Assembly: GCA_030447505.1 (NCBI GenBank)
Contig: JAUJOT010000005.1
Location: forward strand, 1-64,000
Length of the DNA: 64,000 nt
Source of the DNA: Solirubrobacteraceae bacterium
GTDB lineage: Bacteria; Actinomycetota; Thermoleophilia; Solirubrobacterales; Solirubrobacteraceae
Direction of reading: 5' to 3'
The notes below the pieces were generated by a model. That model worked only from the letters and a program-made list of their open reading frames with translations. It did no database searches and was not told the origin of the DNA. This document shows, piece after piece, positions 1 to 64,000 of this stretch (position 1 is the first letter of the stretch; every line of letters starts with the position of its first letter). A program made the translations under genes and the position numbers.

Positions 1-54
1 CCCTCGACCTTCTGCATGGCAAGCAGACGCTCTAGCCAACTGAGCTACATCCGC
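1..54 (-). tRNA. tRNA-Gly (GCC), 3' end cut by window edge
   Basis: Read on the minus strand from 54, the sequence gives an acceptor strand GCGGATG, a D arm (GCTC/GAGC), and an anticodon stem TCTGC/GCAGA around loop TTGCCAT, so the anticodon is GCC (glycine). The variable region AGGTC and the first bases of the T stem follow before the window ends, so the T arm and 3' acceptor strand are missing. Confidence 0.9.
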
Positions 55-128
55 GAAGGCGGCGATTATAGCCTGCGCGCATTCAGCGCTTGATGTTGAC
101 GCCGCTCGCGCTGACCCCGAGCCATCGG

Positions 129-134
129 TATGTT
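129..134 (+). promoter_or_regulatory. -10 element TATGTT, probable leaderless start
   Basis: TANNNT hexamer ending 8 nt before the ATG at 143. No Shine-Dalgarno sequence lies between. It fits the window-wide leaderless pattern; no clear -35 is seen. Confidence 0.35.
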
Positions 135-142
135 GCGGCGCA

Positions 143-688
143 ATGCGAACGGTTCGATACGTCCTCGCGCTCGGGCTCTGCGTTCTCCTCGCTTCTGTGC
201 TCGCACCGTCGACGGCGACAGCGGACACGCTGCAGTTCAGCGGGCGCAGCGGCATTCAGAAGTGGTGGACGTGGGCTCCGGGGGTCGGTCTGCGTCCCTA
301 TCGCATCGCCACCACCATCAGGGCGAGCGTCTACGCCTCACGTCCGCGCTATGTCGCGGTTGCGACGATCGGCATCTCCTACAGCACGGAGGCGCTGGGA
401 CCGGACACGCTGCTCGTGTACGGCTTGCAGTACCGCAAGAAGGGCGGGCACTGGCGCTCGGTGTGCGTCCGCGGGCGCTGCCTGTTCGGTTCGCGCAAGC
501 GCGCGCCCTGGCCCGGCGAGCGATTCGGCGCTCAGTACTTCGAAGCGCGCCTTCCGATCATGCGGCCCCGCAACATCGAGCAGATCAAGCTGCTCGTGAA
601 GCCGTTGACGTCCACGCGCACCGGAAACTTCGTCGGGCGCCTACGCAGCAAGGTGTTCTCCGTGCGCTATTACCGCTCGCCGAGGTAG
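143..688 (+). CDS. Secreted hypothetical protein (181 aa)
   Basis: The protein opens with MRTVRY, a hydrophobic core (LALGLCVLLASVLA) and a likely signal-peptidase site after STATADT, so it should be exported. The mature part of about 150 residues is rich in Tyr, Arg and Ser, with beta-strand-like alternation and two close cysteines (SVCVRGRCLFG), which could form a disulfide outside the cell. I do not recognise a family. A TATGTT hexamer lies 8 nt before the ATG, consistent with a leaderless message. The competing frames over this stretch (starts at 90 and 130) lack any signal peptide and look like GC-rich shadows. Confidence 0.65.
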   Translation: MRTVRYVLALGLCVLLASVLAPSTATADTLQFSGRSGIQKWWTWAPGVGLRPYRIATTIRASVYASRPRYVAVATIGISYSTEALGPDTLLVYGLQYRKKGGHWRSVCVRGRCLFGSRKRAPWPGERFGAQYFEARLPIMRPRNIEQIKLLVKPLTSTRTGNFVGRLRSKVFSVRYYRSPR

Positions 689-1188
689 CGACAGGCCCAG
701 CAGTCCTCCGAGCCCGCCCGGTCGGCGCGCGCTTTGCGATCTCAGACCTCGTCGCCTCGCGACATGGGCGAGGCGAAAGGGGTCCTGCAGCGGGACACCA
801 ACCACGCGCCGCCCCGTGCGGCCGGTGCGTTCCCGCAGCCGAACGCTGGCTGCGACGCCGCTGCAACAAGAGCGGCGGAGTGACAGCGCTGCACCCGGGC
901 GCGACCATTGCTGGTTGCAGGATCGTGCAGCCGCGGCTGCGAGAGATCGCCGACCACGTGCGGTTCTCCGTGGGTAGAGCCCGCAACCGATGCGCGGACA
1001 ACGGCAGCAATGGTGGAGGCTAGCCCCGATGTAATCGGTCATCGGCTCTGCGACTGTCCCACCGGTTGATGGCCGCAGGGTGGCCAGGGACCGACGAACA
1101 GGGGCAATTTCATGCTGGCAGACGAAGGGATCGTCCGCGGGCCGAGGGACGGCACGGAGTGCGCAGATCTTCACGACAGGGACGTTCG
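689..1188. other. 500-bp stretch without a convincing gene
   Basis: All frames here give Arg/Ala/Pro-rich products with no recognisable motif, no good ribosome-binding site and no signal peptide. It may hold the regulatory region of the downstream regulator cluster. I see no clear hairpin terminator or promoter. Confidence 0.5.
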
Positions 1189-1878
1189 ATGAGCGTCGAT
1201 CTCACCGATCCGCAGATGGCGCGCATCGCGAGCCAGCCGCTGGTCGCGGCTGTCGCAGAGGACGAGCTCGCCGCACGGCGCCTCCAGGGTGTCCTGGCGA
1301 GTGACGGCATGATCGTCGAGACGCGCGGCCTCAGCGTCGAAGAGCTCGGTCACGGCTCCGCCAGCGATCCGGACGTGCTCGTCATCGCCTTCGGTCGCGG
1401 GGTCACCCAGCGCGACCAGCAGATGCGCCGCGTGCGCAAGAGCCTTCCCGACGCGCACCTGATCGCCGTCATGCCCGAGGACTCGCGACGCGGCGTGCGC
1501 CGCGCGCTGGAGGCGGGCGCCGACGGCGTCGTCTTCGAGGCCGAGGTCGAGATCGCGCTGACGTCGACGGTCCGCGCGGTCCTCGCCGGGCAGACCGCCG
1601 TTCCGGCCGCCTGCCGGCACGAGGTCGACCGGCCGACGCTGTCGAGCCGCGAGAAGCAGGTCCTGGCCATGGTCGTGACGGGGATGAGCAACAAGGCGAT
1701 CGCCGCGAAGCTCTTCCTCGCCGAGAGCACGGTGAAGTGCCACCTCTCGTCGGCCTTCTCCAAGCTCGGCGTGCGCTCGCGCAACGAGGCCGCCGATCTG
1801 ATCCTGCACTCCGGCGCCGGCCTGGGCCTGGTCGGCGCGCCGCCTGTCTACGCGACCATGGAAGGAAGCGAGCGATGA
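1189..1878 (+). CDS. LuxR-family regulator with degenerate receiver domain
   Basis: Residues about 15-125 have the alternating fold of a response-regulator receiver (VAAVAEDELAARRLQ, DVLVIAFG, HLIAVMPED, GADGVVF), but the usual phospho-accepting aspartate after the third strand is absent (VIAFG), so it is probably a pseudo-receiver. Residues about 150-210 form a canonical NarL/LuxR DNA-binding HTH (LSSREKQVLAMVVTGMSNKA, then AESTVKCHLSSAFSKLGV). ATG 1189 is chosen because the frame upstream of it codes a non-conserved Arg-rich tail. It is followed 37 bp later by a second NarL-type gene and then a sigma factor, all on the same strand, suggesting one regulatory operon. The signal is unknown. 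Confidence 0.85.
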   Translation: MSVDLTDPQMARIASQPLVAAVAEDELAARRLQGVLASDGMIVETRGLSVEELGHGSASDPDVLVIAFGRGVTQRDQQMRRVRKSLPDAHLIAVMPEDSRRGVRRALEAGADGVVFEAEVEIALTSTVRAVLAGQTAVPAACRHEVDRPTLSSREKQVLAMVVTGMSNKAIAAKLFLAESTVKCHLSSAFSKLGVRSRNEAADLILHSGAGLGLVGAPPVYATMEGSER

Positions 1879-1915
1879 GCCCGACGCACCCGCAGTACGG
1901 CCGAGAGGCACGCGC

Positions 1916-2566
1916 ATGAAGCGCCTATTGATCGTCGCCGACCACTCGCTGGTCGCGCACTCCATCCGGCTCGCGCTCAAGCAGACCGTCGGCTTTCAGG
2001 TCGTCGGTGTGGTCGACGGCCGCGTCAGCGCGCGCGACGCGCTGCTGGACCTGCGCCCCGACGTCGTCCTGGTCGACGACATGAACGATCCGCGCGCGGA
2101 CGAGACGCGCGCTCCCGACCATGCGCTGGCCAGGCTGCGCGAGGCGACCGAGCATGCGGCCGCCGCCCGGCGACTGCTGCTGACGCTGCGGATGGACGAG
2201 GCCTGGATGAGCGAGGTCTTCGAGGCCGGCGGACACTGCGTGCTGTCGAAGGCGATGCACCCCGTCAGCCTCGGCACGATGCTGCGCGAGGTCGTCCGCG
2301 GCAACGTCGTGCACCGCTTCGAGCGCCGTCCGCCGGCGGCGATCGTCGACTGCCCGCTGACGCTGCGCGAGAAGGAGATCCTCGCGCTCGTCGCCGAGGG
2401 CGCGACGAACGGCCAGATCGCGAGGATGCTCTGGGTCACCGAGCAGACCGTGAAGTTCCACCTCTCCAACACGTACCGCAAGCTCGGCGTGGCCAACCGC
2501 ACCGAGGCCAGCCACTACGCGCACGTCAACAACCTCGTCACGGCGGCTGATGCAGTCGCCTGCTGA
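1916..2566 (+). CDS. NarL/FixJ-type response regulator
   Basis: The N-terminal receiver (RLLIVADHSLVAHSIRLAL, PDVVLVDDMND) keeps a plausible phospho-acceptor Asp near residue 54 and a lysine in the LSKAM segment, as in working receivers. A glutamate-rich linker leads to a LuxR HTH at about 145-205 (LTLREKEILALVAEGATNGQ, TEQTVKFHLSNTYRKLGV). The length (216 aa) is normal for NarL-type regulators. No histidine kinase lies next to it, so the partner kinase is elsewhere. Compared with the upstream paralogue at 1189-1878 this copy looks phosphorylatable. The HTHs of the two proteins are clearly related, so the pair may be an old duplication. Confidence 0.88.
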   Translation: MKRLLIVADHSLVAHSIRLALKQTVGFQVVGVVDGRVSARDALLDLRPDVVLVDDMNDPRADETRAPDHALARLREATEHAAAARRLLLTLRMDEAWMSEVFEAGGHCVLSKAMHPVSLGTMLREVVRGNVVHRFERRPPAAIVDCPLTLREKEILALVAEGATNGQIARMLWVTEQTVKFHLSNTYRKLGVANRTEASHYAHVNNLVTAADAVAC

Positions 2567-2633
2567 CAGATGCGCCAGCGCCGGCCAGGCCGCGGGGCCC
2601 GACACGAACATGCAAACCAGGGATAGCGAGCAG

Positions 2634-3317
2634 ATGGACCAGGTGAACCGCGAGTCACGGAGCCCGCTTCCGATGCCCGAGGCGGACACGCCCTGGGCCG
2701 GCGGGACCAAGGACCGGCTCGTGGCCAAGTCGAGCGTCGACACGTCGCCGGAGATCGAACGTCTCGTCAGCCGCGCCGTCGCGCGGGCGAAGCAGGGCGA
2801 TCGCGACGCCGTACGCTTCCTCTACCTGCGCTACGCCGACAACGTCTACGGCTACGTCCGCACGATCGTGGCCGATCACCACGACGCCGAGGACGTGACG
2901 CAGCAGGTGTTCGCAAAGCTGATCACGGCGATCTCGAAGTACGAGGAGCGCGCCGTCCCGTTCGTCGCCTGGCTGCTGCGGATGTCGCACAACGTCGCCG
3001 TCGACGCCGTTCGCGCCCGCCGCGCGATTCCCGCCGAGGAGATCGTCGGCGCAGGCGAAGCGGCCTGTCAGGACGCGCCCGAGCGCGCCCGGTCGCTGCA
3101 CGCGGCGTTCGCCGCGCTGCCCGAGGACCAGCGCCAGGTCGTCGTCCTGCGGCACGTGCTCGGGCTCTCGCCGGTCGAGATCGCCGAGCAGCTCGGCCGC
3201 ACGCACAGCTCCGTCCACGGTCTGCACCACCGCGGCCGCCGCGCGCTGTGCGCGGAGCTCGAGCGCTTGGACTCGGTGCCGTTCACGGCGCGCCGCAGGC
3301 TCGCCATGGCCGCATAG
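2634..3317 (+). CDS. Sigma-70 family (ECF-like) RNA polymerase sigma factor
   Basis: Residues about 50-125 match sigma region 2 (AVRFLYLRYADNVYGYV, DHHDAEDVTQQVFAKL, FVAWLLRMSHNVAVDAVRAR), which binds core polymerase and melts the -10. Residues about 155-210 match region 4 (LPEDQRQVVVLRHVLGLS, IAEQLGRTHSSVHGLHHRGR), which reads the -35. ATG 2634 follows a weak AGGGA; ATG 2610, or ATG 2550 overlapping the preceding stop, are alternative starts that only change an unconserved tail. No anti-sigma gene is adjacent. Linkage to two LuxR-type regulators suggests these regulators control its expression. Confidence 0.85.
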   Translation: MDQVNRESRSPLPMPEADTPWAGGTKDRLVAKSSVDTSPEIERLVSRAVARAKQGDRDAVRFLYLRYADNVYGYVRTIVADHHDAEDVTQQVFAKLITAISKYEERAVPFVAWLLRMSHNVAVDAVRARRAIPAEEIVGAGEAACQDAPERARSLHAAFAALPEDQRQVVVLRHVLGLSPVEIAEQLGRTHSSVHGLHHRGRRALCAELERLDSVPFTARRRLAMAA

Positions 3318-3375
3318 GCTGCAGCAACACGATCGTCTGATCGAGCACCGCGGTCACGACCGAGGAGCCGGCTCG

Positions 3376-4515
3376 TCAGCGGCGGTCGCGTGCTGCTGCA
3401 GCTCGACACGAGCGACGGCCCGCGCCGGCAGCGGAGGCACTGCGTTCTGATCCGCTCGCGCTCCGAACGCTGGGGATCAGCGAACGGACGCGCGCCTCGT
3501 GGACGGAGCGAAGGCCGTGGCGGGAGACGGATTGCCGCACGAACTCCAAGACCGCCGCTCCGCCGTCGAGGTTGGCCGTGTCCATGAAGCTCAGTGCGAA
3601 CAGGCCATGCCTGCGCAGCCGCCGAAGCGAGCGGTCGCTCAGGATCTTGCGTACGTCGGCGTCGAAGCTCGTCTGCGACCCGTCGTCGGGCTTGAGGTGA
3701 GCGAGCATGACGGGCCCGTACGCGCCCAGCGTGCGCGTCATCGCGCTGATGTCGGCCGAATTGCCCTTCGACTCCATCGCCTGGAAGCTCTGGAAGTCGG
3801 AGGCGCTCATGACGTCCGCAAAACGGCAGAACATCGACCGCCCTCCGCCGCGCGACGGATCGTCCCAGCGCGTCTGCCAGCCTCCCCAGCCCAGTGAGAC
3901 CTGGGCGTTCGGCGCGTGCCGGTGGAAGATCTTCAGCGTCGCGCGGTAGCGGTCCTTCAGCGCGCGGTAGTAGGCGCGGGTCGCACCGTCCGGTGCCCAG
4001 GCGTTGTCGCGGCAGGGGTAGGTCTGGAACTCGGTGAACAGCGTCACGTACAGCGGCGGCTCGGAGCTGTCGCCGGCGAACGTGCGGGCCAGCCGGCGCA
4101 TGTCGCCGAGGAACCTGTCGGCGAGCGGGTAGGGTCGCCCGCACGCCTGCCCGTAGCGGGTCTTCAACGGCACCTCCGGCCCGTCGCTGAACACGATGAG
4201 ATGCATCGCATAGCCGGCGCCGTAGGCGCGCGGGACCTCCGTCGTCCGCCACCTCGTCATCCATCCGAGATCGCCGGGCCCGTTGTACCAACTGGTCAGC
4301 ATGCGCACGCGGCTCTGCCGCACGAACTCGCTGCGTCGCGCGACGTCGGCTTCTGGGCCGAGGCCGAACAGCAGCTGCGCGCTCGCGGGAGCGGCGGCGT
4401 TCGCGTCCGACGGCGCCTGGCTGCTCACGCCCGCGAAGACGCCGCCCAGCGCACATGCGACCAGCACGCACGACAGCGCGGCCACGAGGAGGCTACTTGT
4501 AGTCGAGCGCGACAT
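3376..4515 (-). CDS. Secreted TIM-barrel-like (possible glycoside hydrolase) protein
   Basis: The first 40 residues form a signal peptide (LLVAALSCVLVACALGGVFA). The mature part has the spacing of a sugar-processing alpha/beta barrel: RVRMLTSWYNGPGDLGWM, YVTLFTEFQTYPC with a Glu that could be catalytic, QVSLGWGGWQTRWDDP, VMSASDFQSFQAMES and LFALSFMDTANLDG. I cannot name a GH family with confidence. The last 45 residues are low-complexity Arg/Ser/Ala. It lies 141 bp downstream of, and on the same strand as, the glycan-oxidase operon, so a role in trimming or releasing the same surface glycan is a reasonable inference. A GATAAT hexamer 8 nt before the ATG may be its own -10 box. Confidence 0.7.
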   Translation of the reverse strand: MSRSTTSSLLVAALSCVLVACALGGVFAGVSSQAPSDANAAAPASAQLLFGLGPEADVARRSEFVRQSRVRMLTSWYNGPGDLGWMTRWRTTEVPRAYGAGYAMHLIVFSDGPEVPLKTRYGQACGRPYPLADRFLGDMRRLARTFAGDSSEPPLYVTLFTEFQTYPCRDNAWAPDGATRAYYRALKDRYRATLKIFHRHAPNAQVSLGWGGWQTRWDDPSRGGGRSMFCRFADVMSASDFQSFQAMESKGNSADISAMTRTLGAYGPVMLAHLKPDDGSQTSFDADVRKILSDRSLRRLRRHGLFALSFMDTANLDGGAAVLEFVRQSVSRHGLRSVHEARVRSLIPSVRSASGSERSASAAGAGRRSCRAAAARDRR

Positions 4516-4656
4516 ACCCGGGCATTATCGACGAGTCGGCGCGAGATCTTGACCCGATCGCAGCCGCGAGACCTCGATCAGTCGCACGGAGCCGACGCGG
4601 CCACGCTGCCTCGCGCTACGGCCCGCGACGCGATCACGATCCGCACGCTCGCCCGC

Positions 4657-5214
4657 TCATCGAGAACGAGCTGAGCGCGAGCTGCCGGCGACGCCGGCAT
4701 CTCCGTACCCGCACGCCAGTCCGTCGCGGTTGGTGTCGAGCTTCAGCACGTCGCGCCCGGTGACCGCGATCCCCGCCGGGAACTGTCGGATCAGGTAGTC
4801 GCACGTCATCCGCGCGCCGCCCGGGCGCCGGGCGGCCACGCACTGCGACCCCGCCTGGCCGTAGCCCAGTGCGCAGCCGCTGGAGAGCACGCCCGTCGTC
4901 TTCGGGTCGGCGAGTTGCGAGGGCCGGCGCACCGATCGGCCCTTCACGCCGCGGGCGGGGCGGACGTTGCGCGTCCCGTTGCCGTGACGGCCGGCGGCGG
5001 CGGCGGCGAGGCTGGTCTGGCGCTGGACGGCCGGGTCGTGGCCGGAACGCGGCTCGCCGGCGGAGTTCTGCACCTGCGAGCGCAGTCGCTGCTCGTTGCT
5101 CGACAGGCCCATCAGCTGAGCGGCGGCGCCGCCGACCGCCACGCCGCCGAGCGCGAGGACGGCGACCACGACGAGCAGCGGGCGCAGCTTGCGTGACGTC
5201 AGACGGCGGCTCAT
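4657..5214 (-). CDS. Excalibur-like calcium-binding secreted protein
   Basis: An N-terminal hydrophobic segment (LLVVVAVLALGGVAVGGAAA) anchors or exports the protein. The C-terminal part contains a Cys-bounded motif with LDTNRDGLACGYG, like the DxDxDGxxCE loop of Excalibur domains, which bind calcium outside the cell. The start is set at ATG 5214 because it overlaps the stop of the upstream oxidase gene as ATGA, implying translational coupling; ATG 5229 would add five residues. It is the last gene of the overlapping glycan operon. The middle (about residues 35-130) is Gln/Arg/Ala-rich and probably disordered. Confidence 0.75.
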   Translation of the reverse strand: MSRRLTSRKLRPLLVVVAVLALGGVAVGGAAAQLMGLSSNEQRLRSQVQNSAGEPRSGHDPAVQRQTSLAAAAAGRHGNGTRNVRPARGVKGRSVRRPSQLADPKTTGVLSSGCALGYGQAGSQCVAARRPGGARMTCDYLIRQFPAGIAVTGRDVLKLDTNRDGLACGYGDAGVAGSSRSARSR

Positions 5215-7727
5215 CCGATCATCACCCATGCGGATGTCGACGGCACGCCATTGGAGTCGGTGATGTTGAGCATGTAGGGCCCCGGGGGCAGGAGGTTGCG
5301 GTTGGCGGGCACGCTCACCGTCGCCGTGTCGCCGGAGACGGCGATCGGGAGGTCGACGAGGCGCATGTTCGAATCCATCTGGTGCGTGACCGACATCGGC
5401 CGCATGAGCTGGGCCCAGCGGATCGTGCTGGCGCTCTGCACCTTGAAGCTCAGCTTGTCGCCGTAGGTCGCGCGGGTCGGGACCTCGCTGATCGTCGGAC
5501 GCGTTCCCTTGAACAGGTAGGGGGGCTCGTAGATCGAGACCCGCAGCTCGAAGCCGCCGCCGGCCGGGTTGGAGCCCATGACGGCCACGCGGCCGTCGGC
5601 GAGCAGGACTGCGGAGGAGTGGTAGTTGCGCCCGATCGGGTCGGCGGCGACGGACGTCCAGGCGTTGGCCTCAGGGCTGTAGATGGCCGCCGTCTTGACG
5701 TTCGTCGAGTCGTCGCGGTTGAGCCGCGCGCCGTTGGTCACGAGCACGGTGCGGTCGGGCAGGATCGTGCCGTTGAGGTACATCTTGCCGGCGCCCGGCA
5801 GGTCGGGCCCGGGCTGATAGGAGGGCGTGGGCTGCTTGAGGTCGATGATGTCCGTGAGTCCGTGGGCGAGGATGCCGCTGTCGATGTTGCCCCCGCCGGT
5901 GATCATCACCCGCTGGTCCTGGGCGGGCGGAAGCAGCACCGACGCCGCCTGATCGCGCATGTCCTTCGAGCGAAGGCCGGGGACATCGGCGATCGTGGCC
6001 TTGGACCAGTCGTAGATCGAGGCCCCGCTGCCCGGCAGCCCGTTTCCGAAGACATGGCCGCCGCTGTAGAACAGGCGCCCGTCGGACATGAGGTACATGT
6101 GCGGGTACAGGCCCCAGAACGACCATGACTGCGGGACCTGCGCGGTCGGCAGCCAGGTCCCCGTCGAGGAGGCCCAGTACTCGGTGTTGACCGCTCCGGT
6201 GGTGTCCTCCTTCAGGCCTCCGGTCATCAGCACGTCGCCGCCACCGAGCGCGACCAGCGTCGGGTACCAGTGGCCCTCGTTGGCATCGCCGACCTTCGTG
6301 AAGGTGTTCGCGTCGGGGTCGTAGATGAAGGAGTCCTTCAGGCCCCCGTAGTCGGCGCCGGTCGGCGACGACGGGTAGGACTTGGTACCGCCCTGGATCA
6401 GCACCCGCCCGTTGGGGAGCGTGACATGGCCGGCGCAGAACATGTCCTTCGGCACCGCGACGGTGCTGTAGGTCCCGGCCGCCGGGTCGCCGACCGAGGC
6501 CTCGAACGTCCCGGCAGCGAAGCGGTCGGCGTCGTTGCCCGAACCGGCCAGCATCAGCACCTTGCCGTTCTTGAGCACGGTGGAGTGGATCGAGCGGATC
6601 GGCATGTTCTGGTCGGTCACCGTCCAGCGCCCCGCGGCGGCAGGGTCGTCGGCGGGCGGCGGCGCTTGCTCGCCGACGAGGGTGGTCGAGTAGTCGTCGG
6701 TCACCAGCGTGCCGTCGGCGCCCAGCGACACGCCCCATGCGATCGCATCGACGCCGGCACCGATCGGCGGCGTGTCGACCGTCGCCTGCTGCCACGTGTC
6801 GCTCGCCGGCAGCGTCTGCAGGTCGGTCAGGTAGCTCCAGCCCGAGGCGGTGTGGACGAAGAGCGTGATCGCGTTCGCGGCCACCGTCGAGCGGTACCAG
6901 ACCGACAGCCGGTAGACCTGCCCGGGCTGGACGGCGGGCGACCGCGCCTCGGTCGGAAGCAGCTTGAAATCCCCCTGGGTGCGGCCGGCGAGCGTCAGCG
7001 AGTGCGCGCGTGTTCCGCCGTGCGCCGCGGAAGTGACTGCGCTCGTCACCTGGGCGTCGCCCCAGCCGGCGAGGAACCATCCGTCGGGAGGCGAGCCGCC
7101 CTGCTCGAGGCCGCCGTTGTACGTGAGCTCGGTCGAGGGCTGCGTCGGGGCGGGCTCCGTCGAGGCCATCGCGTAGTCGTCCGTCACGAGCGTCCCGTTG
7201 GCGGCGATCGAGACGCCGAACGAGATCTGGTCGGTGCCGTCGGGCACCGTCGGCGTCACGGCGCTCGCCGTCGTCCATGTTTCGGCCGCGGGCAGCGACT
7301 TCAGCTCCGTCCAATACGTCCAGCCCGCGGCGGAGTGACGAAAGACGGTGAGCGAGGCCGGCGTCGTCGATTTGTAGGCGACCGACAGCGCGTAGGTCGC
7401 GCCGGGCGTGACGGCCGGAGCACAGGTGCCGCTTTCGGTCATGATCAGCTTGCGGTCACCGCTGGCGTAGTTCGTGACCGTCAGCGACTGCGCCACCTGG
7501 CCGGAGGCGGCGTCGGTCGTGAGCGCCCAGGTCGCCGTGTTGTCGCCCCACCCGGCGCGCGAGAAGCAGTTCGGCTCGCCGTTGGTGACCTGCTCGAGGT
7601 CGCCGTTGACAACGCCCGCAGGCGCTGCGTCGGCGGAGGCGGGCATCGCGCACAGGAGGATCGCCGCGGCGAGGACGCCGGCGGCGCGCCAGACGCACCT
7701 GAGTCTGTCGGTTCGCAACACGATCAT
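5211..7727 (-). CDS. Secreted galactose-oxidase/GlxA-like copper radical oxidase with two N-terminal sugar-binding-like domains
   Basis: A signal peptide (to about residue 35) precedes two repeated beta-sandwich units (about 38-190 and 200-350; each with NGxLEQ, a WGD motif and LVTDDY), which resemble carbohydrate-binding modules. A kelch-type propeller follows (about 370-740), then the early-set DUF1929 domain (about 745-838). The mono-copper radical site seems complete: Cys431 in MFCAGHV and Tyr488 in HWYPT would form the thioether cofactor, and Tyr702-His703 (RNYHSSA) and His782 (VTHQMD) would bind copper. Enzymes of this family oxidise a primary alcohol to an aldehyde and make hydrogen peroxide. 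It sits between a GT39 gene and an Excalibur gene, with ATGA overlaps on both sides. Confidence 0.9.
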   Translation of the reverse strand: MIVLRTDRLRCVWRAAGVLAAAILLCAMPASADAAPAGVVNGDLEQVTNGEPNCFSRAGWGDNTATWALTTDAASGQVAQSLTVTNYASGDRKLIMTESGTCAPAVTPGATYALSVAYKSTTPASLTVFRHSAAGWTYWTELKSLPAAETWTTASAVTPTVPDGTDQISFGVSIAANGTLVTDDYAMASTEPAPTQPSTELTYNGGLEQGGSPPDGWFLAGWGDAQVTSAVTSAAHGGTRAHSLTLAGRTQGDFKLLPTEARSPAVQPGQVYRLSVWYRSTVAANAITLFVHTASGWSYLTDLQTLPASDTWQQATVDTPPIGAGVDAIAWGVSLGADGTLVTDDYSTTLVGEQAPPPADDPAAAGRWTVTDQNMPIRSIHSTVLKNGKVLMLAGSGNDADRFAAGTFEASVGDPAAGTYSTVAVPKDMFCAGHVTLPNGRVLIQGGTKSYPSSPTGADYGGLKDSFIYDPDANTFTKVGDANEGHWYPTLVALGGGDVLMTGGLKEDTTGAVNTEYWASSTGTWLPTAQVPQSWSFWGLYPHMYLMSDGRLFYSGGHVFGNGLPGSGASIYDWSKATIADVPGLRSKDMRDQAASVLLPPAQDQRVMITGGGNIDSGILAHGLTDIIDLKQPTPSYQPGPDLPGAGKMYLNGTILPDRTVLVTNGARLNRDDSTNVKTAAIYSPEANAWTSVAADPIGRNYHSSAVLLADGRVAVMGSNPAGGGFELRVSIYEPPYLFKGTRPTISEVPTRATYGDKLSFKVQSASTIRWAQLMRPMSVTHQMDSNMRLVDLPIAVSGDTATVSVPANRNLLPPGPYMLNITDSNGVPSTSAWVMIG

Positions 7728-9475
7728 GATGGGGGCTCCGGGCTGGGGATTGCGGGCGGCTGCGCGATCACGCGGCGGATCTCGAAGGTCTCGGTTCCGG
7801 CCTTGAAGTTCGCCACCGGCCGACTGTTCTCGAGCAGGGCGCGCGTGTGCGGAAGGTCGCGGGCGTTGCCCTCCATCAGGTTCGAGCGTACGACGTAGTC
7901 GATCGGTCCCGGCGCCCGCACGAGGCCGGGGTCGAGGTCGAGCTTGTAGAACCAGATCACGCGCTCGCGGCTGAAGCCGCGCTCGACCAGATCGAGCCAG
8001 ATCGTGTTGTCCACCACGATCGTGCTGCTCGCCGGGACGAAGCGGTCGAGCCAGTCGACGGCCTGACGCGCAGGCGCCGCCTCGTCGTCGCGCATCTGGC
8101 CGAGCGTCGCCGCGGCCCAGCGCGGCCCGATCAGCACGGCGAGCTGGATCAACAGCGCGACCAGCGCCAGCGCCGGCGCCGCGCGAAGCGCGCGCTGCAG
8201 CACGCCCTCACCGCCGCGCCGCGCCACCCCGCGCCAGCTCTCGTCCGCCAGTCCGGCCGCAAGCAGCGCGGCGAACGGGATCAGGGTGATGATGAACATC
8301 GCCGGGACATAGGCGCTGGGCCGCGCGGCGACGATCGCAGGCACGGTGATTGCGAGCGCGACCGCCCGCAGCCGCGGGATGAACAGCAGGGCGACGGGCG
8401 TGAAGAGGATCGCCGCCGACGGGAGCACGGGATCCTCGCGCAGCCACGTCGCGATCAGCTGGCGCGTACCGCTCTCGGGGTCGGCGAGCCCGCCGCCACC
8501 CGGGCGCGTCAGCTGGAAGCGGATCCCGTCGAAGAGGCTCGTGTGACCGGCGCCGGGCAACAGCTCGCCCTGGAGTGCCGCGAAGAGCGGGTAGAAGGCC
8601 GCGACGAGCGCGGAGCCGGCGAGCAGCACGCCGATGGCGAAGCCCCGCGTCGGGCCCTTCGCGGTCTGCCAGCCCAGAAGGACGAGCGCGGGCAGCGTCA
8701 GCAGCAACGTCTCCTTGGTGAGCACCGCCGCGGCGAAGCAGAGCCCTGCTGCCGCGAAGGCCGTGAGCCGGCGCTGGGGCGACAGGGCCAACGCGAACGC
8801 CGCCAGCAGCCAGGCCACGGCGATGTTGTCCAGCAGGACCATCCGGTGGTATTGGATCGCCAGCGGCGACAGGAGGAAGAGCGCGACGGCAAGGGCCGCG
8901 AACGCCCGGGAGATGTCGAGCCGCCGGGCGACGACGTACAGCAGCGCGCCGGAGACGAGCGTGAGCACGAGCATCAGGCTGCGCGCCTCGGCGATCGACC
9001 AGTCCGAGGAAAGCAGCGGGGCGGTCAGCAGCGACCAGCCCGCCATGATGAGCCAGCCGAGCGGCGGGTGGTCGTACCAGTAGGTGTACGGCGCGAGCTG
9101 ACCGAGCTGCGCGACCGCCCAGGACTGCGAGACGTAGGTGCCCTCGTCGTCGAAGAAGGCGGGGGAGGCGCCGAGGTTGATGCCGTTGACGATCCCGGCG
9201 ATGAGCAGGAGCGCTGCGACGATCGCGAGATCGAGCCGGACGTCGGCGGCCCGCGACGCCTCGTCTGCGACGCGTCTCGGGAGCGCCCGGCCGGCTCCTG
9301 CGCGACCCGCAGGCAGCGGCGTCGGGCCAAACGTCTGACCGAGCCCGGCGCGCGCGGCCGGCGCCGCGGGAGCGCCAGAACCGGCGGCGAGCACGCGCAG
9401 GGCGGCGGCGGAGACTGCGCGCCCGCCCTCGACGACGGCTTCGTCCGGCTGATCGCTAGAGATGGGCGCCGACAT
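7724..9475 (-). CDS. GT39-family membrane glycosyltransferase (PMT/ArnT-like)
   Basis: A cytoplasmic tail of about 75 residues precedes roughly ten hydrophobic segments and a C-terminal soluble region, as in dolichyl-phosphate-mannose:protein mannosyltransferases and ArnT. The first outer loop has the acidic motif FFDDEGTYV followed by YWYDHPPLGW, typical of the catalytic loop in this superfamily. It should transfer a sugar from a polyprenyl-phosphate donor to an acceptor outside the membrane. The donor may be made by the synthase domain of the upstream gene, which it overlaps by 20 bp. It overlaps the oxidase gene downstream by 4 bp (ATGA). The acceptor (protein, lipid or glycan) cannot be read from sequence. 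Confidence 0.85.
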   Translation of the reverse strand: MSAPISSDQPDEAVVEGGRAVSAAALRVLAAGSGAPAAPAARAGLGQTFGPTPLPAGRAGAGRALPRRVADEASRAADVRLDLAIVAALLLIAGIVNGINLGASPAFFDDEGTYVSQSWAVAQLGQLAPYTYWYDHPPLGWLIMAGWSLLTAPLLSSDWSIAEARSLMLVLTLVSGALLYVVARRLDISRAFAALAVALFLLSPLAIQYHRMVLLDNIAVAWLLAAFALALSPQRRLTAFAAAGLCFAAAVLTKETLLLTLPALVLLGWQTAKGPTRGFAIGVLLAGSALVAAFYPLFAALQGELLPGAGHTSLFDGIRFQLTRPGGGGLADPESGTRQLIATWLREDPVLPSAAILFTPVALLFIPRLRAVALAITVPAIVAARPSAYVPAMFIITLIPFAALLAAGLADESWRGVARRGGEGVLQRALRAAPALALVALLIQLAVLIGPRWAAATLGQMRDDEAAPARQAVDWLDRFVPASSTIVVDNTIWLDLVERGFSRERVIWFYKLDLDPGLVRAPGPIDYVVRSNLMEGNARDLPHTRALLENSRPVANFKAGTETFEIRRVIAQPPAIPSPEPPS

Positions 9476-11597
9476 GCGTCGTCTTCTCCCAGTTGTTGAT
9501 GCCGCGCAGCTCTCGCCAGGCGGCGCGCACGGCCGCCGCGGACAGCAGCAGCTGGTACGGCACGCTGCTCGCGAGCAGCCGCACGTAGTCCAACGGGCGC
9601 GCCCGCAGCGAGAACTCGCGGCAGAACTGCGCGAGCCCGACGAGCTCGGCGACGAGGATCAGCCCCATCGGTACGAGCGGCAGGAACGACAGCAGCGCCA
9701 GCAGGATCGGCACCTTGACGAGCAGCAGGATGGCGAAGGCCAGCGGGACGAGCAGTCCCATCAGCGCCTGGATCAGCGGAAACGACAGGGTGTACAGCGC
9801 CAGCGGCCGCGAGAAGCCCGAACCGCTCTTCCACTCGCCCTTGCGAAGGACCTGAAGGAAGCCCTGGTTCCATCGCGTGCGTTGCTTGAGGAGCTCGCCG
9901 AGCGTCTCCGGTGTCTCCTCGCGCGTGACGAGCTCAGAGCTGTAGGCGACGACCGTCCGCGCGCCGCGTGCGCTCAGCCGGACGCCGAGATCGCAGTCCT
10001 CGGCCAGGCAGTCGCCGTCCCACCCCTCGCAGGCCTCGAGCCACTCCGACCTGACGAAGACGGTGTTGCCGCCGAGCGGAATGAACCCCGACTTGGCGTG
10101 GAAGTGCAGACGGCTCTTGAACCAGAAGTAGTACTCGAGGACGTTACGCAGCGAGAACCAGCTCGTCTGGTAGTTCATGAGCTGCACGGCGCCCTGCACG
10201 ATGTCGGCGCCCGTCTGCTGCAGGCGGCAGTCGACGGCCATCAGCAGTCCGGGCGCCACCTGGTCCTCTGCGTCGAAGACACCCACGACGTCGCCGCTGC
10301 AGTACGGCAGCGCGGTATTGAGCGCCCGCGGCTTGCTCTTGACCTCGTTGCGGTCGACGACGATCTGGAAGCGCGAGTCGCCCTCTACGGCCTGGCGTGC
10401 CGCGAGCTCGGTTCCCGGGTCGTCGTGGCCGACCACGACCAGCACCTCGAAGTCCGGGTGCTCCTGCTCGGCCAGGGTCCGCAACGTGGCCGGCAGCACC
10501 TCCTCCTCATGCCGGGCGGGGAGGATCAGCGAGAACGAGTGGCGCGCGATGCGGTGGCCTTCCGGGTAACCGGTCTCGGCGAGGCTGTGGTCGTCGCGCC
10601 ACGCGTACAGCATCAGGCTGAGCGTGTAGAGGCTGACGACGAACATGAGCAGGAACAAGCTCGCCGCGGCGGAGTACGCGGCGGTCGCCGGCGACGCGAC
10701 GACCGCCAGCGTCGCCGCCGACGCGGCGACGGCCAAAACCGGCCAGCTGCGCGCGACGGAGCGCGTCAGGCGCATGCCCGCGCGTCGCGGGCTGGACAGG
10801 CTGCTCCTGCGCCGCGCCGCGCCCGTGCGGCGAGCGAGCAGGGGGGCGCCAGGCCGCTCGCGCCAGGCGCGCCAGCGCAGGCGGGGGACCATCAGCGCGG
10901 CCTCGCGGGCGATCGCGAGCGACATCTTCGAACTTCCGCGGCTGCGTTCGCGGAAGATGATCGGGATCTCGGTGACGCGCAGGCCGGCGCGCAGGGCCTT
11001 CCAGGTCGTCTCGATCTGGAAGCCGTAGCCCGTCGAGCTCGCGTCGCTGGTCGCGATGCGCCCCAGCGCGCCCGGCCCGAAGCACTTGAAGCCGCCGGTG
11101 AGATCGCGCTGGCGCACGCCGAGCACGTGCCGCGCATACCACGAGCCCCCGCGGCTGATGACGCGGCGCGACCATGGCCAGTCGACCACGCCGCCACCCT
11201 CGACGTAGCGCGAGCCCAGGACGAGGTCGGCTCCGGCGGTCGCCGCGAGCAGTCTGCCGATGTCGGCCGGGTCGTGTGAGAAGTCGCAGTCCATCTGCAC
11301 GACCGTCTCGATGCCGGGACGTGCGCCCGTCCACTCGAACGCCGCCTTGTAGGCCGCACCGAGGCCGTTCTTCTCGGAGCGGTGCAGGACCTCCACGCGC
11401 GGGTCGGCGTCGGCCAGGCGATCGGCGATCTCGCCGGTGCCGTCCGGCGAGTTGTCGTCGATCACGAGCACCAGCCCGGGCAGCTCGAGTCGGTCGAACT
11501 CGTCGAGCACCGCCATGACGAACGGCTCGATGTTCTCGGCTTCGTTGTAGGTGGGAACGCAGACGCAGAGCGTCGGCTGCTCGGAGCGCGTCGGCAT
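9456..11597 (-). CDS. Fused glycosyltransferase: polyprenyl-P-mannose-synthase-like GT2 plus CslA-like processive GT2
   Basis: Residues about 8-235 form a soluble GT2 domain of the dolichol-phosphate-mannose synthase type (VPTYNEAENI, DDNSPDGTGEIAD, QMDCDFSHDP, DLTGGFKCF). Two membrane segments (about 285-335) lead to a second GT2 domain (about 355-585) with FDAEDQ, a LAEDCDLG catalytic segment and QRTRW, the Q-x-x-R-W signature of processive synthases such as cellulose synthase-like CslA. Four or so C-terminal membrane helices follow. ATG 11597 is chosen because it shares one base with the stop of gtrA (TGATG). The fusion would put donor-lipid synthesis and glycan polymerisation in one polypeptide; the actual sugars are unknown. 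Confidence 0.88.
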   Translation of the reverse strand: MPTRSEQPTLCVCVPTYNEAENIEPFVMAVLDEFDRLELPGLVLVIDDNSPDGTGEIADRLADADPRVEVLHRSEKNGLGAAYKAAFEWTGARPGIETVVQMDCDFSHDPADIGRLLAATAGADLVLGSRYVEGGGVVDWPWSRRVISRGGSWYARHVLGVRQRDLTGGFKCFGPGALGRIATSDASSTGYGFQIETTWKALRAGLRVTEIPIIFRERSRGSSKMSLAIAREAALMVPRLRWRAWRERPGAPLLARRTGAARRRSSLSSPRRAGMRLTRSVARSWPVLAVAASAATLAVVASPATAAYSAAASLFLLMFVVSLYTLSLMLYAWRDDHSLAETGYPEGHRIARHSFSLILPARHEEEVLPATLRTLAEQEHPDFEVLVVVGHDDPGTELAARQAVEGDSRFQIVVDRNEVKSKPRALNTALPYCSGDVVGVFDAEDQVAPGLLMAVDCRLQQTGADIVQGAVQLMNYQTSWFSLRNVLEYYFWFKSRLHFHAKSGFIPLGGNTVFVRSEWLEACEGWDGDCLAEDCDLGVRLSARGARTVVAYSSELVTREETPETLGELLKQRTRWNQGFLQVLRKGEWKSGSGFSRPLALYTLSFPLIQALMGLLVPLAFAILLLVKVPILLALLSFLPLVPMGLILVAELVGLAQFCREFSLRARPLDYVRLLASSVPYQLLLSAAAVRAAWRELRGINNWEKTTHVGAHL

Positions 11598-12112
11598 CAG
11601 GTCCTGACGGCGAACGCCCACACGCGATTTCCCGCGAAGCTGGCCGGTGTCGCCGCTGCGATGGCGAGCGCCTGAGCTTCGATCTCACCGGCCCCGGCGG
11701 ACAGCAGGCCGCGCAGCACCAGGAGGTTGACGGCCAGCGCGGCCAGCGAGACGACGAGGAACCGCGCGCCCTGCGGCAGGTAGGCGACATCGCGCCGGTC
11801 AAAGGTCCAGACGCGGTGCAGCAGGTGGTTGTGGGTGACCGCGACGGAGAACGCGACGACCGCCGCGAGGTGCGGCGAGGCGGCGGCGGCGCCGATCAGT
11901 GCGGCGTAGACGGCGAGGTTCACGAATGTGCCCAGCAGCCCGACGACGCAGAACCTCGCCGCCTGAAGACGGGGCGGGGTGAGCGCGAGCGCTGCCGCCT
12001 CGGCGTTGATGATCTGCGGAAACCGCCGAAGGGCTGCCGCGCCGTCATCCGCCGGCGCCAGCAGCAGCCCTGGATCATCTTGCTGACGCCCCTGGACAAG
12101 CATGAGCGGCAT
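11597..12112 (-). CDS. GtrA-family membrane protein
   Basis: Four predicted membrane helices with the GtrA signatures (ARFCVVGLLGTFVNLAVY, FSVAVTHNHLLHRVWTF, RFLVVSLAALAVNLLVL, ASFAGNRVWAF). GtrA proteins are thought to flip or present polyprenyl-phosphate-linked sugars, and they commonly neighbour DPM-synthase-like GT2 genes, as here. The start is uncertain: ATG 12112, ATG 12103 and a longer form from 12172 are all in frame and none has a strong ribosome-binding site; the conserved part begins about 40 residues in. It is the first gene of the overlapping glycan operon. Confidence 0.82.
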   Translation of the reverse strand: MPLMLVQGRQQDDPGLLLAPADDGAAALRRFPQIINAEAAALALTPPRLQAARFCVVGLLGTFVNLAVYAALIGAAAASPHLAAVVAFSVAVTHNHLLHRVWTFDRRDVAYLPQGARFLVVSLAALAVNLLVLRGLLSAGAGEIEAQALAIAAATPASFAGNRVWAFAVRT

Positions 12113-12224
12113 GCTCGCGGCGAGGCCACGACCGCGCACTGGCCGAAGGGCTAGGACCCCGCGAGGTCCCAACCTTTCCCCGACGCGGGCATCGTCGCCT
12201 GTGGTCTTGTGGGGGCGTCCAGGT

Positions 12225-13409
12225 CTAGGGCGCAGGCATCGGCTCGTCGAGCGCCTCGAGCTCGGCGAGCACCTCCTGCGTGTGCTCGCCCAGCCGCGGC
12301 GAGCGCTTCGCCGGCAGGCGCCCGCTGGCGCTGAAGCGCAGTGGCGACGCCGGCGTGAGGTAGGTCCCGACCGGATGCTCGACGGTCGTGAACATCGGGT
12401 TCTGCTCCGAGCAGCGTGGGTCCTCCTCGACGAGCTGCTTGAACGTCTGGTACGGGCCCCACGACACGCCGGTGCCGGCGAACGTCTCGCCGATCTGCTC
12501 GAGCGTGCGCTCCGCGAACCACGGCGTGAGCAGCTCGCGGATCAGGTCGCGGCCCTTGTAGCGTCCGGCCTCGCCGCGGAAGTCGTGGCCGGTGGCCGCG
12601 CAGACCTGGTCGAAGAGCTCCTCGGTCCCCGTCGCCTCCTTGAGGGCCTTCCACTGGCGGCCGGTCAGCGCGACGACCATCACGCGGCGCCCGTCGGCGG
12701 TCGGGAAGTCGCCGCCAAAGGCGCCGTAGAGGAAGTTGCCGTCGCGCGGCTGCTCGCCGCCCTCGAGCTGGACGTCGGCGATCCGGCCGAGGTGGCCGAC
12801 GGTCGCGAACGCGACGTCGGAGAGCGCGATCTCGACGAGCTGGCCCTCGCCGCTCCGGTCGCGATGACGCAGCGCCGCGAGCAGGCCGACGACGGCCAGC
12901 CCGCCCATGATCGAGTCCCATGCCGGCATCAGGCTGTTCGTCGGCACTGCCGAGTCGCGCGGGCCCATCGCCTCGGGGAAGCCGGTCGACGGGTTGACGG
13001 TGTAGTCGACCTCCGACGAGCCGTCGTGATTGCCGGTCATGACGACCATGATCAGGTCGTCGCGGCGCTCCTTGAGCTTCTCGTAGCTCATCCACCCGCG
13101 CGCGGGGAAGTTCGTCATGAAGATGCCGTTGCCGGGCCCGGGCATCGTGATCAGCTGCGAGAGCTGCTCGCGGCCCTCGTCCGAGCGCAGGTCGATCTCG
13201 ATCGAGCGCTTGCCCTTCTGCAACCCCGACCAGAAGAGGCTGTCGCCGGCCGAGTTCAGCGGCCAGCGCTTCCAGTCGAGGCCGCCCCCGGGCGCGTCGA
13301 AGCGGATCACGTCGGCGCCGAGCTGCGCAAGCGTCATCCCGGCCGTCGGCGCCGCGACGAACGCCGAGCCCTCGATCACGCGCACCCCGTTGAGAATCCC
13401 CTCGCTCAT
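12225..13409 (-). CDS. CaiB/BaiF family (class III) CoA-transferase
   Basis: The protein begins with GILNGVRVIEGSAFVAAPTA, the usual N-terminal start of class III CoA-transferases, and has the nucleotide-binding-like LGADVIRFD and the KGKRSIEIDL segment. The catalytic aspartate is probably the Asp in PAWDSIMGGLA, matching the Asp that forms a mixed anhydride with the acyl group in this family. The length (394 aa) is normal. It lies 55 bp downstream of, and on the same strand as, a MaoC-type hydratase, so the two probably act on the same CoA ester; the substrate is not predictable. A TAGGTT hexamer 6 nt before the ATG suggests a leaderless start of its own. Confidence 0.9.
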   Translation of the reverse strand: MSEGILNGVRVIEGSAFVAAPTAGMTLAQLGADVIRFDAPGGGLDWKRWPLNSAGDSLFWSGLQKGKRSIEIDLRSDEGREQLSQLITMPGPGNGIFMTNFPARGWMSYEKLKERRDDLIMVVMTGNHDGSSEVDYTVNPSTGFPEAMGPRDSAVPTNSLMPAWDSIMGGLAVVGLLAALRHRDRSGEGQLVEIALSDVAFATVGHLGRIADVQLEGGEQPRDGNFLYGAFGGDFPTADGRRVMVVALTGRQWKALKEATGTEELFDQVCAATGHDFRGEAGRYKGRDLIRELLTPWFAERTLEQIGETFAGTGVSWGPYQTFKQLVEEDPRCSEQNPMFTTVEHPVGTYLTPASPLRFSASGRLPAKRSPRLGEHTQEVLAELEALDEPMPAP

Positions 13410-13415
13410 GGCGAG

Positions 13416-13421
13416 AACCTA
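13416..13421 (-). promoter_or_regulatory. -10 element TAGGTT of the CoA-transferase gene
   Basis: TANNNT hexamer on the minus strand, 6 nt before the ATG at 13409, with no Shine-Dalgarno sequence between; fits a leaderless start. Confidence 0.4.
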
Positions 13422-13464
13422 GCGTGCGAGTCGCCCGAGGCGACCGCGGAGCAAGGGCGCGCCG

Positions 13465-14490
13465 TCATGCCATCGCTCCGACGAGTCGCCAGTCCAGAAC
13501 GGCGTCCAGTGCGCCGTCCGCGCGCTGCGCGGAGACCTCGACGCGCAGCGTCACGAGCCCGCCGCCGCCGGGCAGCGCCTCGGCCTGCTCGAGGTGAACC
13601 GTGCTGCGCAGCACGTCGCCCTCGAACACGGGGGCGAGGTGATTGCAGTGATGCCAGCCGATGATCGTGACGAGGTTGGGCAGCGTCTTCGTCACGTGCG
13701 CCGCCGCGATGCCGATCGTGTGCCCGCCGTAGACGAGGCGCTTGCCGGAGTGGTGTGAGCCGGGGTCGCTGTGGGCCTTGGCGAGGTTCAGCGACAGGCG
13801 CACGAGCTCGGTGGCGGCGGTGACGCTGTCGCCGCCGTCGAGGGCCCACGAGGTCGGCGCGCTGAGGTCGGCGAAGTGCCTTCCGGGGATGGCGCCGCGG
13901 TAGACCCCGAGGTCGATCCCGTCGAGCGTCGCCTGCAGCGCGTCACGCGGCAGGTCGGCGGGGAACCGGTCGAGGTCGTCGGCGTGCGGCTGCGATGCGT
14001 CGACGTCGCGGATCGGCAGCATCGCGCAGCGCCAGTAGTCGAGGATCGCGCGGTCCTGCTGGTCGGTCGTGACGATGTGCAGGACCGCGAGGCCGGTCGG
14101 CTTGCGGCCCTCCTTGATCGCGTTGCGCTTCAGCGCGACGATCTCCGTCGTCGTCTTCAGCGTGTCGCCGATCGCCGGCAGCCGGCGCAGCATCAGCCGG
14201 CGGTAGAAGAGATTGCCGATGACGCGCTGCGTCGGCAGCGTCGATTGGCCGATCGAGACGTCACAGACGAGCATCGGGTGCGCGAGGCGCCGGCCCGCGA
14301 CGCGCTCTGAGAGGGTCGCGTCGAGCGCGAGGCGCAGGCGGTCGCCGACGATCGACTGGTGCAGCGCCGCGTGCCCCTCGGTGAGCGTCATCGCCGGGAA
14401 CTCGACGTAGAGGTCGCCGACCGACAGCTCCTCCCAGTAGGGCCCGCCGACCTGCAACGGGTCGCTGGCGATCGTCGGCTGTGCACTCAT
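13465..14490 (-). CDS. MaoC-family hydratase (double hot-dog, mesaconyl-CoA hydratase-like)
   Basis: This 341-aa protein has two hot-dog halves. The first carries WEELSVGDLYVEFPAMT and RRLAHPML; the second carries GKRLVYGGHTIGIAAAHVTK and FEGDVLRSTVHLEQ, in the position of the MaoC hydratase motif. ATG 14490 (MSAQPT) is preferred; the longer frame upstream is Arg-rich and unconserved. A GAGG lies about 13 nt before this ATG. The length and architecture resemble mesaconyl-CoA hydratases, which in other bacteria are paired with class III CoA-transferases as seen here, but the substrate assignment is only an inference. It hydrates an enoyl-CoA in the cytoplasm. Confidence 0.82.
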   Translation of the reverse strand: MSAQPTIASDPLQVGGPYWEELSVGDLYVEFPAMTLTEGHAALHQSIVGDRLRLALDATLSERVAGRRLAHPMLVCDVSIGQSTLPTQRVIGNLFYRRLMLRRLPAIGDTLKTTTEIVALKRNAIKEGRKPTGLAVLHIVTTDQQDRAILDYWRCAMLPIRDVDASQPHADDLDRFPADLPRDALQATLDGIDLGVYRGAIPGRHFADLSAPTSWALDGGDSVTAATELVRLSLNLAKAHSDPGSHHSGKRLVYGGHTIGIAAAHVTKTLPNLVTIIGWHHCNHLAPVFEGDVLRSTVHLEQAEALPGGGGLVTLRVEVSAQRADGALDAVLDWRLVGAMA

Positions 14491-14695
14491 TGGGCGAACC
14501 TCGTTTCGACGGCGCCGCGGGCGCTCGCGGGATACGAAGCCCGCCCGCCCCCGTGCGCTGACCGGTGGAAAGACGTCGTCCGGGCGTCGCGGTGCCCGGC
14601 GCTGCCTGCGTCGCAACGTACACGATCGCGCACGTCGATCGGGGTCTGCGACTCGCGCGCGGCCCCTTCGAGACCGGCGATCCCGGCAGACCCGG

Positions 14696-15493
14696 TCAAG
14701 AGGCGGGACGGTGGCGCGGACACCTGACGAACGCGACGACGTCGCCTGCGACGAGCGGCTCCGCGGGATCGCTCGCGGCGCGGCCGTTGATCGTCGCCGC
14801 GCCCTCGCCCGCGGCGGCGAGCGTCGCCGCGCGCACGTCGCCACGGCCGATGACGGTGACCTGCGGGGCCGGGCGCGCGCGTGCCGCCTCGTACTCGGCC
14901 GGCTCGTTGAGGTTCAGCAGCGAGTCCAGCTGCGGGTCGTGCTGTGCGACGGCGCGGTCGCCGAGCAGCGCCGCATCGTCGAGCCGGCGCACGCGGCAGC
15001 GCTCGAGCAGCGGCTTCGTGGCGAGCAGGTCCTGCTCGAGCAGCTCGTGCAGCTCGTGCGCGACGGACGTGCGGTAGGCGGCGGCGAGCGGATGGGCAAA
15101 GCCGTGCGCCACCGGCAGCGCTACGTCGAGTGTCTCGTCGGCCGCGAGCGCGGCGATCACGTGTTCGATGAGCGCCGGGTGCAGCAAGGGCGCGTCGACG
15201 CCGCAGACGAAGACGGCGTCGGCGCGGGCGCCGATCGCGTCCAGCCCGGCGGCGATGCCCTGCAGCGGGCCGCGCGCCTCGCGCGCGTCGTGCGCGAGCT
15301 CGACGCCGTCCCCCGGCAGCGCGGGCAGCTCCTGGTCGCGTGCGCGAACGACCACCACCGGGCCGTCGACGACGCGCCCGACGATCCCGACCAGACGGCG
15401 CACGAGCGTCGAGCCGTGCCATTCGAGCGTCGCCTTGGGTCGTCGCATCCGCATCGAGCGACCGCCGCTGAGCACGATGCCGGCCGTCCTCAC
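14696..15493 (-). CDS. MobA-like molybdenum cofactor guanylyltransferase with C-terminal MoaD/ThiS-like domain
   Basis: Residues 1-200 are a MobA-type nucleotidyltransferase: [20 protein letters not shown] binds the nucleotide (Lys20 conserved), [10 protein letters not shown] holds the metal-binding Asp, and [13 protein letters not shown] ends the domain. MobA joins GMP to molybdopterin. Residues about 210-265 ([25 protein letters not shown]) look like a beta-grasp domain of the MoaD/ThiS type, but the end is PRHRPAS rather than the Gly-Gly needed to carry sulfur. The start is GTG 15493, overlapping the macro-domain stop as GTGA, so the two are co-translated. Confidence 0.75.
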
Positions 15494-15996
15494 CTCAACG
15501 CGTTCTCAAACGCCTGGTAGGCGTCGTCGCCGAACAGCCAGAAGCGTGCCTCCTCGACCTGTGGATGCAGCTCGAGCGCCTCGCGCGTCGCCGCGATCGC
15601 GACGCCGGCCGCGGCCTCGAGCGGGTAGCCGTACGCGCCCGCGGAGATCGCGGGAAACGCCACGCGCGCGCAGTCGTGCTCGGCGGCGAGCGCGATCGAG
15701 CGGTGATAGCAGCGGCCGAGCATCTCGGCCTCGCCGTGCTCGCCGCCCTGCCAGACCGGCCCGACGGCGTGGATGACGTGCTTGACCGGCAGTCGCCCCG
15801 CGCCGGTGATCTTCGCGTCGCCCGTCTGACAGCCTCCGAGCTCGCGGCATTCGTGCAGCAGCTGCGGGCCGGCGGCGCGGTGGATCGCGCCGTCGACCCC
15901 GCCGCCGCCGAGCAGGCTCGCGTTCGCGGCGTTGACGATCGCGTCCGCCTCGGCGTCCTTCGTGATGTCGCCGCAGTGAAGCGTGATGGCTCCCAC
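15490..15996 (-). CDS. Macro domain protein (O-acetyl-ADP-ribose deacetylase-like)
   Basis: Almost the whole protein is a macro domain: [20 protein letters not shown], then [16 protein letters not shown], binds ADP-ribose, and AGAYGYPLE forms the phosphate loop. The Asn pair and the GGGVDGAIH loop match the catalytic YmdB/MacroD-type subgroup that removes acetyl or ADP-ribose groups. The start is GTG 15996 ([10 protein letters not shown]); the longer frame runs through the neighbouring tRNA and is not credible. It is 168 aa, normal for YmdB-like proteins. It overlaps mobA by four bases, an unusual pairing that may be only transcriptional. Confidence 0.9.
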
Positions 15997-16061
15997 GCTT
16001 CGTAGTCTGAACCGGCGTGAGCGATCTCGCACAGAGACGCGAACGAATGGGGGACCACCAG

Positions 16062-16132
16062 AGGCGCCGTCCGGACTCGAACCGGAGTAAACGGCTTTGC
16101 AGGCCGCTGCGTAGCCACTCCGCCACGGCGCC
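16062..16132 (-). tRNA. tRNA-Cys (GCA)
   Basis: Minus-strand cloverleaf of 71 nt: acceptor GGCGCCG pairs with CGGCGCC, the anticodon loop CTGCAAA gives anticodon GCA, and the T loop is TTCGAGT. CCA is not encoded. The discriminator base is U, as is usual for tRNA-Cys. Confidence 0.95.
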
Positions 16133-16261
16133 GAGAGGGGGCGGGCCAAGGGTACCGAGCGTCGCAGAATCGGACGCTTGCGCACAACCGATATGTCGCT
16201 CGCTCGGGTCTTGGATGCCGGCCGCCTCGCCGCCCCCCGGCGGGGCCGCGTCGAGCCGGCT

Positions 16262-17113
16262 TCAGGCGTCGCCGCCCTCCTCGGCCAGCCGCGACGCCTC
16301 GCGCGCCAGCAGGCCGAGGCGCGCCTCGCGCACGAGCGGCACCTCGCGCCGGCGCTTGCGCACGTTGGCGAGGTTGATCTCGGTCGTCACGACCGCCTCG
16401 TCGTTCTTCGGCAGGGCGCAGACGATCTGCCCCCACGGGTCGACGACGTGCGAGCCGCCCCAGAAGTGCAGGTGCTCGGCCTCCGCGCCGACGCGGTTGC
16501 AGAACACGACATAGCACTCGAACATCCGCGCGTAGAAGACGGTGATGTCGCGCCAGTAGGTCTGCGAGTCGTAGCGCTCGGGAAAGCGGCTCTGCGAGGA
16601 GTTCGTCGGGACCAGCAGCACCTGCGCGCCGTCCTGCACGGCGAGGAACGCGAGCTGTGGCTGCCACGCGTCGTTGCAGATCAGCGTCGCCATCCGGCCG
16701 TGCCGGGTGTCGTACGCGCGCATCGTCTGACCCGGGGAGAAGTGCTTTCGCTCCTCGAAGACGTCGTAGGTCGGCAGATAGAGCTTGCGATGCGTGTGGA
16801 CGAGGCCGCCGGGGCCGTAGTAGGCGGCGGCGTTGTAGCTGTGCACGCCGAGGCCGTCCTCGTAGAGGCCGATCAGCACGTCGGTTCGCGGGACCTTCGC
16901 GTTGAGGCCCGTCAGGCGCGGGTCGTCTGCCGACATCGAGACGTCCTCGTCGACGTCGACGCGGCCCAGCGCGTAGCCGGTCAGAAACAGCTCGGGGAAG
17001 ACGACGAGGTCGCTGTGCGCGCGCTCGGCCTGCACGACGACCTGCGCCGCGCGCGCGAGATTCGCCTCGACGTCGCCGAGCTCGCTGGCCAGCTGGGCAA
17101 GCGTGATCCGCAT
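16262..17113 (-). CDS. Carbon-nitrogen hydrolase (nitrilase superfamily amidase)
   Basis: The Glu-Lys-Cys triad of the nitrilase superfamily is visible: Glu41 in [11 protein letters not shown], Lys110 in [14 protein letters not shown] and Cys146 in LICNDAWQP. The ICNDAWQP and [14 protein letters not shown] segments resemble amidases related to the ammonia-producing domain of glutamine-dependent NAD synthetase, but no synthetase domain is present, so it is a free amidase of unknown substrate. At 283 aa it is complete. It acts in the cytoplasm (no signal peptide). A TAGTCT hexamer 7 nt before the ATG suggests leaderless transcription. Confidence 0.88.
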
Positions 17114-17120
17114 CCGGCCG

Positions 17121-17126
17121 AGACTA
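17121..17126 (-). promoter_or_regulatory. -10 element TAGTCT of the amidase gene
   Basis: Minus-strand TANNNT hexamer, 7 nt before ATG 17113; no Shine-Dalgarno sequence. Confidence 0.4.
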
Positions 17127-17176
17127 TCCGCGCCCGCGCGACGCTGCCGGAGGCGTTGATATCCTCGCCGCTCCCA

Positions 17177-17249
17177 GGGCGATTAGCTCAGCTGGGAGAG
17201 CGCCGCCTCGACAAGGCGGAGGTCACTGGTTCGAGCCCAGTATCGCCCA
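17177..17249 (+). tRNA. tRNA-Val (GAC)
   Basis: A 73-nt cloverleaf: acceptor GGGCGAT pairs with ATCGCCC, D arm GCTC/GAGC, anticodon stem CCGCC/GGCGG around TCGACAA (anticodon GAC), T loop TTCGAGC. CCA is not encoded. Its 3' 22 bases plus two flanking bases recur at 18730-18753, marking it as the attachment site of an integrated element. Confidence 0.97.
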
Positions 17250-17251
17250 CT
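17228..17251. repeat. Attachment-site direct repeat, left copy (tRNA-Val 3' end)
   Basis: A 24-bp block covering the T arm and 3' acceptor strand of tRNA-Val is repeated without mismatch at 18730-18753 in the same orientation. Integrases of tRNA-targeting elements leave this arrangement, with an intact tRNA at one side and a displaced 3' fragment at the other. Confidence 0.85.
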
Positions 17252-17253
17252 CC

Positions 17254-17283
17254 AAAGGCCCTGCTAAGCAGGGCCTTTCTGCT
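17254..17283 (+). terminator. Rho-independent terminator after tRNA-Val
   Basis: A perfect 11-bp stem (AAAGGCCCTGC / GCAGGGCCTTT) with a 3-nt loop (TAA) at 17254-17278, followed by TCTGC. It starts 5 bp after the tRNA. Downstream of the displaced tRNA fragment at 18756-18780 there is a weaker hairpin of similar sequence, as expected if the element and host ends share ancestry. Confidence 0.85.
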
Positions 17284-17299
17284 GTCTCGGCTAAATTCC

Positions 17300-17310
17300 G
17301 GGGCTCAATT
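17300..17310 (+). repeat. GGGGCTCAATT repeat, left end of element
   Basis: This 11-bp sequence recurs at 18630-18640, with a further 10-bp copy directly after it at 18641-18650. All three are inside the tRNA-Val-bounded remnant close to its ends, the location expected for integrase arm sites. Confidence 0.55.
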
Positions 17311-17706
17311 TCGTTGAGGAGCAGTTCGCTCTGGGTGACCAACGCGTCGCAGCCGAGCGCGCGGCATGCGATCAACACGCAGATCCCGTAGCGCCTCCTC
17401 GTAATCGCGAACGCCCTCCTCTACGAACTCGGGCGCCCAGTCCTCCCACTGGTGAGCCTCCAGAGCGATGAGGTGCCGATCGCCGGCTCGCACCCTCAGG
17501 AGATCGGGGCGCTCTTCGTGTAGCTCAAAGCCGAATCGCTGCCCACGCTCGGCGCCCGTGCTGAAGACCTCAACTCCGTCGGCAGCGGCCAGACCTTCGA
17601 GCACCTTGGCGAGGGGCGACTCAGCGTCGAAATCCCGCTCGTCGATTACCAGCGTGAACGGGCGTTGCGAGATGAGCGCGAAGGGGGCGCCGTGCGACTG
17701 GGTCAT
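17305..17706 (-). CDS. Hypothetical protein (133 aa) in the tRNA-Val element remnant
   Basis: I do not recognise a family. The sequence is acidic and looks like a real folded protein: FTLVIDERDFDAESPLAKVL, an alpha/beta stretch around FGFELHEERPDLLRVRAGDR, and a Glu-rich helix HQWEDWAPEFVEEGVRDYEE, ending in an Arg-rich tail. There are no membrane segments and no integrase or HTH motif. It is transcribed towards tRNA-Val, with its stop about 25 bp past that tRNA's terminator hairpin. The start at ATG 17706 lacks a strong ribosome-binding site. Confidence 0.6.
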   Translation of the reverse strand: MTQSHGAPFALISQRPFTLVIDERDFDAESPLAKVLEGLAAADGVEVFSTGAERGQRFGFELHEERPDLLRVRAGDRHLIALEAHQWEDWAPEFVEEGVRDYEEALRDLRVDRMPRARLRRVGHPERTAPQRN

Positions 17707-17937
17707 ACAGGCACCGCGCTCAGCCCGGCGCCGTCCAGCAGCCTGCGGCGACCGCCAAAACGAGACGAGTCTCGGACGCGCGATCTCCCGCCGTCACCCG
17801 CAGGGAGCCGGCGGACTCCTGCCTGCTGTGAGGCATCGCGCCCATGCAGGGGATGCTAGAGCTGACGTGGGCGACGCCGGGTGCGATCGGGGATTTCAGG
17901 TCCTCGATCACCCGCGAGCGACGTCTGGGCGGGGCGG

Positions 17938-17943
17938 TACCGT
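17938..17943 (+). promoter_or_regulatory. -10 element TACCGT of gene at 17950
   Basis: TANNNT hexamer 6 nt before ATG 17950; no Shine-Dalgarno sequence. Confidence 0.4.
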
Positions 17944-17949
17944 TGCGTC

Positions 17950-18216
17950 ATGAGCGAATCGCCTGACGAGTCGATCGAGCAACTCGAGGATCAGCTTGAA
18001 GGAGCGTCGCGAACGCTATCGAGCGTGCACACGCTCAACGCTCGGCAGGTTGAGCGCGTTGCCGCGCGGATGGACCGTCTGGCGTCACAGCTCTTGGAAG
18101 TCAGCCGGCCCCCTGCGATGGAGGCTGTCCACCAGCGATTGGGCACGACGCCAGCCAGCAGCGAGGACTTCGCGTCCGTCGTCGATCAGATGGGCCCCGC
18201 AGACGGCGAAGGCTGA
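17950..18216 (+). CDS. Small helical hypothetical protein (88 aa) in element remnant
   Basis: Starts MSESPDESIEQLEDQLEGAS and continues as amphipathic helices (ARQVERVAARMDRLASQLLE), probably a coiled coil, followed by a short acidic tail (DFASVVDQMGPADGEG). ATG 17950 is preferred to the upstream in-frame ATG 17881 because a TACCGT box lies 6 nt before it and the upstream tail is not protein-like. Its stop is immediately followed by the ATG of the next gene with no intervening base, so the two form an operon. The function is unknown. Confidence 0.6.
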   Translation: MSESPDESIEQLEDQLEGASRTLSSVHTLNARQVERVAARMDRLASQLLEVSRPPAMEAVHQRLGTTPASSEDFASVVDQMGPADGEG

Positions 18217-18618
18217 ATGGGCGCGGCCCAGCGCCGGCTGGCCGTAAGTTTCGAGGAGGCTGTCCGGCGCGAAGCCGTGCGCGGGTTCTCGCGAGGACCG
18301 CTGGAGATCGCGACGCACGCTCGCAGCGACGCCGAGCGCCGCGGCGTCGCGCTACCTGAAGTGCTCCCATGCGAGGCGCACGGCCCGGACGGGACAGCGC
18401 TCGCGGGCTGCGCGAAGCTGTATCTGCCCGTCGGCGACGCCCCGCCGTCTGAGCGACCGTTCGCGTTTGTCTTGCAGCTCGCCAGGGAGATGGACTCGAC
18501 GCTCGTCTGGATCTTCGTCGCCTTCGGTCACCGCCACGCAAGAGCCGGCGTGCGCAGCGTCTACGAGCGCGCGCATCGCCAGCTGCATGGCCGGTTCCCC
18601 GAGCGGGGCCGATCGTGA
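18217..18618 (+). CDS. Hypothetical protein (133 aa) in element remnant
   Basis: Starts directly after the stop of the preceding gene (TGA ATG), indicating coupled translation. Visible features are RRLAVSFEEAVRREAVRGFS, a single Cys pair (LPCEAHGPDGTALAGCAKLY) and a hydrophobic strand region (FAFVLQLAREMDSTLVWIFV, AFGHRHA) before a basic C-terminus. No membrane anchor and no recognisable family. The pair with the coiled-coil protein upstream could be a small two-protein module carried by the element, but nothing in the sequence proves that. Confidence 0.55.
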   Translation: MGAAQRRLAVSFEEAVRREAVRGFSRGPLEIATHARSDAERRGVALPEVLPCEAHGPDGTALAGCAKLYLPVGDAPPSERPFAFVLQLAREMDSTLVWIFVAFGHRHARAGVRSVYERAHRQLHGRFPERGRS

Positions 18619-18629
18619 CCGCCGCGGGC

Positions 18630-18650
18630 GGGGCTCAATTGGGGCTCAAT
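18630..18650 (+). repeat. Two tandem GGGGCTCAAT repeats, right end of element
   Basis: Two adjacent copies (18630-18640 and 18641-18650) of the motif also found at 17300-17310. They lie 80-100 bp inside the right-hand attachment repeat. Proposed integrase arm sites. Confidence 0.55.
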
Positions 18651-18729
18651 ATGAGCGCCACCGACAGAACCGAGCAGAACCCGCGGGCCCGAATGCCCCG
18701 TATTTACTCGGATCGAGCGGCCGGCGCCA

Positions 18730-18753
18730 GGTTCGAGCCCAGTATCGCCCACT
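18730..18753. repeat. Attachment-site direct repeat, right copy (displaced tRNA-Val 3' fragment)
   Basis: Identical over 24 bp to 17228-17251. It has only the T arm and 3' acceptor strand, with no D arm or anticodon before it, so it is not a tRNA gene. A degenerate hairpin resembling the tRNA-Val terminator follows at about 18756-18780. Confidence 0.85.
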
Positions 18754-18887
18754 TCGAAAGGCCTGCAGACGCGGGGTCTTTCTCGTCCTGGGTACCAATC
18801 TTCGGTAGATCGTCGTATCGCCCGGGTGCTCCCAGTTTCGCATCGGCTGTCCTGATGCAAAGTGCCAAGGCGAGGACGCCGTTGCGG

Positions 18888-18916
18888 TTGTCGGTGACTA
18901 CCTGTCCCGCTAAGGT
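18888..18916 (+). promoter_or_regulatory. Probable promoter of the toxin-antitoxin operon
   Basis: TTGTCG at 18888-18893, a 17-bp spacer, then TAAGGT at 18911-18916. The predicted transcription start falls at or next to the ATG at 18923, so the antitoxin message would be leaderless. This is one of the few cases in the window where a -35-like box is also visible. Confidence 0.5.
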
Positions 18917-18922
18917 GGTCAC

Positions 18923-19192
18923 ATGCGCGAGGTTGGCATCAAGGAGCTGAAGCGCGACGCGAGTGCGATCGTCGACGCCGTGGAGGCGGGCGAGACGATC
19001 GTGATCACCCGCCGCGGCACGCCGGTTGCGCGCCTGGGTCCGGTCTCCGCGCCGGCTCGTGTACAGCGGCTCGTGGACGAGGGCTTGATGAGCTGGCCGG
19101 GAGGCCCGACGAGCGTTCCGGCTGACGTGTCGGCGCTCGTGACCGGCGACGGCCCCCCGATCTCGCAGCAGGTCGTCGAGGACCGACGCTGA
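18923..19192 (+). CDS. vapB: Antitoxin, Phd/YefM (VapB-like) family
   Basis: The N-terminal half is a classic Phd/YefM fold: MREVGIKELKRDASAIVDAV, then ETIVITRRGTPVARLGPV, which dimerises and binds operator DNA. The C-terminal half is longer and less ordered, as expected for the toxin-neutralising tail. At 89 aa it is of normal size. The toxin gene overlaps its stop by three bases. The pair usually represses its own promoter, seen here just upstream. It lies 170 bp outside the right end of the tRNA-Val element remnant. Confidence 0.9.
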   Translation: MREVGIKELKRDASAIVDAVEAGETIVITRRGTPVARLGPVSAPARVQRLVDEGLMSWPGGPTSVPADVSALVTGDGPPISQQVVEDRR

Positions 19193-19614
19193 CTGCGTTC
19201 TTCGACACCAGCGCGCTGCTGTCGCTGGTTCTCGGAGAGACGACCGCGCCGACGATCCGAGAGATCCTCATCGAGCATGAGATCGTCGCCGCATCAGCGA
19301 TCGCTGAGGTCGAGGCGAGAGCGGGTCTCGCACGTGCGCGGGGCGGGCGGCGGCTGACCGCGCGCAAGGAGCGCGAGGCCTGGGCGCGCTTCGAGCGGAT
19401 CTGGTCGACCTCGGCGATTCTCGACGTCGACCGCACGCTCCTGGCGATCGCGACCGATCTCGCGGGCCGGCGCGGCCTGCGTGGCTACGACGCCGTGCAG
19501 CTCGCGAGCGGCCTACGCGCCGCGGACGTGACAGGCGCGCCGGGTTTCGTGTGCCTTGATCACGAGCTCAACGCGGCAGCTGCGGCGGAGGGATTGGCGT
19601 GCCTGCTGACGTAG
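19189..19614 (+). CDS. vapC: VapC-type PIN-domain ribonuclease toxin, CTG start
   Basis: Translation in this frame gives LTAFFDTSALLSLVLGE at the N-terminus, which is exactly where VapC proteins begin, and a complete 141-codon PIN domain. The acidic metal-binding residues are present: Asp in FFDTSAL, Glu in IAEVEARAGLAR, Asp in GYDAVQLAS and Asp in CLDHELNAAA. No ATG, GTG or TTG exists between the in-frame stop at 19123 and the conserved residues; the only near-cognate start is CTG 19189, overlapping the antitoxin stop as CTGA, analogous to the ATGA/GTGA overlaps elsewhere here. It probably cleaves tRNA or another RNA when free of antitoxin. Confidence 0.85.
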   Translation: MTAFFDTSALLSLVLGETTAPTIREILIEHEIVAASAIAEVEARAGLARARGGRRLTARKEREAWARFERIWSTSAILDVDRTLLAIATDLAGRRGLRGYDAVQLASGLRAADVTGAPGFVCLDHELNAAAAAEGLACLLT

Positions 19615-19673
19615 CGGGCGAACACGTCGTTCGGCGGTAGCCCTCCGGGCGAGGCTCAGATCGCCCGCTCCGC

Positions 19674-20126
19674 TCAGCGCGCGGCGCGGCATGCCGCCAC
19701 GGCGAGCTCGTCGCAGCGCTCGTTCAGGTCGACGCCGGCGTGGCCTCTCACCTTCGTCCACGTCACGGCGTGGCGCTCGAGAAGCTCGAGCAGCGCTTCC
19801 CACAGGTCGCGGTTCCGGACGGGCTGCTTGGCCGCGGTCCGCCAGCCGCGCGCGATCCAGCCCTCGAACCATCGCTTCGTGATCGCGTCCATCACATAGC
19901 TCGAGTCGATGTGGACGTTGACGGAGGCGGGCCGCTGCAGGGCGCGCAGCCCCTCGATGACCGCCTGAAGCTCCATCCGGTTGTTCGTCGTGTCCGGGTC
20001 ACCGCCGGAGAGCTCGAGTCGCTTGACGACTGCCCCGTCGGGCCCGCGCGCGACGAGGATCGCCGCCCATCCGCCAGGCCCCGGGTTGCCCGAGCACGCC
20101 CCGTCGGTCCACAGCTCGACCTGCAT
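19674..20126 (-). CDS. rnhA: Ribonuclease HI
   Basis: A compact 150-aa RNase H fold. The four catalytic carboxylates are visible: Asp8 in [16 protein letters not shown], Glu52 in NNRMELQAV, Asp74 in HIDSSYV and Asp139 in NERCDELA, with the helper His129 in VRGHAGVD. The enzyme cuts RNA in RNA-DNA hybrids in the cytoplasm (primer removal, R-loops). There is no N-terminal hybrid-binding domain and no C-terminal phosphatase fusion, which many actinobacterial homologues carry. A TACCGT box 7 nt before the ATG points to a leaderless message, back to back with the promoter of the divergent gene at 20170. Confidence 0.95.
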
Positions 20127-20133
20127 GCGCGGA

Positions 20134-20139
20134 ACGGTA
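20134..20139 (-). promoter_or_regulatory. -10 element TACCGT of rnhA
   Basis: Minus-strand TANNNT hexamer, 7 nt before ATG 20126. It lies 15 bp from the equivalent box of the divergent gene (20155-20160). Confidence 0.42.
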
Positions 20140-20154
20140 GGCGCCGGGCAGCGC

Positions 20155-20160
20155 TACCGT
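20155..20160 (+). promoter_or_regulatory. -10 element TACCGT of gene at 20170
   Basis: TANNNT hexamer, 9 nt before ATG 20170; same hexamer as the divergent rnhA box. Confidence 0.4.
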
Positions 20161-20169
20161 CCCGGCATC

Positions 20170-20712
20170 ATGTCCGTGCTGCGCTTCGCGGTCCCTCCCG
20201 ACCAGGCCCTGCTGACGCTGGCCGACGCCAGCGGCGGGCTTTCCGCGCTGTTCGCATTCGACGCCGTGATGGCCCACCACACGGCCTGGCTCACGGAGGC
20301 GGCCGAGGGGCTCGGGCACGGCCGCGAGAGCGAGGACGACGAGATGAAGGACGCGCGGGCGACCGCGAACTCGCAGACCGAGACGATCCGCGCGCTGCGT
20401 ACGGAGATCGCCGAGCTCGCGGCCGACGCCGAGGCGCAGCTGCCCGAGGGCATCAGCTACGAGCTGCCGATCGTCACGGAGGCAGCGCTGCCGTTTCTGC
20501 CCGACACGCTCGGGCCGCGCGAGCTCCTGCACGTCGAGAAGAGCTTCAAGCGCGGCATCGCGGCGCAGCTGCTGGCGGCGACCGAGTCGCTCGGACCGCT
20601 CGCCGAGCGCCTTGCCGGCTTCGAGGACGAGGAGTGCCGCGCGCTCGCGGAGCGCGTGGCGGCCTTCGTCGTTGCGGTCCGGGGCGCCGGCCCGGGGCCG
20701 GCGCAGACCTAG
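20170..20712 (+). CDS. Hypothetical protein, mostly helical (180 aa)
   Basis: Starts MSVLRFAVPPDQALLTLADA and is largely alpha-helical, with an acidic region (RESEDDEMKDARATANSQTE) and amphipathic helices (IRALRTEIAELAADAEAQLP). ATG 20170 is chosen because the upstream in-frame extension (to 19981) runs antisense to rnhA and because a TACCGT box lies 9 nt before this ATG. There is no signal peptide or membrane segment, and I do not recognise the family. It is probably a conserved lineage protein; codon use matches neighbouring real genes. Confidence 0.65.
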   Translation: MSVLRFAVPPDQALLTLADASGGLSALFAFDAVMAHHTAWLTEAAEGLGHGRESEDDEMKDARATANSQTETIRALRTEIAELAADAEAQLPEGISYELPIVTEAALPFLPDTLGPRELLHVEKSFKRGIAAQLLAATESLGPLAERLAGFEDEECRALAERVAAFVVAVRGAGPGPAQT

Positions 20713-20723
20713 AAGTTCCCGGC

Positions 20724-21059
20724 CTAGACCAGGTCGCCCTCGACCGCCGGCAGCCACGTCACGACGAGCCGCACGCCGCCGTCGATCCGGAACGTCAGGC
20801 CGTTCGTGCGCTCGCTGACGGACTCGACCGGCGCCTCGCTGAGGTCAAAGCGCGCGTCAGCGATCGAGTAGTGCCCGCGCAGGTCGAAGTGGCTGGGGCC
20901 GCCCTCGACCGCCACCCCGGTGGTCTCCTGACTCCAGTTCTCCAGCAGCCCGGTGGCGATCAGCAGCGGCGTCTCGTGCGCGACCTCCACCCACGCCGTG
21001 ACCTCCTGTCCGAGGCGGTCGTTGAGCGCCAGCAGGGCTTCGTCGATCGTCATCGTCAT
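20724..21059 (-). CDS. Hypothetical protein (111 aa)
   Basis: A small alpha/beta protein: MTIDEALLALNDRLGQEVTA, then HETPLLIATGLLENWSQET and strands FDLRGHYSIADARFDLS and LTFRIDGGVRLVVTWLP. ATG 21059 (or 21053) is preferred because the longer open frame upstream runs antisense to the lipoprotein gene and is low-complexity. No catalytic or DNA-binding motif is evident. It is convergent with the gene ending at 20712, with 11 bp between stops. Confidence 0.6.
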   Translation of the reverse strand: MTMTIDEALLALNDRLGQEVTAWVEVAHETPLLIATGLLENWSQETTGVAVEGGPSHFDLRGHYSIADARFDLSEAPVESVSERTNGLTFRIDGGVRLVVTWLPAVEGDLV

Positions 21060-21107
21060 GGCCGGGGAACGTACCGGGAAACGCTCGTTGCCAGCGCGCC
21101 GAGACGC

Positions 21108-21113
21108 TAGGCT
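21108..21113 (+). promoter_or_regulatory. -10 element TAGGCT of lipoprotein gene
   Basis: TANNNT hexamer, 7 nt before GTG 21121; no Shine-Dalgarno sequence. Confidence 0.42.
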
Positions 21114-21120
21114 CGACGGC

Positions 21121-21534
21121 GTGCGCTCAACCGTCCTCGCCGCCGTCCTCGCCGCCACGCTCGCCGCCGGCTGCGGCGGCTCCCCGAGCCCGGAGGAGAC
21201 CGTCAGCGCGGCGGTCAGCGGCCTGTCCAAGGGTGATGCGAAGAAGGTCTGTGCGCAGCTCACGCCGGCCGCCAAGACGAAGCTCCTCGCCGTGCTCGCC
21301 GACGACCCGCCCCTCATCGAGCCGGTCCAGGCCTCGTCCTGCGAAGAGGCGATCACGAAGGTCCACGCGCAGCTGACGCAGCCGATCCGCGCGGTCCTCG
21401 AGGACGGCGAGGTCGACGACGCGAAGATCACCGGCGACAAGGCCGTCGTCCACGTGACCGGCGCCGGGGTCGACGTCGAGCTTCAGAAGGTCGACGGCGA
21501 GTGGAAGATCACCGACGGCCTCTTCAAGAGGTAG
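21121..21534 (+). CDS. Small lipoprotein, DUF4878-like
   Basis: GTG 21121 begins a lipoprotein signal: VRSTVLAAVLAATLAAGCGG, with lipobox LAAGC, so the mature protein is anchored by Cys18 to the outer face of the membrane. The mature part has helix PEETVSAAVSGLSKGDAKKV followed by strands ending VELQKVDGEWKITDGLFKR, the pattern of NTF2-like DUF4878 lipoproteins. Two cysteines (VCAQLT, ASSCEEA) may pair. Starting at GTG rather than further upstream is supported by the signal sequence and by the TAGGCT box 7 nt before it. Its role is unknown. Confidence 0.78.
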   Translation: MRSTVLAAVLAATLAAGCGGSPSPEETVSAAVSGLSKGDAKKVCAQLTPAAKTKLLAVLADDPPLIEPVQASSCEEAITKVHAQLTQPIRAVLEDGEVDDAKITGDKAVVHVTGAGVDVELQKVDGEWKITDGLFKR

Positions 21535-21551
21535 CTCGACGCCGCGGCGGG

Positions 21552-21557
21552 TAGGCT
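21552..21557 (+). promoter_or_regulatory. -10 element TAGGCT of gene at 21567
   Basis: TANNNT hexamer, 9 nt before ATG 21567; no Shine-Dalgarno sequence. Confidence 0.4.
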
Positions 21558-21566
21558 CGCCCGCTG

Positions 21567-21914
21567 ATGGCCACGCTGCCGCCCGTCATCTTCGAGGTGA
21601 ACGTCGTCGTCCCCGCCGAGATGCGCTGGGCGATGCGCGCGAAGGGCGTCATCGACGACTGGCTGATGTCCGATGCGGCCGGCCAGCGCCCGGTCAACCA
21701 GCTGCCCGCGGCCGACCTGCAGATGGCAGTCGATCACAGCGAGCTGAAGCTCAGCTGGCTCGAGCTCGAGGCATCCAACGCCTGGCAGGCGATCACGCGC
21801 GCGTCGGAGATCGTCGCGGAGATCCTCCCGGAGCTGCTGCGCAGCCGCACGATGCGGATCGACGCCACGCTGCAGGGCCCCGACCCCGACCTGCGCCGCC
21901 CGCTCGGCGCGTAG
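21567..21914 (+). CDS. Hypothetical protein (115 aa)
   Basis: Begins MATLPPVIFEVNVVVPAEMR and continues with a mixed alpha/beta sequence (DLQMAVDHSELKLSWLELEA, then ITRASEIVAEILPELLRSR). There is no signal peptide, membrane helix or known motif. Amino-acid composition is balanced compared with shadow frames, and a TAGGCT hexamer sits 9 nt before the ATG, so I take it as a real gene. It is convergent with the receiver gene at 21951. Confidence 0.6.
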   Translation: MATLPPVIFEVNVVVPAEMRWAMRAKGVIDDWLMSDAAGQRPVNQLPAADLQMAVDHSELKLSWLELEASNAWQAITRASEIVAEILPELLRSRTMRIDATLQGPDPDLRRPLGA

Positions 21915-21950
21915 CGGCAGGAGCGACGACCGCGGGCCGGCCGTCAGTCG

Positions 21951-22334
21951 TTACGCCGCCGCGTCGTCGAGCTCGTCGACGAGCCGCAGCAGATCCAGCG
22001 GGCTGAACGGCTTCGTCAGGAAGCGGTCGGCGCCGGCGGCCGCGGCGCGATCGCGCGCCGTGTCGTCGGACGACGCCGTCAGCATCACGATCTTCGAGCC
22101 CGTCATCGCCGCCTCGCCGCGCATCCGGCGGCACGCCTCGATGCCGTCCAGGCGCGGCATGTCGATGTCGAGGAACACGAGCCGCGGCCCCTCGCGGCGG
22201 GCGGCCTGGACCGCCTCCTCGCCGTCGCAGGCCTCGTGCAGGTCAAACGTCGAGACGCCTTCGAGCGTCGTGACGATGAGCTTGCGGATGAACGGGTCGT
22301 CGTCGACGATCAGCACGGCGCGCCGGCGCGTCAC
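21951..22334 (-). CDS. Stand-alone response-regulator receiver
   Basis: A complete receiver of 127 aa: acidic pocket DDD in VLIVDDDPFIRKLI, phospho-acceptor Asp56 in LVFLDIDMPRLDG, the T/S position in VMLTASSDD and the conserved Lys in RFLTKPFSPLDLL. There is no output domain, so it works by protein contact or as a phosphate shuttle (CheY/Spo0F style). The start is GTG 22334, overlapping the HD-GYP stop as GTGA; the much longer open frame upstream is the antisense-like continuation through that gene. It is the last gene of the kinase/HD-GYP/receiver operon. Confidence 0.9.
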   Translation of the reverse strand: MTRRRAVLIVDDDPFIRKLIVTTLEGVSTFDLHEACDGEEAVQAARREGPRLVFLDIDMPRLDGIEACRRMRGEAAMTGSKIVMLTASSDDTARDRAAAAGADRFLTKPFSPLDLLRLVDELDDAAA

Positions 22335-23089
22335 TGGCCGATCTCCAGCCTGATGCGCTCGATCTCGTCGTCGGACAGCTTCTCGAACGCCTCGACGACG
22401 CTCGGGTCGAAGTGCGTGCCCGCCTCCTCCAGGATGATCATGCGGGCCTGCGCGAGCGTCGACGCGTGCCGGTAGGGCCGGTTCGTCGTCAGCGCGTCGA
22501 GCGTGTCGGCGACGGCGAAGATCCGTGCCGAGATCGGGATCCTCTCGCCGGCCAGCCGGTCGGGGTAGCCGGTGCCGTCCCAGCGCTCGTGGTGATGGCG
22601 GATGACGTCGCGCGCCGCGCCCAGGAAGTCGATGTCGCGCACGATCTCCGAGCCGGTGACGGGGTGCCGCTCGATGATCAGCCGCTCGGCGCTCGTCAGC
22701 GGCCCGGGCTTGAAGAGGATCGCGTCCGGCACGGCGACCTTGCCGGCGTCGTGCAGCAGGAAGCCGAACTCGATCTCGGGGTTGTCGCGGAGGCGCATCC
22801 CGTAGACCTCGGCGAGCTTCAGCCCGTACGCGGCGACGCGCTCGGCGTGGCGGCCGGTGTAGGCATCGCGCGCCTCCACCGCGCTGGCGAGCGCGCGCAC
22901 CGTCAGCATGTAGGAGCGGCGCAGCTCGTGGGCGCGGGCACGCTCCTCCTTGAACGTCTCGCGCAGGTCGGCGGCGTAGCACTCGAGCTGGCGCTCCTTC
23001 GCGGCGGCTTCGCGGGCGCGCTTGGCGAGCTCGGCCTCGAGCTCTGCGATGCGTTCCTGCAGCTGCTCCTCGGTGCTCACCGCCATCAT
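22331..23089 (-). CDS. HD-GYP domain cyclic-di-GMP phosphodiesterase
   Basis: Residues 5-60 form a coiled coil (EEQLQERIAELEAELAKRAR). Residues about 65-250 form an HD-GYP domain with the metal-binding His113-Asp114 (LLHDAGKVAVP), HHERWDGTGYPDRLAGERIP containing GYP at 174-176, and ADTLDALTTNRPYR. All signature residues are intact, so it should hydrolyse c-di-GMP. ATG 23089 follows GGAGG by 6 nt and overlaps the kinase stop. It has no receiver of its own; the coiled coil may pair it with the kinase's receiver or the free receiver downstream. Confidence 0.93.
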   Translation of the reverse strand: MMAVSTEEQLQERIAELEAELAKRAREAAAKERQLECYAADLRETFKEERARAHELRRSYMLTVRALASAVEARDAYTGRHAERVAAYGLKLAEVYGMRLRDNPEIEFGFLLHDAGKVAVPDAILFKPGPLTSAERLIIERHPVTGSEIVRDIDFLGAARDVIRHHHERWDGTGYPDRLAGERIPISARIFAVADTLDALTTNRPYRHASTLAQARMIILEEAGTHFDPSVVEAFEKLSDDEIERIRLEIGQ

Positions 23090-25599
23090 CTTCCTCCAGC
23101 CGTGGGACGCTCGCCGAGCGTCGATCGCAACGCGCTGACGGCCTGCGTGAGGCCGAGCACCGGCATTGCGATGCCGTCGGTCGCCGCGCGGGCGTCGCCG
23201 TCTGTCGTGAACAGGATGACCGAACGGCCGCGCCGGCGGCCGCGCAGCACGCTTCCGTCCAACAATGCGCTCGTCGTAGCCATGCTTGCGTGCACGAGCG
23301 CGACCTCGAAGAGCTCCTCCGCGCCGGCGTGCGCGGCGGCGTCGGACGTCGTCTCCCAGCGATGCTCGATGCCGAGCGCGGTGAGCGACGGCGTGAGCCC
23401 GGCGCGCAGCGCATCCGGTGCGACGACGAGCACCCGCGAGCGCTGGGCGTCGATCGCGGCGTGCAGCACGTCGCGCAGGCGGCCGCGGTCGATCGGCTTG
23501 GACACCACCCACTCGCCCTCGAGCTGCGGCGCACGAGCGGAGACCGACACGAAGATCACCGGGATGTCGCGCAGCTGCGCATTGGCGCGAACCGCTGTGA
23601 GGACGGCGAAGCCATCCATCCCGGGCATCAGGACGTCGAGCGTCATCGCGTCGAAGTGCTCGGCACGCAGCCGGGCGAGCGCGTCGGCGCCGGAGCTGAC
23701 CTGCACGGTCTGCACGCCGAGCGGCTGCAGCTGCTGTGCGATCAGCGTCGCGAGCGCGGGCTCGTCGTCGACGATCAGAACCCGCCGCCGGGCGAGGCCG
23801 TTCGTCGCGGCGGCGTGCGCCGGTGTGGCCGAGAGGGCGCCGATCGCGGTCGGCAGGCGGATCGTGAAGGTCGTACCGCGCCCGACCTCGCTCGCGACGT
23901 CGATCGAGCCGCCGTGCAGTTCGACGAGCGACCTGACGATCGCCAGGCCGAGGCCCGTACCGGGACTCTTGCGTCCGTCCGCCGCGCCGCGGTAGAAGCG
24001 GTCGAAGATCCTGCGCGCGTCCTCCGGCGACATCCCGCGGCCGGTGTCGGCGACCGTGATCGTCGTCGCCTGGGCGTCGCCTTCGAGGCGCAGCGTGATC
24101 GTGCCTTCCTCCTCGGTGTAGAGGTGCGCGTTCGTGACGAGGTTCGTGACGACCTGGCGCATGCGAGCAGGATCGGCGAGCGCGGGCGGACGAGGATCGA
24201 AGATCTGCACGTCCAGGCGCTGGCGCTTTGACTGCAGGCGCGGCGCCATCAGCGCCGCGACCTCCTCGATCGTCTCGCGCAGGTCGACGCTGCGCGCGTG
24301 GACCTCGAACTGCCCCGACTCGATCCGAGCGATGTCGAGCAGGTCGTTGACGAGGTCGACGAGCCGGTCGGTCGACTTCAGCACGATCGCGATGAACTCG
24401 CGCTGGCGCTCGGTGAGGTTGTCGGTGTTCGTCGTCTCGAGCAGCTCCATGAAGCCCTTGATCGACGTCAGCGGGCTGCGCAGCTCGTGCGACGCCGTGG
24501 CGACGAAGTCGCTCTTGGCCTGCTCGAGGCGCGCACGCTCGGTGATGTCGCGCAGCGTCCAGACGGTGCCGCCGTCCGGGCCGGCGAGGCGCGCGGCCGT
24601 GACGGCGAGGGTGAGATCGCCCTCGCGCTTGACCGTCACCTCTCGGGCGAGCGCCTCGGCGAGCGTGGGCAGCGGGCTGTCGGGCGCGTACGCCGAGGAC
24701 CCGACGCGCAGCGTCGGCACGAGCTCGCTCGCCCGCGGGTTCATCGACGTGATGCGGCCGCTGTCGTCGCAGATGATCAGGCCGTCGCCGAGGCTCTGGA
24801 TCGTCGTCGCCAGACGCTGGCGCTCGGTCTCGACGCGCGCGCCGGCGGTCGCGAGGTCGGCGCCCATCGCGTTGAACGCGACGCCGAGCGCCTCGAGCTC
24901 CTTCGGCCCCCCCGGCTCGACGCGCGCGTCGAGCTCGCCCGAGGACATCCGCCGAGTCGCCGCGACGAGATCGTCCAGCGGGCGGCGCATCGCGCCGATC
25001 AGCAGCGTCAGGAACGCGAGCACGCCGACGAGCGCGAGGCCGGCGCCGAGCACGATCGCGACGAGCGCCGTACGCGAGCGGCGCCGGGCCGCGTCGCGCG
25101 CGTCCTCACGGCGGGCCTGCTGGCGGTCGGCCATCTGCTGCACGGCGTCGCGCACGACCGGCAGGGTGCGTCCGGCCGACGCGCGCGTCGCGTCGATCGT
25201 CGGGTGCACCGCAAGCGCGGCGGCGTCCCGGCGGGCGGGCTCGATCCGATCTGCCAGCGCCCGGCTTCGCGGGTCGTCGGCCGCCAGCCGCTCGAGCCGC
25301 GCCGCGCCGTCGCTGAAGCTGCGCGCCGCGCTCTGCACGAACCCCGCCGCGCGCCGCGAGCGTGGCCGCGCGAGGTTGGCCTGCAGCGCGACCGTCGAGG
25401 CGAGCAGGTTCGCCGCCGACACCTCCAGCGCGGCCGTGGCGGCGAGCTCGTCCTCGTAGCGCTGGCGCGCGCCGTAGAGCGCCGCGATCGCGATCGCCCC
25501 GATGACGGCGAGTGCGATCGTCAGCCCGAGCAGCGCGACCCGCAGCGTGCGCGCGATCGAGCGCCGCTCGGAGGTCTCGGGTATGCCTATCATCGTCAT
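23086..25599 (-). CDS. Hybrid sensor histidine kinase with HAMP, PAS and two receiver domains
   Basis: Domain order: membrane helix (about 21-42), extracytoplasmic sensor of about 135 residues, second helix (178-203), HAMP (205-258), PAS (262-355), HisKA with His371 in TASHELRSPLTS, and an ATPase with NLVTNA, DTGRGMS and GTGLGLAI. A receiver at about 606-715 has acidic DDE and phospho-acceptor Asp655 in TLDVLMPG. A second receiver-like domain (722-830) has VLVVAPDA and VALVHASM, lacking the Asp, so it is a pseudo-receiver. The operon partner is an HD-GYP protein, so the signal probably adjusts c-di-GMP. The ATG at 25599 abuts the ATG of the divergent gene (CATATG); ATG 25593 is an alternative. 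Confidence 0.9.
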   Translation of the reverse strand: MTMIGIPETSERRSIARTLRVALLGLTIALAVIGAIAIAALYGARQRYEDELAATAALEVSAANLLASTVALQANLARPRSRRAAGFVQSAARSFSDGAARLERLAADDPRSRALADRIEPARRDAAALAVHPTIDATRASAGRTLPVVRDAVQQMADRQQARREDARDAARRRSRTALVAIVLGAGLALVGVLAFLTLLIGAMRRPLDDLVAATRRMSSGELDARVEPGGPKELEALGVAFNAMGADLATAGARVETERQRLATTIQSLGDGLIICDDSGRITSMNPRASELVPTLRVGSSAYAPDSPLPTLAEALAREVTVKREGDLTLAVTAARLAGPDGGTVWTLRDITERARLEQAKSDFVATASHELRSPLTSIKGFMELLETTNTDNLTERQREFIAIVLKSTDRLVDLVNDLLDIARIESGQFEVHARSVDLRETIEEVAALMAPRLQSKRQRLDVQIFDPRPPALADPARMRQVVTNLVTNAHLYTEEEGTITLRLEGDAQATTITVADTGRGMSPEDARRIFDRFYRGAADGRKSPGTGLGLAIVRSLVELHGGSIDVASEVGRGTTFTIRLPTAIGALSATPAHAAATNGLARRRVLIVDDEPALATLIAQQLQPLGVQTVQVSSGADALARLRAEHFDAMTLDVLMPGMDGFAVLTAVRANAQLRDIPVIFVSVSARAPQLEGEWVVSKPIDRGRLRDVLHAAIDAQRSRVLVVAPDALRAGLTPSLTALGIEHRWETTSDAAAHAGAEELFEVALVHASMATTSALLDGSVLRGRRRGRSVILFTTDGDARAATDGIAMPVLGLTQAVSALRSTLGERPTAGGR
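25588..25593 (+). promoter_or_regulatory. -10 element TATCAT of proline-rich protein gene
   Basis: A 5/6 match to TATAAT, 6 nt before ATG 25600, inside the first codons of the divergent kinase gene. Suggests a leaderless start. Confidence 0.42.
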
Positions 25600-26175
25600 A
25601 TGAATCTCGTCGGCGCATGGCTGCGCCAGCTGCTCAAGGCCGGGACGGCCGCTGCGCTCGTGCCTGCCGCGATGGTCGCGGCGCTCGCGGTGGTGCTCGT
25701 CGGAGCGGGCGGGTTCGGTGGGCTGGGCGGGCTCGGCCAGCTTCTGTCGGGCCCGCAGGTGTCGCCGGCCGAGCGCCTCGCCGCGAGCGATGCGCCGGAC
25801 GGAGACGAGCTGGCGCCGGTCGCGCCTGCGGTTGCGCGGGAGTCGGTGCGAAGGGCGGCGCGCGAGGCGCCGGCGGTGCGTCCGACGCCGCGGCCGGCCA
25901 CGACGCCGCCCGCGCGGCGGCCCGCGGTGGATCCGCAGGGCCCGCCGATCGTGCGTCCGCCCCCGCCGCCGGTCCTCGACCCGCCGGTGGCGGCAGCGCC
26001 GCCCCCACCGCCGGCCGCCCCGCGGCAGCCGACGCTGGAGGAGCGCACGCAGGCGCTCGAGGACAAGCTGAAGGAGACGGTTGGCGAAGTGGGCACGGCA
26101 GTGCAGGAGGTCGTCGATGCGCTCGAGCAGACCCTACGGCCGATCGTCAAGCCGCCGCCGCAGGCGGCGCCCTGA
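25600..26175 (+). CDS. Proline-rich membrane-anchored protein
   Basis: MNLVGAWLRQLLKAGTAAAL leads into a single hydrophobic, Gly-rich helix (LVPAAMVAALAVVLVGAGGF), followed by a Pro/Ala/Arg-rich extended region (about 75-145, with runs such as RPPPPPVLDPPV) and a C-terminal helix (ERTQALEDKLKETVGEVGTA). This is the layout of a wall-spanning stalk or adaptor anchored in the membrane. ATG 25600 is chosen because the open frame upstream is antisense to the kinase. Its start codon directly abuts the kinase start on the other strand. It may work with that kinase; no family is recognised. Confidence 0.65.
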   Translation: MNLVGAWLRQLLKAGTAAALVPAAMVAALAVVLVGAGGFGGLGGLGQLLSGPQVSPAERLAASDAPDGDELAPVAPAVARESVRRAAREAPAVRPTPRPATTPPARRPAVDPQGPPIVRPPPPPVLDPPVAAAPPPPPAAPRQPTLEERTQALEDKLKETVGEVGTAVQEVVDALEQTLRPIVKPPPQAAP

Positions 26176-26187
26176 GCCGCGTCTCGG

Positions 26188-26802
26188 TCAGCGCCCACTG
26201 CGCGCGATCCGCAGCGCCAGGCGCCCGTGCAACGCCGCCGTCTCGGCTGCGCTGCGCGAGCGCGCCGGATCGAACCACTCCGCGACGAGGACGACCATGT
26301 TGAGGATCGCCATGCTCGCGGCCTGTACGGCGTCCTCGCTGCCGAGCTCCGCGAAGCAGAAGTGGCCGCGGCGCTCGCCGTCGCGCAGCACCTCGACGAA
26401 CAGCGCCCGGACACGACGGCGGCGGCGCACGACGCTCTCGCGCTCGCGCGCGGGCAGATAGATGTAGTCGCGGTTGGCGACGCGCGTCTCGCGCGGGCGC
26501 GCGATGTGAAAGCCCGTGAAGGCCGATGCGAGCGCCTCGAGCTGCGCCACCGGGTCGTTGCCGACGCCGCGCAGCGTCTCGCTGAGGATCGTGTCGGCCT
26601 CGTCGTGGACGCGGTCGATGATCGCGAACAGCAGCGACTCCTTGGACGGATAGTGGTTGTAGATCGCCCCGGGGGTGAGATCGACGGCGTCGGCGAGCTC
26701 CCGCACGGTCGTGCCGGTGTAGCCGCGCTCGTTGAAGAGCGTCAGCCCGGCGTCGTGGATGCGCTCGCGCGTCCCGGTCCGTGAGCGGACGTTCACTGCC
26801 AC
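26188..26802 (-). CDS. TetR-family repressor of the acyl-CoA operon
   Basis: The N-terminal TetR HTH is clear: TRERIHDAGLTLFNERGYTG, VRELADAVDLTPGAIYNHYP and SKESLLFAIIDRV. The C-terminal ligand domain (about 60-200) fits acyl-CoA-responsive members such as KstR/FadR types, including YIYLPARERESVVRRRRRVR. It starts at GTG 26802, with TAGAGT 6 nt before it. The gene is divergent from the acyl-CoA dehydrogenase operon, and a perfect palindrome lies between them at 26845-26860, so it most likely represses that operon until a CoA ester binds. Confidence 0.9.
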   Translation of the reverse strand: MAVNVRSRTGTRERIHDAGLTLFNERGYTGTTVRELADAVDLTPGAIYNHYPSKESLLFAIIDRVHDEADTILSETLRGVGNDPVAQLEALASAFTGFHIARPRETRVANRDYIYLPARERESVVRRRRRVRALFVEVLRDGERRGHFCFAELGSEDAVQAASMAILNMVVLVAEWFDPARSRSAAETAALHGRLALRIARSGR

Positions 26803-26808
26803 ACAGCT

Positions 26809-26814
26809 ACTCTA
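26809..26814 (-). promoter_or_regulatory. -10 element TAGAGT of tetR gene
   Basis: Minus-strand TANNNT hexamer, 6 nt before GTG 26802; no Shine-Dalgarno sequence. Confidence 0.42.
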
Positions 26815-26844
26815 CGTCAAGGCGCACTCGCTGGTTGCGGCGCG

Positions 26845-26860
26845 ATGAACGGCCGTTCAT
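26845..26860. promoter_or_regulatory. TetR operator: perfect 16-bp palindrome ATGAACGGCCGTTCAT
   Basis: A perfect inverted repeat between the divergent tetR and acyl-CoA dehydrogenase genes. It contains GAACG-N2-CGTTC, close to operators known for FadR/LiuR/PsrA-type TetR regulators. Its right end runs into CATACT (26858-26863), a likely -10 of the dehydrogenase operon, so binding would block RNA polymerase. Confidence 0.75.
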
Positions 26861-26872
26861 ACTCCTGACGAG

Positions 26873-28006
26873 ATGAACCTCGATCTCTCCGACGATCACG
26901 AGCTGCTGCGGCGCACCGTCCGCGAGTTCGCCGAGGCGGAGGTCGCGCCCGTCGCCGAGCAGCTCGACCGCACCAAGCAGGTCCCCTACGACATCATCGC
27001 CAAGCTCGGCGCCCTGAACCTGATGGGAATCCCGTTTCCGCAGCAGTACGGCGGCGCCGGCAGCGACACGCTCGCCTACGCGCTCGCCGTCGAGGAGCTC
27101 ACGCGCGTGGACTCCTCCGTGGCGATCACGCTGTGTGCGCACACCTCGCTCGGAACGCAGCCGATCTACCTCTTCGGAACGGAGCAGCAGCGCCAGGACT
27201 GGATGCCGCGGCTGTGCAGCGGCGAGATCCTCGGCGCGTTCGGCCTGACCGAGGCCGAGGCCGGCTCGGACGCCGCGAACACGAAGACGCGCGCCCGCCT
27301 GGCCGGCGACGAGTGGGTCATCGACGGCGCCAAGCAGTTCATCACCAACGCCGGCACGGACATCTCGGGCGTCGTCACGATCACCGCGCTGACGGGCGAG
27401 AACGAGATCTCGAACCTGCTCGTCCCCAATGGCACGCCCGGCTACGAGCAGGGCGAGCCGTATCGCAAGATGGGCTGGAACGCGTCGGACACGCGGCCGC
27501 TGACGTTCGACGGCTGCCGCGTCCCCGCCGAGAACCTGCTCGGCCCGCGCGGCAACGGCTTCAAGCAGTTCCTGCACGTGCTCGCGATCGGCCGCATCGG
27601 CGTCGCCGCGATGGGTCTCGGCCTCGCGCAGGGCGCGCTCGATCAGGCGCTCGCCTACGCCAAGCAGCGGCGCGCGTTCGGCAGGCCGATCGCGAGCTTC
27701 CAGGCGATCCAGGTCAAGCTCGCCGACATGGCGACCGAGATCGAGGCCGCGCGGCTGCTCGTCTACCGCGCTGCGCTGCTGAAGGACGCCGGGCGCGACT
27801 TCAACCTCGCCGCCGCACAGGCGAAGCTCAAGACCGGCCGCCTGGCGGTGCGCTGCGCCGAGGAGGCCGTGCAGATCCACGGCGGCTACGGCTACATCGA
27901 GGAGTACCCCGTCTGCCGCATGTACCGCGACGCGAAGATCCTGACGATCGGCGAGGGCACCGACGAGATCCAGCAGATCGTGATCGCCCGCGCTCTGGGA
28001 GCGTGA
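26873..28006 (+). CDS. Acyl-CoA dehydrogenase
   Basis: A full-length (377 aa) acyl-CoA dehydrogenase: FGLTEAEAGSDAANTKT binds FAD and substrate, FITNAGTDISG follows, and the C-terminal KILTIGEGTDEIQQIVIAR contains the catalytic Glu in GEGT. The enzyme inserts a trans-2 double bond and passes electrons to ETF. The neighbours (methylcrotonyl-CoA carboxylase, HMG-CoA lyase) suggest isovaleryl-CoA dehydrogenase, but true IVDs lack the Glu at the GEGT position and carry it in another helix, where this protein has LAIGRIGVA. It may be a butyryl- or branched-chain type enzyme serving the same pathway. Confidence 0.92.
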   Translation: MNLDLSDDHELLRRTVREFAEAEVAPVAEQLDRTKQVPYDIIAKLGALNLMGIPFPQQYGGAGSDTLAYALAVEELTRVDSSVAITLCAHTSLGTQPIYLFGTEQQRQDWMPRLCSGEILGAFGLTEAEAGSDAANTKTRARLAGDEWVIDGAKQFITNAGTDISGVVTITALTGENEISNLLVPNGTPGYEQGEPYRKMGWNASDTRPLTFDGCRVPAENLLGPRGNGFKQFLHVLAIGRIGVAAMGLGLAQGALDQALAYAKQRRAFGRPIASFQAIQVKLADMATEIEAARLLVYRAALLKDAGRDFNLAAAQAKLKTGRLAVRCAEEAVQIHGGYGYIEEYPVCRMYRDAKILTIGEGTDEIQQIVIARALGA

Positions 28007-28069
28007 CGTCGTCCGCAGGTCAGCGATGCCGATGTCCGACCAGCGTCACGTAGCTCTCGGGCCGCATCG

Positions 28070-29005
28070 ATGACCGCAGGGCGACACCTTCCTCATTGCG
28101 TCGCGATCCGCGAGGTCGGCCCGCGCGACGGCTTCCAGAACGAGCCCGAGACGATCGCGACGGCCGACAAGGTCGCGCTGATCGACAGGCTCGCCCGGAC
28201 GGGCGTCAAGCGCATCGAGGTCACGAGCTTCGTGCGTGCCGACGTCATCCCGCAGCTGGCCGACGGGCGCGAGGTGCTGACGGCGATCGACGTGCCGCAT
28301 GACGTCAGCCGTAGCGTCCTCGTCCCCAACGCGCGCGGCCTGGAGGACGCGCTCGAGCTGCTCGGGCGCTTCGACGAGGTCGGCGTCTTCCTGTCGGCCA
28401 GCGAGCAGCACAACCGGCGCAACGTCAACCGGACGGTGGACGAGTCGCTGCGCGAGCTCTCCGCCGTCATCGCGCGTGCGGTCGACGCCGGGCTGCGGGT
28501 CGAGGCGATCATCTCGACGAGCTTCGGCTGTCCCTACGAGGGCGTCGTCGAGCGTGCGCGCGTGCTCGCGATCGCGCGGCGACTGGCCGACTCGGGCGCC
28601 GCCGAGATCGCGTTCGCCGACACGACCGGGATGGCGAACCCGGTGCAGGTGCGCGACCATTTCGAGGAGGCCGCGGCGACGCTCGGCGCCGACGTGCAGC
28701 TCACCGCGCACTTCCACAACACACGCGGCCAGGGACTCGCGAACGTGCTCGCGGCGCTCGAGGGCGGCTGCGCCTCGTTCGAGTCGAGCGTCGGAGAGCT
28801 CGGCGGCTGCCCGGTGCCGGCGGGCGCGACGGGCAACATCGCCAGCGAGGACCTCGTCTCGATGCTGCACGAGATGGGCATCGAGACGGGGATCGACCTC
28901 GCCGCGCTGCTCGACGCGGCGACGGCGCTGCGGACCGTGCTCGGGCGTCCGCTCGGATCGCACACGCTCGTCGCCGGTCCGATCGACTGGAAGGCAGGCC
29001 GCTGA
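28070..29005 (+). CDS. mvaB: Hydroxymethylglutaryl-CoA lyase
   Basis: HMG-CoA lyase splits HMG-CoA into acetoacetate and acetyl-CoA, the last step of leucine breakdown. The catalytic signatures are present: EVGPRDGFQNE (the Arg-Asp pair), LTAHFHNTRGQG (metal-binding His-x-His) and the G-loop ELGGCPVPAGATGNIASEDL, containing the essential Cys. The length (311 aa) is normal. It follows the acyl-CoA dehydrogenase by 63 bp and is separated by only 2 bp from the carboxylase alpha gene, so all are in one operon. Confidence 0.95.
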   Translation: MTAGRHLPHCVAIREVGPRDGFQNEPETIATADKVALIDRLARTGVKRIEVTSFVRADVIPQLADGREVLTAIDVPHDVSRSVLVPNARGLEDALELLGRFDEVGVFLSASEQHNRRNVNRTVDESLRELSAVIARAVDAGLRVEAIISTSFGCPYEGVVERARVLAIARRLADSGAAEIAFADTTGMANPVQVRDHFEEAAATLGADVQLTAHFHNTRGQGLANVLAALEGGCASFESSVGELGGCPVPAGATGNIASEDLVSMLHEMGIETGIDLAALLDAATALRTVLGRPLGSHTLVAGPIDWKAGR

Positions 29006-29007
29006 CG

Positions 29008-30960
29008 ATGTCGGTGCTCGTCGCCAACCGCGGCGAGATCGCCGTCCGCGTGATCAGGACGCTCAAGCGCCTCAACATCCGCGCGATCGCCGTCTACTCC
29101 GACGCCGACGCCGGCGCGCCGCACGTGCGCCTCGCCGATGAGGCGGTCGCGCTCGGGCCGCCGCAGTCCTACCTCGACAGCGAGCGGATCCTGGCGGCGG
29201 TGCGCACGAGCGGCGCGCAGGCGGTCCATCCCGGCTACGGCTTTCTCTCCGAGCGCGCGGAGTTCGCCCGCGCCTGCCCGGTCACCTGGATCGGGCCGCC
29301 GCCCGAGGCGATCGAGCTGCTTGGCGACAAGGTCGCGGCGAAGCGGCTGGCCGTCGATGCCGGGGTGCCGACGCTGCCCGGCATCGATCGCGGCGGCCTG
29401 ACCGACGAGGAGATCCTCGCGTGGGCGGGCGAGCACCCGAGCCGGCTGCCGCTGATCGTCAAGGCGGCGGCGGGCGGCGGCGGGCGCGGAATGCGGATCG
29501 TGCGCGCGCTCGACGAGTTGCCGCACGCGTTGCAGGCCGCGCGCCGCGAGGCGCTCGCCGGCTTCGGCAGCGACGCGCTGCTCGCCGAGCGCTACATCGA
29601 GCGCGCGCGTCACGTCGAGATCCAGTTCCTCGCCGACGCGCACGGCAACGCCGTCCATCTCGGCGAGCGCGAGTGCAGCCTCCAGCGCCGCCACCAGAAG
29701 CTCGTCGAGGAGTGCCCGTCGCCGATCGTCTCGCCTGCGATACGCGCGCGGATGGGAGAGGCGGCGCTCGCGCTCGCGCGTGCCGCGGGCTATGTCGGGG
29801 CCGGCACGTGCGAGTTCCTCGTTCCCGCCGGCGCTGCGGGTGGGGACGCCGGCTTCCATTTCCTCGAGGTCAACACGCGCCTGCAGGTCGAGCACCCGGT
29901 GACGGAGCTCGCCTACGGCCTGGACCTCGTCGAGGCGCAGCTGAGGATCGCCGCCGGCGAGCGGCTGTGGCTGAAGCAGCCCGACCTCGTCGCGCGCGGC
30001 CACGCGATCGAGGCGCGCATCTGCGCCGAGCAGCCAGAGCGCGGCTTCCTGCCCGGCAGTGGCCGGATCGTCGGCTACCGCGAGCCGAGCGGGAATGGCA
30101 TCCGCGTCGACAGCGGCGTGCGGGAAGGCAGTGCGGTCGGGACGCACTACGACTCGCTGCTGGCGAAGGTCATCGCGCACGCGCCGACGCGCGAGCAGGC
30201 ACTCGACAGGCTCGATCGCGCGCTGAGCGCGCTCTCGATCCTCGGCCCGCCGACGAACACGTCCTTGCTGCGGCGCCTGCTGGCCGATCCCGCCGTCCGC
30301 GCCGGCGAGCTCGACACGGGCCTCGTCGAGCGGCTGCCGCCGGCTCCCGCCGACGCGCAGGCCGACGAGGACGCCGCGATCGTCGCCGCGCTCGCACGCA
30401 CGCTCGAGGGGCAGCCGTCCGGCGACGATCCGTGGGACGCGCTGCAGGGCTGGCGGAGCGCCGGCCGCGCGCCGCAGCGCTGGCGCCTCGTGCCCGAGCA
30501 TCGCGGCGATCCCGTCGAGCTCGTGATCGACGGAGACCTCGTCCGGGTCGCGGGCGGCGCCGATCGCGCGGCACGCGCCGAGGCGCATCCCGAAGGCCTT
30601 GCGGTCACGCTCGACGGCCACCGCCGCGTATGGGCATCGGCCCGCGACGGCGATCTCACGCGCGTCGGGATCGACGGCCGCGCCTGGGCGTTCCGCGAGC
30701 AGCCGCTTGCCCTGCGCCGCGACCTGCGCATCGCGGGCGCGGCGCTCGCGGCGCCGATGCCCGGCAGCGTCCTCGCCGTGCGGGTGCAGGACGGCGACAG
30801 CGTGCGCGCCGGCGACGTCCTCGTCGTGATCGAGTCGATGAAGATGGAGCTCGAGGTCGTCGCGCCCGCCGCGGGCACCGTCGCACGGCTGTCCGTCATG
30901 CCCGGCGACCGCGTCAGCGGCGGCCAGCTGCTCGTCGCGATCGGCGCAGACGGACGATGA
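29008..30960 (+). CDS. liuD: Methylcrotonyl-CoA carboxylase alpha subunit (biotin carboxylase + biotin carrier)
   Basis: Biotin carboxylase occupies residues about 1-445 ([23 protein letters not shown]-grasp loop [28 protein letters not shown]) and the biotin carrier about 580-650 with the biotinylated Lys in [11 protein letters not shown]. At 650 aa the middle linker matches MCC alpha rather than short acetyl-CoA carboxylase subunits. The enzyme carboxylates biotin with ATP and bicarbonate. The assignment to methylcrotonyl-CoA rests on the operon (HMG-CoA lyase, dehydrogenase) and on the beta subunit. The beta gene starts inside its stop codon (ATGA). Confidence 0.88.
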
Positions 30961-32543
30961 GCGTCGTCCTGCAGAGCGCGGTCAGCGCGCGCGGCGACGT
31001 GTTCGCCGCCAACGAAGCGGCGCACCGAGCGCTCGTCGAGGACCTCCGCGCGCAGCTCGAGCGTGTCCGCGCCGGCGGCGGCGAGGGCTCCCAGCAGCGC
31101 CACGTCGCGCGCGGCAAGCTGCTGCCGCGCGAGCGCGTCGAGCGGCTGCTCGACCGCGGCTCGCCGCTTCTCGAGCTCTCGCCGCTCGCCGCGCACGGGC
31201 TCTACGACGACGCTGCGCCGGGCGCCGGGATCATCACCGGGATCGGCCGCGTGTCGGGCCGCGAGTGCGTGATCGCCGCCAACGACGCGACCGTCAAGGG
31301 CGGCGCGTACTTCCCGATGACGGTCAAGAAGCATCTGCGCGCGCAGGAGGTCGCGCTGCGCAACCGGCTGCCCTGCATCTACCTCGTCGACTCAGGCGGG
31401 GCGTTCCTGGCGATGCAGGACGAGATCTTCGCCGACCGCGAGCACTTCGGCCGGATCTTCTTCAACCAGGCGAACCTCTCGGCGGCCGGGATCGCGCAGA
31501 TCGCGGCGGTGATGGGCTCTTGCACGGCGGGCGGCGCCTACGTCCCGGCGATGAGCGACGAGACCGTCATCGTGCGCGAGCAGGGGACGATCTTCCTCGG
31601 CGGCCCGCCGCTCGTCAGGGCCGCCACGGGGGAGGAGGTGACCGCCGAGGAGCTCGGCGGAGGAGACCTGCACAGCCGCCGATCGGGCGTCGTCGACCAT
31701 CTCGCCGGCGACGACGAGGAGGCGTTGCAGATCGTGCGCTCGATCGTCGCGACGCTCGGCGCGCGCGCGGCGCCGCGGTGGGAGCGCGTGCCCGCGGAGG
31801 AGCCGGCCGTCGACCCCGCGACGCTGTACGGCGCCGTGCCCGTCGATCCGCGCGCGCTCTACGACCCGCGCGAGATCGTCGCCCGCGTCGTCGACGGCTC
31901 GCGCTTTGACGAGTTCAAGGCGCTGTACGCGACGACCGTCGTCTGCGGCTTTGCGCACGTCCACGGCCACCCCGTCGGCATCCTCGCCAACCACGGCGTG
32001 CTGTTCTCCGAGAGCGCGCGCAAGGCCGCCCACTTCGTCGAGCTCTGCGACCAGCGCGTGATCCCACTGCTGTTCCTGCAGAACACGACGGGATTCATGG
32101 TCGGCCGCGACGCCGAGGCCGGCGGGATCGCGCGCGACGGCGCGAAGCTGGTCGCGGCCGTGTCCTGCGCGCGGGTGCCGAAGCTGACCGTCATCGTCGG
32201 CGGCTCCTATGGAGCGGGCAACTACGCCATGTGCGGGCGCGCCTACGATCCGCGCTTTCTCTGGACGTGGCCCAACGCGCGCATCTCGGTGATGGGCGGC
32301 GAGCAGGCGGCGACCGTGCTGAGCTCGGTCGCATCGCAGCGCGAGCCGGCGCACGTCGAGGCGCTGCGCGAGCGCACGCGCGCGCAGTACGAGACGCAGG
32401 GCCACCCGTACTACGCCACCGCCCGACTGTGGGACGACGGGGTCATCGACCCGCTGACGACGCGCGACGTCGTGGGCCTCGCGCTCTCGGTCTGCATGAA
32501 CGCGCCGCTCGGCGAGATCAGACGGCCGGTCCTGCGGATGTAG
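30957..32543 (+). CDS. liuB: Methylcrotonyl-CoA carboxylase beta subunit (carboxyltransferase)
   Basis: Both halves of a carboxyltransferase (crotonase fold) are present: [53 protein letters not shown], and later [20 protein letters not shown], then [20 protein letters not shown] and [12 protein letters not shown]. These segments, with [14 protein letters not shown], are characteristic of MCC-type beta subunits. It moves carboxyl from biotin to 3-methylcrotonyl-CoA, making 3-methylglutaconyl-CoA. ATG 30957 overlaps the alpha stop (ATGA). The hydratase that would link its product to HMG-CoA lyase (liuC) is not in this operon. Confidence 0.9.
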
Positions 32544-32586
32544 CCGCCCGGTTGGTCGCCGAAGGCAGCGGGTATCCGGGCGCTCG

Positions 32587-33483
32587 ATGGCGGACCATCG
32601 TGGACAGCAGACCGAGCGTCGATCCGTACGGTCAGAGGATCCGAGCCTCTCCGACAGGGCCAACGAGCTGCTCACGGACGAGCTGCAGGAGGCGATCGGA
32701 GCAGAAGAGGTCGAGGTCCGCAAGGACGCGCCGGATCGCAGCGACGACGCGCACGCGACGCACTCGCCGTTCATGGCGACGCTGACGGCGAACCGGCCGA
32801 TCCTGGTCGTCACATTCCTCGCGGCGCTCGTCCTGGGGGGCATCGTGGCGCTCGTCACCGCGCAGTACTGGGCCGTCGTGGTCGCGCTCGCACTGCATGC
32901 CGTCGGGACCGTCGCCGTCACCGTCGGCGCGATCGCGCTGACGACCGAGACCGAGCACGTCGATCCGACCGTTGCCGCGCGCCTCGAGGAGGAGGGCGTG
33001 GCGGATCCCGACCGCGTCCTCAGCGAGCTCGTCGACGATTTCGCCGGCGCACGCGAGGCGCGCGGTGTGCCGGAGGTCGTCACGAGCGGTCACAACGAGC
33101 GCAGCACGGCGCCCGCGGACGATCCCGCGCGATCGGCGGTCGAGCAGCGCACCGCGCTGACGCCGTCCAGCGGCGGCGCCCCGGTGGCCGGCTCGGGGAT
33201 CGCCGCGCTCGAATGGTGGATCGTGCTCGCGATCGCGGTGCTGAGCATCGTGTTCGCGGCGATCGTCGGCGGCGGCATGTGGGCGCTGCCGGCGATCTTC
33301 CTGCCGCTCGGCGCGGGCTGGATCGCGCTTCAGCTGTGGATGGCGCGCGGGCGCGACGCGACCGAGCGCGCGACGGGCGACAGCGCGACCGCTCGCCGGC
33401 GACTGCTGCCGATCGGCGTGTTCGTCGTCGCCGGCGTGATCTGGTTCATGCTCGTCGTGGGCTGGATCGGCGGGCTGCTGTAG
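32587..33483 (+). CDS. Membrane protein with four predicted helices
   Basis: The first 60 residues are hydrophilic and acidic (ANELLTDELQEAIGAEEVEV). Two helices follow at about 68-115 (ILVVTFLAALVLGGIVALVT, VVVALALHAVGTVAVTVGAI), then a soluble loop of about 85 residues, a helix pair at about 205-245 (WWIVLAIAVLSIVFAAIVGG, ALPAIFLPLGAGWIALQLWM) and a final helix (LLPIGVFVVAGVIWFMLVVG). I do not recognise a family. It starts 43 bp after the carboxylase operon on the same strand and could be read through from it, but nothing links it functionally. Confidence 0.7.
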   Translation: MADHRGQQTERRSVRSEDPSLSDRANELLTDELQEAIGAEEVEVRKDAPDRSDDAHATHSPFMATLTANRPILVVTFLAALVLGGIVALVTAQYWAVVVALALHAVGTVAVTVGAIALTTETEHVDPTVAARLEEEGVADPDRVLSELVDDFAGAREARGVPEVVTSGHNERSTAPADDPARSAVEQRTALTPSSGGAPVAGSGIAALEWWIVLAIAVLSIVFAAIVGGGMWALPAIFLPLGAGWIALQLWMARGRDATERATGDSATARRRLLPIGVFVVAGVIWFMLVVGWIGGLL

Positions 33484-33493
33484 CGAGCGGCGG

Positions 33494-33829
33494 TCAAGCG
33501 CGCAGCCGCATGTCGACGCCCGACTGCGGGCACTCCTCGCAGCGCATCTCAAGCCAGCGGACGGTCGACACGACCTCCTCGGGCGGGACGTGCGCGGCGT
33601 GCAGCGCGACCTCGAGGAAGCGGTCGCAGACCGTCACCGACGGCCGCCCGAGACGCGCGGACAGCGGGCCGGGCTCGGATTCGACGACGAGCCGCGCGTC
33701 GAGCTGTGAAAGCTCCTCGGCGCGCTGCTCGTACGGCGCGGGGTCGTCGAGGCAGACGACGACGGCTGGATGGTGGCCCCGTAGCGGGCGCAGCGCGGGG
33801 ATCCCGCGCAGGTGCTCGACGGCGTTCAT
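33494..33829 (-). CDS. Hypothetical protein (111 aa)
   Basis: MNAVEHLRGIPALRPLRGHH begins a small alpha/beta protein with AVVVCLDDPAPYEQRAEELS, LDARLVVESEPGPLSARLG and a C-terminal cysteine pair in MRCEECPQSG. The CxxC near the end could bind metal. The order of elements is faintly reminiscent of peroxiredoxin/thioredoxin-like proteins but lacks their active site, so I make no functional call. ATG 33829 is preferred over 33862 because GAGAAG lies about 8 nt before it. It converges with the membrane protein ending at 33483. Confidence 0.6.
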   Translation of the reverse strand: MNAVEHLRGIPALRPLRGHHPAVVVCLDDPAPYEQRAEELSQLDARLVVESEPGPLSARLGRPSVTVCDRFLEVALHAAHVPPEEVVSTVRWLEMRCEECPQSGVDMRLRA

Positions 33830-33870
33830 GACTGCATCTTCTCCGACCGGCGCGCCTGTCAAGCGCGGGC

Positions 33871-33876
33871 TACTGT
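33871..33876 (+). promoter_or_regulatory. -10 element TACTGT upstream of the GDSL relic
   Basis: TANNNT hexamer 6 nt before ATG 33883, in the same position as for intact leaderless genes in this window; it supports the view that a gene once started here. Confidence 0.35.
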
Positions 33877-33882
33877 GCGCCG

Positions 33883-33937
33883 ATGGACGTCGACCGGCGG
33901 ATCCTGTTCTTCGGCGACCTCGTTCGTCGCCGGCCGT
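33883..33937 (+). pseudogene. Relic of an SGNH/GDSL hydrolase N-terminus (frameshifted and truncated)
   Basis: The ATG at 33883 gives MDVDRRILFFGD, and removing one base then gives SFVAG, together the block I sequence ILFFGDSFVAG of SGNH/GDSL esterases, with the nucleophile Ser. As written, the frame shifts by one base after GGD and stops at 33937, and even in the restored frame similarity ends within five codons, where the aminotransferase gene on the other strand begins. A TACTGT box sits 6 nt before the ATG. I read this as what remains after deletion of the rest of the gene. Confidence 0.6.
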
Positions 33938-33955
33938 GACCTGGAAGATCGCCGA

Positions 33956-35032
33956 TCACGGCAGCGCGCAGAGCAGCCGCTCGATGTCCGACGCGTCGTT
34001 CCAGGCGCCGACCGACGCCCGCAGCAGGCCGGTGCCGGGCAGATCGCGCACGATCACGCCGGCCTCGGCGAGGGTGACGCGCGTCGCGGCCGGATCGGCG
34101 TCCTGCCACGAGACGAGCGTCGTGCGGTCGCGCGGCGCCACCTCCCGCCCGCGCCCGGCGAGCGCGTCGGCGAGCTCGCCCGCGAGCGTTGCGGCGCGGT
34201 CGTGCACCGCGTCCCAGCCGGCGCCGCCGAGCACGCCGAGGGCGGCCGCCGCCGCGGCGATCGTCTCGAGGCCCTGCGCGGACGCGTCGTGGCGCGCGGC
34301 GCCGACGTGGGGGACGGCATCGAGGCCGGCACCGGGGTCGGCGAGGTTGACGTACGTCGGGCCGCTCGCGGGCAGCCGCTCGCTCCACTGCGGCGACACC
34401 CACAGCATCCCGCTGCCGACCGGCCCGCACAGCCACTTCTGGCCCGATCCGGCGTAGAACGCGCAGCCCAGCGTTGCGACGTCGGTCGGCACGGCGCCGA
34501 TCCCCTGCGCGCCGTCGAGCAGCACCGGCACGTCGGCGATCGCGGACAGCGCGGGCACCACTCGGCCGCTGAGCCAGCTGACGTGCGAGCAGGCGACGAG
34601 CTTCGTGGCGGGTCCGACCGCGTCGGCGATCTCGCCGAACGGCACGACGCGGATCGCGACCGCCCGCTGCGCGCGCGCGGCCGCGAGCGGGCCCTGCAGC
34701 CCGGGGTGCTCCTCGTCTGAGCTGAGCACCTCGTCGCCGGAGCCGAGGTCGAGCGCGGCGAGCACGCGCACGATGCCCTCGCTCGTGCACGTCGTCAGCG
34801 CGACGTCGCCGGCCGCTGCGCCCAGCAGCTCGGCGTAGGCGTTGCGCAGACGCTCGCGCGATTCGAGCAGCGCCGCGAAGTACGGCTGCCGACGGCCTTC
34901 CTCGACGGCCCGAGCGAGCACCCCCGAAGCGGCCTCGGCGCCCGCCGCCGGCAAGGGTCCACACGTGCCGGCGTTGAGGTAGGCGAGCTGCTCGAAGACC
35001 GGAAACTCGGCGCGCAGCGCGGCGGCATCCAT
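33956..35032 (-). CDS. Class V aminotransferase (cysteine desulfurase-like)
   Basis: A PLP enzyme of fold type I: LAYLNAGTCGPLP at the N-terminus, the segment EHPGLQGPLAAARA, the cofactor-binding Asp173 in VPVLLDGAQGIGAVP, and Lys199 in YAGSGQKWLCGP forming the Schiff base. The C-terminal domain ends SVGAWNDASDIERLLCAL, typical of the SufS/isopenicillin-epimerase-like branch. ATG 35032 is chosen over 35116 because the conserved N-terminus begins there and TACCCT lies 8 nt upstream. The catalytic Cys loop of true SufS is not evident, so the exact reaction (desulfurase, lyase or epimerase) is open. Confidence 0.85.
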   Translation of the reverse strand: MDAAALRAEFPVFEQLAYLNAGTCGPLPAAGAEAASGVLARAVEEGRRQPYFAALLESRERLRNAYAELLGAAAGDVALTTCTSEGIVRVLAALDLGSGDEVLSSDEEHPGLQGPLAAARAQRAVAIRVVPFGEIADAVGPATKLVACSHVSWLSGRVVPALSAIADVPVLLDGAQGIGAVPTDVATLGCAFYAGSGQKWLCGPVGSGMLWVSPQWSERLPASGPTYVNLADPGAGLDAVPHVGAARHDASAQGLETIAAAAAALGVLGGAGWDAVHDRAATLAGELADALAGRGREVAPRDRTTLVSWQDADPAATRVTLAEAGVIVRDLPGTGLLRASVGAWNDASDIERLLCALP

Positions 35033-35040
35033 TCCCGCTG

Positions 35041-35046
35041 AGGGTA
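35041..35046 (-). promoter_or_regulatory. -10 element TACCCT of the aminotransferase gene
   Basis: Minus-strand TANNNT hexamer, 8 nt before ATG 35032. Confidence 0.38.
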
Positions 35047-35081
35047 GTGGTCCTGCCCGTGACTCCTGCGGGCGCGGCGCG

Positions 35082-35675
35082 TCAGCGCCCGCAGACGGGC
35101 CAGTGGCCGGGGCCACCGGTCCTGTAGAGGATCGCGGCGCGACGATCCTGCTCGGTCTCGGAGGCCTTGGCGGGGTCGCCCTTGCCGCCGACCGAGCGCC
35201 AGGTCGAGAAGGAGAACTGGTACTTGCCGCGATACCTGCCGCCCGCGGAGATCGCGCGCGGGTCGCCGTGCGACTCGCATCTCGCGATCGACTTCAGCAC
35301 GGGTGGGATCGCCACGTTCGGCGCACCGCCGTGGTGGCGTGCCCGCGCTCGGCGCACCTGACGCGCGACGCGTCTCGTCGAGCGGCGCATCTCGGCGAGC
35401 GTGTGGCTTCGCAACGCCGTGCGCCGCTGCTTGCGCTTGCGCTTGCTCAGCGGCTTCTTCTGCACGCGCCCGAGGCGCTTCGCGAGGAACATGTTGCGCT
35501 TGATCAGCCGCTTCTTGGCGGCGCTGCGCATGTCGCCCAGAGCAGTGATCGTCGAGCTCGAGCTCGAACTCGACGCAGACGCGGACGTGCTCGTCGGGGA
35601 CTGAGCGACTGCGGTGGAAGTGGACGCCGTGGCAGCGCATGCAGCGCAGACGGCGCCCAGGATTCTGAGACGCAT
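35082..35675 (-). CDS. Secreted transglycosylase/Rpf-like protein
   Basis: A signal peptide (ILGAVCAACAATASTSTAVA) is followed by a Ser-rich stretch and a very basic helical linker (about 50-125; KKRLIKRNMFLAKRLGRVQK). The C-terminal domain of about 70 residues, with IARCESHGDPRAIS, RYRGKYQFSFSTWRSVGG and GGPGHWPVCGR, matches transglycosylase-like/Rpf domains, with the catalytic Glu after Cys and a disulfide between the first and last Cys. Such proteins cut peptidoglycan and can promote regrowth. The basic linker may hold it to wall polymers. Confidence 0.85.
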   Translation of the reverse strand: MRLRILGAVCAACAATASTSTAVAQSPTSTSASASSSSSSSTITALGDMRSAAKKRLIKRNMFLAKRLGRVQKKPLSKRKRKQRRTALRSHTLAEMRRSTRRVARQVRRARARHHGGAPNVAIPPVLKSIARCESHGDPRAISAGGRYRGKYQFSFSTWRSVGGKGDPAKASETEQDRRAAILYRTGGPGHWPVCGR

Positions 35676-35754
35676 TCGTTGTGACCCTTCCAGTCGGCCC
35701 GAGGCATCACGCGACGTGCGCGCGGCGCAGGTGGCCGGTCGTTGGCGGCGGGCG

Positions 35755-35773
35755 GGGGCGCTCGGAGCGCCCC
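35755..35773 (-). terminator. GC hairpin after the alcohol dehydrogenase gene
   Basis: An 8-bp perfect stem (GGGGCGCT / AGCGCCCC) with a 3-nt loop, 45 bp past the stop of the minus-strand dehydrogenase gene. There is no T-run, so termination is only a suggestion. Confidence 0.35.
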
Positions 35774-35817
35774 GCTGTTCACCCGCTGGAGGTCAAGACC
35801 CTAGCGACCGCAGATCG

Positions 35818-36990
35818 TCAGGGCGTGAGGACGACCTTCACGCACTCGTCCTGCTTGTGCTTGAACGTCTCATAGCCGTTGGAGGCGTCGTCGAGCGACA
35901 TCCGATGCGTGACGATGAAGCTCGGGTCGATGTCGCCGTTCTCGATCCGTTGCAGCAGCGGGCGCAGGTAGCGCTGCACGTGACACTGGCCGGTCTTGAT
36001 CGTCAGCGATCTGTTCATGATCGCCCCGATCGGGAACTTGTCGATGAAGCCGCCGTACACGCCGCTGATCGACACGGTGCCGCCGCTGCGGCAGTTGAAG
36101 ATCGCCTCGCGCAGCGCGTAGGAGCGTCCGGTCTCCATCCGTGCCGCCTGCTTGACGCGGTCATAGGCGTACATGCCGGGATTGTGGTGGTGGGCCTCCA
36201 TCCCGGCCGCCTCGATGCAGTGGTCGGGCCCGCGGCCGCCGGTCATCTCGCGCAGCGCCTCGCGAACGGGCTGCTGCTCGTAGTTGATCGTCTCCGCGCC
36301 GGCCTTCTCGCGCGCCATCTTCAGGCGGTACTCGAAGCGGTCGATCGCGATGACGCGCTCGGCACCGAGCAGGTACGCGCTGGCGATCGCGAACTGCCCG
36401 ACGGGGCCGCAGCCCCAGACGGCGACGACGTCGCCGGGCTGGATGTCGCACATCTCGGCCCCCATCCAGCCGGTCGGGAAGACGTCCGACAGAAACAGCA
36501 CCTGCTCGTCCTCGAGATCGCTTTCGATCTTGATCGGCCCGACGTCGGCGAACGGGACGCGCGCGTACTCGGCCTGCCCGCCGGCGTAGCCGCCGGTGAT
36601 GTGCGAGTAGCCGAAGATCCCGCACGTCGTGTCGCCGTACGTCTTCTCGGCCAGCGAGGCGTTCGGGTTGGAGTTCTCGCACAGCGAGAACAGCCCGCGC
36701 GTGCAGGCGTTGCAGTAGCCGCACGAGATCGGAAACGGCACGACCACGCGATCGCCGAGCTTGAGGTTCGACACTCCGCGGCCGGTCTCGACGACCTCGC
36801 CCATGAACTCGTGGCCGAGGATGTCGCCCTTGCGCATCGCGGGGATGTAGCCGTCGTAGAGGTGCAGGTCGGAGCCGCAGATCGCCGTCGAGGAGATCTT
36901 CACGATCGCGTCGCGCTCGTTGAGGATCTTCGGGTCGGGCACGTTCTCGACCTCGACCTTGTTGCGGCCCGCCCAGACGGTCGCTCTCAT
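35818..36990 (-). CDS. Zinc-dependent alcohol dehydrogenase (formaldehyde dehydrogenase-like)
   Basis: A 390-aa medium-chain dehydrogenase. Catalytic zinc ligands Cys38 (TAICGSDLH) and His60 (LGHEFMGEV), structural zinc cysteines at 90, 93, 96 and 104 ([15 protein letters not shown]), and the NAD-binding [12 protein letters not shown] are all visible. The later insert ([15 protein letters not shown]) is typical of glutathione-independent formaldehyde-dehydrogenase-like enzymes. ATG 36990 overlaps the stop of the upstream SRPBCC gene as ATGA, so both are co-translated. The physiological substrate is unknown. Confidence 0.9.
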
Positions 36991-37961
36991 GACCCGCCTC
37001 CGATTCCCGCGCCGGCGAGCTCGTCGTCGGCGAGCGGGTGCGCCGGACGCGGCTTGAGCTGGCGCTTGTTGAGCTGACCCTCGGGCGCGCCGTCGGAGCG
37101 CGCGATCTCGCCGGTCTCGACGATCTGCTTGAAGCGCCGCAGGTCGTCCTTGATCTGCATCGCCGGCTCCTCGCCGAAGAGCTTGGCGATCAGCGCGCCG
37201 ACAGACCCTCCGGGAATCTCGTAGCGCAGCTCGATGTGGACCTCGGTGCCCTGGTTGCCGGGCGCCGGGATGAACCTCACCGTCCCCGAGTTCTCGACCT
37301 TCGCTCCTTCCAGCGAGCGCCACGAGATCCGCTCGCCGGGGACGTCTTCGGTGATCTCGGCGTCCCACTCGACGTCCGTGCCGAGCGGCCCCTTCGCCTT
37401 CCAGTGCGAGCGATCGGGCCCCGTCGAGGAGACCTCCTCGAGGTGCGCCATGAAGTCCGGGAAGCGCTCGAAGTCGCGCCAGGACGCGTACAGCTCGTCG
37501 CGGTCGCGCCGCACGGTGATCGCGGCCTTGAGCTGCACCGAGCTGCCGGGCTCGTGCTGTCCGTCCTGGCTGCGGCTGAGCCGCAGGCCGTCGACCAGGT
37601 CCGCGGCCAAGGCGCCGGCGACCGCGCCCGTGGCGGCCAGCGTGCGGGCGGGCTGCCGGCTCTTGCTGCGCAGCGCCGAGCCGAGCAGCGCGAGGTCCAT
37701 CGTGTCGCCGGCGACGCGCGCCCAGATCCACTCGGTCGGATGGCGGCGGCTGAAGATGCCGACGCCGGCGGCGATCTCGCGCAGCCCGACGGCGCGCATC
37801 AACATGCGGCTCTTGGCGTCGTCACGGACGCCGATCATGCGGTTCACGCGTCCCGGCGCCAGGACCTGCGGAATTCCGAGGGCGAAGCTGAAGATGCCAA
37901 GGCCCTTGGCGAGGTTCTCGTGCGGAGGGCCGCCGTTCGTGGTCTTGCTGATCGCGGTCAT
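36987..37961 (-). CDS. Membrane-anchored SRPBCC (cyclase/dehydrase-like) protein
   Basis: Residues about 15-125 contain weakly hydrophobic helices ([54 protein letters not shown]), a membrane-associated module often fused to SRPBCC domains. Residues about 145-290 form the SRPBCC fold ([52 protein letters not shown]). It ends in a short Pro/Gly-rich tail. ATG 37961 is chosen because the frame upstream is antisense to thrS. It is the first gene of a two-gene operon with the alcohol dehydrogenase and probably binds a lipid-like ligand. Confidence 0.82.
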
Positions 37962-38060
37962 GACACGGGGATAGGCCAGAACGGCGGATCGCAAACGCCT
38001 GATTGGCGCCCGGAAGCGCTGCGAGCCGCGCGCGGGTCGGGGGCGTGAGGCGCGACTAGC

Positions 38061-40001
38061 ATGCGCTGCGTGAAGGTCACGCTTCCCGACGGGACAGATC
38101 TCGAGCTGCCAGACGGCGCGAGCGGCGCCGACGCCGCCGCGGCGATCGGCGCCGGCCTCGCGCGCGCCGCGCTCGCCGTCCGCCAGAACGGCGAGGTGCG
38201 CGACCTCGCGCGCCCGCTCGTGCCGGGCGAGCCGCTGGAGATCATCACGCCGAAGACCGACGGCGCGCTGGAGATCATCCGCCACGACGCAGCGCACGTG
38301 CTGGCGGCGGCGGTGATGGAGCTCTATCCGGGCGTCAAGATCTCGATCGGCCCGCCGATCGAGAACGGCTTCTACTACGACTTCGAGTTCCCCCCGGGCG
38401 TGACCGTCTCCGACGCGGACTTCGCACGCATCGAGCAGAAGATGCGCGAGCACATCAACGCCGACGAGCGGTTCGTCCGCGAGGACGTGATGGTCGACGA
38501 GGCGCTGCAGCGCTTCCGCGCGGAGGGTCAGGACTACAAGGTCGAGCTGATCGAGGACCTCGTCAGAGACGCCGATCGCGATCACCCCGTCGAGGCCGTC
38601 TCGCTCTACACCAACGGGCCCTTCACCGACCTCTGTCGCGGGCCGCACGCGCCGTCGACGAAGCGCATCAAGGCCGTCAAGCTGCAGTCCGTCGCGGGCG
38701 CGTACTGGCGCGGCGACTCAGAGCGCCAGCAGCTGACGCGCATCTACGGCACCGCGTTCTTCTCCAAGGACGACCTCGCGCAGCACCTCGAGCGCCTCGA
38801 GCAGGCCCGCGCGCGCGACCACCGCAAGCTCGGCAGGGAGCTCGAACTGTTCATGTTCAGCGAGCTGTCGCCGGGCTCGCCGTTCTGGCAGCCGGCGGGG
38901 ATGGCGATCTGGAACGAGCTGTCCAAGCTCTGGCGCGAGGAGAACAGGCGCCGCGGCTACCGCGAGGTCAAGACCCCGATCCTCTATGACGTCGATCTGT
39001 TCAAGCAGTCCGGCCACTGGGACACGTACCGCGAGAACATGTACTTCACCGACGTCGAGGACCGGCCGATGGGTCTCAAGCCGATGAACTGCCCGGCTCA
39101 CATCCAGCTCTTCAAGGACGACCGGCGCTCCTACCGCGATCTGCCGATCCGCTATTCGGAGCAGGGCCTCGTGCACCGCCACGAGCCCAGCGGGACGCTG
39201 CACGGCCTGCTGCGCGTGCGCCACATCACGCAGGACGACGCCCACATCTTCTGCAGCGAGGAGCAGATCCGCGACGAGGTCGTCGGCTGCCTGGAGTTCG
39301 GGTTCTTCCTCTACGACCTGTTCGGCTTCGAGCCGCGCTTGGAGCTGTCGACGCGGCCGGCGAAGCGGATCGGCTCAGACGAGATCTGGGACCGTGCCGA
39401 GGCGGCGCTGCGCGACGCACTCGACGCGCGCGCCCTGTCCTACGAGATCAACGCCGGCGACGGCGCCTTCTACGGCCCCAAGATCGACCTGCACATGACC
39501 GACTCGATTGGTCGGTCGTGGCAGCTGGGAACCGTCCAGCTCGACTACTCGATGCCCGAGCGCTTCGACCTGCACTACACGGGCGCCGATGACGCCGACC
39601 ACCGCCCGGTGATGATCCACCGGGCGCTGCTGGGCTCCTTTGAACGCTTCATCGGGATCCTCGTCGAGCACTACGCGGGGGAGTTCCCGCTCTGGCTCGC
39701 GCCTGTTCAGGCGATCGTGCTGCCGATCGCAGACCGCCACGCCGAGGCGGCGGGCGGCGTGCTCGAGGCGCTGCGCGACGCCGGCCTGCGCGCCGAGCTC
39801 GACGACCGCACGGAATCGGTCGGGCGAAAGATCCGCGACGCCGAGCTGCGCAAGGTGCCGTACATGCTCGTCGTCGGCGATCGCGAGGCCGAGTCCGGGG
39901 CGGTCGCGGTGCGCGAGCACAGGATCGGAGACAGCGGCAGCGAAGCGGCTTCGGACGTCGTCGCGCGGCTCGCAGAAAAATCCGTGCGCCGCGAACGCTG
40001 A
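38061..40001 (+). CDS. thrS: Threonyl-tRNA synthetase
   Basis: Domains in order: TGS (1-62), editing domain (about 65-225; HDAAHVLAAAV, YTNGPFTDLCRGPH), class II catalytic core (about 245-530; MGLKPMNCPAHIQLF with the zinc Cys, VHRHEPSGTLHGLLRVRHIT, HRALLGSFERFIGILVEHYA) and anticodon-binding domain (540-646). All three class II motifs are present and the length (646 aa) is normal. It charges tRNA-Thr and edits mischarged Ser. It precedes infC by 84 bp, the common thrS-infC-rpmI-rplT arrangement. The start at 38061 has no good Shine-Dalgarno sequence. Confidence 0.97.
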   Translation: MRCVKVTLPDGTDLELPDGASGADAAAAIGAGLARAALAVRQNGEVRDLARPLVPGEPLEIITPKTDGALEIIRHDAAHVLAAAVMELYPGVKISIGPPIENGFYYDFEFPPGVTVSDADFARIEQKMREHINADERFVREDVMVDEALQRFRAEGQDYKVELIEDLVRDADRDHPVEAVSLYTNGPFTDLCRGPHAPSTKRIKAVKLQSVAGAYWRGDSERQQLTRIYGTAFFSKDDLAQHLERLEQARARDHRKLGRELELFMFSELSPGSPFWQPAGMAIWNELSKLWREENRRRGYREVKTPILYDVDLFKQSGHWDTYRENMYFTDVEDRPMGLKPMNCPAHIQLFKDDRRSYRDLPIRYSEQGLVHRHEPSGTLHGLLRVRHITQDDAHIFCSEEQIRDEVVGCLEFGFFLYDLFGFEPRLELSTRPAKRIGSDEIWDRAEAALRDALDARALSYEINAGDGAFYGPKIDLHMTDSIGRSWQLGTVQLDYSMPERFDLHYTGADDADHRPVMIHRALLGSFERFIGILVEHYAGEFPLWLAPVQAIVLPIADRHAEAAGGVLEALRDAGLRAELDDRTESVGRKIRDAELRKVPYMLVVGDREAESGAVAVREHRIGDSGSEAASDVVARLAEKSVRRER

Positions 40002-40007
40002 TCCGGA

Positions 40008-40013
40008 TATACT
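40008..40013 (+). promoter_or_regulatory. Possible -10 (TATACT) ahead of infC
   Basis: TATACT (5/6 match) directly after the thrS stop. It would give a leader of about 65 nt before the infC GTG. No -35 match is seen. Confidence 0.3.
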
Positions 40014-40085
40014 CGGCGGCGTTGACCTCGACTCAGTTCTCACTGCCGCGCCCGCTGACAGCTTGACGCGCGGCCCCATTTCATA

Positions 40086-40787
40086 GTGCCGGTCCCTCGC
40101 AGGTTCGACCGGCGCCCGCCCGAGCGGGACTCGACACGCGTCAACGAGCGCATCCGCGTGCCCGAAGTGCGCCTGATCGACGAGAACGGCAGCCAGGTCG
40201 GGGTCATGCGCACGCCCGAGGCGCTGCGCTACGCGCAGGACAAGGACCTCGACCTCGTCGAGGTCGCGCCCGAGGCGCGCCCGCCCGTCTGCCGCGTCCT
40301 GGACTACTCGAAGTACAAGTACGAGCAGGCCCAGAAGGTCAAGCAGGCGCGCAAGCACCAGCAGCAGATCACGATCCGCGAGATCAAGTTCCGCCCCAAG
40401 ATCGCCGAGAACGACTACAACACGAAGAAGGGCCACGTCGAGCGCTTCCTGCGCCACAAGGACAAGGTCAAGGTCACGATCATGTTCCGCGGGCGCGAGG
40501 TCACGCACCCCGAGCGCGGCGTGATGATCCTCGACCGGTTGGCCGAGGAGCTCGCCGATCTCGCCGTCATCGAGCAGCGCCCGATCCAGGACGGGCGCAA
40601 CATGACGATGATGCTCGGCCCGTCCAAGGCCGTCCTGAGCGGGGAGCTCAGCGAGCCCGAGACCGACGCCGAGGCCGCCCCCGGTGGCGAAGCCGAGACG
40701 AAGAAGGCGTCGGTGCCGAAAGCCGCCGTGCAGGCGGCGCGACCCGAGAACGGCGCCACGGCCGAGGGCGACACCAGCAAGATCTAG
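40086..40787 (+). CDS. infC: Translation initiation factor IF-3
   Basis: The N-domain ([40 protein letters not shown]), basic linker ([19 protein letters not shown]) and C-domain ([39 protein letters not shown]) are all typical. IF-3 checks start codons and keeps 30S subunits free. A tail of roughly 50 residues ([20 protein letters not shown] and on), absent from E. coli IF-3, is Ala/Glu-rich and disordered. It starts at GTG 40086; like other infC genes it does not use ATG, here GTG rather than AUU. Confidence 0.96.
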
Positions 40788-40817
40788 CCGGCTTGGCTGG
40801 GCTGCGGGCGCCTGTCC

Positions 40818-40823
40818 TATACT
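40818..40823 (+). promoter_or_regulatory. -10 element TATACT of rpmI-rplT
   Basis: TATACT, 11 nt before the rpmI ATG at 40835, with TTGGCT at 40793-40798 (19-bp spacer). Suggests rpmI-rplT can be transcribed separately from infC with a very short leader. Confidence 0.4.
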
Positions 40824-40834
40824 GACCCGCTCGC

Positions 40835-41038
40835 ATGCCCAAGATGAAGACGCACTCCGGCGCGAAGAAGCGCTTCAAGAAGACCGCGAGCGGCAAGATC
40901 CGCGCGCGTCACGCCTTCACGAGCCACATCCTCGAGAAGAAGTCGCCGAAGAAGAAGCGCCAGCTTGGCAAGCCGGTCATCCTGTCCTCCGATGACGCGC
41001 CACGCGCGAAGAAGCTGCTGCGAACGGGGAGCAGGTAG
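40835..41038 (+). CDS. rpmI: 50S ribosomal protein L35
   Basis: 67 aa, very basic: [20 protein letters not shown] at the N-terminus and [20 protein letters not shown] in the middle are hallmark L35 sequence. It binds 23S rRNA in the large subunit. Its stop codon is followed without a gap by the rplT ATG. Confidence 0.97.
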
Positions 41039-41398
41039 ATGACCCGCGTCAAGCGCTCCGTACACGCCCGCAAGAAGCGCCGCGCCACGCTCGAGCGCAC
41101 GAAGGGCTTCCGCGGCGAGGCGAACTCGAACTACAAGCGCGCCAAGGAAGCGCTGATGAAGGCGGAGGCGTACCAGTACCGCGACCGCCGCAACCGCAAG
41201 CGCGACTTCCGCCGCCTCTGGATCACCCGCATCAACGCCGCCGCGCGCGAGAACGGCATGACCTACGCGACCTTCATGCACGGGCTGCAGGTCGCCGGCA
41301 TCGAGCTTGACCGCAAGGTGCTGGCCGACGTCGCCGTGCGCGATCCGCAGACCTTCCGGCGGTTCGTCGACGCCGCCCGCGAGGCGTCGGCTGCCTGA
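41039..41398 (+). CDS. rplT: 50S ribosomal protein L20
   Basis: 119 aa: [40 protein letters not shown] and [20 protein letters not shown] are typical L20. L20 is needed for assembly of the large subunit, and in many bacteria represses its own operon by binding the leader. The only leader here is the 47-bp infC-rpmI gap, and I cannot see an obvious rRNA-mimic structure in it. A strong terminator follows at 41428. Confidence 0.97.
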
Positions 41399-41427
41399 CG
41401 AGCAGAAGCCGACACAGCAAACCTCCC

Positions 41428-41465
41428 GGGCGCCGCTTCCTTCAAAGGACGGCGCCCATTTTTTT
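41428..41465 (+). terminator. Rho-independent terminator after rplT
   Basis: An 8-bp perfect GC stem (GGGCGCCG / CGGCGCCC) with a 14-nt loop, followed by A and seven T. It ends 6 bp before the ATG of the trmH-type gene, so that gene must either start inside read-through transcript or have a promoter within the hairpin. Confidence 0.88.
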
Positions 41466-41470
41466 GCGCC

Positions 41471-42178
41471 ATGACGATCACCAGCTCACACAACGACAAG
41501 CTCAAGGAGATCCGCAAGCTCGCGCGTCGCCGCACGCGTGACGACCTGTCGCGGTTCGTCGCCGAGGGCGAGGATCTCGTAGCGGCGGCCGCCGCCGCGG
41601 GCTGGCGCCCCGTGCATCTCCTTGCCGTCGCCGGCAGCGGTCTCGACGGGGACGAGGTCGAGGCGGACCTGCTGGCGTCGGTGTCGGCGCTCGCCTCCGG
41701 CAGCCGGCAGCTCGCGGTCTACGAGTCGCGCTGGTCGCACGCCAGCGGTCCGTTGTGCGTCGCCCTGTGGGGCGTCGGCGATCCGGGCAACGTCGGCACG
41801 ATCGTGCGCTCCGCGCTGGCCTTCGGCGCGTCCTCGGTCGGGCTCGGTCCTGGCTGCGCCGACCCGTTCGGGCCCAAGGCGGTGCGGGCGTCGATGGGGG
41901 CGATCTTCCACGTCCCCGTCGCGCGCGTGTCGGCGCTCGACGAGCTGCCGGGCGAGCGGGTGGGGCTCGCCGGGGGCGCGGGCGAGGTGCTGTCGGGGCC
42001 GGCCGCCGGCGAGCTGACGATCCTGGTCGGAGCCGAGCGCGAGGGGCTGCCGGCGGAGGTCGTGGCGGCGTGCGACCGCGTCGCGCGGATCCCGATCGCG
42101 ACGGAGTCGCTCAACGCGGCGATGGCCGCGACGATTGCGCTCTACGAGCTGACGCGCGGGGTCCTGCCGGATGCGTGA
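41471..42178 (+). CDS. TrmH/SpoU-family RNA 2'-O-methyltransferase
   Basis: An N-terminal substrate-binding part (NDKLKEIRKLARRRTRDDLS, FVAEGEDLVAAA) is followed by a SPOUT knot domain with its three motifs: GDPGNVGTIVRSALAFGAS, ILVGAEREGLP and IPIATESLNAAMAATIALYE. It methylates ribose in tRNA or rRNA using SAM. The position between rplT and pheS is conserved in many actinobacteria. At 235 aa it is slightly short but complete. The target nucleotide cannot be told from sequence. Confidence 0.92.
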   Translation: MTITSSHNDKLKEIRKLARRRTRDDLSRFVAEGEDLVAAAAAAGWRPVHLLAVAGSGLDGDEVEADLLASVSALASGSRQLAVYESRWSHASGPLCVALWGVGDPGNVGTIVRSALAFGASSVGLGPGCADPFGPKAVRASMGAIFHVPVARVSALDELPGERVGLAGGAGEVLSGPAAGELTILVGAEREGLPAEVVAACDRVARIPIATESLNAAMAATIALYELTRGVLPDA

Positions 42179-42247
42179 GCAGCGGGCGCTATCAGCGCTG
42201 CTACCGGGGGCTGCTCGGGCCCGCGCGGACGCAGGCCGCCGCGTCCA

Positions 42248-42253
42248 TAGGAT
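42248..42253 (+). promoter_or_regulatory. -10 element TAGGAT of pheS
   Basis: TANNNT hexamer, 9 nt before ATG 42263; no Shine-Dalgarno sequence. Confidence 0.4.
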
Positions 42254-42262
42254 GGCGCTCGC

Positions 42263-43300
42263 ATGACCGGACGGATCGCAGAGCTGCGCGGCGAGGCCGA
42301 GGCCGCGATCGCCGCCGCCGCCACGAGCGCCGAGCTCGAGGAGCTGCGCGTGCGCTACCTCGGACGCAAGGCCGAGCTGCCGAACATCCTGCGCGGGATC
42401 GCAGCGCTGGCGCCCGAGCAGCGCGGCCCGACCGGCAAGGCGGCCAATCAGGCGCGCCAGGCGCTCGAGGCGCTGATCGGCCAGCGCGCCGAGCAGCTCG
42501 CCGGCGGCGAGCTCGAGGAGCAGCTGCAGCGCGACGTCGTCGACGTCACGCTGCCCGGGGCGCCGCCGCAGCCGGTCGGCCACCTGCACCTGCTGACCGC
42601 CACGCGGCGCGAGATCGAGGACGTCTTCCTCGGCCTCGGCTTCAGGATCGCCGAGGGTCCCGAGGTCGAGACCGTCTACTACAACTTCGACGCGCTCAAC
42701 TTCGACGTCACCCATCCCACCCGCGGGCGCGCGGACACGTTCTACGTCAACGACGACGTCGTGCTGCGTACGCACACGTCGCCGATGCAGCTGCGCGCGA
42801 TGGAGGCCGAGCCGCCACCGCTGTACATCATCGTTCCCGGCCGCGTCTACCGGCGCGACTCGGACGCCACGCACACGCCGCAGTTTCACCAGATCGAGGG
42901 GCTCGCGGTCGACGAGGACGTCACGCTCGCCGACCTCAAGGGCACGCTGCTGGCCTTCGCTCGCGCGATCTTCGGCCGCGACCGCGAGGTCCGCCTGCGC
43001 CCGCACTTCTTCCCGTTCACCGAGCCGTCGATCGAGGTCGACGTCTCCTGCTTCATGGCGCACGTGCCCGGCGAGCGCTGCAGGGTCTGCAAGGACACCG
43101 GCTGGATCGAGATCCTCGGCGCGGGGATGGTCGACCCGAACGTCTTCGGCTACGTCGCCGAGTACGGCTACGACCCGGAGCGGATCCAGGGCTTCGCGTT
43201 CGGGATGGGAATCGAGCGGATCGCGATGCTCAGGCACGGCGTGCCCGACCTGCGCCTGCTCTACGACAACGACGCCAGGTTCCTGGAGCAGTTCGGATGA
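42263..43300 (+). CDS. pheS: Phenylalanyl-tRNA synthetase alpha subunit
   Basis: A coiled-coil N-terminus (1-85) and class II catalytic core: TRREIEDVFLGLGFRIAEGP, HPTRGRADTFYV, LRTHTSPMQLRAM, GRVYRRDSDATHTPQFHQIE and the C-terminal GFAFGMGIERIAMLRHGVPD. The length is typical (345 aa). A Cys pair (ERCRVCKDTGWIEILGAGMV) is a known feature of the alpha subunit. With PheT it forms the (alpha-beta)2 enzyme that charges tRNA-Phe. No T-box or leader peptide is visible in the 84-bp gap upstream. Confidence 0.97.
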   Translation: MTGRIAELRGEAEAAIAAAATSAELEELRVRYLGRKAELPNILRGIAALAPEQRGPTGKAANQARQALEALIGQRAEQLAGGELEEQLQRDVVDVTLPGAPPQPVGHLHLLTATRREIEDVFLGLGFRIAEGPEVETVYYNFDALNFDVTHPTRGRADTFYVNDDVVLRTHTSPMQLRAMEAEPPPLYIIVPGRVYRRDSDATHTPQFHQIEGLAVDEDVTLADLKGTLLAFARAIFGRDREVRLRPHFFPFTEPSIEVDVSCFMAHVPGERCRVCKDTGWIEILGAGMVDPNVFGYVAEYGYDPERIQGFAFGMGIERIAMLRHGVPDLRLLYDNDARFLEQFG

Positions 43301-43355
43301 CAGCGCGCCATTGCTCGACGATCGCCGGCGCCGGCTTGTATCGGAGGTGCTCGCG

Positions 43356-45743
43356 ATGAGGGTCCCCGTCGAGTGGCTCCGGGAGTACTGCGCGCCCGAC
43401 CTGCCGGCCGCCGAGCTCGCGACGCGCCTGGCGATGACCGGCACCGAGGTCGACCGCGTCGAGCACCACGGCGTTCGCGAGCTCGACCACTTCGTGGTCG
43501 GGCACGTGCTGTCCGCCGAGCAGCACCCCGACGCCGACCGGCTGAAGGTCTGCGTCGTCGACGTCGGCGGCGGCGAGCAGGCGCAGATCGTCTGCGGCGC
43601 GCCGAACGTCGCGGCCGGGCAGCTCGTCGCCGTCGGTCGCCCGGGCGCGGTGATGCCCGACGGGACGAAGCTCGGCAGGGCGAAGCTGCGCGGCGTCGCG
43701 TCGGCGGGCATGATCCTCGCCGAGGACGAGCTCGCGATCGGGCCCGACCACTCCGAGACGCTCGTGCTCTCCGACGACGGCCTGCAGCCCGGCGATCCGC
43801 TCGCCGCGGTGCTGCCGATCTCGACCGACGTGCTCGAGCTCGAGATCACGCCCAACCGGCCCGACTGCCTCGGCGTATACGGCGTCGCGCGCGAGGCGCA
43901 CGCGGCGACGGGCGCGCGCCTGCGGGCGGCTCCGTGGGAGGACGACCCGGGCTCGCTCGACAGGGACGACATCGGCGTCGAGATCGCCGTCGAGGCGACC
44001 GACCTGTGCCCGCGCTTCACGGCGCGCGCGTTTCACGACGTGAGGATCGGGCCGTCGCCGCCGTGGCTGAAGGCGCGCCTGATGGCCGCCGGCCAGCGCC
44101 CGATCAACAACGTCGTCGACATCACGAACTACGTGATGCTGCTCAGCGGCCAGCCGATGCACGCCTTCGACCTGGATCGCATCGAGGGCCGCAGGCTCGT
44201 CGTCCGGCGTGCCGCCGACGGCGAGCAGGTCGTCACGCTCGACGAGCAGACGCGGATCGCCGACGCCGACGTCTGCCTGATCGCCGACGCCGCCGGGCCG
44301 ACGTCGATCGCCGGCGTGATGGGCGGCAACCGCTCCGAGGTGCAGGACGACACGACCAGCGTCCTGATGGAAGCCGCCAGCTGGGACGCCCCCAACATCC
44401 ACTCGACGTCGCTCAAGCTCGGGCTGCGCAGCGAGGCGAGCGGGCGCTTCGAGAAGGGACTCGCGCCCGAGCAGGCGCTAGACGGGCAGGCGCTGGCGAC
44501 GAAGCTGATGCTCGAGCTGACGGGCGCGCGGCTTGTGCCCGGCACGGTCGACGTCGGCGGCGCGGGCGCCGACTCGTACGCACGCAGCGTCATCCGCCTG
44601 CGCGACGCGCAGGTCGTCGGCCTGCTCGGCGTCGCGATCACGCGCTCGCAGAGCGCGTTGCACCTGCAGCGCCTGGGCTTCGAGACGGCGGAGCGGCCCG
44701 ACGGCCTCGACGTCAACGTGCCGTCGTGGCGGCGCAACGACGTCACGCGCGAGGCCGATCTGGTCGAGGAGGTCGCGCGGCTGCACGGCGTCAACGACCA
44801 GCTGCCGGCGACGCTGCCGCGCCGCCGCGGCGCGATCGGCGTGCTGGCGCCCGCCCAGCGCCTGCGCCGCCGCGCAGAGGACGTGCTCGTCGGCCGCGGG
44901 CTGCGCGAGATCGTCGGCTGGAGCTTCGAATCGCCGACGCGCGACGACCGGCTGCGGCTGGCCGCCGACGACCCGCGCCGGGCGCACGTCGTGATCGAGA
45001 ACCCGATGAGCGAGGACGCCGCGAACATGCGCAGCACGCTGCTCGGGTCGCTGCTCGACGTCGCGCGCCACAACGCGGCGCGCGGGCAGGGCGTGCCCGC
45101 CATCTTCGAGTCCGGCCGCGTGTACCTCGCCGGCAGCGCGACGCTGCCGCACGAGCACCACGCGCTCGGCGTGCTCGTGCCGGGCGACATCTTCGCCGCC
45201 AAGGGGTACCTCGAGGCGCTGCTGCGCGCGCTGCGGGTCACGTCGTCCTTCGCGGCCGCGTCGCAGCCCTTCCTGCACCCGGGCCGCAGCGCCGCCGTCC
45301 GGATCGGCTCCCGGCCGGCGCAGGCCGTCGGCTGGGTCGGCGACGTGCACCCGCTCGTCACGCGCGAGTGGGACCTCGAGGCGATCGCGGCGTTCGAGAT
45401 CGACCTCGATGCCGTCGTCGCCGCGGCGCGGGTCGTGCCGGAGTACGAGGACCTGACCTCGTTTCCGGAGCTGCGCGAGGACATCGCGATCGTCGTCGAC
45501 GAGACCGTGCCCGCGGCCGCCGTGCTCGACGCCGTGCGCGCTGCCGGCGGCAGGCTGCTCGCCCGCGCCGAGGTCTTCGACGTCTACCGCGGCGAGCAGA
45601 TCGCGACCGGCCGGACGTCGCTGGCGATCGCGCTGACGTTCCGCGCGCGCGAGCGCACGCTGACCGACGAGGACGTCGCGCCCGTGCGCGCGAAGATCGT
45701 CGAGCGCCTGCGCGAGCAGTTCGGCGGTGAGCTGCGTGGCTAG
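43356..45743 (+). CDS. pheT: Phenylalanyl-tRNA synthetase beta subunit
   Basis: 795 aa with the full domain series: B1/EMAP-type OB fold (about 40-150, VVGHVLSAEQHPDADRLKVC), B3/B4 editing domain (ITPNRPDCLGVYGVAREA, INNVVDITNYVML), B5 (about 410-475), core-like B6/B7 (NPMSEDAANMRSTLLGSLLD) and FDX-ACB (FPELREDIAIVVDETVPAAA). ATG 43356 is chosen over 43311 because GGAGG lies 8 nt upstream and the conserved start MRVPVEWLREYC follows. argC begins inside its 3' end, joining translation and arginine genes in one transcript. Confidence 0.97.
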   Translation: MRVPVEWLREYCAPDLPAAELATRLAMTGTEVDRVEHHGVRELDHFVVGHVLSAEQHPDADRLKVCVVDVGGGEQAQIVCGAPNVAAGQLVAVGRPGAVMPDGTKLGRAKLRGVASAGMILAEDELAIGPDHSETLVLSDDGLQPGDPLAAVLPISTDVLELEITPNRPDCLGVYGVAREAHAATGARLRAAPWEDDPGSLDRDDIGVEIAVEATDLCPRFTARAFHDVRIGPSPPWLKARLMAAGQRPINNVVDITNYVMLLSGQPMHAFDLDRIEGRRLVVRRAADGEQVVTLDEQTRIADADVCLIADAAGPTSIAGVMGGNRSEVQDDTTSVLMEAASWDAPNIHSTSLKLGLRSEASGRFEKGLAPEQALDGQALATKLMLELTGARLVPGTVDVGGAGADSYARSVIRLRDAQVVGLLGVAITRSQSALHLQRLGFETAERPDGLDVNVPSWRRNDVTREADLVEEVARLHGVNDQLPATLPRRRGAIGVLAPAQRLRRRAEDVLVGRGLREIVGWSFESPTRDDRLRLAADDPRRAHVVIENPMSEDAANMRSTLLGSLLDVARHNAARGQGVPAIFESGRVYLAGSATLPHEHHALGVLVPGDIFAAKGYLEALLRALRVTSSFAAASQPFLHPGRSAAVRIGSRPAQAVGWVGDVHPLVTREWDLEAIAAFEIDLDAVVAAARVVPEYEDLTSFPELREDIAIVVDETVPAAAVLDAVRAAGGRLLARAEVFDVYRGEQIATGRTSLAIALTFRARERTLTDEDVAPVRAKIVERLREQFGGELRG

Positions 45744-46755
45744 CGCCCCAGCCGAGCCCAGCGTGCTCGTCGCCGGCGCCTCGGGATACACCGGCGCGCT
45801 CGCCGCGCGGCTCGTCGACCGTCACCCGCGCTTCGCGCTGTCCGCGGTCACCAGCCGCAGCGACGCCGGGCGTTCGCTGACCGAGCTCTACCCGCATCAT
45901 CGCGTCGACGCGGTCCTCGAGGAGCTCGACGTCGACCGTCATGCCGACGTCGACGCCGCGATCGTCGCCTATCCGCACGGCGCGTCGGCGCCGGTCGTCG
46001 CGGCGCTGCGCGAGCACGGCGTGCGCGTCGTCGACCTGTCCGCCGACTTTCGCCTGCGCGACCGCGACACCTACGCGGCCTGGTACGGCGAGCACGGGGC
46101 GCCGGACCTCTTCGGCTGCGCCGTCTACGGCCTGTCGGAGCTCTACGCCGAGATGCTGCCCGATGCCGATCTCGTCGCCAACCCCGGCTGCTTTCCGATC
46201 GCGACCCTCCTGGCGCTCGCTCCGCTGGCCCGCGCCGGCGCGATCGCCGACGTCGTCGTCGACGTCAAGTCGGGCGTCTCCGGCGCCGGTCGCGCCGCGA
46301 CGCCGCGCACGCACTTCGTGACGGTCGACGAGAACGTCGTCGCCTACGCAGTCGCCGGACACCGCCATGCGCCGGAGGTCGACCAGGAGCTCGCCGTCCT
46401 CGGAGCGCCGGTCACCGCGACGGTCCAGCCGCACCTGCTGCCGATCGACCAGGGCGAGCTCGTCTCCTGCTACGTGACGACGACGCGCGCGTGGGAGCAG
46501 GCCGAGCTCGACGCCGCCTACGAGGCGTGGGCGGGGGCGCATCCGTTTCTCGAGATCTCCGCCGCGCCGCCGGGCGTGCGCGACGTGCGCGACACGAACA
46601 TCTGCGCGCTGCACGTGCGCGCCGACGCGCGCACCGGCAAGGTGCTCGTCTTCTCGGCGATCGACAACCTCTGGAAGGGCTCGGCGTCGCAGGCGATCCA
46701 GAACCTCAACCTGATGTTCGGCTACGACGAGACGCTGGGCATCGAGCCGCGGTGA
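45736..46755 (+). CDS. argC: N-acetyl-gamma-glutamyl-phosphate reductase
   Basis: Arginine pathway step 3: NADPH reduces N-acetylglutamyl phosphate to the semialdehyde. VLVAGASGYTGALAARL is the NADP-binding start, NPGCFPIATLLAL contains the catalytic Cys, and VKSGVSGAGRAATPRTHF and NNLWKGSASQA-type C-terminal sequence (DNLWKGSASQAIQNLNLM) are conserved. Two GTG codons, 45727 and 45736, are possible; the latter has GGCGGTGAG upstream. It overlaps the end of pheT by 8 bp, and its own stop overlaps the argJ start as GTGA. Confidence 0.95.
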   Translation: MASAPAEPSVLVAGASGYTGALAARLVDRHPRFALSAVTSRSDAGRSLTELYPHHRVDAVLEELDVDRHADVDAAIVAYPHGASAPVVAALREHGVRVVDLSADFRLRDRDTYAAWYGEHGAPDLFGCAVYGLSELYAEMLPDADLVANPGCFPIATLLALAPLARAGAIADVVVDVKSGVSGAGRAATPRTHFVTVDENVVAYAVAGHRHAPEVDQELAVLGAPVTATVQPHLLPIDQGELVSCYVTTTRAWEQAELDAAYEAWAGAHPFLEISAAPPGVRDVRDTNICALHVRADARTGKVLVFSAIDNLWKGSASQAIQNLNLMFGYDETLGIEPR

Positions 46756-48005
46756 GCCACGACTTCTTCGCCTCGCGCTGGGCGCAGCGCCCCGCGCACG
46801 TGACCGACGGCGGCCACGGGCTGCCGGCCGGCTTTCGCGCCGCCGCCGCCGCGGCCGGGATCAAGGGCGACGGCGCGATCGACCTCGGGCTGCTCGTCTG
46901 CGACGCCGAGGATGCGGTCAGCGCGGCGCGCTACACGCGCTCGGGCGTGCTCGCCGCGCCCGTGCTCGTCTGCCGCGACGAGACGATCCCCAACGGCATC
47001 CGGGCCGTGGTCGCGAACTCCGGCAACGCCAACGCCGCAACCGGGCGAGCGGGCATCGAGGCGGCACGGGCGATGCAGGAGATCACGGCGCAGGCGCTCG
47101 ACGCAGAGCCGGGCGCCGTCGCGGTCGCGTCGACGGGTGTGATCGGCGCGCCGCTGCCGACGGCGGGCCTGCAGGCGGGGATCGCCGACGCGGTCGCTGC
47201 ACTCGACGCGGGCGGCGACGAGGACTTCAACGAGGCGATCATGACGACCGACGCGTTCGCCAAGCGCGCGTCGCTCGACGTGCGGCTGGCGTCGGGAACG
47301 GTGCGCCTGAGCGCGCAGGCGAAGGGCGCGGGCATGATCGAGCCGGCGTTCGCGACGATGCTCTGCTTCGTGCAGACCGACGCAGCGCTCGAGCCCGAGA
47401 CGGCCGAACTGCTGCTGAGCGTCTGCGTCAAGCGCTCGTTCGATCGCATCTCGGTCGACGGGCAGCTCTCGACGAACGACACCGTGATCCTGATCTGCTC
47501 GGGCGCGAGCGGCGTGCGCGTGGCGCCCGAATCCGAGGACGAGCTGCGCTTCGGCGAGGCGCTCGACGCGCTGCTGCGGATGCTCGCGATCATGATCGTG
47601 CGCGACGGCGAGGGGTCGAAGCGGATCGGCCGCGTCGTCGTTCGCGGCGCCAGCGGCGAGGTCGTCGAGCGCTGCGCGCGCTCGATCGCCAACTCGCCGC
47701 TCGTCAAGACCGCGCTGCACGGCGCCGATCCGAACTGGGGCCGGATCGCGCAGGCCGTCGGCCAGGCGCTGCCGGGCAGCGCGCCGCTGATGCTGGACAT
47801 CGCGATCGAGGGGATCGCCGTCTGCGCCGGAGGCGTCGCCGTGCCGTATGACCGCGATGCGCTGAACGTGGCCGCGGCGGGCCTCGAGATCGAGTACGAG
47901 GTCGGGCTGCCGATATCCGATCCCACCCAGCGATTCGAGACCGAGGTGCTGTTCTCCGACCTCGGTCACGAGTACGTGACGATCAACGCCGAGTACACGA
48001 CGTGA
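46752..48005 (+). CDS. argJ: Bifunctional ornithine acetyltransferase / N-acetylglutamate synthase
   Basis: ArgJ recycles the acetyl group from N-acetylornithine to glutamate (cyclic arginine pathway). The self-cleavage site is intact: AKGAGMIEPAFATMLCFV, with the nucleophilic Thr after Ala. GIRAVVANSGNANAATGRAG and the C-terminal FSDLGHEYVTINAEYTT are also conserved. It starts at GTG 46752 inside the argC stop. The length (417 aa) is normal. Whether it also has synthase activity (bifunctional) cannot be told from sequence. Confidence 0.95.
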   Translation: MSHDFFASRWAQRPAHVTDGGHGLPAGFRAAAAAAGIKGDGAIDLGLLVCDAEDAVSAARYTRSGVLAAPVLVCRDETIPNGIRAVVANSGNANAATGRAGIEAARAMQEITAQALDAEPGAVAVASTGVIGAPLPTAGLQAGIADAVAALDAGGDEDFNEAIMTTDAFAKRASLDVRLASGTVRLSAQAKGAGMIEPAFATMLCFVQTDAALEPETAELLLSVCVKRSFDRISVDGQLSTNDTVILICSGASGVRVAPESEDELRFGEALDALLRMLAIMIVRDGEGSKRIGRVVVRGASGEVVERCARSIANSPLVKTALHGADPNWGRIAQAVGQALPGSAPLMLDIAIEGIAVCAGGVAVPYDRDALNVAAAGLEIEYEVGLPISDPTQRFETEVLFSDLGHEYVTINAEYTT

Positions 48006-48012
48006 GGCCGAC

Positions 48013-48861
48013 ATGAGAGACATCGGGACGCTTCTCGAGGCGCTGCCGTACATCCGCGAGTTCCACGGGCGGACCGTGATCATCAAGTACGGCGGCGCGG
48101 CGATGAGCGACCCGCGGCTGCGCGAGGAGTTCGCCCGCGACGTCGTGCTGCTGAAGTACGTCGGCATGAACCCGGTCGTCGTCCACGGCGGCGGGCCCGA
48201 CATCACCTCCTACATGGAGCGCCTGGAGATGCCGGTCGAGTTCGTCTCCGGGCTGCGCGTGAGCGACGAGGCGACGGTCGAGATCGCGAAGATGGTCCTC
48301 GTCGGGAAGGTCAACAAGGACATCGTGCTGCGCCTCGGCCGCCACGGGCAGCCGGCGGTCGGCCTCTGCGGCGACGACGGCCGGCTGCTGCGCGTCGAGC
48401 GCCAGACCGCGCCCGGCGGCGAGGACATCGGCTTCGTCGGGCGCATCGCGCGCGTCAACGCCGACGTGCTGCACCACATCGCGCAGGACTACATCCCGGT
48501 GATCGCGTCGGTCGGCGCCGACGCCGCCGGACGCTCCTACAACATCAACGCCGACGAGGCCGCCGGCGCGATCGCCCGTGAGCTCGGCGCCTACAAGATC
48601 GTCTTCTTGACCGACGTCGCCGGCTGGCTGCGCGACCCCGCCGATCCGGACTCGCGGATCACGCAGGCGGGCGCCGACGAGGTCGAGGCCGCGCTGCCCG
48701 ACATCGGCGGCGGCATGCGCCCGAAGCTGCAGGCCTGCATCGACGCGATCTACGGCGGCGTCGGCGCCGCGCACATCGTCGACGGCCGCGTCGCGCACTC
48801 CGTGCTGCTCGAGCTGTTCACCGACGCCGGGATCGGCACGAAGATCCATCCCGCCCTCTGA
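48013..48861 (+). CDS. argB: Acetylglutamate kinase
   Basis: Amino-acid-kinase fold: VIIKYGGAAMSD (phosphate loop), VVVHGGGPDITSYM, GLCGDDGRLLRVERQ and YNINADEAAGAIARELGAYK, ending in IGGGMRPKLQACIDAI. It phosphorylates N-acetylglutamate with ATP. The N-terminal helix (MRDIGTLLEALPYIREFHGR) resembles the extra helix of hexameric, arginine-inhibited NAGKs, so feedback inhibition by arginine is plausible. It starts 7 bp after argJ. Confidence 0.96.
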   Translation: MRDIGTLLEALPYIREFHGRTVIIKYGGAAMSDPRLREEFARDVVLLKYVGMNPVVVHGGGPDITSYMERLEMPVEFVSGLRVSDEATVEIAKMVLVGKVNKDIVLRLGRHGQPAVGLCGDDGRLLRVERQTAPGGEDIGFVGRIARVNADVLHHIAQDYIPVIASVGADAAGRSYNINADEAAGAIARELGAYKIVFLTDVAGWLRDPADPDSRITQAGADEVEAALPDIGGGMRPKLQACIDAIYGGVGAAHIVDGRVAHSVLLELFTDAGIGTKIHPAL

Positions 48862-48862
48862 C

Positions 48863-50017
48863 ATGGCTGTCGAGGAGCTGCAGGCGCTCGAGCGCGCGCA
48901 CGTGGTCCCCGCCTACGCGCGCCAGCCGGTGCAGTTCGTGCGCGGCGCCGGCGCGCGGCTGTGGGACGCCGACGGCGCCGAGTACCTCGACTTCCAGACG
49001 GGCCTCGCGGTCACCTCGCTCGGCCACTCGCATCCCGCCGTCGCGACGGCGATCCAGGAGCAGGTCGCGCGCCTGCTGCATGTCGGAAACCTCTTCTACA
49101 CCGAGCCGGGGATGCAGCTTGCGAAGCGATTGTCGGAGTGTTCGCTCGGCGGCAAGGTGCACTACGCGAACTCCGGTACCGAGGCCAACGAGGCGGCGCT
49201 GAAGGTTGCCCGCAAGGCCAAGCCGGCGGGCACCGTCGTCTCCGTCCGGCGTGGCTTTCACGGGCGCACGTACGGCTCGCTGTCGGCGACGCCGCAGGAA
49301 TCCAAGCAGGCGCCGTTCGCGCCGCTCGTGCCCGGCTTTCACTCCGTCGAAGCGACCGCCGAGGCCCTCGCCGGCGCCGTCGACGAGCGCACGGCGGCGG
49401 TCCTGCTCGAGCCCGTCCAGGGCGAGAGCGGGGTCTGGGTCCTCGACGACGAGCTGCTGCGCGCCGCGCGCGCGGCCTGCGACGAGCACGGCGCGGCGCT
49501 GATCTTCGACGAGGTCCAGTGCGGCCTCGGTCGCACCGGGACGCTGTGGGCCTACGAGGATTCCGGCGTCGTGCCGGACCTCATGACGTCGGCCAAGGCA
49601 CTCGGCAACGGGCTGCCGATCGGCGCGCTGATCTGCTCGCCGCGCTACGCCGATGTCCTCGAGCCGGGTGATCACGGCTCGACGTTCGCGGGCGGGCCGG
49701 TCGCGTGCGCCGCCGCCCTCGCGGTGCTCGACGTCATCTCCGACCCGCAGCTGCTCGCGCGCGTGCGGGCGCTCGGCGCGCGCCTCGCCGAGGGCCTGGC
49801 GGCGCTGCCGGGCGTCGTCGAGGTGCGCGGCCGCGGGCTGATGCTGGCCTGCGACTTCGCCGACGGCCGCGCGCCCGAGCTCGTGCGCCGCGCGCTGCTC
49901 GAGCAGCGCCTCGTCGTCAACGCGACGGGTCCCGCGACGCTGCGCCTGCTGCCGCCCCTGACGATCGGCCCGGCTGACGTCGACGAGGCGCTGCAACGGC
50001 TGCGGGCCCTCCTGTAG
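48863..50017 (+). CDS. argD: Acetylornithine aminotransferase
   Basis: Class III PLP aminotransferase, 384 aa: GLAVTSLGHSHPAVATAIQE, NSGTEANEAALKVARKAKP, RGFHGRTYGSLSATP, LIFDEVQCGLGRTGTLW and the Schiff-base Lys in MTSAKALGNGLPIGAL. It converts N-acetylglutamate semialdehyde to N-acetylornithine. It starts 1 bp after the argB stop. Its stop codon lies in the loop of a strong hairpin (50002-50028). The usual following genes argF and argR are absent; argG comes next. Confidence 0.95.
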   Translation: MAVEELQALERAHVVPAYARQPVQFVRGAGARLWDADGAEYLDFQTGLAVTSLGHSHPAVATAIQEQVARLLHVGNLFYTEPGMQLAKRLSECSLGGKVHYANSGTEANEAALKVARKAKPAGTVVSVRRGFHGRTYGSLSATPQESKQAPFAPLVPGFHSVEATAEALAGAVDERTAAVLLEPVQGESGVWVLDDELLRAARAACDEHGAALIFDEVQCGLGRTGTLWAYEDSGVVPDLMTSAKALGNGLPIGALICSPRYADVLEPGDHGSTFAGGPVACAAALAVLDVISDPQLLARVRALGARLAEGLAALPGVVEVRGRGLMLACDFADGRAPELVRRALLEQRLVVNATGPATLRLLPPLTIGPADVDEALQRLRALL

Positions 50018-50028
50018 GAGGGGCCCGC
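50002..50028 (+). terminator. Strong hairpin overlapping the argD stop codon
   Basis: GCGGGCCCTCC pairs with GGAGGGGCCCGC (one bulged C), with the loop containing the TAG stop. There is no T-run, so it may act as a partial terminator, an RNA-processing site or a 3' stabiliser between argD and argG rather than a classic terminator. Confidence 0.4.
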
Positions 50029-50086
50029 GAACGTCGGCGGCCGCAGCGCGAGGAGTGGCTCGACGCGACCCCCTCGGCGTTCGTCG

Positions 50087-50092
50087 TAGGCT
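50087..50092 (+). promoter_or_regulatory. -10 element TAGGCT of argG
   Basis: TANNNT hexamer, 10 nt before ATG 50103; no Shine-Dalgarno sequence. It implies argG has its own promoter, separate from argCJBD. Confidence 0.4.
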
Positions 50093-50102
50093 TCGACGCT
50101 TC

Positions 50103-51404
50103 ATGGCCGAGACGACCGAGCAGACGCCGCACACGCGCACCGCCTCATATCTCGCGGAGCGGGGCGAGGTCGGCCGCGTCCTGCTGCTGTACTCCGGCGG
50201 CCTCGACACGAGCGTGATGCTCAAGTGGATCGCCGACGAGTACGAGGCCGAGGTCCTGACGCTGACGGTCAACCTCGGCCAGCCGGGCGAGGACTACGAC
50301 GTGATCGAGGGCAAGGCGCGGCGGATCGGCGCGGTCGAGTGCTTCACCGTCGACGCGCGCGAGGAGTTCGCCCGCGACTTCGTCCTGCCGGCGATCAAGG
50401 CGAACGCGCTGTACGGCGGCGGCTACCCGCTCTTCACCGCGCTCGGTCGCCCGCTGATCGCCAAGCTGGCGGTCGAGTACGCGCGCCGCACCGGCTGCGA
50501 CACGATCGCCCACGGCTGCACCGGCAAGGGCAACGACCAGGTCCGCATCGAGGCGACGATCGCGACGCTCGCCCCCGAGCTGAAGGTCATCGCGCCGGTG
50601 CGCGGCTGGCAGATGGGCCGCGACGAGGAGATCGAGTACGCGCGCAAGCACGGCATCCCGGTCAAGGGCGGAACGGAGGTCGCGCCGTACTCGATCGACG
50701 ACAACCTCTGGGGTCGCTCGTCTGAGGGGCGCTGGATCGAGGACCTCGCGCACGCGCCCGACGACGACGTCTTCCAGCTCGTGACGCCGCCGGAGCGCGC
50801 GCCAGACGAGCCGCAGGTCGTCGCGATCTCGTTCGAGCACGGCCTGCCGGTGGCGCTCGACGGCGAGCGGCTGGGCCTCGTCGAGCTGCTCGAGCGCGTC
50901 GCCGAGATCGGCGCCCGCCATGGCGTCGGCATCGTCGATCACCTCGAGGATCGCATCGTCGGCCTGAAGGTGCGCGACATCTACGAGGTGCCGGCGGCGG
51001 CGATCGTGATGCCGGCCCACGCCGAGCTGGAGAAGCTCGTCGGCACGATCCACCAGAACCAGTTCAAGCCGGGGCTCGAGCGCCAGTGGGCGTACCTCGT
51101 GTACGCCGGCCTGTGGTGGGAGCCGCTGCGCGGCGACCTCGACGCGTTCATGGACCGCTGCAACGAGCAGGTCACCGGCACGATCGGGATGAAGCTCTAC
51201 AAGGGCTCGGCGCGCGTCGTGACGCGTGCGTCGCCCAACGCCGTCTACGACCAGTCGCTGGCGTCGTTCGGCGAGTCCGGCGGCCTGTTCTCCCAGCAGG
51301 CGTCGCCGGGCTTCATCGAGCTGTGGTCGCTGCAGTCGCGGATGGCGTACCGGCTGCGCGAGCATCTGGACGACGCCGGCTCCGCAGCGTCCTCGGACTC
51401 CTGA
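50103..51404 (+). CDS. argG: Argininosuccinate synthase
   Basis: 433 aa. The ATP-pyrophosphatase loop LLLYSGGLDTSVMLKWIADE and the conserved IAHGCTGKGNDQVRIEATI, EYARKHGIPVKGGTEVAPYS, DDNLWGRSSEGRWIEDL and LKVRDIYEVPAAA segments are all present. It joins citrulline and aspartate using ATP. ATG 50103 is chosen over the in-frame ATG-like start at 50055 because the upstream residues are unconserved and a TAGGCT box lies 10 nt before it. argH is not found downstream; instead small-protein and dnaE genes follow. Confidence 0.96.
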   Translation: MAETTEQTPHTRTASYLAERGEVGRVLLLYSGGLDTSVMLKWIADEYEAEVLTLTVNLGQPGEDYDVIEGKARRIGAVECFTVDAREEFARDFVLPAIKANALYGGGYPLFTALGRPLIAKLAVEYARRTGCDTIAHGCTGKGNDQVRIEATIATLAPELKVIAPVRGWQMGRDEEIEYARKHGIPVKGGTEVAPYSIDDNLWGRSSEGRWIEDLAHAPDDDVFQLVTPPERAPDEPQVVAISFEHGLPVALDGERLGLVELLERVAEIGARHGVGIVDHLEDRIVGLKVRDIYEVPAAAIVMPAHAELEKLVGTIHQNQFKPGLERQWAYLVYAGLWWEPLRGDLDAFMDRCNEQVTGTIGMKLYKGSARVVTRASPNAVYDQSLASFGESGGLFSQQASPGFIELWSLQSRMAYRLREHLDDAGSAASSDS

Positions 51405-51433
51405 GTCCCTGCGTCCACGCTCGCGCCCGCGGG

Positions 51434-51439
51434 TAGCAT
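51434..51439 (+). promoter_or_regulatory. -10 element TAGCAT of the 56-aa protein gene
   Basis: TANNNT hexamer, 7 nt before ATG 51447. Confidence 0.4.
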
Positions 51440-51446
51440 CGGCCGC

Positions 51447-51617
51447 ATGGGTTACAAGATGCTGGGATTCGTCGTATGGCAGGGCGCGCGCTGGTACGCG
51501 CGCCGTCGCGTCAGCCGGATGATGCCGTCGCGCGGTGTGGCGGCGGCGGCGCTCGTCGCGAGCGCGGTGGCGACGGTGGCCGCCGTCGCGGCGACGAAGC
51601 GCGAGTCGCCGCAGTAG
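51447..51617 (+). CDS. Small membrane protein (56 aa)
   Basis: Begins MGYKMLGFVVWQGARWYARR and continues with a basic patch (RRRVSRMMPSRG) and one hydrophobic helix (VAAAALVASAVATVAAVAAT) before KRESPQ. Too short for routine gene calling, but the aromatic-rich N-terminus (Y, F, W, W, Y) is not what a chance GC-rich frame gives, and a TAGCAT box sits 7 nt upstream. It is probably an inner-membrane protein with a cytoplasmic N-terminal amphipathic part. I do not know its function. Confidence 0.65.
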   Translation: MGYKMLGFVVWQGARWYARRRVSRMMPSRGVAAAALVASAVATVAAVAATKRESPQ

Positions 51618-51694
51618 CGCCGGGCGCCGCGGCGAGAGCCGATCCGGCGCTCCCAAATAGCGGGTCTGCCGATCGCGGCGTCCGCCCCGGCACC

Positions 51695-51700
51695 TATCCT
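51695..51700 (+). promoter_or_regulatory. -10 element TATCCT of dnaE
   Basis: TANNNT hexamer, 9 nt before GTG 51710. Confidence 0.42.
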
Positions 51701-51709
51701 GATCGGCCC

Positions 51710-54700
51710 GTGACCGCACCCTCCTGCGTCCATCTGCACGTCCATTCGGAGTACTCGCTGCTCGACGGGGCCTGCAGGATCGATGCCCTCGCGGCGCGCG
51801 CCGCGGCGTTCGGGCAGCCGGCGCTCGGCCTCACCGACCACGGCGTGATGAACGGCGCGATCGAGCACTTCCAGGCCGCCCGCAAGCACGGCATCAAGCC
51901 GATCCTCGGCTGCGAGATCTACCTCGTCGACGATCAGGCGCAGCGCGGCCGCCACGAGCACAACCACCTGACGCTGATCGCCGCCAGCGACGAGGGCTAC
52001 CGCAACCTCGTCAAGCTCTCCAGCGCCGGCTTCCTCGCCGGCCTGAACCGCGGCAAGCCGACCGTCGACCTGAACGTCATCGACCGCCACTCCGAGGGCA
52101 TCGTCGCCCTCACCGGCTGCCTGGCGTCGCGCTTCTGCCAGCGCCTCGTCGCCGACCGCGAGGACGACGCGCGCGCGCACGCCGACGACCTGCTCGAGGT
52201 CTTCGGCCCCGAGGACGTCTACTTCGAGGTCCAGCGCAACGGCCTGCCCGAGCAGGACAAGGCCAACGAGGCGATCGTGAAGATCGCCCGCGAGCTCGGC
52301 CGGCCGCTCGTCGCCACCGCCGACGTGCACTACCTGCGCAAGGAGGACTACCACCACCACACGGCGCTGCTGTGCGTGCAGACGAAATCGACGCTGCGCG
52401 CGCCGAAGATGACGTTCGACACGAACGAGTTCTTCCTGAAGTCCAACGAGGAGATGGGCGACTCGTTCGCGCCGTGGCCCGAGGCGATCGCGTCGACGGT
52501 CGAGATCGCCGAGCGCTGCAACGTCGAGATCGAGCTCGACAAGCAGCTCATCCCGGCCTACCCGACGCCGCACGGCGAGGCCGAGGACGCGTACCTGCGC
52601 GCCCGCGTCGAGGAGGGACTGCGCAAGCGCTACGGCGAGCCGGCGCCGGCCGAGGCCTGCGAGCGCATGGAGATGGAGCTCGAGGTGATCCACCGGATGG
52701 GCTTTGACGCCTACTTCCTGATCGTCTGGGACTTCATCCGCTACGCGAAGTGCAACGGCATCGCCGTCGGTCCCGGCCGCGGGTCGGCGGCCGGCTCGAT
52801 CGTCGCCTACTGCCTGCAGATCACCGACGTCGACCCGCTGCGCTACGACCTGCTCTTCGAGCGCTTCCTCAACCCCGAGCGGGTGTCGATGCCGGACATC
52901 GACATCGACTTCTCGGTGCGCGGCCGCGAGCAGGTGATGCGCTACGTCGTCGAGAAGTACGGACGCGAGTCGGTCGCGCAGATCGTGACCTTCGGCAAGA
53001 TGTTCCCGCGCGCCGCGACGCGCGACGCCGCGCGCGTGCTCGAGCACGACTACGGCGTCGGCGACAAGCTCGCCAAGCTGATCCCCGACCCGATCATGGG
53101 CCGCTCGCCCTCCTTCGAGGACTGCCTGAAGCCGGGCGAGCCGCTCAAGCTCGCGTATGACGCAGATCCGATCGCCAAGCAGATCATCGACGTCGCGCAG
53201 GGCCTCGAGGGGATCGTGCGCAACTCGTCGATCCACGCCGCGGCGGTCGTCATCGCCGAGGGCCCGCTGACCGACATCGTCCCGCTGCAGCTCGCCGACT
53301 CCAACCAGGTCGACGCCGACGGCAACAAGATCTTCAAGATCGTCACGCAGTTCTCGATGAAGCCCGTCGAGCAGCTCGGCCTGCTGAAGATGGACTTCCT
53401 CGGCCTGCGCAACCTCGACGTCATCGAGGACGCGCTCGACATCATCGAGCGCTCGACCGGCGCGCGCCCGGACATGGCCGCGCTGCCGCTCGACGACGAG
53501 CCGACGTACGAGATGCTCGGCGCCGGCGACTCGATCGGCGTCTTCCAGTTCGAGTCGGAGGGCATGCAGAAGGCGCTTCGCAACGTGCGCCCGACGGAGT
53601 TCGACGACCTCGTCGCGCTCGTCGCCCTGTACCGGCCCGGCGCGATGGACCAGATCCCGACGTACGCGCGCGGCAAGCGCAACCCCGAGTCGATCACGTT
53701 CGCCGACGAGCGCCTGCGTCCGATCACGCAGACGACGAAGGGGGTGATCCTCTACCAGGAGCAGGCGATGCAGATCGCCAAGACGTTGGCGGGGTTCAGC
53801 GGTGCGAAGGCCGACGACCTGCGCAAGGCGATCGGCAAGAAGAACCGCGTCGCGATGGCCAAGCTGCAGCCGGAGTTCATCTCGGGCTGTCGTGCGTCGG
53901 GCACGAGCGAGCGCGTCATCGAGCAGCTGTGGGCGACGAACGAGAAGAGCGCGGACTACTCGTTTAACAAGTCCCACGCCGCCTGCTACGCGCTGATCGC
54001 CTACCGCACCGCCTGGCTGAAGGCCAACCACCCGGCCGAGTACATGGCGGCGCTGATCAGCTCGGTCATGTCGACGAAGGACAAGGTCCCCTTCTTCGCG
54101 ACGCAGGCCGAGCAGATGGGAATCGAGATCCTGCCGCCGGACGTCAACGTCTCCGACCACGACTTCGTCGTCTTCGAGGGCAACATCCGCTTCGGCCTGG
54201 ACGCCGTCAAGGGCGTCGGCTACGCCGCCGTCGAGGCGATCAAGGCCGCGCGCGAGGAGGGCGGGCCGTTTCTCTCGATCTGGGACTTCTGCGCGCGCGT
54301 CGACTGTCGGGCGGTGAACAAGAAGGCGATCGAGGCGCTCATCAAGTGCGGCGGGTTCGGCTCCACCGGCGCGACCCGCAAGGGGATGCTCGGCGTGCTC
54401 GAGCAGGCGCAGGCTGCGGGGCAGAAGGCACAGCAGGATGCCGAGATCGGGCAGGGCTCGATCTTCGACGGATTCGACTGGGGCGACTCGAACGCCAACG
54501 GGTCCAGTGCGGCCGACGCGTTCGCCGCGCCGCAGCACCCGCCGATCCCGGCCGAGGAGTTCGAGCAGCCCGAGCTGCTGGCGATCGAGAAGGAGTCGAT
54601 CGGGCTGTTCATCTCGGCGCACCCGCTCAAGCAGGTGCGCGAGGCGCTGCGCGAACGGGTCGACTGCCCGCTCGCCGAGCTCGCCCAGCGCAAGGACAAG

Positions 54701-55240
54701 GACTGGGTCAACGCCGGCGGGATCATCACCGCCGCCAAGAAGATCCGCACGCGCAGCGGCGATCCGATGATGTTCGCCACGCTCGACGACCTCGAGGGCT
54801 GCGTGGAGATCCTCGTCTTCGGCAAGGCGCTGGCCGAGTACGAGGGGGCGCTCGGGGTCGACTCCGTCGTGCTCGTGCGCGGGCGCGTCGACCACAAGGA
54901 TGCCGACAAGACCTGCCTCGTCGTGCAGACCGTCGAGGCCTTCGAGCCGACGCCCGAGGAGGTCGAGCTGGCGAAGGCCACGGCGACGACGCGCAAGCTC
55001 GGTCCGCTGCCGCTGCACCTGCGCATCCGCAACGCCGCCGATCTGCCGTCGACGATCATCGACGACCTCAAGAGCGTGCTCGCGAGCTACCCCGGCGAGT
55101 CGGAGGTCGTGCTCGAGGTGCAGATGCGCTCCGGCGACCCGCGCAGGATCAAGCTCGGGTCGTCCTACAGGGTCGCGACGACGCCGACCCTGCGCGCCGA
55201 GCTCGAGCAGGTGCTCGGCCCCGCGGCGCTCGCGGCCTGA
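51710..55240 (+). CDS. dnaE: DNA polymerase III alpha subunit
   Basis: 1176 aa, the replicative polymerase (DnaE1 type). The PHP domain is at about 5-280 with metal ligands apparently intact (HLHVHSEYSLLDG, LGLTDHGVMNG, LGCEIYLVDD, VATADVHYL), so a PHP 3'-5' proofreading activity as in mycobacterial DnaE1 is plausible. The catalytic core has GPGRGSAAGSIVAYC and PDIDIDFSVRGREQVM (the catalytic Asp pair). The fingers have GVILYQEQAMQIAKTLAGFS. The OB domain is at about 990-1080 (WVNAGGIITAAKKIRTRSGD). It starts at GTG 51710; the frame upstream belongs to the region of the 56-aa gene. Confidence 0.97.
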   Translation: MTAPSCVHLHVHSEYSLLDGACRIDALAARAAAFGQPALGLTDHGVMNGAIEHFQAARKHGIKPILGCEIYLVDDQAQRGRHEHNHLTLIAASDEGYRNLVKLSSAGFLAGLNRGKPTVDLNVIDRHSEGIVALTGCLASRFCQRLVADREDDARAHADDLLEVFGPEDVYFEVQRNGLPEQDKANEAIVKIARELGRPLVATADVHYLRKEDYHHHTALLCVQTKSTLRAPKMTFDTNEFFLKSNEEMGDSFAPWPEAIASTVEIAERCNVEIELDKQLIPAYPTPHGEAEDAYLRARVEEGLRKRYGEPAPAEACERMEMELEVIHRMGFDAYFLIVWDFIRYAKCNGIAVGPGRGSAAGSIVAYCLQITDVDPLRYDLLFERFLNPERVSMPDIDIDFSVRGREQVMRYVVEKYGRESVAQIVTFGKMFPRAATRDAARVLEHDYGVGDKLAKLIPDPIMGRSPSFEDCLKPGEPLKLAYDADPIAKQIIDVAQGLEGIVRNSSIHAAAVVIAEGPLTDIVPLQLADSNQVDADGNKIFKIVTQFSMKPVEQLGLLKMDFLGLRNLDVIEDALDIIERSTGARPDMAALPLDDEPTYEMLGAGDSIGVFQFESEGMQKALRNVRPTEFDDLVALVALYRPGAMDQIPTYARGKRNPESITFADERLRPITQTTKGVILYQEQAMQIAKTLAGFSGAKADDLRKAIGKKNRVAMAKLQPEFISGCRASGTSERVIEQLWATNEKSADYSFNKSHAACYALIAYRTAWLKANHPAEYMAALISSVMSTKDKVPFFATQAEQMGIEILPPDVNVSDHDFVVFEGNIRFGLDAVKGVGYAAVEAIKAAREEGGPFLSIWDFCARVDCRAVNKKAIEALIKCGGFGSTGATRKGMLGVLEQAQAAGQKAQQDAEIGQGSIFDGFDWGDSNANGSSAADAFAAPQHPPIPAEEFEQPELLAIEKESIGLFISAHPLKQVREALRERVDCPLAELAQRKDKDWVNAGGIITAAKKIRTRSGDPMMFATLDDLEGCVEILVFGKALAEYEGALGVDSVVLVRGRVDHKDADKTCLVVQTVEAFEPTPEEVELAKATATTRKLGPLPLHLRIRNAADLPSTIIDDLKSVLASYPGESEVVLEVQMRSGDPRRIKLGSSYRVATTPTLRAELEQVLGPAALAA

Positions 55241-55312
55241 CGCGTGCGTTTGTCGTTATGCGCCGGGTGCGTCGGGTAATCCGCGACGCGATCCCTACGC
55301 GAGGAGCGAATC

Positions 55313-55441
55313 GTGGAACGCGAGCCCGACGTACTGCCCGACGACGACGACCTCGACCTCTTCGGCGACCCGGACGAGGTCGACGGATCGATCGAGGAAG
55401 AGCTCGACGAGCGCCTCGAGGAGGAGCGCCAGGCCGACTGA
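55313..55441 (+). CDS. Small acidic protein (42 aa)
   Basis: GTG 55313 is preceded by GAGGAG at a 6-nt spacing, one of the better ribosome-binding sites here. The product (VEREPDVLPDDDDLDLFGDP, then a Glu-rich helix EEELDERLEEERQAD) is strongly acidic, with a possible short helix, like DNA-mimic or ribosome-associated micro-proteins. It lies just after dnaE. Too short for routine calling; the function is unknown. Confidence 0.55.
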   Translation: MEREPDVLPDDDDLDLFGDPDEVDGSIEEELDERLEEERQAD

Positions 55442-55458
55442 GGGCGCCGATCCGGCGC

Positions 55459-55716
55459 CTACGTGTCCACGCTCGGTGGCGTGACGGGGTTGCGGCCCGG
55501 CTTCTCGTCGAGCTCGCGCGAGCGCAGGACCAGGCCGACGCCGACGAAGACGGCGGCGAGCAGCGCGACGGCGAGCAGTCCGACGGTGATCGGCGAGTTG
55601 GGCACCAGCAGCCAGCCGCCGAGCGCCAGCGCGACGACGGTGAACATGACGGCCGCCTGCCGGAAGGGCAGCGGCGGCTTCTTGGGAAGGTCATAGTCGT
55701 CTCGAAGATCTGTCAT
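55459..55716 (-). CDS. Small two-helix membrane protein (85 aa)
   Basis: MTDLRDDYDLPKKPPLPFRQ is cytoplasmic, followed by two hydrophobic helices (AAVMFTVVALALGGWLLVP and ITVGLLAVALLAAVFVGVGL) joined by a tight NSP turn, then a charged tail (RSRELDEKPGRNPVTPPSV). There is no known motif. It is downstream of nfo on the same strand (31-bp gap), so probably co-transcribed, and convergent with the 42-aa gene. Confidence 0.7.
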   Translation of the reverse strand: MTDLRDDYDLPKKPPLPFRQAAVMFTVVALALGGWLLVPNSPITVGLLAVALLAAVFVGVGLVLRSRELDEKPGRNPVTPPSVDT

Positions 55717-55747
55717 GAGGCTCCGCGTACCCGGCGCGGGCCGATCG

Positions 55748-56632
55748 CTAGCCCTGTCGGCCGCCCGATCGGGCGCGCCGCGCCGCGAGCCCGCGCTCGC
55801 GCAGCGCGCGCGTCAGCGCGAGCTCCTCGGCCGTCGGGCCGCTGCGCTGCGCGCCGGGCGTCTCGAGCACGAGTGGCAGGCCATCGAAGCGCGGCTCGGA
55901 GAGAAACACGGCGCAGCCGTCCTCGCCGAGCTCGCCCTCGCCGACGTTGGCGTGGCGGTCGACGTTCGAGCCCAGCGGCTTCTGCGAGTCGTTGAGGTGC
56001 AGCGAGCCGAGGCGGTCGAGGCCGACCTGCGCAACGCAGTCGTCGAGCACCGCGGCGAGCGCGCCGGCGCTGCGGATCTCATAGCCCGAGGCGAGCAGGT
56101 GGCAGGAGTCCAGGCACAGCCCGAGCCGCGCGTCGCCTCCGGCGGCGTCCATCAGTGCGGCGAGCTCCTCGAACGAGCGCCCGAGCGTGCCGCCCGCACC
56201 GGCGGTGTTCTCGAGGTGCAGCGCGCATCCCTCGCTCTCCGCCAGCGCCTCGGCGATGACCGCTCCGGCGCGCGCGACCGCCTCGCCGACGTCGCCGGTC
56301 TTCGCCGACCCGGCATGCAGGACGACGGCGTGGGCGCCGAGCGCCGCGCCCGCCTGAAGCGACGCGATCAGCGAGCGCAGCGAGTTGGAGCGGATCGTCT
56401 CGTCGTCCGAGGCGCAGTTGAGCAGGTAGACGGCATGGATCAGCAGCGCGTCGATCTCGGAGGCCGCGATCGCGTCGCCAAACGCCTCGATCTCCTCATC
56501 GGAGTACTCGCGCGGCTTCCACGCGCGCGGGTTCTGGTTGAAGATCTGGATCGCGTGCGCGCCGCGCTCGACGCCGCGCGCGACCGCCTTTGCGGGCCCG
56601 CCGGCGGGGGAGACGTGGGCGCCGATCAGCAT
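55748..56632 (-). CDS. nfo: Endonuclease IV (AP endonuclease)
   Basis: 294-aa TIM barrel with the zinc-site signatures of AP endonuclease family 2: LIGAHVSPAGG, HAIQIFNQNPRAWKPRE, LLIHAVYLLNCAS, VVLHAGSAKTGDV, LHLENTAGAGGTLG, GLCLDSCHLLASGY and SLHLNDSQKPLGSNVDRHAN. It nicks DNA at abasic sites in base-excision repair. It is divergent from gltX with a 24-bp gap between start codons; the gltX -10 box lies inside this gap. Confidence 0.95.
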   Translation of the reverse strand: MLIGAHVSPAGGPAKAVARGVERGAHAIQIFNQNPRAWKPREYSDEEIEAFGDAIAASEIDALLIHAVYLLNCASDDETIRSNSLRSLIASLQAGAALGAHAVVLHAGSAKTGDVGEAVARAGAVIAEALAESEGCALHLENTAGAGGTLGRSFEELAALMDAAGGDARLGLCLDSCHLLASGYEIRSAGALAAVLDDCVAQVGLDRLGSLHLNDSQKPLGSNVDRHANVGEGELGEDGCAVFLSEPRFDGLPLVLETPGAQRSGPTAEELALTRALRERGLAARRARSGGRQG

Positions 56633-56642
56633 CGGCGACGAC

Positions 56643-56648
56643 TAGTGT
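56643..56648 (+). promoter_or_regulatory. -10 element TAGTGT of gltX
   Basis: TANNNT hexamer, 8 nt before ATG 56657, within the 24-bp gap to the divergent nfo start. Confidence 0.42.
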
Positions 56649-56656
56649 GACTTCGC

Positions 56657-57982
56657 ATGAGAGTCCGCTTCGCTCCTTCTCCGACCGGCGCGCTGCACGT
56701 CGGCGGCGCCCGTACCGCGCTCTACAACTGGCTGCTCGCGCGGGGCGGCGGGGGGACCCTCGTGCTGCGGATCGAAGATACCGACCGCGAACGCTCGACG
56801 CCCGAGAACGTCGAGCAGATCCTCGACGCACTCGACTGGCTCAGGATCGACTACGACGAGGGGCCGATCAGCCAGGTCGAGCGCAGCGAGCGCCACCAGG
56901 AGCTGCTGCAGACGCTGCTCGACGAGGGCCACGCCTACCGCACGAACGCGACGAAGGAGGACGTCGACGCGTTCAAGGCCGAGCACGGCGCGGATCGCGG
57001 CTACCGCGGCAGCGACGAGGGCGCCGGCGCCGTGCGGCTGCACGTTCCCGACGAGGGGGAGAGCGTCGTGCGCGACGTCATCCGCGGCGACGCGACGTTC
57101 GCCCACGTCCACCTCGACGACCCGGTGATCGCCCGTGCCGACGGCAGCGTCCTCTACAACTTCGCGGTCGCCGTCGACGACATGGACGCCGCCATCACGC
57201 ACGTCGTCCGCGGCGAGGATCACCTCTCCAACACCCCCCGCCAGCTGCTCGTCCTCGAGGCGCTCGGCGCCGGCCCGCCGATCTACGCGCACCTGCCGCT
57301 GCTGCACGGCGCCGACGGCAAGAAGCTCTCCAAGCGCCACGGCGCAGCGTCCGTGCAGGAGCTGCGCGACATGGGCTACCTGCCCGAGGCGCTCGACAAC
57401 TACCTCGCGCTGCTCGGCTGGGGCGCCGAGGACGACGAGACGATCCTCTCGGTCAAGGAGCTGGCGCAGCGCTTCTCACTCGAGCGCGTGTCGAAGAACC
57501 CCGCGCGCTTCGATCATCAGAAGCTGCGCTGGATGAACGGCCGCTACATCCGCGCGCTGCCGACGGATGAGCTGACGGTGCGCCTAGAGCAGTTCACGGG
57601 CCGCAGCGGGCTGCGCGACGCCGTCGCGATCTGCCAGGAGAAGATGCAGACGCTCGCCGACTTCGAGCCGCTCGCCGGGTTCATCTTCGACGGCCCCGCC
57701 GACGATCCCAAGGCACGCGAGAAGTGGCTCGACGAGGACGGGCGGGGGGCGCTCGCCGACGTGCACGCCGCGCTCGAGCCGCTGCACCCGTTCACGCTCG
57801 AGCAGGTGCAGACGGCTTTGGAGGGCGTCGTCGCGGCGCGTGGCGCCAAGCCCAAGCAGGTCTTTCAGCCGATCCGCGTGGCGCTCGCGGGAACGGCGAT
57901 CTCGCCCGGGATCTTCGAGACGCTGACGGTTCTCGGGCGCGACGAATCGCTTGCGCGGATCGCGCGGGCCCTGTACCCATAA
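56657..57982 (+). CDS. gltX: Glutamyl-tRNA synthetase
   Basis: Class I synthetase: the HIGH-type motif FAPSPTGALHVGGART, LRIEDTDRERSTPENVEQIL, FAVAVDDMDAAITHVVRGED and KKLSKRHGAASVQELRDMGY (the KMSKS equivalent is KLSKR). A helical anticodon-binding C-domain follows. At 441 aa it is somewhat shorter than most bacterial GltX (about 470-490) but no motif is missing. As usual in actinobacteria it may also charge tRNA-Gln for amidation. The message is probably leaderless. Confidence 0.96.
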   Translation: MRVRFAPSPTGALHVGGARTALYNWLLARGGGGTLVLRIEDTDRERSTPENVEQILDALDWLRIDYDEGPISQVERSERHQELLQTLLDEGHAYRTNATKEDVDAFKAEHGADRGYRGSDEGAGAVRLHVPDEGESVVRDVIRGDATFAHVHLDDPVIARADGSVLYNFAVAVDDMDAAITHVVRGEDHLSNTPRQLLVLEALGAGPPIYAHLPLLHGADGKKLSKRHGAASVQELRDMGYLPEALDNYLALLGWGAEDDETILSVKELAQRFSLERVSKNPARFDHQKLRWMNGRYIRALPTDELTVRLEQFTGRSGLRDAVAICQEKMQTLADFEPLAGFIFDGPADDPKAREKWLDEDGRGALADVHAALEPLHPFTLEQVQTALEGVVAARGAKPKQVFQPIRVALAGTAISPGIFETLTVLGRDESLARIARALYP

Positions 57983-58072
57983 CGCGTCTGCAGGAGGGCC
58001 TCAACCATCTGTCCGTCGCTGCCGATACGACCTCTGCACCGACGATCCCGACCCGGAAGCAGGGACGCCCTC

Positions 58073-59149
58073 ATGATCAGCTCACCAACTCGTACCGCAG
58101 AGCTCAGCAGCGCGCCCGTTCAGCGTCATCACAACGAAGGCCACGGCCGCCGTCTGACAGCTGCGTTCGAGGCGCTCGAGGCCTTCCCCGCCCTCGCCGA
58201 GTCGCGCGACCGCCTGCTGCGTCTCGTCGCCGCCGAGCGCGTCTCGCCGGCCGACGTCGTCGCCGCCGTCGAGTCCGACATCGCCCTCGTGATCGCCGTG
58301 CTGCGGATGGCCAACCAGCTCGACGACCACCGCCGCGGCCGCGTCGAGTCGATCGTCAAGGCCGTCGAGGTCCTCTCGGCGGACTCCGTCCAGGCGCTCG
58401 CAAGCCGCGCCCGCACATTTGACTTCTTCGAGCGCTCGACGATCTGGGACGCCGCACCCGAGCGCTTTCGCCTGCACGGCGTCGCCACGCAGCGTGCGGC
58501 CGACCGCCTCGCGCAGGAGGCCGGCTACGAGCACCGCGACCGCCTGATGGTCACGTCGCTGCTGCACGACATCGGCAAGCTCGTCCTGACGCAGGCCTAC
58601 CCCGGCTATCCGTCACAGGTTCATGGCAATGCGCGCACGCCCGAGGAGCGGGTGCATCGTGAGCGTCGCGAGCTCGGCGTCGACCACGCCCTCGTCGGCG
58701 GCGTCCTCGCCCGCCGCTGGGGGCTGCCCAGCGCAGTCGCCTCCGCGATCGAGCGCCATCACTCCGAGGACGCGACCGGAGAGGCCGCCTTCGTGCGCCT
58801 CGCCGACATGGTCGCCCACTACGCGCAGGGCGGCCAGGTGTCGCCCAACACGCTGCTGAAGGTCGCTCGCTCCGTCGGGCTCGGGCCGGCCGAGCTGCGC
58901 TCGGTCATGTACGACCTGCCCTACCCGAACTCCGGGCGCCCGCGCCAGATCGATCCGTGCCCGCTCTCGGGGCGCGAGGTCGAGGTCCTCAAGCGCCTCG
59001 CCGAGGGCAAGGTCTACAAGCAGATCGCGGCCGAGCTTCAGCTGTCGACCTCGACGGTGCGCACGCACCTGCACAACATCTACGGCAAGCTCGGCGCGGT
59101 CGACCGCGCGCAGGCCGTCCTGATCGCCACCGAGCGCGGCTGGCTGTAG
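58073..59149 (+). CDS. HDOD/HD-domain protein with C-terminal LuxR HTH
   Basis: Residues about 25-285 form an HDOD-type domain (FPALAESRDRLLRLVAAERV, VESDIALVIAVLRMANQLDD) that keeps a metal-binding HD pair at His165-Asp166 (TSLLHDIGKLVLTQ) and later IERHHSEDATGE. Residues about 296-355 are a LuxR/NarL HTH (LSGREVEVLKRLAEGKVYKQ, TSTVRTHLHNIYGKLG). HDOD proteins usually act in signalling without DNA binding, so this fusion may be a direct signal-to-transcription switch. ATG 58073 lacks a strong ribosome-binding site. There is no partner gene nearby. Confidence 0.85.
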   Translation: MISSPTRTAELSSAPVQRHHNEGHGRRLTAAFEALEAFPALAESRDRLLRLVAAERVSPADVVAAVESDIALVIAVLRMANQLDDHRRGRVESIVKAVEVLSADSVQALASRARTFDFFERSTIWDAAPERFRLHGVATQRAADRLAQEAGYEHRDRLMVTSLLHDIGKLVLTQAYPGYPSQVHGNARTPEERVHRERRELGVDHALVGGVLARRWGLPSAVASAIERHHSEDATGEAAFVRLADMVAHYAQGGQVSPNTLLKVARSVGLGPAELRSVMYDLPYPNSGRPRQIDPCPLSGREVEVLKRLAEGKVYKQIAAELQLSTSTVRTHLHNIYGKLGAVDRAQAVLIATERGWL

Positions 59150-59157
59150 TTTGCCGG

Positions 59158-60117
59158 CTACGCGGGCGCGCCGGCGTTTGACTCCGACGACTTGCGGTCG
59201 GTCCGTCCGCTCGCTTCGTCGCCGCCGACGGCGACCGCGGCCTTCGCGGTGACGAGGTGGTAGAGGATCAGGACCTGGACGATCGCCAGCGACTCGGAGC
59301 GATGCTTCTCGTCGCCGATCGTGAACTCGCCGAGGCGGTCGGTGCGAAGCTGCTGAGCGAACTGCATCTTCTCCCAGATCGCCTCCTCGGTCGCGGCGCC
59401 GCGTTCGGGATCGAGGTCACCCGGGATGAAGAGGCGGTGTGCGCCCGAGCGCTCCTTCTCGAGCGTGATCCCGTGCTTGCCGCCCTCCTCGAGCAGCACC
59501 GACATGTCCGGGTGGGGGAGGCCTTCTGACAGCGTCAGCTCGGCGTCGAGCTTCTCGCTGTCCTCGCCCGGCTGAAAGGAGATGATCATGTCGGCGTGGC
59601 GTCGCTGTGGGCGGATGTACGCGGCGGAGTCGGGCTCGCGCTTGTCGAGCTCGGCGAGAACCTGCTCCTCGCTGTAGCCGCGCTTGGTCGTATCGCGCTT
59701 GATCTTCCACTCGCGACGCAGCTGTTCGGGCGGCGCGAGGAAGACCCGCACGTCGTGGGCGTCGCAGAGCTCCTGCGTGTGGTAGCCGAGCAGGCCCTCG
59801 ATCACCGCGAAGCGCTTCGGCACGACGTACTCCGGCCGGCCGAACGTCCCGTTGCCATGGCCGTAGACCGGCTTGAGGATCGGCTCGCCGTCGCGCAGGT
59901 GGCGAACGTGCTGGGACATGATGTCGATGAAGTTGCACGCGGGGTCCAGCGGCGTGATCCCGAGCTCGGCTCGCTCGGTGCGGTCGTAGCGGTGGTAGTC
60001 GTCGGTCCCGATGTGGGTGACGTTCTCCCGGCCGAGGATCTCGACGAGTCCCTTTGAGATCGTCGTCTTGCCGGCGGCCGAGTCGCCGACGACGCCGAGG
60101 ATGATGGGGCGGGCCAT
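59158..60117 (-). CDS. Phosphoribulokinase/uridine kinase family protein
   Basis: P-loop at residues 11-18 (VVGDSAAGKTTISKGL), then IGTDDYHRYDRTERAELG, ACNFIDIMSQHVRHL, FAVIEGLLGYHTQEL and LRREWKIKRDTTKRGYSEE, which together are closer to phosphoribulokinase than to uridine kinase. PRK makes ribulose-1,5-bisphosphate from ribulose-5-phosphate and ATP. At 319 aa it is normal. ATG 60117 follows AGGAGGAG, a strong ribosome-binding site. No RuBisCO or other Calvin genes are in the window, so it may serve another ribulose-bisphosphate pathway or a different sugar phosphate. Confidence 0.82.
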   Translation of the reverse strand: MARPIILGVVGDSAAGKTTISKGLVEILGRENVTHIGTDDYHRYDRTERAELGITPLDPACNFIDIMSQHVRHLRDGEPILKPVYGHGNGTFGRPEYVVPKRFAVIEGLLGYHTQELCDAHDVRVFLAPPEQLRREWKIKRDTTKRGYSEEQVLAELDKREPDSAAYIRPQRRHADMIISFQPGEDSEKLDAELTLSEGLPHPDMSVLLEEGGKHGITLEKERSGAHRLFIPGDLDPERGAATEEAIWEKMQFAQQLRTDRLGEFTIGDEKHRSESLAIVQVLILYHLVTAKAAVAVGGDEASGRTDRKSSESNAGAPA

Positions 60118-60247
60118 ACAGCTCCTCCTGGGGTCACGGCCGGATCCGGGACGATAGCGCCAATCGGCCCGCTCGTCCTTCACGGCCGCGCATGATTGGT
60201 AGCGTGGTGACTAGGTTGACCCGTAGCCGGCGGCTCCGCACGATCAG

Positions 60248-61141
60248 ATGAAGCACGCCGGTGCGGTCATCAAGCGCACGCTGCTGGCGTTCTACGACGA
60301 CCAGATGACCCAGCACGCGGCAGCGCTCACGTACTACGCGCTGATGTCGCTGTTCCCCGCCGCGCTGCTGGCGCTCTCGCTGCTCGGACTGTTCGGTCAG
60401 TACCCGGCCACCTACGACGCGATCATCGGCTACCTGCGCGACGTCGTGCCGCCGTCGGCGCTCGTGCCGCTGGACGGCTCGTTGCGCCGCGCGCTGCGCA
60501 GCCAGGGGACCGCCGCGACCGCGCTCGTGATCAGCGTCGCGGTCGCGCTGTACGGGACGACCGGCGCCCTCGAGGCGGCGCGCCGCGCGCTGAACGTCGT
60601 GCTCGATGCCGACGGCGGCCGGCGCTTCCTGCGCCGCAAGGCGATCGATGTCGCGTCGACGTTCGTGCTGATGGCGCTCGTGCTCATCAGCCTCGTGCTC
60701 GTCTTCGTGGGCGGCGCGTTCGCGCGCGACCTGCTGGGCTTCATCGGTCTCGGCGCCGAGGCCGCGCGGACGTTCAACATCGTCCGCTGGCCGGCTGCGC
60801 TGGCGGCCGCGATGCTCGTGTTCGCATACATCTACTACGTGACGCCGGACGTCAAGCAGCGCTCGTTTCGGGCGGTGCTGCCCGGCGCCGGCGTCGGCGT
60901 GCTGCTGTGGCTCGCGGCGTCGATCGGCTTCTCGGAGTACATCTCGCAGGTCGCCCAGGTGGGCGCGATCTACGGCACGTTCACGGGCGCGATCGTGCTG
61001 GTCGCGTGGCTGTGGCTCACGCACGTCGCGCTGTTGTTGGGGGCGGAGCTCAACGCGGAGATCGAGCGCCAGCGCGAGCTCAACGAGGGGGTCGCGCTGG
61101 CGGACACGCTCAACCGGCCGACGCGGCGCGGCCGCTGGTGA
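60248..61141 (+). CDS. YihY/BrkB family membrane protein
   Basis: Six predicted helices with the YihY/virulence factor BrkB signatures: MTQHAAALTYYALMSLFPAA, LRDVVPPSALVPLD, ATALVISVAVALYGTTGALE, IYYVTPDVKQRSFRAVLPGA, VLLWLAASIGFSEYISQVA, YGTFTGAIVLVAWLWLTH and LLGAELNAEIERQ. The family was once called RNase BN, wrongly; the real role (possibly export or envelope) is not settled. The length (297 aa) is normal. Its 3' end overlaps the convergent VanZ gene by 32 bp. Confidence 0.92.
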   Translation: MKHAGAVIKRTLLAFYDDQMTQHAAALTYYALMSLFPAALLALSLLGLFGQYPATYDAIIGYLRDVVPPSALVPLDGSLRRALRSQGTAATALVISVAVALYGTTGALEAARRALNVVLDADGGRRFLRRKAIDVASTFVLMALVLISLVLVFVGGAFARDLLGFIGLGAEAARTFNIVRWPAALAAAMLVFAYIYYVTPDVKQRSFRAVLPGAGVGVLLWLAASIGFSEYISQVAQVGAIYGTFTGAIVLVAWLWLTHVALLLGAELNAEIERQRELNEGVALADTLNRPTRRGRW

Positions 61142-61487
61142 CCGCGCGCCGCCGGACGACGAGGATCCACGCCAGCAGCGCCAGCCCGATCCCGAGCGCG
61201 TCGATCGCGACGTCGACGGGCGAGCCGTGGCGGCCGTCGACGGAGGACTGGTGCAACTCGTCGCTGATCGCGTAGAGGATCGCGACGACGGTCGCGAGGA
61301 TCGGCCGGCGCCAGCGCGCGGCGCGCGCCAGCGTGATCCACAGGACGGCGAAGATCGTGATGTGCGCGAGCTTGCGCAGCAGCACGTCCCAGGCTCCCAG
61401 GCCCGAGCTGAGGTCCGGCGTCGCCGAGAGCGCGAAGATGAGCGCCATCACGGCCAGCGGCGGCGCGTACCGGCTGACCGGTTCCAT
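61110..61487 (-). CDS. VanZ-like family membrane protein
   Basis: Four predicted helices in 125 aa: YAPPLAVMALIFALSATPDL, LAHITIFAVLWITLARAAR, ILATVVAILYAISDELHQSS and DVAIDALGIGLALLAWILVV. The FALSATPDL and YAISDELHQ...GRHGSPVDVAIDALG pattern is typical of VanZ domains (teicoplanin-resistance family, unknown biochemistry). TACGCT lies 6 nt before the ATG. Its C-terminal 10 codons overlap the end of the convergent yihY-type gene. Confidence 0.88.
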   Translation of the reverse strand: MEPVSRYAPPLAVMALIFALSATPDLSSGLGAWDVLLRKLAHITIFAVLWITLARAARWRRPILATVVAILYAISDELHQSSVDGRHGSPVDVAIDALGIGLALLAWILVVRRRAVTSGRAASAG

Positions 61488-61493
61488 ACCCTG

Positions 61494-61499
61494 AGCGTA
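61494..61499 (-). promoter_or_regulatory. -10 element TACGCT of the VanZ-like gene
   Basis: Minus-strand TANNNT hexamer, 6 nt before ATG 61487, within an imperfect inverted repeat (ACCCT at 61488-61492, AGGGT at 61503-61507) that could be the Rrf2 operator. Confidence 0.4.
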
Positions 61500-61510
61500 G
61501 TGAGGGTTCG

Positions 61511-61900
61511 ATGATCTCGATCACGACGAAGTCGCCGTATGCCGTGCAGGCGCTCGCCGAGCTGGGACGCTCGGGCGACGGCCCGGTGCCGATCGGCGAG
61601 CTCGCGCGGCGGCGCGAGATCCCGGTCCAGTTCCTCGAGCAGCTCTTCGCGACGCTGCGCCGCGCGGGGATCCTCAGGTCCCAGCGCGGAGTCAAGGGCG
61701 GCTACACCTTCGCCCGCCCGCCGGGCCAGATCAGCGTCCTCGAGGTGGTGGAGCTGCTGGAGGGGCCCTTCGGCCGTGACGCGGCGGGCATCTTCGGCGA
61801 CGCCGCGGCGGCCGCGCGCGAGGTGCTGGCGCAAACGACGATCGCCGACGTGGTCGAGCGCGAGGCGCGAGCGGCGGGCGCGCCGATGTACTACATCTAG
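61511..61900 (+). CDS. Rrf2-family transcriptional regulator (CymR-like)
   Basis: 129 aa: winged HTH of the Rrf2 family (ISITTKSPYAVQALAELGRS, IPVQFLEQLFATLRRAGILR, SQRGVKGGYTFARPPGQISV, LEVVELLEGPFG). It has no cysteine at all, so it cannot hold an iron-sulfur cluster like IscR or NsrR; it is closer to CymR, which represses cysteine genes together with CysK. It is followed by cysK (49-bp gap) and cysE, supporting that role. GAGGG lies about 5 nt before the ATG. The 23-bp divergent gap contains an ACCCT/AGGGT inverted repeat. Confidence 0.9.
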   Translation: MISITTKSPYAVQALAELGRSGDGPVPIGELARRREIPVQFLEQLFATLRRAGILRSQRGVKGGYTFARPPGQISVLEVVELLEGPFGRDAAGIFGDAAAAAREVLAQTTIADVVEREARAAGAPMYYI

Positions 61901-61935
61901 TCGGTCCCCCAACGCCTGCGCGCGAACGACGCCGG

Positions 61936-61941
61936 TACGGT
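61936..61941 (+). promoter_or_regulatory. -10 element TACGGT of cysK
   Basis: TANNNT hexamer, 8 nt before ATG 61950; cysK may thus be transcribed separately from the Rrf2 gene. Confidence 0.38.
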
Positions 61942-61949
61942 GTGGCCGG

Positions 61950-62873
61950 ATGCCGCGAATCCCGGTCAACATTGCCGACTATGTCGGGCGGACGCCGATG
62001 ATCGAGCTGACGCGGCTCGCGCCGCCCGGGGTGCGGCTGTTCGGCAAGCTCGAGTCGTTCAATCCCGGCGGCAGCGTCAAGGATCGGATCGGCGTGGCGA
62101 TGATCGAGGCCGCCGAGGCCGACGGGCTGATCGAGCCCGGCCGCTCGACGATCGTCGAGGCGACCTCCGGCAACACCGGGATCGCGCTCGCGTTCGTCTG
62201 CGCCGCGAAGGGCTACGACCTCGTGCTGACGCTGCCGCAGGGGATGAGCCGCGAGCGCGAAGGGCTGCTGCGACTGTACGGCGCGCGCGTGGAGATCACG
62301 GAGTCGCTCGGCGGGATGAACGAGGCCGTCGATGCGGCGCGCGCGATGGCGACGAACCCCGACGTCTTCCTGCCCGACCAGTTCGCGAACCCCGCCAATC
62401 CGGAGGCGCACCGGCGCACGACGGGACCCGAGCTGTGGGACGCGCTGGAAGGCAGGATCGACATCGTCGTCTGCGGCGTCGGCACGGGCGGCACGATCAC
62501 CGGCGTGGGAGAGGTGCTCAAGGCGCGCAACCCGAAGCTGCACGTCGTCGCGGTCGAGCCCGCGGCCTCGGCGGTGCTGTCGGGCCGCGCGCCGGGGCCG
62601 CACAAGATCCAGGGGATCGGCGCGGGCTTCGTTCCGCCCGTGCTCAACCGCGAGGTCATCGACGAGGTGATCGCGGTCGGCGACGAGGACGCGCTGCGGC
62701 TGGCGCGCGACGCCGCTCGCCTGGAGGGCGCGCTCGTCGGCATCTCCTGCGGCGCGGCGCTCGCTGCGGCGATCGAGGTCGGTCGCCGGCGGGAGTCGAA
62801 GAACAAGCGGATCGCCGTCGTGCTGCCCGACTCGGGCGAGCGCTACGTCTCGACGCCGTTCTTCGCGCCGTAG
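61950..62873 (+). CDS. cysK: Cysteine synthase (O-acetylserine sulfhydrylase)
   Basis: PLP fold type II, 307 aa: the Schiff-base Lys in NPGGSVKDRIGVAMIE, the substrate loop EATSGNTGIALAFVCAAKGY, the phosphate-binding GVGTGGTITGVGEVL, and HKIQGIGAGFVPPVLN, typical of CysK/CysM. It makes cysteine from O-acetylserine and sulfide. ATG 61950 begins the conserved MPRIPVNIADYVGRTPMIEL; the frame upstream is antisense-like. With cysE just downstream both steps of cysteine synthesis are here. Confidence 0.95.
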   Translation: MPRIPVNIADYVGRTPMIELTRLAPPGVRLFGKLESFNPGGSVKDRIGVAMIEAAEADGLIEPGRSTIVEATSGNTGIALAFVCAAKGYDLVLTLPQGMSREREGLLRLYGARVEITESLGGMNEAVDAARAMATNPDVFLPDQFANPANPEAHRRTTGPELWDALEGRIDIVVCGVGTGGTITGVGEVLKARNPKLHVVAVEPAASAVLSGRAPGPHKIQGIGAGFVPPVLNREVIDEVIAVGDEDALRLARDAARLEGALVGISCGAALAAAIEVGRRRESKNKRIAVVLPDSGERYVSTPFFAP

Positions 62874-62934
62874 CACCTGCTCGCCCGGCGCTCGCCGCTC
62901 GCCGCTCGCCGCGAAGCGCGCGTTCGTGCGCGGG

Positions 62935-62940
62935 TACGCT
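62935..62940 (+). promoter_or_regulatory. -10 element TACGCT of cysE
   Basis: TANNNT hexamer, 6 nt before ATG 62947; preceded by a short tandem CGCTCGC repeat at about 62889-62911. Confidence 0.38.
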
Positions 62941-62946
62941 GTCGGC

Positions 62947-63687
62947 ATGTTCGGTCTCGGGACGCTCGCGCGCGTCATCGGCGAGGTCCGCCGCGACGTC
63001 GCCGCCGCGCATGCCCGCGACCCCGCCGCGCGCGGTGTCGGCAGCGTCGAGATCCTCGCGAGCTGGCCCGGCGTGCAGGCGATCCTGGCGCATCGCGTCG
63101 CGCACGGGCTGCACGGGATCGGCGTGCCGGTCGTGCCGCGCACGCTGTCGGTCCTCTCGCGGGCCTGGACCGGCGTCGAGATCCACCCTGCCGCGACGAT
63201 CGGGCAGGGGTTCTTCATCGACCATGCTGCCGGCGTCGTGATCGGCGAGACGACGCAGATCGGCGACGACGTCACGATCTACCAGGGCGTGACGCTCGGC
63301 GGAACGGGCTTTCAGACCGGCAAGCGCCATCCGACGCTGCAGGACAACGTGACGGTCGGAGCGGGCGCAAAGCTGCTCGGCGCGATCACGGTCGGTCACG
63401 GGGCGAAGATCGGCGCCAACAGCGTCGTCATCCACGACGTGCCGCCCAACACGACCGTCGTCGGCAACCCCGGCCATCCGGTGCGCGTCGAGGGCCGGCG
63501 CCCGGAGGGGCCCGACACGGACTGGGTCCACCTGCCCGACCCGATCGCCGACGCGATCAATCGCCTGTCGGCGCGGATCCTCGAGCTCGAGCGCGAGCTC
63601 GCCGAGCTGTCGGGCTCCGAGCGCGAGGCGGCCGCCGAGGTGCGCCCGCTGCGGCCCGTGCACGGGCCGAGCCCCGCCGGCGGCTGA
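62947..63687 (+). CDS. cysE: Serine O-acetyltransferase
   Basis: Left-handed beta-helix acetyltransferase: IHPAATIGQGFFIDHAAGVV, IGETTQIGDDVTIYQGVTLG, RHPTLQDNVTVGAGAKLLGA and IGANSVVIHDVPPNTTVVGN. The catalytic His is in FIDHAAG. It has the short N-terminus of the EpsC/CysE subgroup and a C-terminal coiled-coil tail (ISxRILELERELAELSGSER-like, about 205-230) longer than the CysK-binding tail of E. coli CysE, so complex formation with CysK may differ. It acetylates serine for cysteine synthesis. Confidence 0.94.
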   Translation: MFGLGTLARVIGEVRRDVAAAHARDPAARGVGSVEILASWPGVQAILAHRVAHGLHGIGVPVVPRTLSVLSRAWTGVEIHPAATIGQGFFIDHAAGVVIGETTQIGDDVTIYQGVTLGGTGFQTGKRHPTLQDNVTVGAGAKLLGAITVGHGAKIGANSVVIHDVPPNTTVVGNPGHPVRVEGRRPEGPDTDWVHLPDPIADAINRLSARILELERELAELSGSEREAAAEVRPLRPVHGPSPAGG

Positions 63688-63706
63688 GCGTCGGCGTACG
63701 AGGCGG

Positions 63707-64000
63707 TCAGTAATAGACCGTGCGCGTGCGGTGGCGCGGCAGCGCCTTGTACTCCGGCGCCTGGCCGCGGCTCCAGAGCCAGTTGTCGAGCTCGTGCTCG
63801 GTCGCTCCGACACGCTGCGCGATGAGCTCGCAGGCGCGCACGGCGCAGGCGCGGATCTCGCGCTCCTGCCGGCCGGGCGCCAGCAGCCGCCCGGCGTCGA
63901 TGTGCGCCGCCAGGCGCTCGTCGTAGCGCAGCACGCCCTCGCAGCGCAGGACGTGCGGGACGAGGTTGTCGGCGAAGATCGTCAGGCGGTGCAGGTCGGT
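63707..64000 (-). CDS. Queuosine salvage protein (DUF2419), 5' part outside window
   Basis: The open frame continues to the window edge; its true start is beyond 64000. Residues visible include DLHRLTIFADNLVPHVLRCE, GVLRYDERLAAHIDAG and the C-terminal ELDNWLWSRGQ...HRTRTVYY, which match the C-terminal half of DUF2419 proteins, known as queuosine 5'-phosphate N-glycosylase/salvage (Qng1-like). Such proteins free queuine from dietary or recycled nucleotides for tRNA modification. The assignment is from these motifs only. Confidence 0.75.
   Translation of the reverse strand, partial: TDLHRLTIFADNLVPHVLRCEGVLRYDERLAAHIDAGRLLAPGRQEREIRACAVRACELIAQRVGATEHELDNWLWSRGQAPEYKALPRHRTRTVYY

Follow-up and report, generated by a model that had tools for sequence, protein, structure and literature searches.

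The copper radical oxidase that has been studied in actinobacterial glycan building is GlxA. In Streptomyces, its gene lies beside that of CslA, a GT2 synthase with the QxxRW motif (SCO2836-SCO2837). A similar pairing, with a QxxRW GT2 encoded beside a copper radical oxidase, is found in the first 64 000 nucleotides of contig JAUJOT010000005.1 from a Solirubrobacteraceae bacterium, the stretch of DNA analyzed here (hereinafter, the window). A sequence-only reading had interpreted this locus as a CslA-GlxA pair expanded with genes for the synthesis, flipping and transfer of a lipid-linked sugar. The question is whether the locus is indeed an elaboration of the known system or a different one, and what its genes might do together.

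Five overlapping genes

The cluster runs on the minus strand from position 12112 to 4657, each gene overlapping its neighbor or neighbors by 1 to 25 bases, and the five overlapping genes originally described are in place (Table 1). The overlap of the GtrA gene (the coordinates of which correspond to a start at Met21 of a longer ORF) with the GT2-GT2 fusion gene is 25 nt long if the listed GTG is the start, and 1 nt long, in a TGATG junction, if translation begins at Met9. The subsequent overlaps are 20 nt between the fusion and the transferase, 4 nt (ATGA) between the transferase and the oxidase, and 19 nt between the oxidase and the Excalibur-like protein.

Table 1. Genes of the cluster and the adjacent downstream gene (positions in the window)
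Feature	Coordinates	Strand	Evidence
GtrA family small membrane protein, putative flippase / DPMS membrane domain	11597..12112	-	PF04138, 83 bits, E 2e-23
GT2-GT2 fusion, 721 aa: ~18-250 DPM-synthase-like, ~320-721 CSL	9456..11621	-	PF00535 + PF13641
PMT/ArnT-type GT-C glycosyltransferase, 583 aa	7724..9475	-	PF02366, 35.5 bits, cut-off 22.7
Secreted copper-radical-oxidase-like protein (P0002), 838 aa	5211..7727	-	GlxA PDB 4unm, E 5e-93; GO-like_E_set
Excalibur-like protein (P0001), secreted or membrane-anchored, 190 aa	4657..5229	-	Homology to Streptomycetaceae oxidase C-terminal module
Secreted 379-aa protein (P0006)	3376..4515	-	141 bp downstream of cluster, same strand

The protein encoded downstream, P0006, has no match in Pfam or NCBIfam, and none of the seven Streptomyces loci that were compared encodes a similar protein; judging from these comparisons, it probably lies outside the conserved unit. 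A structure model computed from its single sequence is unusable (pLDDT 38.5).

The fusion contains two GT2 domains above the Pfam cut-offs in one frame. Residues 18-241 match the dolichol-phosphate mannose synthase of Pyrococcus (PfDPMS, 5mlz) with E 4e-25, and GC3 stays between 0.85 and 0.97 in all 60-codon blocks, including the linker, so that a single coding frame joining the DPM-synthase-like (DPMS) domain to a second GT2, as initially proposed, is well supported. This second GT2, flanked by predicted membrane helices and containing the QxxRW motif, is denoted CSL below.

Together with GtrA, which is homologous to the GtrA domains that are fused to DPMS in related loci, and the GT-C protein, with at least about 9 membrane helices predicted from hydropathy, the DPMS half completes the set of a GT-A polyprenyl-phosphate GT2, a GtrA protein (PF04138) and a GT-C transferase (PF02366) within the window locus. 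The route from a lipid-linked donor through flipping to transfer is therefore plausible as a standard three-component system, whereas GT39 is only a candidate assignment of the transferase, beside GT83: the GT-C protein passes the PF02366 cut-off, and its family also shows PMT_2 and a weak ArnT match.

The oxidase and the Excalibur-like protein

The oxidase consists of a signal peptide, two CBM_4_9-like domains (approximately residues 35-355), and a kelch propeller followed by a GO-like early set domain (approximately 360-838; 82.7 bits for GO-like_E_set against a cut-off of 25). Its nearest solved structure is Streptomyces GlxA, and Cys431, Trp487, Tyr488, Tyr702, His703 and His782, which include the five copper-radical residues that the sequence-only reading had picked out, align with those of GlxA and do not vary among the 21 operon oxidases in the alignment. 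This set of residues (Cys, cross-linking Tyr, axial Tyr and two His), along with the kelch and early set context, is shared with galactose oxidase, and the protein is predicted to be an AA5-type copper radical oxidase. The similarity to the galactose oxidase of Fusarium is only at about E 1e-22, and the Trp before the cross-linking Tyr sets the window oxidase apart from it and is a feature in common with GlxA. A structure model of the oxidase computed from the single sequence is unusable (pLDDT 39.5). The N-terminal domains scored 22.2 bits with CBM_4_9, under the Pfam cut-off of 25.9, but are homologous to modules in related loci, so that two carbohydrate-binding-like domains can be retained as conserved modules though not as Pfam-level members of this family.

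Despite this similarity, the oxidase had been equated with GlxA in error. The NCBIfam equivalog model for GlxA (NF052501) has a cut-off of 800 bits and yields 1144 bits for true Streptomyces GlxA, compared with 428.5 and 404 bits, respectively, for the window oxidase and a Streptomyces operon oxidase. Domain 2 of GlxA (residues 143-260, inserted in the propeller) is missing: the corresponding site consists of 7 residues in the window oxidase and 5-7 residues in 20 operon oxidases, compared with 115-119 residues in the GlxA types (118 in GlxA). The maximum-likelihood tree groups the operon oxidases in a single clade (92/98) that adjoins the GlxA clade but is separate from it, with the window oxidase as the deepest branch. 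Judged from sequence and phylogeny, the operon oxidase is a sister clade of GlxA and not GlxA itself. GlxA-type oxidases with domain 2 do exist in other genomes of the window's order (loci L123-L126).

The protein encoded last in the cluster had been called an Excalibur protein. It does not match the Pfam Excalibur domain, and two of its homologs fall below the cut-off of 22 as well (17.3 bits in L245 and 11.1 bits in L253), but a DxNxDGxxC motif is discernible by eye within the C-terminal LDTNRDGLACG, and the protein matches the C-terminal module of Streptomycetaceae operon oxidases (for example, E 1e-5 in L212). With window and Streptomyces queries, the module scores 47-131 bits in related loci, so that its homology to oxidase modules stands whereas the domain name is retained here only as 'Excalibur-like'.

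CSL is not CslA

CSL carries the motifs DAED, AED (with the T of TED replaced by A) and QRTRW, which can be aligned, at the motif level, across the CSL family, although DAED reads DAES in the CSL of family f97. Similarity to CslA is low, with 27% identity over 107 aa for the CslA of a GlxA locus (L220), and CSL scores 47.6 bits with the CelA model (cut-off 699). The best NCBIfam model is that of the PgaC/IcaA poly-N-acetylglucosamine synthases, which share the motif plan of CSL, but the score of 98 bits is far below the 422-bit cut-off, and unlike the PgaC/IcaA systems, no PgaB/IcaB deacetylase was recognized in the locus. Matches to non-polymerizing GT2 models, such as HpnI, are also detected. 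The 39 CSL sequences form one clade (98/98), apart from three outgroup GT2 proteins, with a very long CslA branch. Hence CSL, originally described as CslA-like, belongs to a different GT2 family. By its motifs, it is a putative processive glycan synthase; QxxRW is also found in GT2 enzymes that transfer only a small number of sugars.

Recurrence of the modules across actinobacteria

Within the window's order, the cluster at first looked isolated. Of the 20 oxidase neighborhoods that were fetched, two are paralogous loci in the genome of the window and 18 belong to other members of the order; in one of them, re-scanning did not detect the oxidase. Apart from one weak GT2, these neighborhoods lack an adjoining CSL, GT-C or GtrA, and no close CSL was found in other genomes of the window's genus. 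This isolation suggested a chance neighborhood, an explanation that was rejected after the search across the phylum, where the modules recur in dozens of genomes. Plasmid searches gave no close copy of either CSL or the oxidase.

That search identified seven genomes from one genus of family f30 with a second oxidase, 54-55% identical to that of the window, in loci that encode CSL, GT-C, DPMS-GtrA and an oxidase with a C-terminal Excalibur-like module. We infer that this genus is Streptomyces because a GlxA equivalog, scoring 1144 bits, is encoded in a genome of the genus (the genus and family names of all searched relatives are inferred). In these Streptomyces genomes, the GlxA-type oxidase and the operon oxidase are encoded at separate places.

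The seven loci were found through the oxidase and so cannot be used to estimate how often the oxidase occurs beside CSL; therefore, a second sample was taken by CSL alone. CSL (E <= 1e-60) is present in 78 of the 298 Streptomycetaceae genomes sampled and in 40 of 395 genomes of the class. The 36 loci selected by CSL, hand-picked for diversity rather than at random, include 20 divergent Streptomycetaceae loci, 15 mostly from the class search, and L180, which came from the class-level search around the window. GT-C is encoded within the locus in 35 of the 36, the exception (L278) being a second, 38% identical CSL copy. An operon oxidase is present in 17 of the 36 (13 of the 20 Streptomycetaceae loci; four of the 15 others, L275-L277 and L279, with only a weak fragment in L274; none in L180), which is a lower bound because some contigs, such as that of L248, end inside the locus. 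The oxidase is absent beside the remaining 19 CSL loci and is thus an optional component; mapping its presence on the CSL tree requires four changes.

The same modules are found in Streptomycetaceae and in a second actinobacterial family (f97), in a reshuffled order. The view of the polymerase-like GT2, the donor synthase, GtrA, GT-C and the copper radical oxidase as one functional unit is accordingly upheld, and chance adjacency in this one genome, the outcome that was to refute it, is contradicted by the recurrence. The modules are reshuffled, and their fusions vary.

Gene fusions link the modules

Several parts of the locus are connected by fusions. DPMS and CSL form one polypeptide in the window, and DPMS is joined to GtrA in Streptomyces; CSL, DPMS and GtrA share a single frame, with a low-complexity linker, in L248; in L180, which belongs to the same family as the window, a frame of 1303 residues comprises both CSL and GT-C; and the oxidase is fused to the Excalibur-like module in most Streptomycetaceae, whereas L245 and L253 resemble the window in that the module has its own gene immediately downstream of the oxidase gene. 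The frames in related loci were read from stop to stop, so that the exact protein ends are uncertain. The GT2-GT2 fusion does not define the system but is a lineage variant; among the matches listed in the contig scan with the whole fusion, which were dominated by matches to the DPMS half, it does not reappear. The CSL-GT-C fusion is the best hint that the acceptor of GT-C is the CSL product.

A putative system for synthesis and oxidation of a surface glycan

The recurrence of the locus, the co-occurrence of CSL and GT-C, the fusions, the copper residues, the coherent clades and the precedents for known architectures all support the reading that we favor with moderate confidence, namely, a system for the synthesis, decoration and oxidation of a cell-surface glycan. 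On the basis of the observed fusions, the conserved co-occurrence of the genes, their content in the locus and the catalytic motifs of their products, we propose the following scheme, in which the sugars, the acceptor, the direction of each step, the anchoring and the cross-linking are all putative. CSL, a PgaC/IcaA-like QxxRW GT2, would make a glycan and pass it through the membrane; the DPMS-like domain would charge polyprenyl phosphate with a sugar; GtrA would move or anchor this lipid-linked donor; and on the outer side of the cell, GT-C would attach the donor sugar to the CSL glycan, although the acceptor of GT-C could be a protein or a lipid instead. The oxidase would be retained on the glycan through its CBM-like domains and on the cell surface through the Excalibur-like module, and would convert a primary alcohol of its putative substrate, the CSL glycan, to an aldehyde, releasing hydrogen peroxide, and the oxidation might stiffen or cross-link the glycan.

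An unlikely alternative is that DPMS, GtrA and GT-C form a protein O-glycosylation unit for the secreted oxidase or other wall proteins, and that the product of CSL is a glycolipid or short oligosaccharide with no relation to it, so that the genes would be co-regulated with no common substrate. PF02366 is a protein O-mannosyltransferase family, enzymes of this type are supplied by DPMS, and the non-polymerizing models among the CSL matches are compatible with such a role; however, 43 of the 44 loci overall, including some that lack an oxidase, encode GT-C together with CSL, and the two are fused in L180, which argues that GT-C is coupled to CSL and not to a protein target.

It is more doubtful still that the oxidase, instead of modifying a glycan, generates peroxide from alcohols or aldehydes that are small and diffusible, in defense or wall redox processes, with the glycan genes serving its surface retention. 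The CBM-like and Excalibur-like modules could be for retention only, and GlxA is most active on glycolaldehyde and only weakly so on substrates that fungal galactose oxidase turns over readily (PMC4736821), but in two families the oxidase gene is closely linked to one and the same set of glycan genes, which counts against this possibility, as does the GlxA-CslA precedent, where GlxA, a related copper radical oxidase, acts in complex with a GT2 glycan synthase and supports the synthesis of the CslA glycan (PMC11022532).

That the locus is a genuine CslA-GlxA system, for a tip glycan of the cellulose type, extended by further genes is highly improbable: the pairing is the same and GlxA is the nearest solved homolog of the oxidase, but CSL is distant from CslA in the tree, the oxidase falls well short of the equivalog score and is devoid of domain 2, and the Streptomyces genomes keep the two oxidase types apart. 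Elaboration of the CslA-GlxA pair by descent, as in the initial interpretation, is rejected on the family scores, the missing domain and the trees.

There is close to an even chance that the loci represent a system, widespread in actinobacteria but so far undescribed, in which a branched surface glycan is built by a polymerase-like GT2 together with a transmembrane decorating transferase and is then oxidized to aldehydes in place by a dedicated, non-GlxA copper radical oxidase. The locus reveals a second clade of copper radical oxidases tied to glycan machinery different from that of GlxA; if the reading is confirmed, a new bacterial surface glycan would be accessible in culturable Streptomyces and would allow one to test why copper radical oxidases repeatedly pair with GT2 glycan synthases.

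Comparison with known systems

The search of open-access literature did not turn up a description of this locus, in agreement with the original impression that the arrangement is not a described system; extra cslA-glxA copies were reported in three Streptomyces species in 2013, and these may or may not include the present locus (PMC3543389). Compared with CslA-GlxA, the window locus shares all six active-site residues of the oxidase, including the Trp-Tyr pair, but has a GT2 of another family and adds DPMS, GtrA and GT-C, and a gene for the endoglucanase (CslZ) was not recognized in it. Unlike GlxA, the window oxidase has a signal peptide that is, by eye, of the cleavable type and CBM-like domains, and an Excalibur-like module is encoded in the locus.

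The combination of a GT-A synthase, GtrA and GT-C is an established arrangement through which polymers are glycosylated on the outer side of the membrane (PMC13390465). All three components are present and conserved in the loci described here, often with DPMS and GtrA fused. The gsf cluster of Actinoplanes contains GtrA but not the oxidase. The distinction from the three-component systems is that, here, the transmembrane glycosylation module is coupled to a polymerase-like GT2, fused to GT-C in one case, and in many loci a copper radical oxidase is part of the set as well.

Related oxidases and their N-terminal domains

Besides the operon oxidase, the genome that contains the window encodes two copper-radical-oxidase-like proteins (L134 and L138; table), which in the tree fall outside the clades of both the operon oxidase and GlxA, the copper radical oxidase of Streptomyces. 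The neighbourhoods of both loci were scanned, and neither a QxxRW GT2 of the CSL type nor a GT-C transferase adjoins the oxidase in either. According to a 2013 paper (PMC3543389), Streptomyces and Frankia are the only actinobacterial holders of orthologs; four loci from the window's own order, outside Streptomyces (L123-L126), encode oxidases of the GlxA type, in whose propeller domain 2 is inserted.

The N-terminal domains of the operon oxidase show a 37% match to an Arthrobacter plasmid gene annotated as a polysaccharide deacetylase, and the domain thus occurs in other glycan enzymes too. Two copies of it also accompany a glucose/sorbosone dehydrogenase domain in one protein at L227, where a DPM-synthase-like GT2 is encoded close by.

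Gene neighbourhoods

At L180, from the window's own family, an epimerase, a radical SAM/SPASM protein and a further GT2 adjoin a fusion of a CSL-type QxxRW GT2 with a GT-C transferase. Two tRNA genes lie near the operon. The secreted protein encoded downstream matches no known family; TIM-barrel hydrolase-like motifs are recognisable in it by eye only.

Features in the window, elsewhere in its genome and in other genomes
Feature	Location	Strand	Remark
Copper-radical-oxidase-like gene, L134	G000:C7:599719-601104		window's genome (G000); Cys431, Trp487, Tyr488, Tyr702, His703 and His782 (window numbering) all present
Copper-radical-oxidase-like gene, L138	G000:C4:17536-19044		window's genome; same six residues all present
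Polysaccharide deacetylase (annotated)	NZ_CP110116.1 9427-10386		Arthrobacter plasmid
GT2 and dehydrogenase-domain genes	L227, 1355-10224		
Neighbours of the fusion gene	L180, 2423-6277		
tRNA-Cys	window 16061-16132	minus	few kb upstream of operon
tRNA-Val	window 17177-17250	plus	few kb upstream of operon
Secreted 379-aa protein	window 3376-4515	minus	same strand as operon, 141 bp downstream
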